Source of the DNA: an uncultured Methanobrevibacter sp.
Lineage (GTDB): Archaea; Methanobacteriota; Methanobacteria; Methanobacteriales; Methanobacteriaceae
Assembly (NCBI GenBank): GCA_900318035.1
Contig: ONJC01000030.1
Span: 1 to 44,875, forward strand
Direction of reading: 5' to 3'
DNA length: 44,875 nt
Under the pieces are notes generated by a model. It ran no database searches and had not been told where the DNA came from. It worked only from the letters and a program-made list of their open reading frames with translations. Positions within the stretch are counted from its first letter, which is position 1, and each line of letters begins with the position of its first letter. Made by a program: the position numbers and the translations under genes. Positions 1 through 44,875 of this stretch are shown here, piece by piece.

Positions 1-54
1 GTCAAGGAAAATCCACATATTATTATGAATGGAAATGCTTTGACGAAAAAATAG
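1..54 (+). CDS. C-terminal tail of a truncated-by-window gene, probably IS200/IS605 TnpB
   Basis: Frame 1 is open from the first base to a TAG at 52-54 and encodes 17 residues ending in ALTKK. The tail itself is too short to recognise. The call rests on the 9-bp hairpin 15 nt downstream, which has the form usual for the right end of IS200/IS605 elements, where tnpB is the last gene. If so, this is the extreme C terminus of an RNA-guided TnpB nuclease whose body lies outside the window. Alternatively it is the end of an unrelated gene followed by a terminator hairpin. Confidence 0.35.
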   Translation, partial: VKENPHIIMNGNALTKK

Positions 55-100
55 GCATGGCCTAAGAATCTCCGGCTTCTACAAGCCGGAGAGGTTCAAA
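55..100 (+). mobile_element. Putative right end of an IS200/IS605-type element with hairpin
   Basis: Positions 70-78 (CTCCGGCTT) pair perfectly with 83-91 (AAGCCGGAG) around a CTAC loop, preceded by GAAT and followed by a TTCAAA end at about 95-100. This GC-rich hairpin is the only one of its kind in very AT-rich surroundings and matches the subterminal hairpin style of IS200/IS605 right ends. The padR stop codon lies 3 nt beyond, so the element would have inserted exactly at the 3' end of that gene. Confidence 0.5.
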
Positions 101-102
101 AG

Positions 103-513
103 TTAATCCATATCTTCAAACATCAATTTCCACTGATTGTTGTTATGAATTATATCGAATCTAGAATACATATATCTAAGGACATGTTCACCATCATCCG
201 TTATTTTGAAATACTTTAATTTTTTATTATTGTGAATCTTATATTCACTTATAATGAGATTTGATTCTTCCATTTTATTCAAAATAGGATATATGTTGCT
301 GGGATTTGATTTTTTCAATGATCCTTCATCTATCAATGTTGAAAAAAATCGATCCAATTCCTTTAAAATCGCATAACCGTGGATAATGCCATTATATTTA
401 ACAATCCATAAAATTAGAAAACGTGACATTCCATTTACATAATGTTTTATAATGGCATTATTGCTTATAATTTCCACATAATTTTTATGAATTGATGGAT
501 TAGACTCGCCCAT
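103..513 (-). CDS. PadR-family transcriptional regulator
   Basis: The 136-residue protein is a winged-helix DNA-binding repressor of the PadR type. The diagnostic core lies at about residues 40-110: GIIHGYAILKEL, then NPSNIYPILNKMEESNLI (recognition helix), then YFKITDDGEHVL forming the wing. An N-terminal stretch of about 30 residues precedes the usual PadR start. The start is preceded by AGGAATG 9 nt upstream. PadR proteins often control multidrug or stress exporters; no such gene is adjacent on this strand, so the target is unknown. The 3' end abuts the putative IS200/IS605 right end, and the C terminus appears intact. Confidence 0.85.
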   Translation of the reverse strand: MGESNPSIHKNYVEIISNNAIIKHYVNGMSRFLILWIVKYNGIIHGYAILKELDRFFSTLIDEGSLKKSNPSNIYPILNKMEESNLIISEYKIHNNKKLKYFKITDDGEHVLRYMYSRFDIIHNNNQWKLMFEDMD

Positions 514-1080
514 ATTTTACATTCCTAGATAATACATGAGAAAAATTTGACTGTTGATGTAATAAATAATTTACACAAATAATCTTGATATAATATAAAT
601 TATAATTAAATAATATATAAAGCAGTATTATAAAATTTAGCATAACTCTGCGATGAAATTTAGAATCATCATTTGAATTAAAAAAAATAATCATTAAACA
701 GAAATCTAAAATCTTACAGATAATTCAAATTTTAAGTAAAATTTATTATACATAATTTTCAATTATTTTCTTTAATAATCGATTATTCTTATTTTAAAAT
801 AGAAATCAATTCCATATTTTTATTTAACGCACCAGACAGTTATTTAAACGAAGCAATATAATAAACTCTTTGTTAAATACTCATTTATTTTCAAAATCAT
901 GATTAATCATTAACATTTTATTATTTTAAGTTTTTAAAGAGAATTTCACCAAATAAAACCACATATTAATTGTTTTTGTTAGAAAATGAAATAACACACA
1001 TATCTTTAAATTTAACATAATATGTAATTTTTTTTAATAATTTAAACATTGATTAATAAATTTTAATTATATTATAAAAT
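514..1080. other. AT-rich intergenic region without recognisable genes
   Basis: No convincing reading frame or RNA gene is visible on either strand. The stretch separates divergently transcribed padR and mtrH and must hold the padR promoter. Extreme AT content makes individual TATA-like matches uninformative. Confidence 0.5.
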
Positions 1081-1092
1081 TTATAATACGGA

Positions 1093-1186
1093 CTTATATA
1101 TGATTAAATAAAATATATTTTTAGACCTAACTTTAATTTTTATAAAGTTAAATTGAAAATGGTTAGGTCGAAAAAAATAGAGGTTA
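1093..1186 (+). promoter_or_regulatory. mtrH promoter and leader with two competing hairpins
   Basis: TTATATATG near 1095-1103 is a good archaeal TATA box, placing the transcription start near 1120. The leader then holds GACCTAAC (1124-1131), which can pair with GTTAGGTC (1162-1169). The overlapping TAACTTTA (1128-1135) can pair instead with TAAAGTTA (1143-1150). The two stems share TAAC and so exclude each other. AGAGGT at 1180-1185 is the Shine-Dalgarno for mtrH. The GACCTAAC/GTTAGGTC pair could equally be a protein operator. Confidence 0.45.
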
Positions 1187-1192
1187 AAATAA

Positions 1193-2131
1193 ATGTTTAA
1201 ATTTGACAAAGAACAAACAGTATTTGACTTCGCTGGAGTCAAAATGGGTGGACAACCTGGAGAATATCCTACTGTTCTGGCAGGAACCATTTTCTATGGC
1301 GGACACAATATTCTTAATGATGAACTAACTGGTGATTTCGATAAAGATCGGGCCGAACAGCTAGTTAATGATATGGCATCAATTTCAGACGTAACCGGAA
1401 ATCCTTATATCGTACAGGTTTTTGGACAGACTGTTGAAGCTCTTCCAAAATACATCGAATATATTGGAGAAATCTGTGATGCTCCATTCCTTATAGATTC
1501 AACATCAGGAGATGCAAGAGTTGCAGGTGCACAGTATGCAGATGAAACCGGATTAACAGAAAGAGCCATTTATAATTCAATTAACATGGCAGCAGACAAA
1601 TCAGAATTAGATGCACTTGCTGAAACAGGTATCTCAGCTTCCATCATATTAGGATTCAACCCTATGAATGCTACCATTGAAGGTAAAATGGCAATGTGGG
1701 AAGATGGGGATGACGGTGCATATGAAAAAGGTTTGCTTGAAGTTGCTGAAGAATGCGGTATTGAAAAATTCATGATGGATACTGCAGTAACTCCTTTAGG
1801 CCAGGGAGCAGGTATTGCAGCAAGAACATCTTTTGCAGAAAAAGCAAAATGGGGTTATCCAGTCGGATCTGGAATCCACAATGTTCCTTCTGCATGGGAC
1901 TGGTTAAGAGATTATAAAAAAGCAGGAAACAAAACTGCATTTACTGTCTGTGATATCGGTGCTAATATCGTGCAGGTAATGTGTGCCGGAGATTTCGTTT
2001 TATTTGGACCTATCGAAAATGCTAACATCGCATTTCCAGCAGTAGCACAAACTGATATGTTCATTTCTGAAGCGGTAAAACCAATGGGAACCGAACCTGT
2101 TGATTACCACCCTATGAATAAGTTGGTATAA
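1193..2131 (+). CDS. mtrH: Tetrahydromethanopterin S-methyltransferase subunit H
   Basis: MtrH is the peripheral methyltransferase subunit that moves the methyl group from methyl-tetrahydromethanopterin to the corrinoid of MtrA, in the sodium-pumping Mtr complex that leads to methyl-coenzyme M. The 312-residue length and N terminus (FDKEQTVFDFAGVKMGG, then GEYPTVLAGTIFYGGH) match genuine methanobacterial MtrH; family landmarks APFLIDSTSGDARVAGAQYA and NSINMAA are present. It starts at ATG with GAGGT upstream. In Methanobacteriales mtrH normally ends the mtrEDCBAFGH operon, but here it stands alone between padR and an unrelated ABC operon. It may be an extra copy serving another corrinoid protein, or a relocated single copy; the sequence cannot decide. 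Codons are G/C richer than the surroundings, consistent with high expression. Confidence 0.93.
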   Translation: MFKFDKEQTVFDFAGVKMGGQPGEYPTVLAGTIFYGGHNILNDELTGDFDKDRAEQLVNDMASISDVTGNPYIVQVFGQTVEALPKYIEYIGEICDAPFLIDSTSGDARVAGAQYADETGLTERAIYNSINMAADKSELDALAETGISASIILGFNPMNATIEGKMAMWEDGDDGAYEKGLLEVAEECGIEKFMMDTAVTPLGQGAGIAARTSFAEKAKWGYPVGSGIHNVPSAWDWLRDYKKAGNKTAFTVCDIGANIVQVMCAGDFVLFGPIENANIAFPAVAQTDMFISEAVKPMGTEPVDYHPMNKLV

Positions 2132-2172
2132 TTTTTCAAAATTTTTCATTTTCAGCCTCTACGACACGTTGT

Positions 2173-2259
2173 TCATGCCATCACAATAACTGGCATGACA
2201 AATCTAAACATAAGTACATAAGTTAAACAAGCACTGGATATCTAACCCATCCAGTGCTT
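2173..2259. terminator. Two hairpins between convergent mtrH and ABC permease genes
   Basis: Stem 1 is TCATGCCA (2173-2180) with TGGCATGA (2191-2198). Stem 2 is AAGCACTGGAT (2229-2239) with ATCCAGTGCTT (2249-2259). They fill the convergent gap and probably separate the two transcripts; no long T-run follows either one. Confidence 0.55.
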
Positions 2260-2264
2260 AAAAT

Positions 2265-2990
2265 TCATAATGTAATATCTTTTTTTGTAAAGTACATGTA
2301 AGAAATTATCATTCCAATCAAGAAAGTAGCTAATATTACCCCATAAGCTACACTAACGCTTGTGCTGTATTTTGCTATTTCGCCGGATGCAATCAGATAC
2401 GGGCATACCCACGGTACAAACGGCGCCCAATTCTGGCCGTAGACCATAAGATTCACCAATGCCAGACCTGCCCCTCCAACCATTGCGGGAACCATGTTTG
2501 TGATAAACAGTGATATGAACACAAATGGGGAGAATGTTAAAAACAACAGCACGTTTGCGTAGAGCAGTCTTGCAAAGCTATCAATGAACAGCATTAAGCT
2601 AAAACCCTCCAACCCTGCAATTAATCCGAATACAAGTGTTGAAAAGCTTGTGACTACTGTTAAAATTACAATCCAAACTAAAAACATAACGTATTTGCTT
2701 ACCAGAAATTTACTTCTTGAAACAGGGATTGTCAGCATTGTCTTTAGGGTATGTTCATTGTATTCCCTTCCAAACAGATAGGAAATGATTATGGCAAAGA
2801 TTAAAACCGAAAACATTGCTGATGTGTACATGTTCACATTGGTGAATAGCAATTCAAAGGTATTGCCCTCGCCAAATGCCGTAACTGCAATAAACATTAA
2901 CAGTGGCGGAAGAATAGCTCCCATTAGACTTAACAGAAATATTTTTGATCTTTTAAGCTTTAAAAATTCCATTTCAATGAAAGTCAACAT
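2265..2990 (-). CDS. ABC transporter permease, ABC-2 / bacitracin-export type
   Basis: This is a 241-residue integral membrane protein with about six hydrophobic segments and the conserved loop FGREYNEHTLKTMLTIPVSR near residues 70-90, typical of ABC-2 permeases of the BcrB/NatB kind. It would form the membrane channel for the ATPase encoded immediately upstream (3001-3918). Its ATG is preceded by GAGGTGAT just beyond the ATPase TGA, so the two are translationally coupled. The gene is last in the five-gene operon 5759-2265. The substrate is unknown; antimicrobial peptide or ion export is the family norm. Confidence 0.85.
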   Translation of the reverse strand: MLTFIEMEFLKLKRSKIFLLSLMGAILPPLLMFIAVTAFGEGNTFELLFTNVNMYTSAMFSVLIFAIIISYLFGREYNEHTLKTMLTIPVSRSKFLVSKYVMFLVWIVILTVVTSFSTLVFGLIAGLEGFSLMLFIDSFARLLYANVLLFLTFSPFVFISLFITNMVPAMVGGAGLALVNLMVYGQNWAPFVPWVCPYLIASGEIAKYSTSVSVAYGVILATFLIGMIISYMYFTKKDITL

Positions 2991-3000
2991 TTAAATCACC

Positions 3001-3918
3001 TCAGTTATTTGAGACAAATCTTGTGAAAAACTCCTCCAGGTTCTCTTCACACAGATTTACCTTTCCGACATCAATTCCTGCATTTACAAATAACGCATTG
3101 AATTTATCCCTTAAGCTTAAATGAGTATACAGATAAATTGTACTTCCGCTGACTGTGAAATCCTCATTTTCTTTAAGTTCCAATACTTTAAAAATGTTTA
3201 AAGCCAAATCAATGTCGGATACTTCAAATTCAACAAATTTGTTCAGTCTGTCATGCAAGTCCTCTTTTGAAATTTCTTCAATCAGAACTCCATCATCCAT
3301 GAATCCTATTACGTCCGCAATATTTTCGATTTCACTTAGAATATGTGATGAAATCAGTATCGTAATTCCGAATTCACGGGACAGCCTCTTAAGCAGGTCT
3401 CTTATTTCCTTTATTCCAAAGGGATCAAGGCCATTTATCGGTTCATCCAAAATCAGCAGTTCAGGACTGTGCATAATAGCGGCAGCTATTCCCAGACGCT
3501 GTTTCATACCAAGTGAAAAATCCTTGAATTGTTTAGAGCCATGCTGGTCCAAATTTACCATCTTAAGAACCGAATTAATAGTGTACGGGTCAAAATCCCC
3601 TCTTATTTTTGAAATGATTTTCAAATTTTCATATGCAGTAAGGTTTTCGTAAAATCCCGGAGTTTCTATAATTGAACCTATCTTTGAATATAACTCATCT
3701 GAATGTTTTTTCGGGTTTTTTCCAAAGAGAAATATTTCCCCGCTGCTCGGATATGTCAGATTTAAAAGCATGCACATGGTTGTGGTTTTTCCGGCTCCAT
3801 TCTTGCCTAAAAGCCCATAGATTTTTCCTCTTTCAACATGCATGTTAACAGAATCTACAACCTTATTTTTGGAATATGTTTTTGACAACTGATTTGTTTT
3901 GATGACGTAGTCTACCAT
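3001..3918 (-). CDS. ABC transporter ATP-binding protein
   Basis: The 305-residue ATPase has Walker A GKNGAGKTT (about residue 40), signature FSLGMKQRLGIAAA, Walker B LLILDEPINGLDP and the H-loop ISSHILSE, followed by a C-terminal domain of about 80 residues of the BcrA/CcmA type. The start is the ATG at 3918, preceded by GGGAGAT; an upstream in-frame extension (to 3975) is hydrophobic, AT-rich and lacks a ribosome site. It energises export through the permease at 2265-2990. The gap from the DUF4013 gene is about 60 nt, so it may also have its own promoter. Confidence 0.92.
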   Translation of the reverse strand: MVDYVIKTNQLSKTYSKNKVVDSVNMHVERGKIYGLLGKNGAGKTTTMCMLLNLTYPSSGEIFLFGKNPKKHSDELYSKIGSIIETPGFYENLTAYENLKIISKIRGDFDPYTINSVLKMVNLDQHGSKQFKDFSLGMKQRLGIAAAIMHSPELLILDEPINGLDPFGIKEIRDLLKRLSREFGITILISSHILSEIENIADVIGFMDDGVLIEEISKEDLHDRLNKFVEFEVSDIDLALNIFKVLELKENEDFTVSGSTIYLYTHLSLRDKFNALFVNAGIDVGKVNLCEENLEEFFTRFVSNN

Positions 3919-3980
3919 ATATGAAATCTCCCTAAAAAAAATTAAAAAAAAGTAAATTAGAATGTTTAAAAACATCCTAA

Positions 3981-4772
3981 CTATTTGACTGCTTCCCTAT
4001 ATACTGATCCACAGACTCTGTTGAAAAACAGACCCATATAAGAGTCTATGAACAATCCTTCAATTATCGCAATGACAACTGATACTACTGTTACCTGATT
4101 GATAGCTATCTCAAATCCAAGACCTATAATGCTCATCACAAAGCCTACGGCAACTGAAATAATCATCATCACTATAAGTGTAAAAAGGATTATTCCAATA
4201 TATTTTCCCCATCCGAGATTTGAAATATTATCAATTATTTGCCTGAAGTCAAATGCCTTTCTAATATCGTCATGAGCAATCATATTGTTCAATGCCATTA
4301 TCAGGAAGAAATATGCAATTACAAGCAGTACCACTAAAATCAGGGTTACTGCTGCAGCTGCAGTTGAATTTCCTGCCAAAACTGTTCCAACTATAAACAC
4401 AATAATTGGAATGATAATGTATGCTAGAGTTACTATGAAATATTTTATTCCTTTGATGAACATTCCCAATATGTCGCTGAACCCCGGAAGGTCTGATTTA
4501 TTGTCTATTGAGAATTTTATAATGTCATACTGATATCCCCATATGAACAATGTGACTATAAAACTAAGAATAGCCAAACCCGCAACAAGATAAATGTCGC
4601 CTGCAGGCAATTGTGTAAATGGTATTTGAGATATTGAGTTATTTGATTTAATGCCAATGAATGTTGATAATGCACTCATTAATGCACATAAAACACCGAA
4701 TCCTAAAAGTTTTTTAATGTCATTGAATGGATATTTCAACCCTTCAACGACGCAATCTGTTATGCTTGCCAT
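3981..4772 (-). CDS. DUF4013-family membrane protein
   Basis: This is a 263-residue polytopic membrane protein with about six hydrophobic segments, paralogous to the preceding gene (4782-5513). Both share a D-(L/P)-P-G-F-(S/E)-D motif in a short loop after the second helix (here about residues 85-95), followed by a long hydrophobic run, which is typical of archaeal DUF4013. The function of the family is unknown. The start is the ATG at 4772; the upstream GTG belongs to the Shine-Dalgarno AGGTGAT. It lies in an operon with an ABC exporter and an XRE regulator, so the pair may act as accessory membrane factors for export or immunity (inference). Confidence 0.8.
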   Translation of the reverse strand: MASITDCVVEGLKYPFNDIKKLLGFGVLCALMSALSTFIGIKSNNSISQIPFTQLPAGDIYLVAGLAILSFIVTLFIWGYQYDIIKFSIDNKSDLPGFSDILGMFIKGIKYFIVTLAYIIIPIIVFIVGTVLAGNSTAAAAVTLILVVLLVIAYFFLIMALNNMIAHDDIRKAFDFRQIIDNISNLGWGKYIGIILFTLIVMMIISVAVGFVMSIIGLGFEIAINQVTVVSVVIAIIEGLFIDSYMGLFFNRVCGSVYREAVK

Positions 4773-4781
4773 ATTAATCAC

Positions 4782-5513
4782 CTAAATTTGCATTGTATAT
4801 AATAATCCGACGGATCTTGAGTTGAATATGCCCAAGTATGGTCCTACAATAAACATGGTTATTGCTGAGTCAATCACTGCTCCCAGTACAAATATTCCAC
4901 CTGTATTAGCACCTAAAAGAGCGCCTGAAATTCCGAATACAGTAAATATTGCATAGATAATTGAAGTTACAACAAGAGCTATGACTACAGTTATGATTAT
5001 CAGTCCCAAGTATGTTGCAATGCATTCAAACCATCCGATCTCATCTATTACTTCTTTTATTTCACGTATTGCGAATGCTTTTGAAAATGCTCCCTCATTG
5101 TATGCCATGTGACATATTCCCATCTGGCTCATCAGACATGCAACTACAAAAAGGACAAAAGTGATTAAACATCCTACAACAATTATTGCAGATGCTGCAA
5201 ATCCCGGTAATTGACTTCCAAGAATTGCAAAGATAATAAATACGATGCATGGTATAAGCAAATAGGCTATCTGAACTATTACGACTTTAATACCATCAAC
5301 AAACATATCTATTAAATCTTCAAAGCCAGGCAATGGATCCCTTCCATTGATAACCCCATGTACTGCATTTTCAATCACTCTGTAATTGTAACCTGTAACT
5401 AAGAATATCGGAAGCAGCAATATGCTGAAAAAACACATTACCCCCACTTTCACTAATGTTTTCCAGTCTTTAGCTGAATATTCTAGTGCATCCTTGTATA
5501 TATCTAAAATCAT
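4782..5513 (-). CDS. DUF4013-family membrane protein (first of a tandem pair)
   Basis: The protein has 243 residues, with about six hydrophobic segments and the loop DPLPGFEDLIDMFVDG near residues 60-75 that also appears in its downstream paralog. A short basic-acidic segment NEGAFSKAFAIREIKEVIDEIGW precedes the last helices; its equivalent in the paralog is DIRKAFDFRQIIDNISNLGW. The start is the ATG at 5513; AGGTGAT (5519-5525) overlaps the stop codon TAG of the regulator gene, giving tight translational coupling. Biochemical role unknown. Confidence 0.8.
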   Translation of the reverse strand: MILDIYKDALEYSAKDWKTLVKVGVMCFFSILLLPIFLVTGYNYRVIENAVHGVINGRDPLPGFEDLIDMFVDGIKVVIVQIAYLLIPCIVFIIFAILGSQLPGFAASAIIVVGCLITFVLFVVACLMSQMGICHMAYNEGAFSKAFAIREIKEVIDEIGWFECIATYLGLIIITVVIALVVTSIIYAIFTVFGISGALLGANTGGIFVLGAVIDSAITMFIVGPYLGIFNSRSVGLLYTMQI

Positions 5514-5522
5514 TTTTATCAC

Positions 5523-5759
5523 CTAATAGTAATCATCATCGAAAATGAAAATATCTTCCATTACGAAATATTGTTCTCGATCACCTTTGAATAACATTTT
5601 ATTAAAAACCTGGGTTATTTCGTATGCCAGAAATAAAGATGGATTATACCTCCCGTTTTCAAGTGCGTTAATGGTTTGCCGGGTAACTCCAACCTTATCC
5701 CCCAGTTCTTTTTGGCTCATTTTGAGCTCCTGTCTTAAATATTTAATCATGGTTCTCAT
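5523..5759 (-). CDS. XRE/Cro-type HTH regulator of the ABC/DUF4013 operon
   Basis: The 78-residue protein is a compact helix-turn-helix repressor: SQKELGDKVGVTRQTINALENGRYNPSL is the classic XRE motif of the small YozG-like group. Family members normally run straight from the last helix (FNK) into a MEDIFIF-like tail. Here about 12 extra residues (LFKGDREQYFV) sit between them, which is unusual. It is first in the operon with two DUF4013 genes and the ABC exporter, so autoregulation of that operon is likely. The ATG at 5759 is used; an in-frame ATG three codons later is an alternative. Confidence 0.85.
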   Translation of the reverse strand: MRTMIKYLRQELKMSQKELGDKVGVTRQTINALENGRYNPSLFLAYEITQVFNKMLFKGDREQYFVMEDIFIFDDDYY

Positions 5760-5790
5760 AGTATTCCCACAAATTAATCATTTTTGCAAA

Positions 5791-5864
5791 AAGTATTTAA
5801 GTACTTGAAGTAATTATGTTAAAATCTAATTACTTATGTTAATGTTATATGACATAGTATATAA
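5791..5864 (-). promoter_or_regulatory. Promoter with palindromic operator candidates for the XRE/ABC operon
   Basis: On the minus strand TTTATATAC at about 5856-5864 is a TATA box, predicting a start near 5835. Just downstream lie the inverted repeat AGTAATTA (5809-5816) / TAATTACT (5827-5834) and a near-perfect 16-nt palindrome at 5791-5806 (AAGTATTTAAGTACTT). Sites overlapping and following the start point are where an autorepressor would block transcription. Inference from position and symmetry only. Confidence 0.45.
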
Positions 5865-6250
5865 ACTTTACTATTTTAAATTAATCTTATTAAATTTATT
5901 TAAAATTATTATAAACCTTAAATAATAATGTAATATCATATTACTTAATTTTAATTATAAATAAAATAAATTAAATAGATATATATTATCCAATTATTAA
6001 TCAAACAGATTATAATTGTTTTTTAATGGTAAAATTAAAAACGAAACATTTATATATTAGGTAAACCATCTTTAACATATGTAACATTTGATTAACACAT
6101 TTGATGTTACAGATATATTTCCAGGCAGAAAAAAATCATGCTAATGAACCCATTATATGCAACCCTTTTTTCCTCTAACATCTGCTTGGAACTGAAAAAA
6201 TATTTCAAAAACTAATTTTTTAAATAAAGAAATAGTGAGAGAATTTGAAG
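5865..6250. other. AT-rich gap with a possible small RNA at about 6080-6170
   Basis: Most of the gap is featureless. On the plus strand a TATA-like TTTATATATTA (6049-6059) is followed about 25 nt later by an inverted repeat TGTAACAT (6080-6087) / ATGTTACA (6104-6111) enclosing two copies of ACATTTGAT, and then by a CCCTTTTTTCC tract near 6162-6172 that could end a transcript. No good reading frame is present in that stretch. Confidence 0.25.
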
Positions 6251-6255
6251 GCTAA

Positions 6256-6375
6256 TCACCATATAAATAAAAAAATTAAAAGTACACCCAACATAAATAT
6301 GCTTAATAACAACCAAAAACCGATGAAAATAAAAAAAATCCCATTAGAAATCAGATTTAACATGAAGATACTCAT
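6256..6375 (-). CDS. Possible small two-helix membrane peptide
   Basis: A 39-residue frame begins MSIFMLNLISNG and is almost entirely hydrophobic, with two likely membrane helices separated by a short turn. It follows the HEPN gene on the same strand by about 75 nt. The ribosome site is weak and longer in-frame starts exist, so it may be a remnant, a toxin-like hydrophobic peptide or a chance frame in T-rich DNA. Confidence 0.25.
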   Translation of the reverse strand: MSIFMLNLISNGIFFIFIGFWLLLSIFMLGVLLIFLFIW

Positions 6376-6448
6376 CTTGCAATTCATCCACAACTTACAG
6401 AAGTCTGGGTATTCTTGCATATTTATGATAAAAAAAATAATTGAAAAA

Positions 6449-6829
6449 TCATAATAAAGTTTCCACTTCATTAATGAATTTTTCAGCTTGTAAAATAAGT
6501 TTTTCAGCGTCTTCTTCTGTAAAAGTTTTTGAATAATCATAGCTGGAATCATTCCTAGTCTCACGGGCATCATAAAGATAACCATAGGATTCCTTGCTGA
6601 ACAGTCCTGTTTTGACATATTCTTTAGCCAATTGTCTTAATGTTCCCTCATGAGTTTTTGGGGAAATGTCTTTTTTCAAAAGTAAAGCTAACGCAGAGGA
6701 ATACATCGCATAATAAGACAGAGTTATTGAGTCCCTATATTGTCCTGCTTCAAAGAGTGTTTTACTTGAAATTAATTGAATTTTACCAACATTTAATGCA
6801 TCTTTTACTTTATCCAATTTGAACGCCAT
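6449..6829 (-). CDS. HEPN-domain protein (toxin-like partner of MNT)
   Basis: The 126-residue protein is all-helical with the HEPN pattern: an N-terminal helix (KVKDALNVGKIQLISSKTLF), a central helix with YYAMYSSALALLL, and the C-terminal signature ARETRNDSSYDYSKTFTEE that characterises the COG1895-like group paired with minimal nucleotidyltransferases. In such pairs HEPN is usually the RNase-like toxin and MNT the antitoxin that modifies it. The RxxxxH of RNase-active HEPN is here R-N-D-S-S-Y, the variant seen in this subgroup. The start at 6829 matches the family; four extra residues are possible from 6841. It overlaps the MNT gene by about 20 nt. Confidence 0.8.
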   Translation of the reverse strand: MAFKLDKVKDALNVGKIQLISSKTLFEAGQYRDSITLSYYAMYSSALALLLKKDISPKTHEGTLRQLAKEYVKTGLFSKESYGYLYDARETRNDSSYDYSKTFTEEDAEKLILQAEKFINEVETLL

Positions 6830-7115
6830 CTTTAAGTACATTTGTTAAAAATGGATAATCTTTGGTCTTATTAAAATGTTCTTCACTCATCAGTCTTGGA
6901 GATATGACTTCATCTTTTTCAAAAATGATGTCTATAGCAATTTTGTGAATTTCAGGTTTGATTTTATCTACAATTGGAGATACAATTAAAATATCTATGT
7001 CCGATTCTTCAGTATCATCACCACGGGCAACAGAGCCAAACAACATGATTAATTTGATGTCATCGGATTTGATGGTATTTGCAAACTCTTTGGCTATTTT
7101 AATTCTATCATGCAA
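6810..7115 (-). CDS. MNT-type minimal nucleotidyltransferase
   Basis: The roughly 101-residue protein carries the nucleotidyltransferase signature GSVARGDDTEESDIDILIV (about residues 28-46), with the two metal-binding aspartates in SDID and a third acidic residue expected in the strand IDIIFEKDE. This is the MntA-like partner of HEPN proteins, which can AMPylate the HEPN toxin. The start is uncertain: the GTG at 7124 is part of the GGGTGAT ribosome site, which points to the TTG at 7115. It is first gene of the pair, with the HEPN start inside its 3' end. Confidence 0.82.
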   Translation of the reverse strand: MHDRIKIAKEFANTIKSDDIKLIMLFGSVARGDDTEESDIDILIVSPIVDKIKPEIHKIAIDIIFEKDEVISPRLMSEEHFNKTKDYPFLTNVLKDGVQIG

Positions 7116-7338
7116 AAAAATCACCCTAATACAATAAGTAATATATTATATTAAATTTAGTTATAATAAATATATTGCTCGAACTAAACTTCAAAAATTA
7201 TCCCAAATCATTCAATAGAACGATTATCTAAATAATTATATGTTTTATCAAGTATTTAAGTCTTTATATATTAAATTAAGTAAATATTGCTTCCTATTTA
7301 TAAAATTACAAGGTTACATCAATATTTATCTGCCGATA

Positions 7339-8391
7339 TTACAAAGGCTTTGAGATAACCTTCACCCTACCGTTTACAATATTATAATCATATTTTCGAT
7401 AAAGCGAGATATTGCTCATTGCCTTGATGTACTCGAATTTTAAAAAGTCGGGATTGTCCTTGAAATATGACTGGCGTGTCCTGTTCTTGCCACGGCCGTG
7501 AAGCAGATCAACGCTGCCCATGCCCAAAAGGTATCCTTCAAAAGACCCCTGAGTCAGATGGGTTGAGTTGAATTTCCTTAACATATGGGGGCGCAGCCTT
7601 GCATATCCTGCGACCTCACCGAAACCCAGATAATCATTCAGCTTTTTAAACTTATGGTTTACATGGTTCAGGTTATACTTTAAAAGCGGAGCGTCCAAGT
7701 TAAAATCCTTTTGCTTCAGTTTGATTTTTGCAATCCTCTGGACGCATTCGGGATTGAGGAAAGTGTAGTAGGGCTTGTCTGTCTTTTGCCTGATGAGATT
7801 GCATGTGCAGACCACATTGTTGTTGCGGGCCAAGTACTTTAAAGCGTCATGGAAATTGTCCTTTTTGTGATAAGCTCTTGTTCCTTCAAAGAGTGTTCTG
7901 TTTGTCATGGATTTGGCCTCGCACCTGCTTGCTCCCGATGATATGATAACCAAAATCCACATCTTCAGCTCATCGTCTGCAAACTGCATTGCAAGCCTCA
8001 GTTCATCCTTTGTCGGCAGGTCTTCAAAGCTGATTAAATCGTTTTTGTTAACATACTTGCTGTTGAGCGACGGTATGAAGGGTATTGCAACCCTGTTGTA
8101 ATGGTAAAATGTCTTGATTTTTGAAATTGAGTCTGTAATTGTATTTCCTATATGATTTTTGGTTAGATAATCCCTGAATGAAATTATCCTGTCGTATATG
8201 CTTAATCTGTTTTCCGGAGTGTGGTTTTCCTGTTCGGTTATTGCTTCAGCCAACAGGTCACAAAGACTCATGTTGTGGAATGCTGTGTATTTGTTGAATA
8301 CTGTTTGATATGATTTTATTGAGCCGTTGCTGTGACCGGCTTTACAGTGAAAGTCATTTATCAAATCATGGTCGTTAATATAGTACATCAT
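7339..8391 (-). CDS. Tyrosine recombinase / integrase
   Basis: This 350-residue phage-type integrase has the full catalytic set in order: R156 (SGASRCEAK), K203 (RQKTDKPYY), H269-x-x-R272 (RPHMLRKF), H298 (LLHGRG) and the nucleophile Y309 (TRQSYF). The N-terminal part (about residues 15-110) resembles a SAM-like core-binding domain. Archaeal family members integrate or excise mobile elements. It sits between the HEPN/MNT pair and the GNAT module, suggesting an accessory island, but no att repeats were identified. The gene looks intact and is more G/C rich than its flanks. Confidence 0.85.
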   Translation of the reverse strand: MMYYINDHDLINDFHCKAGHSNGSIKSYQTVFNKYTAFHNMSLCDLLAEAITEQENHTPENRLSIYDRIISFRDYLTKNHIGNTITDSISKIKTFYHYNRVAIPFIPSLNSKYVNKNDLISFEDLPTKDELRLAMQFADDELKMWILVIISSGASRCEAKSMTNRTLFEGTRAYHKKDNFHDALKYLARNNNVVCTCNLIRQKTDKPYYTFLNPECVQRIAKIKLKQKDFNLDAPLLKYNLNHVNHKFKKLNDYLGFGEVAGYARLRPHMLRKFNSTHLTQGSFEGYLLGMGSVDLLHGRGKNRTRQSYFKDNPDFLKFEYIKAMSNISLYRKYDYNIVNGRVKVISKPL

Positions 8392-8646
8392 TTTTCGATT
8401 TTCTCCATAACATTATTAGTCAAAAATAAATGACTGTACTATTACTAATTAACCATCATATAAAAATAAGTTATGTAACCGGATGGAAACTATTCAATAC
8501 GCACAGTCAAATGAATCCTGCATACTTGTTTTAAGAAAAAGGAAATATTGCATTAAACCATTAAATATTGAAATCAGTTTAAACAACAATTATTTAAACA
8601 ATGACGAACATACTAACTGTACTAATATCATAAGAGGTGGATTAAC

Positions 8647-8787
8647 ATGGCAAAACCTATTGGAGACACTCCCACATTATACGGTAAAGAAGCATCTGAT
8701 TTTTTAAATAGAATGGTTAAGCCTCTTAGCAAAAAGGATAAAGAATTTAAAAAGAGGTATGAATCTGCTAGAAAGGTATCATTCTAG
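8647..8787 (+). CDS. 46-residue protein facing a GNAT gene (putative antitoxin)
   Basis: The small frame begins MAKPIGDTPTLYGKEASDFL and ends in a basic stretch KKDKEFKKRYESARKVSF. GAGGTGG ends 6 nt before the ATG, an excellent ribosome site. The N-terminal pattern (KPIG-TP-L-GKEA--FL) recalls, from memory, short archaeal proteins found near acetyltransferase genes; this needs a search. Its last 9 nt overlap the 3' end of the convergent GNAT gene. A role as antitoxin is inferred from size, charge and context. Confidence 0.65.
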   Translation: MAKPIGDTPTLYGKEASDFLNRMVKPLSKKDKEFKKRYESARKVSF

Positions 8788-9363
8788 AACTCTTAAATCA
8801 ATATATAAATAGAATGTTTTCTCAGGATCTTTTTCTAATATGATATCTAATTTTTCTTTTATCTTGTCGTCGTCTTTTTTTAAGTTAATGAAATTATTGC
8901 GTGTGTAAAATTTATATGCCCTTGCATAGCCTTCCACAGTAACAAATCTCAATCCAACATTATTTTCCGCAATGTTTTTAACATTGAACAAGATACTCAT
9001 CAATATTTCAGAACCTAGTCCTTTATGGGCGTATTTCTCATCTAGTGCCAATCTTCCAATTTTGATTGCAGGCAATTTTCTCTTTTTGGAAGTGATATTC
9101 AATTGATCCTTAATATCATGTTTAGTGTCACCTTCACGAATATCCTTTAAGAGAATGGTATCAGTAAGCAGTGAAACATAACCTACTACTGTATCATCAC
9201 ACATTACGAGTTTTGTTAGACTTAACTTACTTTTCTGTTGTGTTAATGCATCATCTTTAAGAAAATCAGTCAAGTCATCTGACTCGCACTTAAAATCGGA
9301 CAAATCATGTTTACCATTAAGTGTTTCAAATCGATAATTCTCTTTAATATACTCAATATCCAT
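8779..9363 (-). CDS. GNAT-family N-acetyltransferase, TacT-like
   Basis: The 194-residue protein opens with CESDDLTDFLKDDA, the 'dense N-terminus' typical of TacT-type GNAT proteins that acetylate charged tRNA. The acetyl-CoA site is IGRLALDEKYAHKGLGSEIL (about residues 101-120, pyrophosphate loop H-K-G-L-G) and motif B is YKFYTRNNF. The usual upstream ribbon-helix-helix antitoxin (DUF1778) is absent; instead a 46-residue gene converges on it. Function as a toxin is inferred from the family; a plain acetyltransferase is possible. Confidence 0.8.
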   Translation of the reverse strand: MDIEYIKENYRFETLNGKHDLSDFKCESDDLTDFLKDDALTQQKSKLSLTKLVMCDDTVVGYVSLLTDTILLKDIREGDTKHDIKDQLNITSKKRKLPAIKIGRLALDEKYAHKGLGSEILMSILFNVKNIAENNVGLRFVTVEGYARAYKFYTRNNFINLKKDDDKIKEKLDIILEKDPEKTFYLYIDLRVLE

Positions 9364-9647
9364 AAAATAAGATTGTTTTTTATGATTTATTAATATTTCT
9401 ATCCCTCAAATTACAAACCAAGGACAATATTATGCTTTCAAAGCAATTATGCCATGAATTATCATTTTAACATGAATGAGAATTTCGGCTAAACAACACT
9501 TAGCTTAAATTAAAATTACAAAAAATAATTTGATAGCCCAACTAAAATAGTCTAATTTAATCAGTCGTTTTTTTAATTAAATGGCATCCATATGTGAAAA
9601 ATTAGGTGATTGGATTGTGTGATGTAGATGTGAAAAAAGAAAAAGTT
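9364..9647. other. Intergenic region between GNAT and adhesin 3' end
   Basis: AT-rich stretch holding the GNAT promoter (minus strand). No coding frame of note was seen. Confidence 0.4.
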
Positions 9648-9667
9648 GAGGAATGTTAAAATTCCTC
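9648..9667 (-). terminator. Intrinsic-type terminator of the giant adhesin gene
   Basis: GAGGAAT (9648-9654) pairs with ATTCCTC (9661-9667); reading on the minus strand the hairpin is followed by a T-rich tract (AACTTTTTCTTTTTT). It begins 2 nt after the adhesin stop codon. Confidence 0.7.
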
Positions 9668-9669
9668 TT

Positions 9670-12600
9670 TTATTTTTTAAATTTTATTGTCTTTTTAACC
9701 TTGTCCTTGGCATAAATCACCTGATAGGTGTACTTTTTGTTTGTTTTGAGTTTTTTGTAGACACTGTTTTTGATAGTGAAAGTTGCTACACCCTTCTTAT
9801 TGGTTTTAGCCTTAAAAGTCTTCTTGTTGAACTTCAAAGTCACTTTCTTGTTTTTGAGGTACTTTTTGTTTACCTTTTTGAGGGTCACTTTTATTTTCAC
9901 TGTTTTGGCAGACCTTTTGGCATTGATGTTTTTAGCTGAGATTATGCTTTTGACGGTAACCTTTTTGGCAATTGTGAGATTGCCGTAGGTTGCCTTGACA
10001 TTGTAGGTTTTCGGAGCCAATTTGATTTTTATTGATGCATAACCGTTTGCATTAGTGGTTCTTGAGTAAGTCTTGCCGTTAAGAGTGATTTTAACCTTTT
10101 GGCTTGCAAACGGCTGGCCGTCAATGGTCAGCCTGACCTTGAAGTACTTGCCGCTGGTGTATAACATGTTAAGGTTGGATCCTGTCAAGTTGATGACAGG
10201 GGCTTTAACAACAACACCTGATTTGGTTATCGGTGAGTATTCAGCATCTCCAGAGTATGTTACTGTTATGTTGTGAGACCCTGTTGTGAGCTCTGGAATG
10301 TTTACTGTTGCCTTACCGTTAACCAATGTTTCTGTGTAGTTTACACCGTCAACAGTTACTGTCAATGTACCGGTAGCATCGCTTGGCAAGCTAATACTGT
10401 AATCATTTCCGTTTTCTGGAATTGTAAATGCTTCATCCGGAACACTCTGAGTAGCATTTTCACCTGTTGAGTTATTGTCATCAGTTGTATTTACAGGACT
10501 TTTAACAACAACACTAGTTTTGGATATCGGTGAATATTTACTGTCACCAGAATATGAAACAGTAATGTTGTGAGAGCCTTCTGATAATTCCGGAATGCTA
10601 ACAGTTGCCTTACCATTGACTAATGTCTGAGTGTATGGAACACCGTCAACAGTGACTGTTAAAGTACCAGTAGCATCATTTGGAAGTGAAATGCTGTAAT
10701 CGCTTCCACTTTCAGGAATGCTTAATGCCTCATCAGGAATGCTGACGGACTGATTAGTGTTATTTCCTGAAGTGGAGTTATTATCATCAGTTGCATTTCC
10801 AGTATTATTTCCACCAGTAGAGTTTGCAGGATTTTTAACAACAACACTGGATTTAATGATTGGTGAATATTTGCTGTCACCAGAATATGAAACAGTAATG
10901 TTGTGAGAACCTTCACTCAATTCAGGAATATTTACTGTGGCCTTACCGTTTACTAAAGTTTCACTATATTCTTTACCGTCAACAGTGACTGTTAGAGTAC
11001 CAGTAGCGTCAGATGGAAGTGAAACACTATATTCAGTAGTGTCACTTTCAGGGATACTGATTGTTTCATTGGTAACTGGAACATTGACCTTTAAAACACT
11101 GAATCTGGTTGAATTGGTAGCCTCATTGAACTTGTCATCGCCGGCAAATCTAGCGACTACAGTGTAGTTGCCAACAGCCAAATCAGAAATATCCACACTA
11201 GATTCACCATTACTGATAACAAGCTCATAATCCTTATTATCCACATTAACAACTAATTTACCTGTTTCAATAGAGGTAATGACATTAATAACTGCACTTT
11301 CACCTGCATTAACATCATCTGCACTTATGACCAAAACAGGATCAACTTTAACAGATGCATTGGTTGAATTGTCCACAGTAGTGTTTGTGGAATTATCTAC
11401 AACAGTATTAGTTACATTGATCAGTGTTGTTTTAGTCATTCCTTCATATTTGCCGTCACCAGAGTAAGTAACTGTCATGTTATACTCACCATCGGCCAAT
11501 TCTGGAATGTTAACTGTTGCCTTACCATTTACCAGATTTTCAGTGTAGGTTTTACCATCAACAGTGACTGATAAAGTACCAGTTGCATCTTCAGGCAGAT
11601 TAATGCTTACACCAGATGAAACATTTTGACTGTCAATAACCAAAGTATTATTGTTTAGCTCAGTTACGACTTTGGCAACATTAACTCCAATTGTTTTTGT
11701 AATTGAATCGTATTTGCTGTTTCCTGAGTATGTGACAGTTGCATTGTAGCTTCCAGGAGCCAAACCACTCACATCAACACAAGCCTTACCGTCAACAATG
11801 TTTTCAGAAAATGTTTTTCCACCAACAGCAACTGTTAAAGTACCTGTTGCATCAGTAGGCAAATCAATGCTCACACTGGAAGAGCCATTTTTACCGTCAA
11901 CAACCAAAATGTCATTGTTCAATTCAACTGCAACTTTAGGAACAATAACTTTTACGATTTTGGTTGATGAATCATATTTATTGTCACCGGAGTATGTGAC
12001 AGTTGCATTGTAGCTTCCAGGAGCCAAAGCCTCCACATCAACAGTAGCATTACCATTGATTAGCTCTTTTGTATAGGATCTGCCTGAAACAACCACTGTT
12101 ATATTACCTGTTGCATCAAATGGCAATACAATAGATATGACCGGAGCTGTGATGTTGGATTTGACAATCATGTTTTCCAGTGTAGTGCTAATTTTTGGAA
12201 TTTCAAATTTGATTGTCTTTTCGGTTGCACCATACTTCACATCACCAGAATAGGCAACGATTGCACTGTAATTGCCAGGATTCAAACCTGTGAGTTCAAC
12301 AGAAGCACTGCCGTTAATCAATTCTTTAAGAAATTCCCTACCGTTCACTGTTACTGTAATGTTACCTGTAACTTCCCTGTCGAATTTTACATTGACAACA
12401 GGTTGCGGACTTGGAGATTTGACGTTTAATGTAGTGTCATTGAAGCTGACATCAACCATTCCAATTGAGAATCTGAAAACTCTACTTATCGCTTCGTATT
12501 TGTCACTGCCAGCATATGTTAATGTTGCCTGATAGTTTTTGGGAGTCAGACCGGTGACTTTGAGAGATGAAACACCGCCAGTTAATTTATCTGTGTAATT

Positions 12601-15600
12601 GGTGCCGTTTACAGAAAGCATAATGTCACCATGGGCATCACTCGGCAACGTTACATCGACTATGATTCCGTCATCGAGTTTGGAGACAACGAAATTGGAG
12701 TCGTTGAACTGCAATGTGATTTTTGGAACTTCAAATAGGATTTCTTTAGAAGCCTTGGAAAATCTGAAATCACCACTGTAAGTTAGTGTTCCTGTGTAGT
12801 TTCCAGGTTCCAAATCAGAAATGATTAACTCCTCTGAAATGTCTGCTGAGTATTCAACACCATCCACTGATAGTGTGAATTTACCGGTAGCTTCAGGGTT
12901 TAATTTGATTGAAACTTTTGGTTGTGTGCCTGATTTGACAATAACATTGGTGTCATCCAAGATTACTTTAATTTTAGCCGGATTAATGCTGACTGTTTTA
13001 GAAACACCTTCATAATTATTATCACCGGAATATGTGAGTGTTGCAGAGTAATTTCCTTCAGGCAAATCATCAACAATGATTACGGCATTACCTGCAGTTA
13101 TTGTTTCTGTGTACTTTTTGGTACCTACAGACAAGGTTAAGTTACCTGTTGCATCAACTGGAAGTGAAACTGAAATTCTTGAGACAACATTTTCAGTAGA
13201 GATAACCTCATTTAAATCAACGCTGTATTTAGGAATTTCAATGCTGAATGTACGGTTTGCCTTGTTGAACTGCCTGTCACCGGAATATGTTACTACAGCA
13301 TCCCAGTCACTAGGAGACAACTTATCAATAGTAATGCTGGCCTGACCATTTATTAATGCTTTATTGTATGTTTTACCTGCAACATTGACTGTAAGATTAC
13401 CTTGCGCATTGTTTAGGTTGAATGTGAATGTTTGATTGCCGTCGAACTGGATGTTGTTTGCAACATCATCAGTTGACCTTACGACAAAAGTCTTAGTCAC
13501 AGTACCTTCTTTAAATCTCATATCACCAAGATAAGACACACTAACGTCATAGTAACCATTAGTTAAACCTGAAATTACTTTGGTGACTTTAGCATCCTCA
13601 GCATCGACTGTAATGTCTTCGCCGTTTACATTGTATGATACAATTCCAGTAGTTTGACTGTTCCATGTGATTGTGATTGTTGCCTTTTCGCCTTCAACAA
13701 TATCATCAACGTTGACTTTCAAATCGGGGTCAGATAAAGGAGCATATGTTAGTGCAGTTATGCTGTTTTCGGTTGGAACATAAATCAGACCGGAAGCATC
13801 CATGACAGGATTTCCGATGATTTTAGAACCTAAATCAGATTTCCATAAAACATTGCCTTCACTGTCCAATGCATAAAACATGCTGTTGGAGCCGAAGTAC
13901 AGATTGTTGTTGGCATCGATTACGACTCCAGAAGTCACTTTTAAACTGGAGAATTTGGACTGCTTACCGTCAACCAAATCATACTTATAAAGAACCCCTC
14001 TTGAGTTAACATGATACACACCCTGTTCATTATCAAGTACAAGTGTGGATCCTACTCCACCGGAGACCTTAGTTTTCCAGACCTGCGCGCCATTACTGTT
14101 ATAAGCAACAACACTATCACTTAAAAGAGCATAAATGATATTGCCCTCACCGATGATTGGTCTTATTGACATATAGTTACCTGATTTGATTGCAAGAGTC
14201 TGTAAAGTCTTAGCATCAATGATTCTTAACCTGCCGTCTGAGACAACCACAATAATGTTTTCGTTTAAAGTTGGAGAGCATAACGGTTGAGTGTTACCGA
14301 TACTTATTAAAGTCGGATCCCCTCCATTCTCCCAAAGTTTGTATGGAATTATTGTGATCTTGTAATCCTCTGTAGCGGTTTGGTATTCACTGGGAATATA
14401 TAATGTTGCATTAGCATCCACTACCGGTGCAAACAGACTGGAACCCTGATAAAGGTTAGACCCACCATACCTTTCACCGGTAGTCTGATTAATGAAGTAT
14501 AATGTATCACCTGATTTAGGAGCTATTATAACATCACGGCCGATTGCAATTCCTGAAAGGTTACCTGCAGCTGAAGTGGATGTGAAATACCACAACTGAC
14601 GAGTCTGATTAAACGCATAGATTCCATTTTGAGTCGGCAGGTAAGCATTTCCCAAACTGTCAATGATTAAATCACCAGATAAAGTTTCATCAAATGGAAT
14701 AGTGAAAGCGACATTTCCATTGGTTAATGTTTCATACTGGGATTTGTGAGTGTTTTGAGTGTTGAAACCCTCATTTTGCACTTGAGGAATCGGATACTCA
14801 CTAACAGTGAAACTGGTAGTTTTAGATACTGTGTAGTAATTGTTACCGTTGTATGTTGCAGTGTATGTGTAGTTTCCAATTTCCAAATCAGGAATAATAT
14901 ATGAAACTTCACCTGACAATGGAATGTTAATGACATCTTCGCCGATTGTGAAAGTACCAGTGGTTCTTTGCGGAACAGTTATGATAATTTCAGCAAACTG
15001 ACCAATCTTAATATCGCCAGAAGAGATAGAAAATGTCAAATCAGCCTTGGCAATATTGAAAGTAGCGGATTTGGTTAAATTGAAGTATGTATCATCACCA
15101 GAATAGAAAACAGTTATGTTTTTATCAGACCCTGCTTCAAGATTGGTGAAAGAAACTTCCGCTTCACCATTGCTTAATTTGGATTGGTTGGCCACACCAT
15201 CAATAGTGACAATCACATTACCAGTAGCATCATCATTTAAAGTGACTTTGATAATTGCCAAATCACCATAAATAATATCATTTGCTTTAATAGTCATTGC
15301 AGCGTTTAAGTTATCCACTTCAATGAACTTGGAGTCCTGACTTGTTAAATACTTATCATCACCATTATAAATCGCTTTTATGAGATAATCGCCTCTTTTG
15401 ATGTTTTTAATGGTGTAGTTTGCTTTGGAATTGTTTAATGTCAATGTTTGAGTGTCATTGTTAATTGATAAAGTAACATTACCTGTTGAAGTGGCAATTG
15501 TGTTTACTGTTATAATTACGTCTTCACCAACATTAACAGTACTTAAATTCAACTGAGTGGTGGATTCATACTTGTTTACATTAACAGTTGAAGTTAACTC

Positions 15601-18231
15601 TTTTGATTGGTACTTCTTATCGCCAGAGTATGTTAAAGTAATGGCGTAAGTATCTGCCTTTAAGTTTTCAAATGTGAAAGTGGTTTTTGTATATTGAATC
15701 TGTTTAGTTTGTGAAAGGTTTCCAATATTTACTGTTAAATTACCTTCCGCATCACTAGGAGTTGTGACTGTGATAACAACATCATCACCAAACATAATGT
15801 CATTTGTCTCTAATGAAATGCCGGGATTGGACTTTAAAAACTCAAAAGATTTAGTGATGTTAACGTTATTATAACTGACAGTCAAAGCACCATCACTAAA
15901 AGCAGTTAAAGTATAGACAAAGCTGGAATCAATACTGACAGTACTTTGGCTTGCAGCACCATTCAATGCCCTGATGTCTAAATTAATATCCGGCAAGTTT
16001 GAGTATTTGCTCCCATCATTTAAATAAAATACTGCTTTAACATTTGCTTTTTGATTATTCTCCAAAGCACTAACATCTGAAGTTAGATTTAAAGTAACAT
16101 AACTACCTAAATCTGAAGGAACATTACCCCACCAATTACAATCCAAAACACAATCATTAATGTTGCCATCCACTATTTTGGAATTGTTTAGCAATATGGA
16201 ATTGGTTAAGGAAGCAAAACCGTTATTGTAAACTAAAACCGCATCATTATTGATAAAGACGCATTTAGAAATAACAAGATTATCCTTATTCTGCTTGATG
16301 AAATTCTCACTGTTCAAATTATTGATTTTTAGATTTTTTAAAGTGAAGTTAGCATTACTGATAAATAAAGTAGTGCCTGTTAAGCAAGCATTGCCTTCCC
16401 CTTTGATAGTAACACCATAATTTATCTGAACATCACTTTCTGAGTAATCACCATCCAACAGAATAATGTTTTGACAAACATTTGCAAGTTCCAACGCTCT
16501 TTTGATAGTGCTAACTGGTTTGTCTCTAGAAATTCCATTGTTAGAATCATTTCCATTACTTTTAGAAACAAAAACATATTCTCTTGTGCTTGTTATAGTC
16601 ACCTCATTGGATTTCCTATTTGAAATGGTAGGAATTACATAAACATTACAGATATCTAAATCACCAAAATCAATAGAGAAAACAGTTGAATTAACAGTTT
16701 TCACATATTTACTATTAATATAAACATCATACAATGTCCTATTCAAAATATCATCATCATAATATGTTGGATTTTTTAAAGAAGCATTGATTTGCAATGT
16801 TGCATCTTCCCTGTCTTCACTTAACTTAACGAGAGTCAAATTAGAAAATACAATTGAATTACCAAGATAATAATTATTTGAGATGTTTTTAAATGAAGTA
16901 TCCCATAAATTTACATTTAAAGTATCGCCCAATCTAGTGTGATTAATAAATGAATTGTTAACAATAATCACATCAGGAGATCCATAACCTCCAACTGCTA
17001 AAGTACAAATTGCAGTACCAATAGATGCTGCATTGCTAATGAAAGTGGTGTCCCTGACTTCAAGTGAACCTTTATCCATCAGTGAAATTGCACCTCCACG
17101 GCCAGTACCATCAGACAATGAATCCACAGACCAACAATTATTAGCATTATCCTCAAATAAACAACCTTCAATATAAATATGTGGAATAGATTCATATTCA
17201 CATGCACCTATCGCACCACCACCATTATTAGTAGTACAATTATTCCCTATAAAAACAGAATTATAAACCTGCAAATAACTGTAAGTGTATAATGCTCCGC
17301 CATTCCATCCAGCAACATTATCAATGAAACTAGAATCATAAATAGTAGTATTTCCACCACCATGAGTATGGATTGCACCAGCCCACCAAAAAGACCTATT
17401 CTTAACAAAAGTAGTATTATAAACAGTTAACTTACCACAATTATTAATACACCCAGGTTCAGTAGACCCATAATTATTTTCAAAATAACAATTTTTAACA
17501 ATCATCGCAACAGATGCACCATTGCGATTAAAAACACTAAGGCAACCATAACCATTAGTACAATTTATAATAGAACAATTTTCAAAAGTAGCGGTTCCTT
17601 TATTAAGATGAACAATACAAGAATGACCATATTGTGTAATAATATTATAAAATTGACAATTCTTAATAATAGTATTCTTTTTACCACCAATTTTAAGAAA
17701 CATACCATCAGGCAACCGATTGCCCCCTCCAGCTTTAATCCATTTGAAAGTCACATTAATTAATGTAAGTCCCACTTTAGAATCATCTTTGACTTGCATT
17801 GCAAGGAATCTAAGTTGCATAGGTTCTGGAGATGAATCACCAATCCAAGATCCATCACCCCCAATAATTTTTACATTATTCTTAATATTAATTTGTTGAT
17901 TATCATCATAATTATCAGAAGGATAGAAATTTGTATTTTCTTTTAGTTTTAAAGTGTAATCTTTATCCGTTTGAGCACAATAATATTGTAATTCATTCCA
18001 GTCATTTACTACAATTTCATCGTCATCTGTAGTCTTTAACAAATCAGTACTTTCGATTTGAGATATATTTATCAAATCTACATCTTCTTTTTGATAAACA
18101 CTAACACTATCGACACTATCTGTTTCTTCTACTGTTAAATTATCAGAATTTTCGCTGGCAGACACCACACCTACTGAAAAAATTAATATGACTAATATAA
18201 TCAGAATAGAAAAATTTTTTTTAAAATTCAT
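9670..18231 (-). CDS. Giant secreted adhesin-like protein with beta-helix, propeller and Ig-like repeats
   Basis: The roughly 2853-residue surface protein starts at the ATG 18231, preceded by AGAGG; the upstream extension to 18252 lacks a ribosome site. Domains in order: signal peptide (1-26, ending VVSASE); a parallel beta-helix region rich in NCxFxNN turns (about 90-470) and a second helix-like block (about 560-700); several Ig-like repeats; a beta-propeller of PQQ/WD-like blades (about 1180-1495, e.g. ALDSEGNVLWKSDLGSK and DASGLIYVPTENS); about fourteen Ig-like repeats of 80-90 residues (signature YSGDxKY) to about 2690; a Lys-rich C-terminal domain. Asn/Thr-rich linkers separate the last repeats. 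No membrane anchor or sortase-like motif is visible, so attachment is probably by the basic C-terminal domain binding the pseudomurein wall (inference). Such proteins are typical of gut Methanobrevibacter. Confidence 0.88.
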   Translation of the reverse strand: MNFKKNFSILIILVILIFSVGVVSASENSDNLTVEETDSVDSVSVYQKEDVDLINISQIESTDLLKTTDDDEIVVNDWNELQYYCAQTDKDYTLKLKENTNFYPSDNYDDNQQINIKNNVKIIGGDGSWIGDSSPEPMQLRFLAMQVKDDSKVGLTLINVTFKWIKAGGGNRLPDGMFLKIGGKKNTIIKNCQFYNIITQYGHSCIVHLNKGTATFENCSIINCTNGYGCLSVFNRNGASVAMIVKNCYFENNYGSTEPGCINNCGKLTVYNTTFVKNRSFWWAGAIHTHGGGNTTIYDSSFIDNVAGWNGGALYTYSYLQVYNSVFIGNNCTTNNGGGAIGACEYESIPHIYIEGCLFEDNANNCWSVDSLSDGTGRGGAISLMDKGSLEVRDTTFISNAASIGTAICTLAVGGYGSPDVIIVNNSFINHTRLGDTLNVNLWDTSFKNISNNYYLGNSIVFSNLTLVKLSEDREDATLQINASLKNPTYYDDDILNRTLYDVYINSKYVKTVNSTVFSIDFGDLDICNVYVIPTISNRKSNEVTITSTREYVFVSKSNGNDSNNGISRDKPVSTIKRALELANVCQNIILLDGDYSESDVQINYGVTIKGEGNACLTGTTLFISNANFTLKNLKINNLNSENFIKQNKDNLVISKCVFINNDAVLVYNNGFASLTNSILLNNSKIVDGNINDCVLDCNWWGNVPSDLGSYVTLNLTSDVSALENNQKANVKAVFYLNDGSKYSNLPDINLDIRALNGAASQSTVSIDSSFVYTLTAFSDGALTVSYNNVNITKSFEFLKSNPGISLETNDIMFGDDVVITVTTPSDAEGNLTVNIGNLSQTKQIQYTKTTFTFENLKADTYAITLTYSGDKKYQSKELTSTVNVNKYESTTQLNLSTVNVGEDVIITVNTIATSTGNVTLSINNDTQTLTLNNSKANYTIKNIKRGDYLIKAIYNGDDKYLTSQDSKFIEVDNLNAAMTIKANDIIYGDLAIIKVTLNDDATGNVIVTIDGVANQSKLSNGEAEVSFTNLEAGSDKNITVFYSGDDTYFNLTKSATFNIAKADLTFSISSGDIKIGQFAEIIITVPQRTTGTFTIGEDVINIPLSGEVSYIIPDLEIGNYTYTATYNGNNYYTVSKTTSFTVSEYPIPQVQNEGFNTQNTHKSQYETLTNGNVAFTIPFDETLSGDLIIDSLGNAYLPTQNGIYAFNQTRQLWYFTSTSAAGNLSGIAIGRDVIIAPKSGDTLYFINQTTGERYGGSNLYQGSSLFAPVVDANATLYIPSEYQTATEDYKITIIPYKLWENGGDPTLISIGNTQPLCSPTLNENIIVVVSDGRLRIIDAKTLQTLAIKSGNYMSIRPIIGEGNIIYALLSDSVVAYNSNGAQVWKTKVSGGVGSTLVLDNEQGVYHVNSRGVLYKYDLVDGKQSKFSSLKVTSGVVIDANNNLYFGSNSMFYALDSEGNVLWKSDLGSKIIGNPVMDASGLIYVPTENSITALTYAPLSDPDLKVNVDDIVEGEKATITITWNSQTTGIVSYNVNGEDITVDAEDAKVTKVISGLTNGYYDVSVSYLGDMRFKEGTVTKTFVVRSTDDVANNIQFDGNQTFTFNLNNAQGNLTVNVAGKTYNKALINGQASITIDKLSPSDWDAVVTYSGDRQFNKANRTFSIEIPKYSVDLNEVISTENVVSRISVSLPVDATGNLTLSVGTKKYTETITAGNAVIIVDDLPEGNYSATLTYSGDNNYEGVSKTVSINPAKIKVILDDTNVIVKSGTQPKVSIKLNPEATGKFTLSVDGVEYSADISEELIISDLEPGNYTGTLTYSGDFRFSKASKEILFEVPKITLQFNDSNFVVSKLDDGIIVDVTLPSDAHGDIMLSVNGTNYTDKLTGGVSSLKVTGLTPKNYQATLTYAGSDKYEAISRVFRFSIGMVDVSFNDTTLNVKSPSPQPVVNVKFDREVTGNITVTVNGREFLKELINGSASVELTGLNPGNYSAIVAYSGDVKYGATEKTIKFEIPKISTTLENMIVKSNITAPVISIVLPFDATGNITVVVSGRSYTKELINGNATVDVEALAPGSYNATVTYSGDNKYDSSTKIVKVIVPKVAVELNNDILVVDGKNGSSSVSIDLPTDATGTLTVAVGGKTFSENIVDGKACVDVSGLAPGSYNATVTYSGNSKYDSITKTIGVNVAKVVTELNNNTLVIDSQNVSSGVSINLPEDATGTLSVTVDGKTYTENLVNGKATVNIPELADGEYNMTVTYSGDGKYEGMTKTTLINVTNTVVDNSTNTTVDNSTNASVKVDPVLVISADDVNAGESAVINVITSIETGKLVVNVDNKDYELVISNGESSVDISDLAVGNYTVVARFAGDDKFNEATNSTRFSVLKVNVPVTNETISIPESDTTEYSVSLPSDATGTLTVTVDGKEYSETLVNGKATVNIPELSEGSHNITVSYSGDSKYSPIIKSSVVVKNPANSTGGNNTGNATDDNNSTSGNNTNQSVSIPDEALSIPESGSDYSISLPNDATGTLTVTVDGVPYTQTLVNGKATVSIPELSEGSHNITVSYSGDSKYSPISKTSVVVKSPVNTTDDNNSTGENATQSVPDEAFTIPENGNDYSISLPSDATGTLTVTVDGVNYTETLVNGKATVNIPELTTGSHNITVTYSGDAEYSPITKSGVVVKAPVINLTGSNLNMLYTSGKYFKVRLTIDGQPFASQKVKITLNGKTYSRTTNANGYASIKIKLAPKTYNVKATYGNLTIAKKVTVKSIISAKNINAKRSAKTVKIKVTLKKVNKKYLKNKKVTLKFNKKTFKAKTNKKGVATFTIKNSVYKKLKTNKKYTYQVIYAKDKVKKTIKFKK
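10200..11075 (-). repeat. Three near-identical Ig-like repeat units in the adhesin gene
   Basis: Three consecutive units of about 300 nt encode nearly the same domain (GTLTVTVDG ... LVNGKATVxIPEL ... YSGDxxYSPI), separated by Asn/Ser/Thr linkers of different length. Similarity extends to the nucleotide level and is much higher than among the upstream Ig-like repeats, pointing to recent duplication or gene conversion. Confidence 0.75.
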
Positions 18232-18254
18232 AATTTTAACCTCTAATATCAATC

Positions 18255-18328
18255 CCCTATCTGATTTTTAAACATCAGAAAAAAAATAAAACCCTATCTG
18301 ATTTTTAAACATCAGAAAAAAAATAAAA
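18255..18328 (-). repeat. Two perfect 37-nt tandem repeats in the giant adhesin leader
   Basis: Units at 18255-18291 and 18292-18328 are identical. Each contains TCTGAT and ATCAGA arms around an 8-nt AT-rich loop, and an A-rich tract that reads as a T-run on the minus strand. They lie 24-97 nt before the adhesin ATG, between it and the terminator of the next adhesin gene, so they are probably in the promoter or 5' leader. Confidence 0.8.
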
Positions 18329-18365
18329 AATTCATTTTAAACTCAAAAAAATAAAATAAAAAGTT

Positions 18366-18387
18366 TAGTGAGAGTTTAATCTCACTA
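18366..18387 (-). terminator. Terminator hairpin overlapping the second adhesin stop codon
   Basis: TAGTGAGA (18366-18373) pairs with TCTCACTA (18380-18387). On the minus strand the TAG stop is the first three bases of the 5' arm and a T-rich tract (CTTTTTATTTTATTTTTTT) follows the hairpin. Confidence 0.75.
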
Positions 18388-21300
18388 TTTTATTGTTAAT
18401 TTTACTTTTTGGGTTGCTTCTTCGTATGTTTTGTCACCTTTATAACTTATTTTAGCTGTGTATGTGCCTTTTTTGTTTAAGTTAGTTATTTTGAAGGTGA
18501 CTTGTCCTTTGCTGTTGGTTTTACCAGTGAAGGTTTTACCGTTTGCAGTCAATTTGACTGTTTTAGGACTTAGATAGACTTTTCCGTCATATACTGATGG
18601 AATTGTGGATAAAGTTGCAGTGTACTTTTTGGTTTTAGCGGCTGCTTTGTATGTTTTTGCAGGAGCTTTTATTGTTATTGGTTTTTTATTCAGGTCTACA
18701 CATACGCATGCGAATGCGTTGGTGTAGTTTTCATCACCAGCAAAGTTGAAAGCCATTGTGTACCTACCTGCTCTTACCATGTTGAGTTTGTACGGATTGA
18801 AGCTACCGTTTTCATAGGTTGTTCTGTTGTAGATCTTGTTGTTTACAGCAAATTCCATATATACATTGGAAATCGGTTTGCCGTTAGCGTCTAACAGTGT
18901 TGTAGCATAGTATATTCCTTGTTCGCCTGCAGGACCATCTACGGCATAGCCGTTAATGGTAATTGCACGATCAGAAATATTGAATTGAGCCGCAACTTTA
19001 ACAACCTCAGGAACAGCTGCACTGTTCAGTTTCAAGGTAGTATTAGTACCAGTAATATTAGTATCACCAGCATAGTTAATGATAATTAAAGCACCGTCTT
19101 CACCTTTAAATGTGAACTTACCATCGTTATCAGTGGTTGTAAACTGTACAGCACCATTTACAATGTATGTAATTGGAGCACTAGCAATAACATTTCCATC
19201 ACTATCTTTAAGCACTATGGAAATGGTTAAATCATCATTAATTGTAATTTCACTGAATTCAGATGATTTTGGAACGACAGGTTCTGTTTTATTGGTTTCG
19301 ACAGTAGCAGTACCGTTCACATACTCAATAGGATATTCAACACCATCAATAACAACAGTTTCAGGAACTGTAACGTTAGTAGCGTTAGCCTTAGCTTCCT
19401 CTAATTGCTTAAGTAAATCATCGATTGTTTGGTTAGCAGCAACAAGATCCTCACTCAACTTAGTAGCATTAGCTTGAGTCTCATTTAACTCAACAGTCAA
19501 ATTATCAACCTTAGCATTAGCATCAGCCAAATCATCAGTTAAATCAGCAATCTTATCAGTAACATTAGCTAACTCACCAGTCAAATCATCAACCTTAGCA
19601 TTAGCATCAGCAAGATCATCAGACAATTTACTAGCATTAGCCTGAGTCTCATTTAACTCAACAGTCAAATCATCAACCTTAGCATTAGCATCAACCAAAT
19701 CATCAGTTAAATCAGCAATCTTATCAGTAGCATTAGCTAACTCACCAGTCAAATCATCAACCTTAGCATTAGCATCAGCCAAATCATCAGTTAAATCAGC
19801 AATCTTATCAGTAGCATTAGCTAACTCACCAGTCAAATCATCAACCTTAGCATTAGCATCAGCCAAATCATCAGACAATTTACTAGCATTAGCCTGAGAT
19901 TCATTTAACTCAACAGTCAAATTATCAACCTTGGCATTAGCTTCTTCTAATTGTTCTTTTAGTTCTGTGATGATTTTTTCTTCTGCTATTTTTATATCTG
20001 TGGTGGTTGTTGTTGGGTTGTATTTTTCATTTCCTGAGAATTTGATGTTTGCTGTGTAGTTTCCTTCAGGCATTCCTTCGATGTTTACTGTTGCTTTGCC
20101 GTTGTTTATGTCGCCGTAGAATTTTTTACCGTCGATGTCGACTAATATGATTCCGGAGTCAACATCTGTGATGTTTGCTTCGATTGTGGCGGTTCCTTCT
20201 TCGGATGGTGTTTGTTTTGCAGTTATGGAAGTTTCAGCTTTTTTGATTGTGTATTGTTGTGTTGTGCTGTCGCTTTCATAGTTGTTATCACCGGAGTAGG
20301 TGATGTCTGCAATGTATTCTCCTGGTTGGTTGTTTAGTTTAACAGTTATTGTTTCATTTGCATCAATGGTGTCTAGTTGTTTTCCATTGATTTTTATAGC
20401 AACATTTCCTGTAGCATCTGTTGGTAATTTAATTGTTAATGTTACATTGTCTTTTGCTGTTATGTTTTCAGTAGGTTCTACAATTACGTTCATTGAAGGT
20501 GTTGTTTTAATGATTGTAATTGTGGCTGATTTGGTAACATTATTGTGGTTTTCATCAGGATTTGTTGTTACAGTTAATGTGTATGTACCTGCGTCTAATT
20601 TTGGTAAGGTTATACTGTCTCCAGATACTGTGACTGCTATTTCAGTGTTGTTTTCATCAGTTAATATTGCAATAACATCATCTGTTGAGTTTTCAGTTAC
20701 TGCATTGATGACTGCTTCAGATGCATATGAAAATTCTTCATTGGAAATATCTAAACTGGAGTTTGCTTTATTAATGGTTAAATTAATTTTTTTAAGAACT
20801 GACTCATAATTAGAACCAACAATTGTTTCTACATCCAAACTATATTTTCCTGCAGGTAAAACATCTAAGTTAATGATACCTATTTCACTTGAAGTTGTGG
20901 CAACTGGATCATTGTCTTGGTTATAAACAACGACATCTACACCATCTGCATTGGTCATGTTAAATGGAATAGCTATGATATCACCATAGGTAAATGTTGC
21001 ATCTTCAATTTCAAGACCGGAAGGCACAGGGTCAACAGTTACAAAAGCAGTTGGATAATCCCTAGCTACGTATTTATCATTACCACCATATGACACATCT
21101 ACACTATATTCTGTTGCGTTTAAGTTAGTGAAAGGTACAGTCATTGTTTGACTAGCATTTAACTCTTTAGTATCATTACCGAATTTAATGACAACAGTAC
21201 CGTTAACATCTGCAGGCAAGGTAATATTTACTGTTGCAGTTTCACCAACTTTAACAGGACCAGTAACCACTTCAAAAATATAATCACTTACTTTAGATAC

Positions 21301-22839
21301 TGTTAAAGTAGTAGTGTTGAAACCGAATAAGTTATTTTCTGCTAAATTAATTTCAACATCATAAGTACCTTCTTTTAAAGTATCTGGAACAGTGTAGACA
21401 AGTGAATCTTTGCCAATAACTTCAACTCTTTCTGATTTACTGTAACTTCCATTGGAAACAGTTACCGTAACATTAGCAGTAATCGGTTGAGTGAAATTAA
21501 ATGTAATATTTTGATCATCACCATAATGAATACTTACAGGGTTACAAGTAATATTTACATTAGTGAATTCTAATTCAATAGGTTGCTTATGTAAAGTAGC
21601 AGTTACTAAATTGTTTGGACTATTACTAGTATAAATAGTTCTAAAATTACCATCAACTAATGTTACAGTATTAGAATCAAATACTCCTGTACTGGATTCT
21701 AATATAACATCCATATGTTGGAAATTTTCCATTCCATCTTGGTCTTCAGTACCATTCCAAGTCAATTTACCAACAATTTCATATTTACTATTACCCAAAT
21801 AATTTTGAGTTACATTAAATACAGCATACCTATTTATTGGAATAACAAAGTCATAATTATAATGTTCATTTAAATCCCAAAATACGCGCGGATGCACCCA
21901 ATTTGGAATATTATTCTGACCTAACCAAACATTTTTCATTGAAATATTCCAATCTGGAAGTTGAACCGTAGGCGCTCTTATTAAGATACCGTTTATATCA
22001 AAAGTACAATTTTCAAATGACGTAAATGTATCTATTCTTCGAGGAGATGTATATTCTGGAAATTCCGTATTATCAAACAATCCAGAACTACCACCTTCAA
22101 AATAACAATTTATAAACTTGGAATTATAACTCAAACCAGAGATAGTTTTTCCCGCCGTATTAGCAAATCCAATAAAAGAACAATTTTCAAATATTCCTAA
22201 ATCAGTTTCTCCATAAAAAGGCATGAAATAATTATACTCATCATAGTCTGGATCTGCCCAAACAGTAACTTCGCAAGATGTAGCATCAAAAATTAAATTT
22301 GAAAAGTTAAATTTTGCTGAACTGGAATATAATGAAAAAGCTTCAGCATTTAATGCAAGATTATCATTAAAATAATTTTTTATAATTACGGAACCATTAC
22401 CAACAATGTTTAAGTTATTAGTATTGAATTTTAAAGGAGAACTTAAATCTGATTCCCATCCGTCACCCAAATAATAAGTTCCGGCAAATACATTAATAGT
22501 TACTTTATCTTCCCCAGTTATACTATCACAAGCTAATTTAAAAGTTCTATAAGGATTATCAAAAGATCCATTACCTCCATCTAAAGTACGATTTTGACCT
22601 ACATAAATTACCTTTTCACTTGAACTTGAAGTTTCCCCATCACTCAATGCAGGCTCTTCGCTCACACCAAGTGGCTCTTCGTCAATCTCATCTGAAACAT
22701 CAATTGCTTCAGAGACTGCTTCATCAATAGCATCATCTGCTGCAACAACATCATCGCCGGCATCAGCCGCACTTGCAGCGCCGATACAGCAGATCAACAC
22801 TAAAAATAAAGCACATATTAAATATCTATTAAATTTCAT
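18385..22839 (-). CDS. Secreted adhesin-like protein with beta-helix, Ig-like repeats and coiled-coil stalk
   Basis: The 1484-residue protein has a signal peptide (about 1-24, ending GAASA), an acidic linker, a beta-helix-like region (about 80-330, e.g. NCSFIGFANTAGK), then Ig-like repeats (about 420-940, signature YSGDxxYE). Next comes a long heptad region (about 950-1155) built from DANAKVDDLT-type units, then two or three Ig-like domains ending in a Lys-rich YKGDKTYEEA module. The coil probably lifts the N-terminal head away from the wall. The ribosome site (GGAA) is weak and the leader contains a two-hairpin element. No anchor helix is visible. Its terminator overlaps the stop codon and the giant adhesin lies downstream on the same strand. 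Confidence 0.87.
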   Translation of the reverse strand: MKFNRYLICALFLVLICCIGAASAADAGDDVVAADDAIDEAVSEAIDVSDEIDEEPLGVSEEPALSDGETSSSSEKVIYVGQNRTLDGGNGSFDNPYRTFKLACDSITGEDKVTINVFAGTYYLGDGWESDLSSPLKFNTNNLNIVGNGSVIIKNYFNDNLALNAEAFSLYSSSAKFNFSNLIFDATSCEVTVWADPDYDEYNYFMPFYGETDLGIFENCSFIGFANTAGKTISGLSYNSKFINCYFEGGSSGLFDNTEFPEYTSPRRIDTFTSFENCTFDINGILIRAPTVQLPDWNISMKNVWLGQNNIPNWVHPRVFWDLNEHYNYDFVIPINRYAVFNVTQNYLGNSKYEIVGKLTWNGTEDQDGMENFQHMDVILESSTGVFDSNTVTLVDGNFRTIYTSNSPNNLVTATLHKQPIELEFTNVNITCNPVSIHYGDDQNITFNFTQPITANVTVTVSNGSYSKSERVEVIGKDSLVYTVPDTLKEGTYDVEINLAENNLFGFNTTTLTVSKVSDYIFEVVTGPVKVGETATVNITLPADVNGTVVIKFGNDTKELNASQTMTVPFTNLNATEYSVDVSYGGNDKYVARDYPTAFVTVDPVPSGLEIEDATFTYGDIIAIPFNMTNADGVDVVVYNQDNDPVATTSSEIGIINLDVLPAGKYSLDVETIVGSNYESVLKKINLTINKANSSLDISNEEFSYASEAVINAVTENSTDDVIAILTDENNTEIAVTVSGDSITLPKLDAGTYTLTVTTNPDENHNNVTKSATITIIKTTPSMNVIVEPTENITAKDNVTLTIKLPTDATGNVAIKINGKQLDTIDANETITVKLNNQPGEYIADITYSGDNNYESDSTTQQYTIKKAETSITAKQTPSEEGTATIEANITDVDSGIILVDIDGKKFYGDINNGKATVNIEGMPEGNYTANIKFSGNEKYNPTTTTTDIKIAEEKIITELKEQLEEANAKVDNLTVELNESQANASKLSDDLADANAKVDDLTGELANATDKIADLTDDLADANAKVDDLTGELANATDKIADLTDDLVDANAKVDDLTVELNETQANASKLSDDLADANAKVDDLTGELANVTDKIADLTDDLADANAKVDNLTVELNETQANATKLSEDLVAANQTIDDLLKQLEEAKANATNVTVPETVVIDGVEYPIEYVNGTATVETNKTEPVVPKSSEFSEITINDDLTISIVLKDSDGNVIASAPITYIVNGAVQFTTTDNDGKFTFKGEDGALIIINYAGDTNITGTNTTLKLNSAAVPEVVKVAAQFNISDRAITINGYAVDGPAGEQGIYYATTLLDANGKPISNVYMEFAVNNKIYNRTTYENGSFNPYKLNMVRAGRYTMAFNFAGDENYTNAFACVCVDLNKKPITIKAPAKTYKAAAKTKKYTATLSTIPSVYDGKVYLSPKTVKLTANGKTFTGKTNSKGQVTFKITNLNKKGTYTAKISYKGDKTYEEATQKVKLTIK
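19420..19970 (-). repeat. Tandem 84-nt repeats encoding the coiled-coil stalk
   Basis: Nearly identical DNA units encode 28-residue (four-heptad) blocks such as VDDLTGELANATDKIADL followed by TDDLADANAK. Variant blocks contain LNETQANASKL. Each block carries one or more N-x-S/T sequons (NAT, NVT, NAS, NET). Recombination between units could change stalk length. Confidence 0.85.
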
Positions 22840-23613
22840 GTTAACGTTTCCATGCTTTTTTTATTAAAAGAATACGGCTTCATAATATACATTGTATCAA
22901 TGTCTCGGACATTACTTCTTTTAATGAATTTCAAATTTTTTGTTTAAATCTTAAAATTCAGGTTTTAAAAGTGTTTTTTTATTATTTGCGGATAATTTAT
23001 CCTTGATTAAAATAATTATAAGTTTTCAGTTTGTTAATTCTATTTTAAGTGATGGTGACCTTTTGGTTACATTCATTTTTCAGGACGGTTTTTTGGTTAA
23101 ATTTAAAAATAGCTTAAAAAATTTGGTAACTTTCCAAATCATGACATTTACTGTCTAAATTTGTAAATTGAATGTTTTTTGTTGGATTTTGATTTAATTA
23201 AAAAAATATTATTGGTTGACTTGTGGTAAATAAGTGAATAATGTACTATTTATTTTAGATTTTTGAATCTGATTCAGTGAAATTGATTTTTCAGATGAAC
23301 AGCTAAATTGGTGAAAATAATCAGCATCCTTAAAATGATCAGTTAAATATTTGTATAACTCCAATATTTATATAATTCAATTTTAAATTCTTATTATTAC
23401 TTTTAACAAGAAATTAGCTTAAAACAAACGATTTTGCGAATTTTTACAAATTCAAGTCCGATTGATAAATAGCAAAGTATATATTAATATATGGATAAAT
23501 CATATACTGAGTATAACTAATAAAGTTATTTTTACTAAATAATGTTTTAAAGTGATTTAAACTTAATTTAGTAAATAATAAATAATTATACTTAAATTTT
23601 ATAAAAACAGAAG
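22840..23613. other. Gene-poor leader/intergenic region upstream of the adhesin
   Basis: No convincing gene is seen. The stretch must contain the promoter of the 1484-residue adhesin (minus strand) and holds structured element copy A at 22889-22915. Confidence 0.45.
22889..22915. promoter_or_regulatory. Two-hairpin element, copy A (adhesin leader)
   Basis: The 27-nt element contains CATTG-TAT-CAATG and ATGTC-TCG-GACAT, which share the central ATG and so cannot both form. It lies 50-76 nt before the adhesin start codon, probably in the mRNA leader. A second copy with the same stems and different loops lies at 23642-23668. Confidence 0.5.
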
Positions 23614-23614
23614 G

Positions 23615-23750
23615 GCTTCAATCAAATCTTAAAAATCAGATACATTGATACAATGTCTGAGACATCACCCAGCCATCAAAAATCAGATATGATTTTCAAG
23701 ACCGAAGGAAAAAACTGGTTTTTCCCAAAACCTATCGAGTGATTGAAAGC
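23615..23750 (+). ncRNA. Candidate structured RNA or regulatory element containing copy B
   Basis: GCTTCAATCA (23615-23624) pairs with TGATTGAAAGC (23740-23750, one bulge), enclosing: the two-hairpin element copy B (23642-23668: CATTG-ATA-CAATG and ATGTCTGAGACAT), two AAAAATCAGATA motifs (23631-23642 and about 23677-23689), and a hairpin GGAAAAAAC/GTTTTTCC (23707-23725). No reading frame accounts for it. Strand and transcription are inferred; it could be DNA-level regulatory sequence. Confidence 0.35.
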
Positions 23751-23899
23751 AAATAAAAACATTGAATCAAGCATTTTTTAATTTTTTGTTGAGGTCTAAA
23801 AAAAATACTTCAATACAATCCAAACAATTACTTTCTTTTTAATAGGTAGTAAAATAATTTCAATTTTTATTTTACATTTTCTACTTTTTTACCTTTTAG

Positions 23900-23907
23900 T
23901 ATAAATA
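23900..23907 (+). promoter_or_regulatory. TATA box for a leaderless mini-gene
   Basis: TATAAATA matches the archaeal TATA consensus and its centre is about 25 nt before the ATG at 23928, the spacing expected if transcription starts at the start codon. Confidence 0.45.
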
Positions 23908-23927
23908 GCTACCCCACATTTTAACAG

Positions 23928-24071
23928 ATGAATTTCATGACAAAAACGTATATCAAAGACTTTTCAAAAGTTAAATTCCAAACCCAAATCGGAGACGTTA
24001 ATGTTAAATATCTGGTGAATGCTCATTTTGGAGAATATGTCAAGTATCCCGACACCGATAATGATGAGTAA
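23928..24071 (+). CDS. Possible leaderless 47-residue protein
   Basis: The frame encodes a hydrophilic peptide beginning MNFMTKTYIKDFSKVKFQTQ and ending in the acidic tail YPDTDNDE. Composition is balanced and codon choice resembles neighbouring genes. A TATA box lies 25 nt upstream and there is no ribosome site, consistent with a leaderless mRNA. It converges on azlD, ending 80 nt from it. The antisense frame (23964-24107, minus) looks like a hydrophobic peptide but has no promoter or ribosome site and is probably the shadow. Function unknown. Confidence 0.45.
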   Translation: MNFMTKTYIKDFSKVKFQTQIGDVNVKYLVNAHFGEYVKYPDTDNDE

Positions 24072-24151
24072 AAGACCTATGACTGCCGGCCCGCCCTGTA
24101 TCTGCATAAAAACATTGCCGATAATGAAAAAACATTTGAAACCATCACCGA

Positions 24152-24469
24152 TCAGAAGAAGGGAACAATAGAGTAAACTGTAATAAGCACGACCACGGTC
24201 AGAATTACTATGGCTCCGAGAGGCACCTTCTTCCATGCAAGCCCCGCCGCTACAACGGCGCCAATCAGACCGATATACCATAGCTGATTGTCAACGGTCA
24301 ATACTCCAGGACATATTAAAGCCGCAAGAGCAGTATATGGGATCAGATTCAGGAATTTCTCTGCTTTTGGCGGAAAATCAAGCTTATCTATAAACAATGC
24401 CGGAATCAATCTTGGTATGAATGTTACAACGGCACATCCTAAAATCACCAGACTAATGTAGTCCATCAT
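24152..24469 (-). CDS. azlD: AzlD-type branched-chain amino acid exporter subunit
   Basis: The 105-residue membrane protein has four hydrophobic segments and the family hallmark TFIPRLIPALF near residues 16-26, followed by FLNLIPYTALAALICPGVL. AzlD is the small partner of AzlC in an exporter of branched-chain amino acids and analogues. Its start overlaps the azlC stop; AGGTGATG places ribosomes at this ATG or the next codon, also ATG. Size matches the family. Confidence 0.88.
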   Translation of the reverse strand: MMDYISLVILGCAVVTFIPRLIPALFIDKLDFPPKAEKFLNLIPYTALAALICPGVLTVDNQLWYIGLIGAVVAAGLAWKKVPLGAIVILTVVVLITVYSIVPFF

Positions 24470-25173
24470 GCATCACCTGAAAGAAGATATTCGTCATCTA
24501 CAATATACATTCCGACTGCAGCTCCAACCAGTGTGGAAACTATCAAAGACCAGTTTCCCAGAAATTGAGATAAAACAATATTCAAAACTGCTGTTATCAA
24601 AACCAAAAGTGCAATCTGCTTTGATTCCTTAACGGAAGGAACAAGAATAGCTACAAACAGTGCATATAGGGAAATGTTGAAGCTGTTTGTAACAATAACA
24701 GGAAGCAAATCTAAAAGAACAACACCTATTGCAGCCCCCAGACACCAGCTCAGCCATGAAGTTATCGCTATTCCGAGATATATCCATATTGAAGAGTCCT
24801 CTGAAAGGGAAAACATTGCAAAAGATTCATCGACAGTAACGTGTGCCGCCAGGATATTCAGCCCCAAATTGGATTCCTCAACCTTATTTAAGACGCATGT
24901 TGACATTACAAAATATCTCAGATTAACGACAAAGTTTGTCAGTATGATTGCTATTGCCGTTGCACCTGTCACGGCCATGGACGCCGCAATGATTTGTCCT
25001 GCGCCGGCATATACCAGAAAAGACATCGATATTGTTTGAAGTGGCGTAAAACCTGCCTTTATTGCAATTGCGGCATAGCCAATACCCATCGGAACATATC
25101 CGAATGTGATTGGAATACCCTTCTTAGCACCATCAATAAACTTTGCTTTTCTAGAAATAATAAACGACTCCAA
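24466..25173 (-). CDS. azlC: AzlC-type branched-chain amino acid exporter permease
   Basis: The 235-residue protein is a polytopic membrane protein with the AzlC signature ITFGYVPMGIGYAAIA near the N terminus, then SFLVYAGAGQIIAASM and NLRYFVMS. With AzlD it forms a two-component exporter, for example for valine, isoleucine or leucine analogues. The start is unclear: the longest frame begins with TTG at 25173, and a GGAG lies just inside it rather than upstream, so initiation may be leaderless or at an unusual codon. It is transcribed away from metX (25201) on the same strand with a 27-nt gap, so it may be co-transcribed with rnc-metX. Confidence 0.88.
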   Translation of the reverse strand: MESFIISRKAKFIDGAKKGIPITFGYVPMGIGYAAIAIKAGFTPLQTISMSFLVYAGAGQIIAASMAVTGATAIAIILTNFVVNLRYFVMSTCVLNKVEESNLGLNILAAHVTVDESFAMFSLSEDSSIWIYLGIAITSWLSWCLGAAIGVVLLDLLPVIVTNSFNISLYALFVAILVPSVKESKQIALLVLITAVLNIVLSQFLGNWSLIVSTLVGAAVGMYIVDDEYLLSGDA

Positions 25174-25200
25174 AAATTAAAATGAAAAAAAAGAAGTAAT

Positions 25201-26667
25201 TTAACTTAATAAATTACTGATTTGATCTGTTGTAATCATACCTAAAACTTTCATATCCTCATCAACAACCGGAAGACAAGATATGTCGAACTTGCGCATC
25301 TTACGGGCAATTTCCTCTATCGTATCTTCTGCATTACAGTATTTGACAGTTGTTGTCATGATATCCTTGAGATGATTGGAACTTGTAGCTATGGATTTGG
25401 ATAAATCCCAGCTTGTTACGATTCCGATTAGCTTGTAGTCATCAGTGACAACAGGAATGTGGGTTACATGCTTATCCAACATCAGTTTGGCCGCATCCTG
25501 AACATCTGCATTTTCACGGATTGTAACCACCTCTTCCATCATTATATCTTCAACAATCTTGTCTGAAAGGAACTTTGAAAAGATGAAGTTCAATTGTCCT
25601 TTTTCAAGTAAAAATGCGTCATGACCATAGTTGGATTTGATTTCTGAAAATGACACTTCAACATCATTGGCATTCAGGGCAGTTACGATTTCAGTGCTCT
25701 GCTCGGTCGGATATAACCAGTCGGAATCAACTGATATCACCTCGACCTTACATTCAACATCTTTAAAACCGTCAATAAGAGAGTTGGTAACTGATAAATC
25801 AAATAAGTCAACAGCTTTTGTAATGTAGAGATAGCTGTTTGCATCAAACCGTTTTACAAAGGATTCGCCCTGGTATTTCAGGTAGCTTTCGACCTGGAAA
25901 TCAACTGTAAAGTCATAGCTGATTTCATCCTTGTCCTGAAGGCCACGTCCGAACTTGATGTCCATTGATTCATCGCTGAGATATGTAATGTGAGCTATCA
26001 TACGTGCCAAGGATAAGCCGTTTCTTGGAATTTCACCGGTTTCGTAATAATTTCCGCCATTCCAGTTAGGATCTGAAAAGATTGACTGTCGACCTACCGC
26101 ATTAAAGGCAATCTGCTGAGGATAGGACATTGCGGCTGTAGCTATCGGCATTGCCTTTTTCATCATTTTAGGATAGGATACCATCCACTCAAGGACCTGC
26201 ATTCCTCCCATTGACCCGCCAATGACTGCATACAGCTGACTGATTTTCAAATGGTCAATCAATTTTTTCTGAACCTTGACCATGTCCCCAATTGTGATTA
26301 CCGGAAAATCAAGCCCGTATTCCTTATCTGTTTCCGGATTGATTGAACTTGGCCCGGTTGTTCCTTTACATCCTCCAAGTACATTGGAACATATGACAAA
26401 GTATTTTTCTGTATCAATTGCCTTTCCGGGACCTATTACAATCTCCCACCATCCAGGCTTTTTATCTCCTTTATGCCATCCTGCTGCGTGGGCATCACCA
26501 GTCAGGGCATGACATATTAAAATGGCATTGGACTTTTCCTTGTTAAGTTCACCATAAGTTTCATAAGCAACAGTAACATTATTGAGGGTTTTGCCACTAT
26601 CCAAATCGATTGGTTCGGCAATGTCAAAATATTTAGTCTCAACAACACCTACAGATTCATCATTCAT
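25201..26667 (-). CDS. metX: Homoserine O-acetyltransferase (MetX) fused to two CBS domains
   Basis: MetX acylates homoserine using acyl-CoA, the entry step to methionine. The alpha/beta-hydrolase part (about 1-365) shows the oxyanion region CHALTGDAH, the nucleophile elbow GGSMGG (Ser152), the acid [10 protein letters not shown] and the catalytic histidine in YGHDAFLLE. Residues about 375-488 add two CBS motifs ([26 protein letters not shown] and [22 protein letters not shown]), expected to bind adenosyl compounds such as ATP, AMP or S-adenosylmethionine. Feedback control by S-adenosylmethionine is a reasonable inference. The ATG follows the rnc stop codon by one base, so the two genes are coupled. 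Confidence 0.92.
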
Positions 26668-26668
26668 A

Positions 26669-27340
26669 TTAAAACACCGAAATTTTTAGTTTTTCTAACG
26701 CAATTTTAGCGGCTGCCTGTTCGGCATCCTTTTTACTTCTTCCTTTACCGACACCCATTTCTTTGCCGTTTATTGAAACTGAAATTATGAAGGTCTTCTC
26801 GTGAGGATAACCCCTTTCATCTATCAGATTATAGGTTATCTCTGCTTCCTCTGCATCTCCGTATTCCTTTACTGCTGATTTATAATCCCTAAAGAATACC
26901 CTTTCCTCATCAATATACTTGAAGATATGCTCAGTCAGGAATTTCTTTGCAAATTCTATTCCCTGATCCAGGAATATCGCTCCTAAAAAGGATTCGAATA
27001 CGTCTGCAGTAATGGACAGCACTTCATGTTCAGTCAATAACGAATCTTCAATATCTATATTTATATATTCCTTTAAATTCAGCTCGTGAGAGTAATAAAT
27101 CAATGCATTCTGACATACATAATTCGCTCTTAATTTGGTTAAGTTTCCCTCTTCATATTGAGGATATTTACAGTACAGATACTTTGATACGATTAGATTT
27201 AAAACTGAATCGCCTAAAAACTCCAATCTTTCATAATTATAATTCAAATCATGTTTTGAACTGTATGACGCATGAGTAAATGCCATAGTATACAAAAATT
27301 TATTATCAGTTTCAATGCCAAATTTTTCAAATAAATCCAT
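26669..27340 (-). CDS. rnc: Ribonuclease III
   Basis: The 223-residue protein has the RNase III signature [17 protein letters not shown] (about residues 40-56), the second catalytic acidic cluster [18 protein letters not shown] (about 109-126) and a C-terminal double-stranded-RNA-binding domain (about 150-220) ending [19 protein letters not shown]. It cleaves double-stranded RNA during rRNA or mRNA processing. RNase III is uncommon in archaea, so a bacterial origin is plausible. It is followed immediately by metX. Confidence 0.93.
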
Positions 27341-27410
27341 ATTAAGACCATAAATATTTTATCATTATATATTTATGCAATTTGAATTATATATAATTAT
27401 TATATAACAA

Positions 27411-27443
27411 TAGTTATAAATATTACTCATCAAATGCTCTACC
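27411..27443 (+). promoter_or_regulatory. Promoter of the 111-residue gene with motif TCATCAAATGCTCT
   Basis: GTTATAAATATTAC (27413-27426) is the TATA region; TCATCAAATGCTCT occupies 27427-27440, between the TATA box and the predicted start near 27443. The same 14-nt motif occurs at 31786-31799 in front of the SocA-like gene, where a group II intron separates it from its own TATA box. Confidence 0.55.
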
Positions 27444-27497
27444 TCTTTTCATTTAAATAAGAACTACCCAAACTATAATCAAAAAGGATTTGGTAGT

Positions 27498-27833
27498 ATG
27501 ATAATTAATTGGAAAGAAGAAATAACAAAAGTCGACCCGGACATAAAATTCAGAGCACAGGGCGGATGGTTAAAAACTGTTGAAGAACTTGATAAAAGCG
27601 TTAGAAACGGATTTTCCCTTGTCGGGGACTTTGTTCAGGCAGGCGACTTTGAAGCCGAGTACAGCGACGGAGTATACCTTGACTGCAACAAGGAAGGAAC
27701 TGCGAAAAAACCCAAGCAGGACTACAGGCTATTCAGATTCCGCAACGGCAAGGTAAGACTGCTTGATATGGTGATTGATGCCGAACAGGGATGGGCAGTT
27801 GACTTATGGGATGCCGTTGAAGACGAATTTTAA
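27498..27833 (+). CDS. Conserved-looking hypothetical acidic protein
   Basis: The 111-residue soluble protein is rich in Asp, Glu and aromatic residues (NWKEEITKVDPDIKF, SDGVYLDCNKEG, WAVDLWDAVEDEF). No domain is recognised. Codon use is G/C rich at third positions, so the gene is real. It is preceded by a good TATA box and the 14-nt motif shared with the gene at 31863, suggesting common control. The ATG follows GGATTTGGTAGT. Function unknown. Confidence 0.7.
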   Translation: MIINWKEEITKVDPDIKFRAQGGWLKTVEELDKSVRNGFSLVGDFVQAGDFEAEYSDGVYLDCNKEGTAKKPKQDYRLFRFRNGKVRLLDMVIDAEQGWAVDLWDAVEDEF

Positions 27834-27842
27834 AAAAAAAGA

Positions 27843-28229
27843 TTATGAAATTTTGCCTCTCGGCTTAAATTTCGAAAATCCTGTAATCTGGACATTCTCC
27901 CTGTCATCATTGAATTTAGGCTTCTGCAGGAGAATAATCCTGTGGTCCATGTTTTGAGGGAAATTTTTCCCCTTGCCATCAACCAGGCCCCTATAGCTTA
28001 CTCTTGACTTGCCTGTTCCACCGATGTCAAGAGCCAGCATTTCACAAGAGATTAAATCATCAAAGAACTTCTCCAGATCCATTATATCAAAAATCGGCGC
28101 AACATAGCTTAAAGCCATAAGCCCGTTCTGGTTCTGGCGGATGTGAACATTTCTTGAATCAATCTCAATGCTTTCATCATTTCTTATTTTGGTTAATGTA
28201 ATGATGTTTGAAAATTCATTGCTGAACAT
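27843..28229 (-). CDS. Unknown protein, second of a tandem paralog pair
   Basis: The 128-residue protein starts at the ATG 28229 (MFSNEFSNIITL), 10 nt after the stop of its paralog; a longer frame to 28322 would run deep into that gene. It aligns with 28240-28650 through IRQ, an alanine-proline (AP) core, DLEKFFDDL, DIGGTG and YRGL, but lacks the paralog's cysteine tail and instead ends in a basic SKFKPRGKIS. No family recognised. Confidence 0.65.
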   Translation of the reverse strand: MFSNEFSNIITLTKIRNDESIEIDSRNVHIRQNQNGLMALSYVAPIFDIMDLEKFFDDLISCEMLALDIGGTGKSRVSYRGLVDGKGKNFPQNMDHRIILLQKPKFNDDRENVQITGFSKFKPRGKIS

Positions 28230-28239
28230 AACAATACCC

Positions 28240-28650
28240 TTAATCAATGTGGCAGAATTCACAGCAGGCGCAGGTCGGTGCAAAATAGGAATCTTCCGGC
28301 TCAACAATAGCTTTCTGAGCAAACAGAGTTATGTTGAATTTCGGATGATGCTCACTGCTCACCTCTTTTGTCATTGGAGACAATCCCCTGTAATAGACGG
28401 GCCTGTAACCGGTTTGTGAAATGTCAAAGTAGAATTTTTCGCCGGTTGCGAATTTGCTGAAGTATTTTTCAAGTTCCAATGCCTGCTTTGGAGCGATTGA
28501 AAATGTGAATCCCATGGTGTCATCACTTCTCTGTCTGATTCCTGCATTGGAAATGTCTACAGCCAGTATGTCATCGTTGCCTCTTACGAAAACAACACAG
28601 TTTTCTAAATTCACATCGTTTTCACGAGCAATATCATTTAAATCAGTCAT
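28240..28650 (-). CDS. Unknown protein with cysteine-rich C-terminal tail
   Basis: The 136-residue protein starts at ATG 28650, with AGGAGGT 7 nt upstream. Shared blocks with the next gene are AGIRQRSDD, APKQALELEKYF, FDISQTG and YYRGLSP. Its last residues, TCACCEFCHID, hold four cysteines and a histidine, a likely metal or Fe-S site absent from the paralog. Tandem position and 10-nt spacing suggest the two products work together, perhaps as a heteromer. Function unknown. Confidence 0.7.
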   Translation of the reverse strand: MTDLNDIARENDVNLENCVVFVRGNDDILAVDISNAGIRQRSDDTMGFTFSIAPKQALELEKYFSKFATGEKFYFDISQTGYRPVYYRGLSPMTKEVSSEHHPKFNITLFAQKAIVEPEDSYFAPTCACCEFCHID

Positions 28651-28796
28651 GTAAGACCTCCTAAACATAATATAATTTAAATTGTTATATAAGCTTATCT
28701 GAAAAATAGTATTTAAAATGGTCAGTGAGTGAAAAGTAACTTTAAAAATAGATTTGAGAGAAGATTAATTTAATAATCTTCAAGGTTTTTACCAAC

Positions 28797-28985
28797 TTAT
28801 ACTAATCTTTGTCTAGTAGTTGGTTTTTTGTTTTGCCAACTGTATCTTCTTAATTTTTTGGATTTACCGAATCCGCAAGAAGCACAGACTTTTTTACGTA
28901 TGTGATAAGTGTTTCTACCACATCTTCTGCATCTGATATGGGTCTTTTTATTCTTTTTACCCATTGATGGAGTTCCCTTTGACAT
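28797..28985 (-). CDS. rpl37e: 50S ribosomal protein L37e
   Basis: The 62-residue basic zinc-ribbon protein has the paired motifs CRRCG and CASCG and the characteristic start [18 protein letters not shown]. It is a component of the large ribosomal subunit found in archaea and eukaryotes. GGGAGGTG precedes the ATG. It follows the Lsm gene on the same strand, the conserved archaeal order. Confidence 0.97.
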
Positions 28986-29040
28986 TGATACACCTCCCTA
29001 GAATAGTTAGAATATGATCGAATAAAGTATTGAATAATAT

Positions 29041-29481
<441 letters not shown>

Positions 29482-29522
29482 GTCGAATAAGAAGAGACAA
29501 TTACTTGTCTCCCCTCTTCTAA

Positions 29523-29556
29523 GAACCGTACGTGTCCCTTTTAAGACATACGGCTC
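29523..29556 (-). ncRNA. Group II intron domain V
   Basis: The catalytic 34-nt hairpin reads GAGCCGTATG at its 5' side and CGTACGGTTC at its 3' side, with an inner stem TGTCTT/GGGACA and an AAAA tetraloop. The AGC catalytic triad lies at positions 2-4. This location and size identify the intron core. Confidence 0.85.
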
Positions 29557-29608
29557 AAGCATACTTATAAGAATTCATGCATACTTATAGAAATGTTTAT
29601 AAAGTTGT

Positions 29609-31138
29609 TTAGCCATATAGATATTCAAATGAGGTTTTTCCATATCTTTTAAGGAAATATTCATCGTATGAGGAGTCATATGGGGTTGCTTTATACTTAA
29701 TGCATCTGGAATATTTTATTCTTGTCCAATACATTTTTTCCACTTGGCAATTTGTGATTGGGTCTGTAAAAATCCATTTATCATTGTATATTGAGTGTAA
29801 ATGAGTTTTAAAATGTTTTTTGACCATCCATTTGATTGGTTTATTGGGATACCATCGTTTAATTTGCCTGAGTAGAAGTTCATAAATGTAATTATCCATT
29901 TTACTAAATATCCTTTTGTTAGATGCCATTTTCCAGTAGTTACTAGTCCCAATAATTAAATTATTAAGTTTTATAATACTTTCTTCAATGTTCCAAGGAT
30001 AACATCTTCGGATTATGTATTTAGCTTTTCTCTTGAATGATTTAATACTATCTTTAGATGCCTTTATTAATACTTTATCTCGATCATATCCATTGTAACA
30101 TCGAATATTAAATCCTAGGAAGTCAAAACCATCATTAATATGTGTAATTTTGGTTTTGTCCGGAGCTAAAGTTAAACCTCTTTCATCAAGGTAATCCTCT
30201 AAAAGATTATAAACATCTTCAGCATCCTCTAAGGTCTTACATAAAACTATAAAGTCATCGGCATATCTAATAACTGCATATTTGGACTTATTTAAATAGG
30301 TATTGTTATTTCCATACTTTATTTCCTTATACTCAATGTTTAGTGCTTCTTCCATTCCGTGTAGTGCAATATTTGCCAGTAATGGGGATATGATGCCTCC
30401 TTGGGGAGTACCGGTTCTAGTATTGTAGAAAACATTGTTTTCTAAATATCCGGCTTCTAACCATCTTTTGATTAGATTTTTAAGTGGAAAATTACCTAAT
30501 TTATCCAGTATGTGTTGGTGACTTAAAGTATCAAAACACGATTTAAAATCACCTTCAAAAATATAAGGTCGATTTAATCCTCTTGTAAAACTATGAATCT
30601 TTGCTATAGCATCGCTTACTCCACGAGCAGGTCTAAAACCATAACTAGTTGATTCAAATTTAGCTTCCCACATAGGTTCCAATGCTAATTTGCAGATTTC
30701 TTGATAAATCCTATCAATAATTGTTGGAATACCTAATGGTCGCTTTTTACCATTTTTCTTTGGAATATAAATTCTCTGAACAGGTTTGGGTTTATGTAAA
30801 CTAATTTTATAATCTTTCAGTTTATAAAATAATGCCATTCGTTCATAATCGTGTTTGAAGACTTTATTATCAATACCACTAGTTTTTCTACCTTTATTCT
30901 TCTTTGTTACAAGATTTATTGCAAATAACAAACTCCTTTTATCATTAACTAATAATCTACATAGTTTATTAACTTTTCTATAATTGCCTTCCTTCTCTGC
31001 TTTAAATATCCGTTTTTGTATCTTAAATATGTCATACTCAATGGATTTCCAGTTAATATCCTTCCATTCCTTATCAAGTATCTCTTCGTCTGATTTTACA
31101 GACTGTAATATATTTAAATTATTATATTCAGTTTTCAT
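29609..31138 (-). CDS. ltrA: Group II intron reverse transcriptase / maturase
   Basis: The roughly 509-residue protein mobilises and splices the surrounding intron. Landmarks: RT0/RT1 region (VQRIYIPKKNGKKRPLGIPTI), GFRPARG, the FEGDFKSCFDTL acidic site, GTPQGGIISPLLANI, the catalytic YADDFIVL, and DKTKITHINDGFDFLGFNI, followed by a maturase X domain to the end. The C terminus stops after YDEYFLKRYGK and lacks the Cys-pair HNH endonuclease, so it is an En-minus type. The start is taken at MKTEYNN (31138); in-frame ATGs at 31156 and 31216 are possible, and no Shine-Dalgarno distinguishes them. The RT looks intact. Confidence 0.9.
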   Translation of the reverse strand: MKTEYNNLNILQSVKSDEEILDKEWKDINWKSIEYDIFKIQKRIFKAEKEGNYRKVNKLCRLLVNDKRSLLFAINLVTKKNKGRKTSGIDNKVFKHDYERMALFYKLKDYKISLHKPKPVQRIYIPKKNGKKRPLGIPTIIDRIYQEICKLALEPMWEAKFESTSYGFRPARGVSDAIAKIHSFTRGLNRPYIFEGDFKSCFDTLSHQHILDKLGNFPLKNLIKRWLEAGYLENNVFYNTRTGTPQGGIISPLLANIALHGMEEALNIEYKEIKYGNNNTYLNKSKYAVIRYADDFIVLCKTLEDAEDVYNLLEDYLDERGLTLAPDKTKITHINDGFDFLGFNIRCYNGYDRDKVLIKASKDSIKSFKRKAKYIIRRCYPWNIEESIIKLNNLIIGTSNYWKMASNKRIFSKMDNYIYELLLRQIKRWYPNKPIKWMVKKHFKTHLHSIYNDKWIFTDPITNCQVEKMYWTRIKYSRCIKYKATPYDSSYDEYFLKRYGKTSFEYLYG

Positions 31139-31785
31139 TGCCAAAATCACACTCATAAAAAATTTTTTTTTTACACATTTAATGATATCTGCCGTTTTAA
31201 ATAAAGCAAGATACACCTGCTAAAAGTCTGCTTATCCCACACAGTTATTATATTTGTCAGTTTTCTGCTACCTTTCGATTAAGTGGGCATTTGCTTTCTT
31301 TAGCATCCTCTACCCAGAAAAGAACATCAGATTTCCTCACGGTCACCCTACCATATTATGAATATGGACAGTTCTGGGCTTACCGAGTTAACCAATTGTT
31401 AGAAACGACTAGTTTAGGTTCTCCAACTACGCCAGTTAGTATCTACGGGTTGTAACCTATATACATACTGAAAAACTTATGTATGACCTTTAACTAACAA
31501 TACAATGGCTCTTCGAAACTTCCTACCCATTGCTGAGCATAATGACGCTTTTACTCAGGAGTTCACTTTCGTTAACCATGCCAGTCTTTCTCTCGCCCTC
31601 TTAGTATTGGAAGTTATACTAAGATTAGGCTTTAACCTATCATGCAACCCACATCATTGTTGCCAATGATGCAGTTTCAAGGGAGAATAACACGCACAAC
31701 AGTGTTATCAGTCATTTAGGACTGCACTAACATATGTCATTCATTTGAGGACATATAACAAATTATTGGTTCTATCTCGTCGCAC

Positions 31786-31862
31786 TCATCAAATGCTCTC
31801 CCACACCACTTAAATTAAACCGTCAACATAACCAATACTACCCAACCATCACAGGCCACAAA
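31786..31862 (+). promoter_or_regulatory. Promoter fragment of the SocA-like gene, cut off from its TATA box
   Basis: TCATCAAATGCTCT (31786-31799) is identical to the motif at 27427-27440. At 27413 it directly follows a TATA region, but here the intron lies in between; the matching TATA half is at 29470-29481. The remaining 60 nt leads to the ATG at 31863 with AGG 9 nt upstream. Confidence 0.55.
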
Positions 31863-32336
31863 ATGAAAATCAATGAAGAAAAATATATCAACCTCATCAT
31901 GTACATACTGTTCAGATCCATGAACAAACCCAATCTGGGAAAGACAGTGCTGTGTACAATCATGTACTTCATTGACTTTAATTTTTACGAGCTTTACGGA
32001 ACATATTTAACCAAAGAAACATACATCAAATCCAAACGGGGCATAAAGCCGAAGCATTTCAGAAGGATAACCGAAAATCTCATAGCCAAAAAGCAGCTGT
32101 TCATGAGAAAGGAACCCTACTACAACAGGACAATTCACAGATACTATCCGACAGTCATACCCCTTCCAAAATTCGATTCAGATGAACTCGTCGTAATCAA
32201 TTCATGCATTGAAGCGCTGAGGGACAACAACGCACATACAATAACGCAATACGCATGGAAAGACCAGCCACTGATGAAAGCAGGACTGGGGGAAGAAATA
32301 GATTACAATGACGTATTCCTGAGAGCCAACAAATAG
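31863..32336 (+). CDS. SocA/Panacea-like (DUF4065-type) protein
   Basis: The 157-residue protein resembles the Panacea/SocA antitoxin fold: an N-terminal helical part (INLIMYILFRSM), then MYFIDFNFYELYGTYLTKETYI and KRGIKPKHFRRITENLIAK, which parallels the family pattern of 'LYFADFxYYExYGxSITGExY' and a following 'GPVP' segment. Family members are antitoxins or chaperone-adaptor-like proteins; no toxin gene is adjacent. Its promoter appears to be disrupted by the group II intron upstream. Codon use is G/C rich, like the gene at 27498. Assignment is moderately sure; function is unknown. Confidence 0.65.
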   Translation: MKINEEKYINLIMYILFRSMNKPNLGKTVLCTIMYFIDFNFYELYGTYLTKETYIKSKRGIKPKHFRRITENLIAKKQLFMRKEPYYNRTIHRYYPTVIPLPKFDSDELVVINSCIEALRDNNAHTITQYAWKDQPLMKAGLGEEIDYNDVFLRANK

Positions 32337-32390
32337 GTTTATTTATTGAAAATACAAAATATTATTCATTAATATATTGTGGGATACAAC

Positions 32391-32873
32391 ATGGCTATAA
32401 AAGTTAAAAAAAGAAATTTCTTAAAAAAGAAAAAAATCAAGGCGATAAAAGCTGAATTGGGCGAATATGGCAGTTTGCTTGAAGGCAAAAAGAACGTTGA
32501 AATACTTGAAGCGGAACCTAATTCATTCATTTTAGTGGACGGTGAACCGTACATCATAATTATCGATGACAAACCGTTCCCAACACTGAAAGCAGCTTTA
32601 GCCAATCAGATTGAAGCAAAAACAGTGACCGTTGATATGGGAGCCATAAGATTTGTAAGCAATGGTGCAGACATCATGAGTCCGGGAATCGTGGCAACAT
32701 CCGAAGGAGTTGAAGCGGGAGACATCGTACTTATCATTGATGAAACTCACGGAAAACCACTGGCTATTGGAGTAAGCCTAATCACCGGAGAGGAAATGGT
32801 TGCAAACGATTCAGGAAAAGCCGTTGAAACCAAACATTATGTAGGCGACGATATCTGGAACTTTGAAATATGA
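32391..32873 (+). CDS. PUA-domain RNA-binding protein (MCT-1/Tma20-like)
   Basis: The 160-residue protein has a basic N terminus (MAIKVKKRNFLKKKKIKAIK), an alpha/beta N-terminal region, and a PUA domain at about 75-150 (TVTVDMGAIRFVSNGADIMSPGIV ... GDIVLIIDETHGKPLAIGVSL). This layout matches the archaeal relatives of MCT-1/Tma20, which bind ribosomes or tRNA in translation. The ATG at 32391 is chosen since it opens the conserved basic segment; four extra codons begin at 32379. It overlaps none of arfB, whose start is 10 nt downstream, so the two are probably one operon. Confidence 0.85.
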   Translation: MAIKVKKRNFLKKKKIKAIKAELGEYGSLLEGKKNVEILEAEPNSFILVDGEPYIIIIDDKPFPTLKAALANQIEAKTVTVDMGAIRFVSNGADIMSPGIVATSEGVEAGDIVLIIDETHGKPLAIGVSLITGEEMVANDSGKAVETKHYVGDDIWNFEI

Positions 32874-32883
32874 TGGTGATGAA

Positions 32884-33576
32884 ATGGCAGAACTAAGATA
32901 CAGAGCAGGAAAAATCAAAGACCCACAAGTTCACAAAATCGGGATAATAGCACTCGGATCACACCTGGAAAACCACGGCCCTGCATTGCCAATCGACACC
33001 GATGCAAAGATTGGTGCACACATCGCATTTCAGGCATCACTTATAAGCGGGGCAAAATTTTTAGGAATAATCTTTCCGGCATACGAACTGGACACAATCG
33101 ACCACGGAGTGCACGTTTCCCTTGAAGAACTGAAAGAGAATGTTATCAGCACACTTAATTCTGCAAAGAAATTCCTGGACATTGAAAAAGTCGTCATCGT
33201 TAATGCTCACGGAGGAAATATTCCGCTGGTGGCCGAGTTATGGGACATTGAGGACAAGACAGGCCTATCCATTACATTCAACAATAAGGTAATCTCATCA
33301 GAAGGCCCTCATGGAGGAAGCGGCGAACTTTCCATGGCCAAAGTCTTAGGCATTGTCAATGAGGACGAACTTGAAAATCAGGCAAATGTCCATGAATATG
33401 AGGAAGTTGGCCTACATGGATTCACACAGGCACGCCGAGATGACCCGAACATTGAAGAAGGTGCACGGGACGTTGAAGAAAACGGCGTTTATATTGATGA
33501 AGATTACGGAAACAGACTGTTTAATCTAGCTATTAATGCAGTACTGTTTGATATTGAAAAATTATTAGATTTTTAA
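32884..33576 (+). CDS. arfB: FAPy deformylase ArfB of the creatininase family
   Basis: ArfB removes the formyl group from 2-amino-5-formylamino-6-ribosylaminopyrimidinone phosphate, the second step of archaeal riboflavin/F420 synthesis after ArfA (GTP cyclohydrolase III). The roughly 230-residue protein shows the family metal ligands: LGSHLENHGPALPIDTDA (Glu, His, Asp), TIDHGVHVSLEEL, VNAHGGNIPLV and SEGPHGGSGELS. The start at 32884 (MAELRYRAG) is set by GGTGATG just upstream and by the known N terminus of the family. It follows the PUA gene closely. Confidence 0.9.
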   Translation: MAELRYRAGKIKDPQVHKIGIIALGSHLENHGPALPIDTDAKIGAHIAFQASLISGAKFLGIIFPAYELDTIDHGVHVSLEELKENVISTLNSAKKFLDIEKVVIVNAHGGNIPLVAELWDIEDKTGLSITFNNKVISSEGPHGGSGELSMAKVLGIVNEDELENQANVHEYEEVGLHGFTQARRDDPNIEEGARDVEENGVYIDEDYGNRLFNLAINAVLFDIEKLLDF

Positions 33577-33600
33577 AAAAAAAGAGTGAAAAAAGGATAA

Positions 33601-33978
33601 TTAATCTGCAGGAAGATTCTTATCCTTAGAGTCATCTACTTTAGTATCATCAGGAGTAGTCACTACATTTGAATCCTCTTGAGATTTACTATCATCAGTA
33701 TGAGAATTATCCGTAGTAGTCTCTATTTGTGAATCATCGGAATGTGAATCACTATGTCCAGAAGAATAGTCATATGAATCCTCACTATATGACTGATGAT
33801 AACTGTTACTATTATCCGAATCAGTAATCGCTGAAAGATTATCTAAAATTCCTCCAGAATCACTTTCATTAGGTAAAATTGATATTGGTCCGGTCATAGC
33901 TGCAAAAACAGTAGCTAGACAAAATGCAATTACTGCCACACTAAATATTACTAAAACAGTAGCTGATCGACTTGACAA
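33601..33978 (-). CDS. Ser/Asp-rich exported or membrane-anchored protein
   Basis: The roughly 125-residue protein has one N-terminal membrane helix (TVLVIFSVAVIAFCLATVFAA), then a low-complexity segment rich in Ser, Asp, His and Thr (SDSGGILDNL, SGHSDSHSDDSQ, ending DDSKDKNLPAD). No catalytic domain is seen. AAGGTG precedes a TTG at 33978, which I take as the start; the longer GTG start at 33987 is part of that ribosome site. It is divergent to the YigZ gene. Likely a surface linker or wall-exposed protein; function unknown. Confidence 0.65.
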   Translation of the reverse strand: MSSRSATVLVIFSVAVIAFCLATVFAAMTGPISILPNESDSGGILDNLSAITDSDNSNSYHQSYSEDSYDYSSGHSDSHSDDSQIETTTDNSHTDDSKSQEDSNVVTTPDDTKVDDSKDKNLPAD

Positions 33979-34035
33979 TTTAAACACCTTCTAAATTTTA
34001 CTAACAATAATATATTGGATTAGATATATAAATAT

Positions 34036-34644
34036 ATGGATACTATGAAAACAATTAGAAAACCGGTACAAAGCGAAATTAATGTTAAAAAGTCCCAGTT
34101 CATTTGTTCACTGTTTCCAACAAAAACAAAGAGCGAATCAAAGGAAATCATTCAGAAGCTAAACCAGCAGTACAGTGATGCAACCCACAACTGCACCGCA
34201 TACATCGTAAGTGACGGAGAGGGATTTGACGATGACGGCGAGCCTGGCGGAACTGCAGGCAAACCCATGATTAACGTTTTAAGGAAAAATGAACTTCACA
34301 ATGTTACTGCAGTTGTTACAAGGTATTTCGGAGGAATCAAGCTTGGTGCCGGAGGGCTTGTAAGGGCATATTCCAAATCAGTCATGGAAGCTATTGGAAA
34401 TGCTGAAATTCTTGAAATTGAAGAGTATGACGTTTACACAATAACATTCGAATATTCTGAAATCAAAACTGCCGATTCAGAGGTCAGAAACAATAAGCTT
34501 GAAGTAATCGATAAGGAATATTCAAATAAGGTCAGCTATGATGTCGTGTCAAAGGACAACAGGGACATCCTAAAAATATTTGAAAAATACTCTGGAAAAA
34601 TAGAAACTAATTTTAAAAATAAACAATTTTTAGAAAAAAATTAA
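34036..34644 (+). CDS. YigZ/IMPACT-family protein
   Basis: The 202-residue protein has the UPF0029/IMPACT N-terminal domain: SEINVKKSQFICSLFPTKTK, NCTAYIVSDGEGFDDDGEPGGTAGKPM and TRYFGGIKLGAGGLVRAYSKS, with a short ferredoxin-like C-terminal domain. Bacterial and archaeal members are of uncertain function; eukaryotic IMPACT controls Gcn2. A TATA-like TTATATA sequence lies close upstream and there is no ribosome site, so the mRNA may be leaderless; the ATG at 34045 is an alternative start. Confidence 0.9.
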   Translation: MDTMKTIRKPVQSEINVKKSQFICSLFPTKTKSESKEIIQKLNQQYSDATHNCTAYIVSDGEGFDDDGEPGGTAGKPMINVLRKNELHNVTAVVTRYFGGIKLGAGGLVRAYSKSVMEAIGNAEILEIEEYDVYTITFEYSEIKTADSEVRNNKLEVIDKEYSNKVSYDVVSKDNRDILKIFEKYSGKIETNFKNKQFLEKN

Positions 34645-34647
34645 AAA

Positions 34648-34670
34648 TTGAAGAACTTATTGTTCTTCAA
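34648..34670. terminator. Terminator hairpin shared by YigZ and rubredoxin genes
   Basis: TTGAAGAAC (34648-34656) pairs with GTTCTTCAA (34662-34670) around AATAA on the minus strand; that loop contains the TAA stop of the rubredoxin gene. A T-rich tract follows on the minus strand, so it mainly terminates the rubredoxin operon. Confidence 0.75.
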
Positions 34671-34767
34671 AGTTTGCTGCAGGTACACCGCAGACTGGGC
34701 AAGTGTAATCTTCTGGTAATTCGTCTTCTTCCAAGACAAATCCACATACTTTACACATAAAAGCCAT
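34657..34767 (-). CDS. Rubredoxin, short (36 aa)
   Basis: The frame reads MAFMCKVCGFVLEEDELPED and then YTCPVCGVPAANFEEQ, with the two CxxC pairs that hold a single iron atom. At 36 residues it is at the low end for rubredoxins, missing the usual middle loop, like the small rubredoxin-like domains fused to rubrerythrin. AGGTG precedes the ATG, 10 nt after the stop of the next rubredoxin. It may be an electron donor to oxygen-detoxifying enzymes. The stop codon lies in the terminator loop. Confidence 0.88.
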   Translation of the reverse strand: MAFMCKVCGFVLEEDELPEDYTCPVCGVPAANFEEQ

Positions 34768-34776
34768 TAGGAACAC

Positions 34777-34896
34777 CTAGTCGACTTTTTCAAACATGTC
34801 AGCGGTTGCGCCACACATTGGACATTTATAGTCATCTGGGAGTTCATCGAATTCTTCAGTTACATATCCGCAAAGTTTACATTTAAATTTTGCCAT
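34777..34896 (-). CDS. Rubredoxin, short (39 aa)
   Basis: The frame reads [20 protein letters not shown] then [19 protein letters not shown], with both CxxC iron-binding pairs. AAGGAGAT precedes the ATG. A minus-strand TATA-like sequence near 34945-34955 may give this gene and its downstream partner a separate promoter. It is closely related to the 36-residue copy, suggesting tandem duplication. Confidence 0.9.
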
Positions 34897-34961
34897 TTTT
34901 AACAATCTCCTTAAAATTGTAGGTTAATATTATTTTAATCTAATGTAATATATAAAATTAT

Positions 34962-35120
34962 TTAAATTTTTTCAAACATTGACTTTGCCATTCTGCATTT
35001 CGGACATTTGAAAGAAGACGGCAAGTCTTCAAATTTGGTTCCAGCAGGAATATTCAATCCTTCTTCATAGTTGTCTTCATCTAAAACATATCCACAGATT
35101 TTACATTTATATTGAGCCAT
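34962..35120 (-). CDS. Rubredoxin, full-length type (52 aa)
   Basis: MAQYKCKICGYVLDEDNYEE, a GLNIPAGTKFEDLPSSF loop and KCPKCRMAKSMFEKI make a normal-length rubredoxin. The second iron site is CPKC followed by R-M rather than the usual CPxCG, an unusual replacement of the conserved glycine. AAAGGAGAT precedes the ATG, 20 nt after the stop of the acetyltransferase gene, so it may be co-transcribed with it. Confidence 0.9.
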   Translation of the reverse strand: MAQYKCKICGYVLDEDNYEEGLNIPAGTKFEDLPSSFKCPKCRMAKSMFEKI

Positions 35121-35140
35121 AATTATAATCTCCTTTAACC

Positions 35141-36121
35141 TTAGAACCTGTTTGGAACTTTCAGGTGATCCGGAAGTGGTTTGATACGTGCAGGTGTTCC
35201 GATAGCCAAATAAAATGGCGGAACTGAATGTATTACAATAGCTCCTGCAGCAACAATGGACCCTTCTCCGATTTCTACATTTGACAAGAATGTTGTGTTA
35301 CCTCCAATGGAAGCTCCACGTCTTATTTTAGGTCCTTGAAGTTCATAGTTAATTCTTACAGGATATTTATCATTGGTAAAACAGGCGCAAGGCCCGATAA
35401 ATACATTGTCTTCAATTACGGAATTTGTCGGAATATATACATTGGACTGTATGCTGACGTCATTTCCAATAATCACATCCCCTTCAATAACCGTATTGGT
35501 TCCAATCAGCACATCATCACCGATGTTGGTGTTTTCACGGATGACAACATTGTGTCCTGTTCTGAAATTATCTCCAATGACCACATCATTATAGATGATT
35601 GAATTTGAACGTATTGTATAATTATTGCCTATGACGGGAGGCTTTGAGTTTGGAGAATATTCAACACCGAACTGGATGTTTTGATCGGCAGGGAATTTTA
35701 ATTCCGGTTTGGACATATCAGGTTTGATGGATTCCCTTTCGATGACAGGCCTTTCATAGATTATCTCATCCAATTCCTGAGCAGGTTGTCTGTATAGATT
35801 ATCAGGTCTTTGATAAACAGGTTTCTTACGAACAGGTGGCTGTTGCGGTGACCTGTACATATTATCCTGCCTCTGATAAACAGGCTCCTGACGAACAGGC
35901 TGCTTAGGAGGCTGAGCACGCACATTATCCTGCCTCTGATAAACAGGCTCCTGACGAACAGGATGTTGTGGTGGTTGAGCATATAATCTGTCATCCCTCA
36001 TTTGAACTGTGCGGACAGGCCTTTCTTCACGAACAGGATAAGGGTTCTCCTTCGGTTGTTCATAAGGTTTTCCTTTGTTTCTTGGTTGCCTATCATCAAG
36101 ACTTTGTGAAAATCTCACCAT
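35141..36121 (-). CDS. WbpD-like sugar N-acetyltransferase with basic Pro-rich N-terminal repeats
   Basis: The 326-residue protein has two parts. Residues 1-130 are low-complexity, rich in Pro, Arg, Gln and Tyr, with three to four copies of a segment like [13 protein letters not shown]. Residues about 150-326 form a left-handed beta-helix of hexapeptide repeats ([36 protein letters not shown]) with the motif FTNDKYP, typical of WbpD/WlbB enzymes that acetylate amino-sugar nucleotides for surface glycans. The N-terminal half may tether the enzyme to nucleic acid, membrane or polysaccharide machinery (inference). AAGGTTTGAT precedes the ATG. It is upstream of the rubredoxin genes. Confidence 0.85.
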
Positions 36122-36908
36122 ATTATCAAACCTTCATTTAATTGAATGTAATCTATTAATGAATTAAGTTATGTTATTCATTACTATATATACTGAGTGG
36201 TTTGTTTTGAACAATTTTGAAGAAAAAAATTACTGAAAATGAATATTGCTCTTCCTAATCAACAATTTCTAAAATCATCCAAGTATTGTTTAAAGCAGTA
36301 TAGATGCTGAAACCTGCCAAAATATCAAACCACATTAACATTAACAGTCATATTTCAATAATAATCCATGATTATCCCATGATACACTGATTTGATACTT
36401 AAACCCTTTCACCAAACATTTGAATAGGAACTGTTCGATTAAATCGAATATGTTCCATCAGATGAAAAATTATATTCATAATTATTGAATTGGACAAGTT
36501 CCATCAAATCGACAATATGCAAGATTTCCAATTCAAATCCCTTTCCAAATGACTTTTCATCCTATTTAATCTTCAACATCCTAAAGAGTTTCTCGGAACA
36601 ACAACTTCAATATACAATACCAGTTCTTAAATTAAAAATACAAAGTGCAACACCAAACTAATTTGATTATTAATCCAAGAAAATAGAAGCACCACTCAGG
36701 TAATTATTTAATTTTCAAATATACTTAAGTTATATATTACGAACAATGATTTTGTAATTAATCATAAAATGATAGTGTTAAACTTAAATTAGATTTAATT
36801 ATCATCCCAACCTCAACTTCATTCTAAATTTGGCAATAGTAATAATTTTATATCTCAAAATCAATAAAATAATACATTCATAATAACAATTTGAAGGAGG
36901 TAAACTAT
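36122..36908. other. Intergenic region with coding-like remnants and a palindrome
   Basis: No intact gene seen. A perfect 15-nt palindrome TTCGATTAAATCGAA lies at about 36434-36448. On the minus strand at 36255-36561 several short, stop-interrupted frames look protein-like. The right end holds the ribosome site AAGGAGGT (36894-36901) of the zinc-ribbon gene. Confidence 0.4.
36255..36561 (-). pseudogene. Possible degenerate coding remnants
   Basis: Minus-strand frames separated by stops read FELEILHIVDLMELVQF...SSDGTYSI (36439-36561), then NIFDLIEQFLFK...QISVSWDNH further down, and finally MWFDILAGFSIYTALNNTWM (36255-36335). The first two share a VDLMELVQF/FDLIEQFLF-like segment, as if parts of tandem decayed copies. 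No family recognised; chance frames are possible. Confidence 0.2.
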
Positions 36909-37820
36909 ATGGTACAATACTGTAGAAAATGCGGTAAGGAACTTGAAGATGATGCCGAGTTTTGTGATTCTTGTGGATTTGAACTTAACAGCAATCCAAT
37001 AAACGAAGAAACAGATGAAACAAAAGAATCATCTGAAAATAAACCATCTGAAAATAAACCATCTGAAGTTAAAACTGATAAAAATGAATTTATAAATAAA
37101 TTACCTTTAATATTAGCATCTATTGCCATTATTGTTGGTGTTGCTGAAGGTCTTGGAACCCCAATGTTAATGGGTTGGAACAATATCCTCTCATCCATGG
37201 CAATTGCCATCATTGGAGGAGCAATTGGAATCTTTTTAATGGAAAAAATGAACGAACCTTTGATTGCTGCAGCAGAATTTATTGTCACTGGAGCATTAAT
37301 TTATATGTTTATAGCACGTTTTGGCGAAATTTCAGCAATTTTGTTCATTGTGGCAGGAATTCTGACTCTATATCTTAAAGGAATGCATAATACAAACAAA
37401 AAACTATGGGCGATTCCTATTTTAACCTTTGTACTAGTTTTTGTAATGTTAATAGCAGGAGGAGCAGTTTATCAAATAAACGCTGAAAATTCAGTGACTG
37501 TCGGCAATATCACTCAAAACATTACCGACGATGGCTATGGATATTATAACGGAGATGTTTCCGGAGACATATATGTAGGCACTAATTTTGATTATTTGGA
37601 AGTTACTATAAACTACTATGACGATGAAGGAAAAGTCATTGCTTCAACAATAGGTTGGAATGAAGTTCACCCAGATAGCGGAAAAACATATAAATTTGAA
37701 GGAATGTATTTCGATAAAAAAGAACCTTCAAAAGCAGAAATTAAAGTCGTTGATTCAGCAAAATCAACTACACCATTATACACCGAAAATATAACTATTT
37801 TAACATCAAGTGGAGTTTAA
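36909..37820 (+). CDS. Zinc-ribbon membrane protein with C-terminal outside domain
   Basis: The 303-residue protein starts with a zinc ribbon (YCRKCGKELEDDAEFCDSCG, residues 4-23), then an acidic linker with SENKP repeats, then about four to five membrane helices (residues about 64-190), and a soluble C-terminal domain of about 110 residues (TVGNITQNI ... YLEVTINYYDDEGKVIAST) resembling small beta-sandwich modules. AGGAGGT 7 nt upstream fixes the ATG at 36909. This is a common archaeal layout of unknown function. A decayed copy of residues about 65-130 lies at 38821-39001. Confidence 0.8.
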   Translation: MVQYCRKCGKELEDDAEFCDSCGFELNSNPINEETDETKESSENKPSENKPSEVKTDKNEFINKLPLILASIAIIVGVAEGLGTPMLMGWNNILSSMAIAIIGGAIGIFLMEKMNEPLIAAAEFIVTGALIYMFIARFGEISAILFIVAGILTLYLKGMHNTNKKLWAIPILTFVLVFVMLIAGGAVYQINAENSVTVGNITQNITDDGYGYYNGDVSGDIYVGTNFDYLEVTINYYDDEGKVIASTIGWNEVHPDSGKTYKFEGMYFDKKEPSKAEIKVVDSAKSTTPLYTENITILTSSGV

Positions 37821-37829
37821 ACTCCACTT
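37808..37829 (+). terminator. 22-nt perfect palindrome centred on the stop codon
   Basis: AAGTGGAGTTTAAACTCCACTT spans the end of the zinc-ribbon gene; its TAA (37818-37820) lies at the centre. T-containing sequence (TAACAATTTT) follows. It probably terminates this transcript. Confidence 0.7.
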
Positions 37830-37853
37830 TAACAATTTTAAAATAAAAAAAGA

Positions 37854-37957
37854 TTAGATTAATGATAAAACCGCAATAACCATCATTAACATTAAAATAT
37901 AGTAAATATTTGCTTTAAGGCAATAGCTAAAATAAGAAATAAACTTTTAGTCATCAT
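37854..37957 (-). pseudogene. Collapsed remnant of an Asp-rich surface protein gene
   Basis: 37854-37905 translates on the minus strand to ILMLMMVIAVLSLI-stop, nearly the same as the C-terminal helix of the protein at 39021-39839 (LMLMMVIAFLSVI). Just upstream, ATG at 37957 opens MMTKSLFLILAIALKQ, a signal-peptide-like start that stops out of frame. This looks like N and C termini left after an internal deletion. Confidence 0.45.
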
Positions 37958-38209
37958 ATCAGATTCCTAACATATTTTAAAAAAAACACAAATACAGCAA
38001 AATTTAATCATTAAAAATTAGTAAGTTTATTTAAAAATAAGTTAAAGTAAAATCCAATGCCTACAACATGCAGTACACATGTTCGAACAAGTAGACATTG
38101 AACTAAAACTATTCATTCAAAGTTTAGAATTTATGTATCCAAATTGGATTTAAACTCTAATGAGTATTATGAAATAAATTATATATAAAGTTTATCGTTT
38201 TTTAATTTA
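37958..38209. other. Intergenic stretch with a short orphan frame and hairpin
   Basis: AACATG/CATGTT form a hairpin at 38065-38083. A plus-strand frame at about 38044-38152 reads SKIQCLQHAVHMF then EQVDIELKLFIQSLEF to a stop after YPNWI, but has no ribosome site; possibly a gene fragment. Confidence 0.25.
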
Positions 38210-38310
38210 TAAATTGTAGAAAGTGTTCACTGCAAATAAACAAACCCAAACATAGCCAGTTAAGGCTATCAATAAACAATCCTTGCAATATTGAAGATTT
38301 CTACAATTTA
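38210..38310. repeat. 101-nt element with 13-bp perfect terminal inverted repeats and nested hairpins
   Basis: TAAATTGTAGAAA (38210-38222) pairs with TTTCTACAATTTA (38298-38310). Inside are TGCAA (38231-38235) / TTGCA (38283-38287) and the hairpin ATAGCC-AGTTAA-GGCTAT (38252-38269). It may be a structured RNA or a small non-autonomous insertion; no direct target repeat was seen. Confidence 0.45.
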
Positions 38311-38336
38311 ACGGAGAAATCAATTATGACATCTGA

Positions 38337-38504
38337 TTAATTATAAGTAATCCATATGATGCCAAATGCCAAACACCACGAGATAACCGTGTATATAAGT
38401 ATTTCTATCCAAAATTTCTTTCGGATACTCATAATGATTCCTCCCTTTGAATCAATAGTTTTGCCAAGAGTAGAGTTCATTAAAAACCGTGCTTTAAATC
38501 CCAT
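38337..38504 (-). CDS. Small single-helix membrane protein
   Basis: The most secure part is MSIRKKFWIEILIYTVISWC followed by LAFGIIWITYN (ATG at 38432), a 31-residue peptide with a basic N terminus and one membrane helix. GGGAGG lies 7 nt before that ATG. The frame stays open to an ATG at 38504 (55 residues, adding GFKARFLMNSTLGKTIDSKG), which lacks a near ribosome site although GGGGGTGAT occurs farther upstream. Function unknown; it lies among decayed surface-protein genes. Confidence 0.4.
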   Translation of the reverse strand: MGFKARFLMNSTLGKTIDSKGGIIMSIRKKFWIEILIYTVISWCLAFGIIWITYN

Positions 38505-38663
38505 CACCGGCAATATTATCTTGTTCGGAATAATATCACCCCCTTTTGGTCAAGGGTTTGATTAGTTATAATATTTAATTTAATAGTATTTAAGACTTAT
38601 ATTCCTCAAATTAAGACCTGACAATTGTTTTTAATGTGAAATATTGCTTTAGATTCATGAAAT
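38505..38663. other. Short AT-rich gap
   Basis: Contains the ribosome-site-like GGGGGTGAT and the likely promoter of the small membrane protein (minus strand). Nothing else is seen. Confidence 0.3.
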
Positions 38664-38800
38664 TTACTTCACAATAAGATAATTATAAGTTTTTTTAGTT
38701 TTCAGGTTTAATTTAAATGTAGCTATTCCTTTTGAGTTTGTTTTAGATTTGTATGTTTTCTTATTAATAGTCAGTTTAAGTGTTTTTTTTTTGGCAAACA
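38664..38800 (-). pseudogene. C-terminal fragment of an adhesin-like protein
   Basis: The minus strand reads FRNVFAKKKTLKLTINKKTY then KSKTNSKGIATFKLNLKTKK to a stop after NYLIVK. This matches the Lys-rich C-terminal modules of both adhesins here (KLTANGKTFTGKTNSKGQVTFKI). No signal peptide or upstream domain remains, so it is a 3' relic of a lost adhesin gene. Confidence 0.65.
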
Positions 38801-38820
38801 CATTCCTGAACTTAAATTAT

Positions 38821-39001
38821 CGTAATATTAACATCCATTGCCCTTATTGTTGGTATTGCTGAGGTCCTGAAACGCCCAGGATAATGGATTGGAATAACAT
38901 CATATCATCAACGGCAATTGATATCATTGGAGGAGTAATTGGAATCATTTTAATTGAAAAAATGAACGAAACATTGATTGCAGCGACAGAATTTATTTCA
39001 C
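38821..39001 (+). pseudogene. Decayed copy of the zinc-ribbon membrane protein gene
   Basis: Frame-shifted translation gives ILTSIALIVGIAEVL, a stop, then MDWNNIISSTAIDIIGGVIG and IILIEKMNETLIAATEFIS. These match residues about 65-130 of the intact gene at 36909 (LASIAIIVGVAEGL, WNNILSSMAIAIIGGAIG, EKMNEPLIAAAEFIV). The copy lacks both ends. It abuts the 3' end of the Asp/Trp-repeat gene, mirroring the arrangement at 37820-37905. Confidence 0.75.
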
Positions 39002-39020
39002 TATTAAATAAAAAAAAAGA

Positions 39021-39839
39021 TTAGATTACTGATAAAAATGCAATAACCATCATTAACATTAAAACAAAGATGTTAATGTTTTGTGAGCTATTTTCCTGTT
39101 GATTTATACTCATTGTCATGTTAGTGTCGCTATCGGTTGAGTTTGTATCAACAACATTAACAGTGGTAACATCATAAATTAAATCATTTAAGCTCAAACC
39201 ATCATTACTAATTAAATTATCTTCATTTAAATAGTAATCAGCAGATTCATCATCATCTAAACAACAGGATAGTACTATTGGACGATTTGTTGTATAATTA
39301 TAATTGGTACAGTCATCCAAATCCATGTAATCACAATCTGAATCATTCCAATCCAAATCATCATCTAAATCGTCAAACTCATCCCAGTAATCCTCATCCA
39401 ACTCATCAAACTCATCCCAGTAATCCTCATCCAACTCATCAAACTCATCCCAATCCAAATCATCATCAAAATCATCAAATTCAAACTCATCCCAATCCAA
39501 ATCATCATCAAAATCATCAAATTCAAACTCATCCCAATCAAAATCATCAAATTCAAACTCATCCCAATCCAAATCATCATCAAAATCATCAAATTCAAAC
39601 TCATCCCAATCCAAATCATCATCAAGCTCAAAGAAATCAGAATCATCGATGAAATAATCTTCTATATTCCAATCAGAATAGCTATCATCAACGAAATCAC
39701 AGTCTCCACCTACAACATAGATTGGACCATAATAATCAGTTGAATTTTCAAAAGAATCATCAGCTGAAACTGAGCTTAAACAAAGAAAAAATAGCATTAA
39801 AATAATTGAAATTTTTAAAATGTCCTTTAAATGTCTCAA
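39021..39839 (-). CDS. Secreted Asp/Trp-repeat protein with C-terminal anchor helix
   Basis: The 272-residue protein has a signal peptide (about 1-26, ending SSVSADDS), an extremely acidic middle built from DLDWDEFEFDDFDD and LDEDYWDEF repeats (about 60-160), an Asn/Thr-rich stretch, and a C-terminal hydrophobic helix (IFVLMLMMVIAFLSVI) likely to anchor it in the membrane. AGGAGGT 7 nt upstream points to a TTG start at 39839. The regular spacing of Asp with Trp/Phe could bind cations or form a flexible wall spacer. No family recognised; the repeats vary in number between units. Confidence 0.75.
   Translation of the reverse strand: MRHLKDILKISIILMLFFLCLSSVSADDSFENSTDYYGPIYVVGGDCDFVDDSYSDWNIEDYFIDDSDFFELDDDLDWDEFEFDDFDDDLDWDEFEFDDFDWDEFEFDDFDDDLDWDEFEFDDFDDDLDWDEFDELDEDYWDEFDELDEDYWDEFDDLDDDLDWNDSDCDYMDLDDCTNYNYTTNRPIVLSCCLDDDESADYYLNEDNLISNDGLSLNDLIYDVTTVNVVDTNSTDSDTNMTMSINQQENSSQNINIFVLMLMMVIAFLSVI
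39365..39630 (-). repeat. Tandem 42-, 30- and 24-nt coding repeats
   Basis: Four nearly identical 42-nt units (14 residues, FEFDDFDDDLDWDE), one 30-nt deleted unit, and two 24-nt units (LDEDYWDE) follow one another. Unit lengths are multiples of three, so slippage changes protein length without a frameshift. Confidence 0.85.
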
Positions 39840-39943
39840 AATAATTACCTCCTAACTTATAGTTTAAAAAGTTACATATATAAGTCGGGTAAATACTTTG
39901 CTTTAGATAATTAAACTGAAAAATTATTTAAAAAAAAAAGAAA

Positions 39944-39960
39944 GAGGAATTAAATCCCTC
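39944..39960 (-). terminator. Terminator hairpin containing the DUF1002 stop codon
   Basis: GAGGGATTTAATTCCTC on the minus strand folds with one mismatch, has the TAA stop at its centre (39950-39952), and is followed by TTTCTTTTTTTTTT. Confidence 0.7.
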
Positions 39961-40825
39961 CAACAAAGGATTTAATCCAATTTAAGATTCCGTCAATGAA
40001 ATTCTGGTTACCTGAAGTTGAGTTCAAAAAGTCACTGCCCATGAAGTTGCTTACTTTGTCTTTATAGGTGTTTACATCTCCTTGGACATTTTGCACTTGT
40101 TCAATTGAACTTGCCAGGTTTTCAATGTCTGAATTTGTAATGTTAATGTTATTGTTTTGAACATAATTGTTAATTATGTTAACAATTGTGTTGTGATCTG
40201 TAACATTATCGCTTGAAACTTCCTGTTTTACGTCATCCACCAATTTTGAGAGTTTATCTGCATCCACACCGGAATTATTTACGACTTCCGCTTGTGTGTA
40301 GATTTCATCAGTAGCTGCTTCTTTTACACTTTCCGGAATTTTAACATCTGTAGCTGCCTCATATGAATTCATTATTCCTGCAAGAGCAGATTCACCTGTT
40401 GCAGATACAGGACTGGTTACATATACATGGCCTTTTGTGATTCCAGCTGATTTTAAAGCTGAAATGTACATGTCGCCTGTAATTGTAGTGATTTTTGATT
40501 TGTCCACACTTACTTTAAGATTGCCATTGTCATTTAAGTCCAGAAGCGCTGATGACAATATTTGATCTGAACCGTATGTTTTGCCGGTTATGCCTGTTGA
40601 TATTTTATTCACATCATCAGCACTGATTATTTTTGATTCAGCACTGTTCAAATCGGCATGTGCCTGATTTGTAAAGAAACTGTCTACAGTTGATTTATAG
40701 TTTGAATTTGCGTGAGTTGCCTCACCATAAGTTACAACAACGGAATTTGCTTCGCCTGAAAATCCAACAGGGATTAACATTGCGACTACGATTAAAGCCA
40801 ATATGGCTATAGTAATTTTACGCAT
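39950..40825 (-). CDS. DUF1002-family secreted protein
   Basis: The 291-residue protein starts at the ATG 40825 after GAGGTGA; the GTG nine bases earlier is part of that ribosome site. It has a signal peptide (ILALIVVAMLIPVGFSGEA), a DUF1002 core with VVVTYGEATHANS, ISADDVNKISTGITGKTYGSDQILSSALLDL and YVTSPVSATGESALAGIM, and a helical C-terminal tail with a terminal amphipathic segment (FIDGILNWIKSFVGGI). The function of DUF1002 is unknown; related proteins occur in Firmicutes and methanogens. Likely cell-surface associated. Confidence 0.85.
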   Translation of the reverse strand: MRKITIAILALIVVAMLIPVGFSGEANSVVVTYGEATHANSNYKSTVDSFFTNQAHADLNSAESKIISADDVNKISTGITGKTYGSDQILSSALLDLNDNGNLKVSVDKSKITTITGDMYISALKSAGITKGHVYVTSPVSATGESALAGIMNSYEAATDVKIPESVKEAATDEIYTQAEVVNNSGVDADKLSKLVDDVKQEVSSDNVTDHNTIVNIINNYVQNNNINITNSDIENLASSIEQVQNVQGDVNTYKDKVSNFMGSDFLNSTSGNQNFIDGILNWIKSFVGGI

Positions 40826-41062
40826 TTTTTTCACCTCACTAAATTCCTATTTTAGATTATCCTAAGTAGTATATAAATGTTGCAGTTTTTTGAAAATTTT
40901 TTAATGAATTTTAAATATAAAAAAATATATGAAAAATATACAATGCAATAAATAGATATTCTAAAAATTGTTCAAACAAAATATTGTGGAAAGGGATACT
41001 GAAAAATTAATATAAAATGTAAAATATATATTATATTCATAATGAAAGAGGATTTGGTTTAA

Positions 41063-41854
41063 ATGAAACTGATGATTTATGAAGACAAATGCATCGGCTG
41101 TGGCCAGTGCAAATCCGTATGCATCAGAGACAATATAGAAATCGACGAAGTGGCTTTTGAAACAGGAAGCAACTGTTTTGAATGCGGACACTGCATGGCA
41201 ATCTGTCCAACAGGCGCAATAACACTTAAAATCTTTAAAGGACATGAAGACAGAATCATTGAATACAAATCAAAGGACATGCCCCTGAACTATCATGACC
41301 TCCTAAACTTTTTAAAGCAAAGGCGTTCCATACGCTGGTTTAAAAACAAAAAAATAGACAAATTCACTTTTGATAGAATATTTGAAGGAGCATACTATTC
41401 ACCATCCGCTCAAAACGAACAGGATGTGGAGTTTGTAGTTCTGGACAAAAAGTTGAATGACTTCATGAAACATGTCTATGACATAATAAAGGTTGAAGAG
41501 GAGGAATTTTTCAGAATAAAACAGCTGGGAGATTATCTCAAAGACCCGTCAACAAGAAAATACCATCCTCTCCTATGGCAGGGAAAACAGCTGATACTGA
41601 CATTTTCAACAGATAAAACAAGTGCGGTGATTGCCAATACCCGTATGGAATTGCTGGCGTATTCTTTAGGACTTGGCGGATTTTATTCACAGTTTATTTT
41701 AAAGGCTGATGAAATAGACCACGACAGATTAATGGAATTTTTCCCACAGATAGACAAGAAAAAACACATGTACTCCTCTTTCATAATCGGATATCCTAAA
41801 AAGACATTCAAAAGGACAATACCTCATAAGGAAATTAAAGTAAAGTATATGTGA
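41063..41854 (+). CDS. Nitroreductase-family protein with N-terminal 2x[4Fe-4S] ferredoxin domain
   Basis: The 263-residue protein carries two Fe-S motifs, CIGCGQCKSVC (C10, C13, C16, C20) and CFECGHCMAIC (C38, C41, C44, C48), followed by an FMN-dependent nitroreductase domain from about 75 (FLKQRRSIRWFKNKKID, then GAYYSPSAQNEQDVEFV). It would move electrons from a ferredoxin partner to flavin and reduce an unknown substrate. GAGGA precedes the ATG. Standalone gene. Such ferredoxin-nitroreductase fusions are frequent in anaerobes. Confidence 0.9.
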   Translation: MKLMIYEDKCIGCGQCKSVCIRDNIEIDEVAFETGSNCFECGHCMAICPTGAITLKIFKGHEDRIIEYKSKDMPLNYHDLLNFLKQRRSIRWFKNKKIDKFTFDRIFEGAYYSPSAQNEQDVEFVVLDKKLNDFMKHVYDIIKVEEEEFFRIKQLGDYLKDPSTRKYHPLLWQGKQLILTFSTDKTSAVIANTRMELLAYSLGLGGFYSQFILKADEIDHDRLMEFFPQIDKKKHMYSSFIIGYPKKTFKRTIPHKEIKVKYM

Positions 41855-41911
41855 GAACAATTAGATATTTTGAATGGATAATGGGTGCCGTTAATGTTAT
41901 TTTAACCTTCC

Positions 41912-42541
41912 CTATTCATTCAAGGCTTTTTTTGTAATTCGAACCGCACCTGCAGCATGGATGCGAACCGTAGGGTTTTCATCATTTTCTGCTACCATTT
42001 CCAGCTTTTCCAGGTAAGGCCTTACACATTCGGGTTTTCTTTTTCCAACGACTCTGAACATTTCTGGCACTTCAATTCTGACCTTCTGACCGGAATCCGA
42101 AATCAATTCATGAAAGATTTCCAGTTTTTCACAAAACCTCTCCGGATCGTTTGAAGCTATGTTTTCACATGCCCAGATGAATGCATGTCTGACATTTTCG
42201 GACTCATCATGTCTTAAATTCATTAATCTGTCCAAATGAGAAATTATCAGATTAGGATCTGCCCTGCCAATTCTTCCCATTGCATTGGCCGACCGTTCGC
42301 GTAGTTTTGGACTGTCATCGTCAAGATAGCCGGCAATATCTTCAACGTATCTTTTAATCTCTTCAGGATACATCAGTCCCATCTCTCCTAAAAGCCATAA
42401 TACCTTTGCCCTAACGGCAACCGAATAATCTGTATCCAGTTTTTCCGCCACATCACTAATATTTGCCTTCCAGCATCCCCTGTCCTTTGTTATATCCCTT
42501 AATTCTTTCAGAATAACTTTATCATCCATATCATTTGACAT
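41912..42541 (-). CDS. HEAT-repeat protein
   Basis: The 209-residue protein consists of paired helices in about five HEAT-like units (VRAKVLWLLGEMGL, LRERSANAMGRIGRADP, NVRHAFIWACENIASNDP, VRIEVPEMFRVVGKRKPE, VRIHAAGAVRITKKAL). It is a scaffold for protein interactions; no enzyme motif is seen. AAGGTG 8 nt upstream sets the start at 42541. Neighbours give no clue to partners. Confidence 0.85.
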   Translation of the reverse strand: MSNDMDDKVILKELRDITKDRGCWKANISDVAEKLDTDYSVAVRAKVLWLLGEMGLMYPEEIKRYVEDIAGYLDDDSPKLRERSANAMGRIGRADPNLIISHLDRLMNLRHDESENVRHAFIWACENIASNDPERFCEKLEIFHELISDSGQKVRIEVPEMFRVVGKRKPECVRPYLEKLEMVAENDENPTVRIHAAGAVRITKKALNE

Positions 42542-42844
42542 GTAACTGCACCTTCAATAATACATTGCATTTAATGCCTTTTGCTTTTTTTGAAAAACCA
42601 AAATTTAAAACAACATCTATTAACGACCGTCAAAATCCCAAACTGCCATCTATTCTATAATACATAATCAAAAGTTTTATTAATTAAAATATATATAAAA
42701 CTGTTTATTTATGTATTAAATTGAGAATATATTATATAAAACTAATTTAATGACAATTAAATCAAACCATATCTTTTCAATGGGAAAATACGAATGCACA
42801 AATAATTTTAATATACTGAATACTGGAATATTAGTGGATTAATC
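42542..42844. other. AT-rich intergenic region
   Basis: Divergent promoter region of the HEAT-repeat protein and the 100-residue protein. No gene or structured element recognised. Confidence 0.4.
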
Positions 42845-43147
42845 ATGACAAAAATGGAAATTGAATTAACAGATGAACAAATTGAAAAAATTGAAATTTT
42901 AAAAGATAACGGCATCAGTGTTGGCCAGGCAATCGATCTTCTTTTTAAAGTCCAAAATGAAATTAAAACACAAGTCCAAGAAAATCACCCTGATGAGGAC
43001 ATACTGGAAAAAATAGAAAACAGCGACTTTGACGTGAACATTAAAGCAGAAATAATAGAAAAGACTGAACCTAAACCTGAAACATACGATGTGGCAATTG
43101 AGGAAACCAGACGTAAAGTAAAATGGTCTGAATTCTTTAAATTATAA
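42845..43147 (+). CDS. Unknown small acidic protein with N-terminal coiled/RHH-like segment
   Basis: The 100-residue protein starts MTKMEIELTDEQIEKIEILK and continues NGISVGQAIDLLFKVQNEIK; this 'ELTDEQIEKI-x-ISVGQAIDLL' pattern resembles the strand-helix-helix start of ribbon-helix-helix proteins. The C-terminal half is charged and ends VKWSEFFKL. Function unknown; a regulator is possible. GTGG lies upstream of the ATG. Confidence 0.6.
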   Translation: MTKMEIELTDEQIEKIEILKDNGISVGQAIDLLFKVQNEIKTQVQENHPDEDILEKIENSDFDVNIKAEIIEKTEPKPETYDVAIEETRRKVKWSEFFKL

Positions 43148-43295
43148 TTGTTTTACTTGAAATTAAAAAATGATTTCTATAATCATTTATTTTTCTATTT
43201 TTTAAAAATTTAAACTGAATTTAATTAGACATGACTCATTAACCGGAACATTAACCATTTTTTGAACAAATAACCATCAAACATTCGTTGAAAAA

Positions 43296-43838
43296 TCATT
43301 TAGTCCCAAGAAGAGGGTCCGGTTTGTTGTCATATCCTATTGTCCTGCCAGTCTTTTTAGCATTGACTTTAGCTTCAACTGCCAATTTATCCGCTTCATT
43401 GTTCAATACGTTATTTGAATGGCCTTTGACCTTAACAAACAGCAATTCGCATCCTTTATCTTCAACATCCCCCATCAATTTCCAGATTGCCTTAATCAAT
43501 GGGAGGTTTTCAACAGGTTTTCCGTCTGATTTTCTCCATCCTCTCCTTTCCCAGCCTTTGGCCCACTGGGTGAATACTCCGATGCAGTATCCGCTGTCAG
43601 TATATATTTCTATTTTGTCCCCATCTTTGCAGAGGTCAAGAAAATCCCTCATGGAAGCGTATATTGCATACAGCTCCATTTCATTATTGGTTGTTTTTGC
43701 ACAGCCTCCACTTTGAACGGAATGTCTTTCACCATTGAGACACATGATGAATGCCCATCCGCCTTCTTTTCTTAGATATTTGCCGTTTTTATTGGCCATT
43801 GTGGCTGCACCGTCTGTAAAATAAGAATAGATATCCAT
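43296..43838 (-). CDS. rnhA: Ribonuclease HI
   Basis: The 180-residue enzyme degrades the RNA strand of RNA-DNA hybrids. It has the catalytic acidic residues in YFTDGAAT (Asp), NNEMELYAIYASM (Glu), IYTDSGYCIGVF (Asp) and the C-terminal NNEADKLAV (Asp) with VKGHSNN; the basic loop WAKGWERRGWRKSDGKPVEN is the handle region of bacterial-type RNase HI. Type 1 RNase H is patchy in archaea, so horizontal acquisition is possible. GGATTATT precedes the ATG. Confidence 0.94.
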   Translation of the reverse strand: MDIYSYFTDGAATMANKNGKYLRKEGGWAFIMCLNGERHSVQSGGCAKTTNNEMELYAIYASMRDFLDLCKDGDKIEIYTDSGYCIGVFTQWAKGWERRGWRKSDGKPVENLPLIKAIWKLMGDVEDKGCELLFVKVKGHSNNVLNNEADKLAVEAKVNAKKTGRTIGYDNKPDPLLGTK

Positions 43839-43906
43839 AATAATCCTTCTCCAATTAATTAATATTATATATTTTCATCATTAAAAATCATATTGAGGTA
43901 GTTACT

Positions 43907-44707
43907 ATGCAAAGTTTAATCGCAAAAGAATTGGACATGAAATTTCCACCTATCGTATTGATAAAGACAGACACCAAACCAGAAGAGGCAATCGGTCCAA
44001 AAACAGGAAAAGGTGGATGTGTAATGAGTTTTGTTGCACAGACAATAGCCAAAAGAAAAACAACATATTTTGGTCGTGAACACATTACATGTGGCGGAAT
44101 CTCCGTAGGTTTCGGATGGGGATCAGGCATGGCTAATGAGGATGCAATTGATTTCCAGGCAACATTCCTGTCACTGGGTGTTGATTCAGCCCCAAATAGA
44201 GAGGAATATGAAAAGAGACTTGAAAGCATGGCAAAGCCAACCCGTGAAATGTTTAGGCATGGCGAGAGAATATACTGTGATTTTGATACTGCAAAGGCAG
44301 GAATCAAATCAAGGCCTGTATATGATGAGGGAGAATATGTGATTTTTAAGGGTCTTGAAAATCTTGAAGATGGTGAAATTCCAAAATCGGTCATTTTTAC
44401 AGTCAATCCTATTGAACTGACCGCATTGATACAGATAAATTCATCATTCAGGGACAACAGCGCATCACTGCTAACCCCTCAGGCATCAGCATGTCAGGCA
44501 ATTGGAAACTTCACATTCAGGGAAAGTGAAAGTGATGATCCAAAACCTGTTTTAAGTCCAATTGACTTTGCAGGACGTTCCAAAATGAAACACTTCATTC
44601 CAAATGACTATCTGGTCGTGTCAATGCCTTGGGAACTGTTTTTAAAACTTGAAAAAGTCGGCGAAAACAGCGTTCTGCAAACCGATTTGTGGAAGAAATT
44701 CAAATAA
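43907..44707 (+). CDS. DUF169-family protein
   Basis: The 266-residue protein matches DUF169: N-terminal PPIVLIKTD, then TYFGREHITCGGISVGFGWGSG, and a C-terminal MPWELFLKLEKV. DUF169 proteins are found in methanogens and anaerobic bacteria; function is unknown, though conserved cysteines (ACQAIG, CGGI) hint at a cofactor or metal. The ATG follows GAGGTAG. Standalone gene. Confidence 0.85.
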   Translation: MQSLIAKELDMKFPPIVLIKTDTKPEEAIGPKTGKGGCVMSFVAQTIAKRKTTYFGREHITCGGISVGFGWGSGMANEDAIDFQATFLSLGVDSAPNREEYEKRLESMAKPTREMFRHGERIYCDFDTAKAGIKSRPVYDEGEYVIFKGLENLEDGEIPKSVIFTVNPIELTALIQINSSFRDNSASLLTPQASACQAIGNFTFRESESDDPKPVLSPIDFAGRSKMKHFIPNDYLVVSMPWELFLKLEKVGENSVLQTDLWKKFK

Positions 44708-44709
44708 TC

Positions 44710-44745
44710 CTGAAAAATTTTCAGATGTCCGATTCTTTCGGACAT
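44710..44745 (+). terminator. Double hairpin after the DUF169 gene
   Basis: CTGAAAA/TTTTCAG (44710-44724) is followed directly by ATGTCCGA/TCGGACAT (44725-44732 and 44738-44745). They begin 2 nt after the stop codon and probably end the transcript. Confidence 0.55.
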
Positions 44746-44875
44746 TTGAACAAAACATCAACAACACCACTGAATACATGCACCGAAACTTAAGATTTTT
44801 TTAATTTTTTATTTATTTTAATAACATTGTTATGTTCAGATTTTTTTAATTGATTTTTTGAGCGTGATTTTTAAA

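Follow-up and report, generated by a model that had tools for sequence, protein, structure and literature searches.

A Methanobrevibacter group II intron lineage that likely retrohomes to a predicted promoter box of repair genes

The window analyzed here, a stretch of 44,875 nucleotides from an uncultured Methanobrevibacter sp. (contig ONJC01000030.1), carries a group II intron of a lineage also found in five other Methanobrevibacter genomes. We consider it likely that this lineage retrohomes to a predicted promoter box of repair genes. In the window, the intron lies within a copy of this box in front of a SocA-like gene.

The intron and its empty site

The features of the interrupted locus are as follows.

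29477..29481, plus strand: AATAG, the box's upstream half, displaced by 2.3 kb; contiguous with the core in the empty site L028
29482..31785, minus strand: group II intron of 2304 nt, 5' end at 31785; ends read directly and fixed by the empty site of a relative
29482..29558, minus strand: intron domains V-VI (Rfam RF00029, 53.2 bits against a gathering threshold of 40)
29609..31216, minus strand: intron-encoded reverse transcriptase/maturase of 535 aa (TIGR04416, 339 bits against a cut-off of 300)
31786..31799, plus strand: remaining part of the box, including the core TCAAATGCTCT (31789-31799); its minus strand is IBS2/IBS1
31809..31816, plus strand: CTTAAATT, predicted as the TATA box, which starts 9 nt past the core, a spacing common to other sites
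31863..32336, plus strand: gene for a SocA-like (Panacea domain) protein, downstream of the interrupted box (PF13274 at 27.0 bits, cut-off 25.7)

The intron begins with GTGCGAC at 31785 and ends with TTCGAC at 29482, and direct reading confirmed the termini given in the original prediction (GTGCG and CGAC). Its open reading frame matches RVT_1, RVT_N, and GIIM. Domain V/VI, a reverse transcriptase/maturase with YADD and a maturase domain, a GUGYG-type 5' end (GTGCG), and EBS/IBS pairing are all present, as expected of a mobile group II intron. Relaxing the Rfam threshold yielded nothing further except weak domain V families. The nearest solved chain to the intron protein is 6me0_C (302 bits), which we take to be TeI4h, while GsI-IIC scores 118 bits.

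The intron separates two divergent genes, LSm (followed by L37e) on the minus strand and the SocA-like gene on the plus strand, and it is antisense to the latter, as was predicted. Upstream of LSm, a segment of approximately 100 bp (29320-29420) is nearly invariant in most of the orthologous loci compared. This conservation exceeds the needs of a plain promoter and is perhaps that of a leader or a small RNA.

Genome G026 is intron-free at this locus (L028), and its SocA-like protein is 99% identical to that of the window. The joined flanks of the window align to L028 without interruption at the junction (223 of 235 columns identical), and CTATTTAAAATAG followed by TCATCAAATGCTCT in the window corresponds there to CTATTTAAATTAG followed by TCTTCAAATGCTCT in L028. 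This gapless join indicates that the insertion was precise and without target duplication. The original prediction had stated that the flanks join as TATTTAAAATAG and TCATCAAATGCTCT and had proposed a search for an empty site in relatives; L028 joins exactly these flanks.

The box and the genes behind it

The window contains a second copy of the box, which is uninterrupted.

27427..27440, plus strand: second box copy, with its upstream half TATTAC at 27421-27426 and TTTAAATA at 27452-27459
27498..27833, plus strand: gene behind the second box copy, with no Pfam or NCBIfam match

The box is 18 bp long and consists of TTAC/G followed by T-NN-TCAAATGCTCT, with the insertion point between these two parts. 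Aligned copies have TTAC or ATAC (at times with a final G), T, two variable bases, and the core, usually with a TATA-like sequence 9 nt later. The uninterrupted copy is exact, as claimed, and is preceded by TTATAAATATTAC. Within the window alone, two copies would be unremarkable since 0.81 matches are expected at 2 mismatches, but both are exact. In the 2.29-Mb genome, TCATCAAATGCTCT has 19 exact copies (25 with at most one mismatch) and its reversed-pattern control has none, while the core has 32 exact copies and its control one. These counts exclude a chance match as the source of the repeated motif.

Among the matches listed, the core occurs 2-39 times per genome in 67 Methanobrevibacter genomes (control, 0-2) and 2-23 times in 19 genomes of genus g23. 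It is less enriched in genera g19, g21, g24, and g25 and rare in other genera, such as g26 (0-4 in 20 genomes), again among the matches listed. In G009, G035, and G069, most of the boxes among the matches listed share another spacer, ACTGTTCAAATGCTC, as if the box and its regulator drift together.

A TATA hexamer lies 7-13 nt past the core at 20 of 30 sites in the window's own genome, against 7% of random positions and 10% of nearby upstream positions; the other ten have none at the expected distance. In G109, which belongs to another genus, 14 of 23 box sites have TATA at the usual spacing and 9 do not. A stretch of equal width upstream of the box contains a TATA hexamer at 5 of 30 sites in the own genome and at 5 of 23 in G109. 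We fetched 29 SocA-like orthologues from the genus, and the DNA of 28 extended far enough upstream. A core with no more than one mismatch precedes 27 of these 28 at 44-71 nt from the start codon, and TATA (broader pattern) was found in 25; an intron was looked for upstream of the same 28 and was found at none. A preferred TATA spacing and a place before start codons are the properties of an archaeal promoter upstream element, and they suggest that the box is a promoter element to which a regulator binds.

Genes were read at 30 of the 32 box loci in the own genome, and a replication or repair gene comes next in 11. These encode UvrA, RPA, TopoVI-B, a Hel308-like helicase, the RFC small subunit, Hef, Hjc, a UvrD-like helicase, and NurA; two further products, a helicase of DinG/YoaA type and one resembling MutS, are weak matches. 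Several loci were truncated at 1500 nt, and thus some scores are under full-length cut-offs. The other genes behind the box encode NrdD, TnpB (two loci), YdjM, PfkB, and TldD, and the remaining loci are contig ends or have genes without an assignment. An RRXRR-HNH gene, whose product is presumably IscB-like, lies approximately 440 nt past one box. The mobile nucleases TnpB and RRXRR-HNH behind the box (L167, L169, and L181) may have joined a host repair regulon.

Among the 23 boxes of G109 are those before RPA, PolD DP2, NurA, Hjc, Hef, and a Cdc6-type ATPase; the start codons of RPA and DP2 are 200-290 nt from the box. Behind another G109 box (L205) is a gene whose product resembles, by eye, that of 27498..27833. 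The element thus precedes repair genes beyond a single genus. This distribution points to a candidate archaeal DNA-repair regulon in two genera, which presumably answers DNA damage. We found no description of a Methanobrevibacter repair regulon, of the letters of the box, or of such an archaeal repair motif among the open-licence papers listed.

Introns at the box and elsewhere

We searched 67 genomes of the genus for the intron 5' DNA and scored the best candidates, up to seven per genome. This yielded 22 intron 5' ends including that of the window, seven of which abut the box core at the identical nucleotide. They occur in five of the 67 genomes (the window's own, G036, G019, G076 with two, and G082 with two), and a TATA-like sequence follows the core, by eye, in each. 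A junction-pattern search recovered the identical seven, and its reversed control recovered none. Nine of the 16 matches listed in the junction scan of the genus had 2 mismatches and lacked GTGCGAC after the box, and were excluded from the count. An order-wide scan at 3 mismatches gave mostly empty boxes and chance sites among the matches listed. Eight hits fell in named genomes, six of them Methanobrevibacter and two bacterial MAGs.

The genes behind the box-bound introns encode the SocA-like protein in the window, an HxlR-type regulator in G036, UvrA and a UvrD-like protein in G076, and TnpB twice in G082; the G019 site was too short for gene reading. Empty boxes orthologous to some of these sites are present in the window's own genome, namely L179 for the G082:C37 insertion, and L161 and L186 for the G076 uvrA and uvrD-like insertions. 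In the closest subfamily (at least 97% identity), all four intact 5' ends among the best candidates, up to seven per genome, are at the box (window, G036, and two in G082). The fifth member of this subfamily is a damaged copy at the box in a sixth genome, G006, with a protein that is 99% identical. In this copy, the first 30 nt are missing along with part of the box, whereas GCTCT-N9-TTTAAATA is retained. At G036, the copy measures 1031 nt and lacks most of the open reading frame. Most copies in other genomes are truncated by contig ends. Other introns are nested inside the G019 copy; two genomes (L149 and L150) carry introns nested at an identical point of domain I, which constitute twintrons.

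When six genomes were searched with the intron sequence alone as the query, the 3' junction could be read in 11 cases (four in G082, three in G076, and one each in G000, G006, G036, and G019), indicating at least 11 copies. In 10 of the 11, the 3' exon, followed in the direction of the gene, ends in TAC or TAG, against a background of 2.3%; G006 was included in this count after an 8-nt repeat was set aside. The exception, at G076:C17, has no match to the upstream half of the box. A requirement for C as the first base of the 3' exon was dropped because the 11 copies have C in six cases (G006 without its 8-nt repeat) and G in five. The 3' exons of G036, G019, G082:C20, and G082:C18 are mutually alike by eye, and these four copies may be located within a single repeated element. 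Intron ends that are 97-100% identical in several genomes suggest recent spread.

The predicted guides of the window intron are as follows.

31535..31540, minus strand: EBS2 guide ATGCTC (intron 246-251), pairing 6/6 with GAGCAT in the box
31469..31474, minus strand: EBS1 guide TTTTCA (intron 312-317), pairing 5/6 with TGATGA here; position determined by eye in the alignment

The guides of the window pair with their own site at 11 of 12 positions, one short of perfect, and with the G036 site at 12 of 12, where EBS1 pairs 6/6 with TGAAAA of the sister copy. Among the uninterrupted boxes of the window's own genome, those that pair best carry TTTTCA; one precedes a TnpB gene (L167), one TldD (L174), and two are at contig ends (L179 and L189). 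EBS2 and EBS1 covary with the adjoining exon across the seven introns tabulated. This set was obtained from nine aligned introns by removing G018 and G009, the T-rich exons of which pair widely, and G006, the exon of which is damaged, and by adding G036. Pairing with the own site is 11-12 of 12 in these introns, against a mean of 5.6 and a maximum of 9 at the sites of other groups (38 comparisons), although own-site pairing is partly expected because complementarity was sought in the alignment used to place the guides. Based on the recurrence at one nucleotide and on this pairing, we infer that the insertions at the box arose by retrohoming.

Pairing by itself is not sufficient to explain the choice of site. 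With G-U pairs included, 29 of 89,724 13-mers in the window pair with the guides at 11 or 12 of 12 positions. Since many 13-mers pair equally well, the choice must be narrowed by protein recognition or by survivorship and tolerance. The abundance of such 13-mers might even suggest that many weakly paired insertions occurred and that only those just upstream of a core and TATA were tolerated. We regard this as improbable because tolerance alone would scatter insertions over intergenic DNA, whereas seven of them are on one nucleotide of one box, and because the guides match the G036 box completely.

The remaining 15 of the 22 5' ends are away from the box (two in G071, one each in G077, G023, G024, and G014, four in G061, and five in G068), as are those of the introns of G078, G018, and G009. 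The introns of G071, G024, and G014 are at single other sites and are less similar to the window intron. The G014 copy is 85% identical to the first 202 nt of the window intron, level with the box-bound G019 copy. The four introns of G061 lie in a repeated hairpin-like sequence, GGTTGGGGTATTCTTGCAA..., and a similar sequence holds the intron at five places in G068 (L136-L144). By eye, this repeat is similar to a sequence that precedes a TnpB gene (L169). The related introns of G077 and G023 are, also by eye, in a TnpB-like coding end.

These last locations raise the question of whether the box belongs to a mobile element, such as an IS200/605 end, and not a host promoter element, with the introns homing into IS ends. 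Two boxes of the own genome precede TnpB and another precedes the RRXRR-HNH gene, both G082 copies whose 5' exon is known precede TnpB genes, and the similarity of the four 3' exons is consistent with such an origin. However, repair genes have the box in front of them as well, as do nearly all testable SocA-like orthologues (27 of 28), in the latter at 44-71 nt from the start codon, and no transposase gene is next to the window, uvrA, or uvrD-like insertions. We consider an IS end to be quite unlikely and retain homing to a promoter box.

Consequences of the insertion and comparison with known systems

The original prediction held that the intron had parted TATTTAAAATAG, taken as a TATA box, from the start region downstream of it, and that the SocA-like gene was thereby silenced or placed under intron control. 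The flanks and the empty site are as it described, a promoter-type element common to the 27427 site is indeed interrupted, and TATTTAAA(T) just upstream is conserved in the closest relatives. However, the labels of the two pieces were wrong: the TATA box comes after the motif and not before it, as indicated by hexamers after the core at 20 of 30 sites versus 5 of 30 for the upstream place. In addition, the empty-site relative has a TATA, TTTAAATT, past the core, the counterpart of which is intact in the window. With TATA 7-13 nt past the core at most sites, the core, the predicted TATA box, and the gene are still adjoining at 31786-31862. Separation of TATA from the transcription start is, in our opinion, very improbable. 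Terminator targeting of the class C (IIC) type was rejected because no terminator-like site is present at 31780-31870 and the seven 5' exons have no common hairpin, with fold energies of 0 to -4.5.

Under homing to the promoter box, EBS1 and EBS2 would direct the lineage to the box through their complementarity to it. Only the upstream half of the box is cut off by the intron; the insertion would spare the core, the TATA box, and the gene, and this place may be tolerated because the core and TATA survive. Since the intron starts with GT, its end restores only AC of the TTAC consensus in the replaced upstream half. Loss of control of the SocA-like gene, or a change in it, is possible after the insertion.

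We tentatively extend this view. The retroelement lineage may have adopted the operator of an undescribed archaeal repair regulon, spreading via uvrA, uvrD-like, socA-like, and tnpB boxes and detaching each gene so entered from the shared repair control. If so, intron movement would amount to a rewiring of the host response to DNA damage. Moreover, the box exposes a candidate Methanobrevibacter repair regulon and a direct route to its regulator, and the uvrA and uvrD-like insertions represent ready-made natural promoter variants. Some eukaryotic retrotransposons settle upstream of promoters, and homing at the box would be a parallel. A host promoter box as a dispersed homing site would add a further kind. 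We found neither a Methanobrevibacter intron nor introns at transcription-factor sites among the open-licence papers listed.

The group IIB introns TeI3/TeI4 of Thermosynechococcus elongatus form families defined by EBS, which retrohome in waves to matching sites and are retargeted through guide changes; one family is in an IS200-type element, and some introns are nested in others (PMC2882425). The window intron is similar in that its protein is nearest to 6me0_C (302 bits). In contrast, the targets of TeI3/TeI4 are intergenic sequences and IS, and none in the available portion of that source is a repeated host promoter element (PMC2882425).

Bacterial class C introns target terminators and attC sites (PMC4424553, PMC8919778). 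In those introns, as here, a short regulatory DNA feature found genome-wide next to genes serves as the target and limits harm (PMC4424553, PMC8919778). Unlike the terminator, which is behind genes, the box of the window precedes genes, and the intron protein is nearer to 6me0_C (302 bits) than to GsI-IIC (118 bits).

The UV-inducible promoter hexamer of Sulfolobus, A(N)TTTC, is located at -44 to -39 (PMC5817253). It is a non-palindromic element just upstream of the BRE/TATA of DNA-damage genes in an archaeon (PMC5817253), and the box resembles it in this respect, before presumed DNA-damage genes. In contrast to the hexamer, the Methanobrevibacter box has a different sequence, is longer, and precedes the genes of many repair enzymes.
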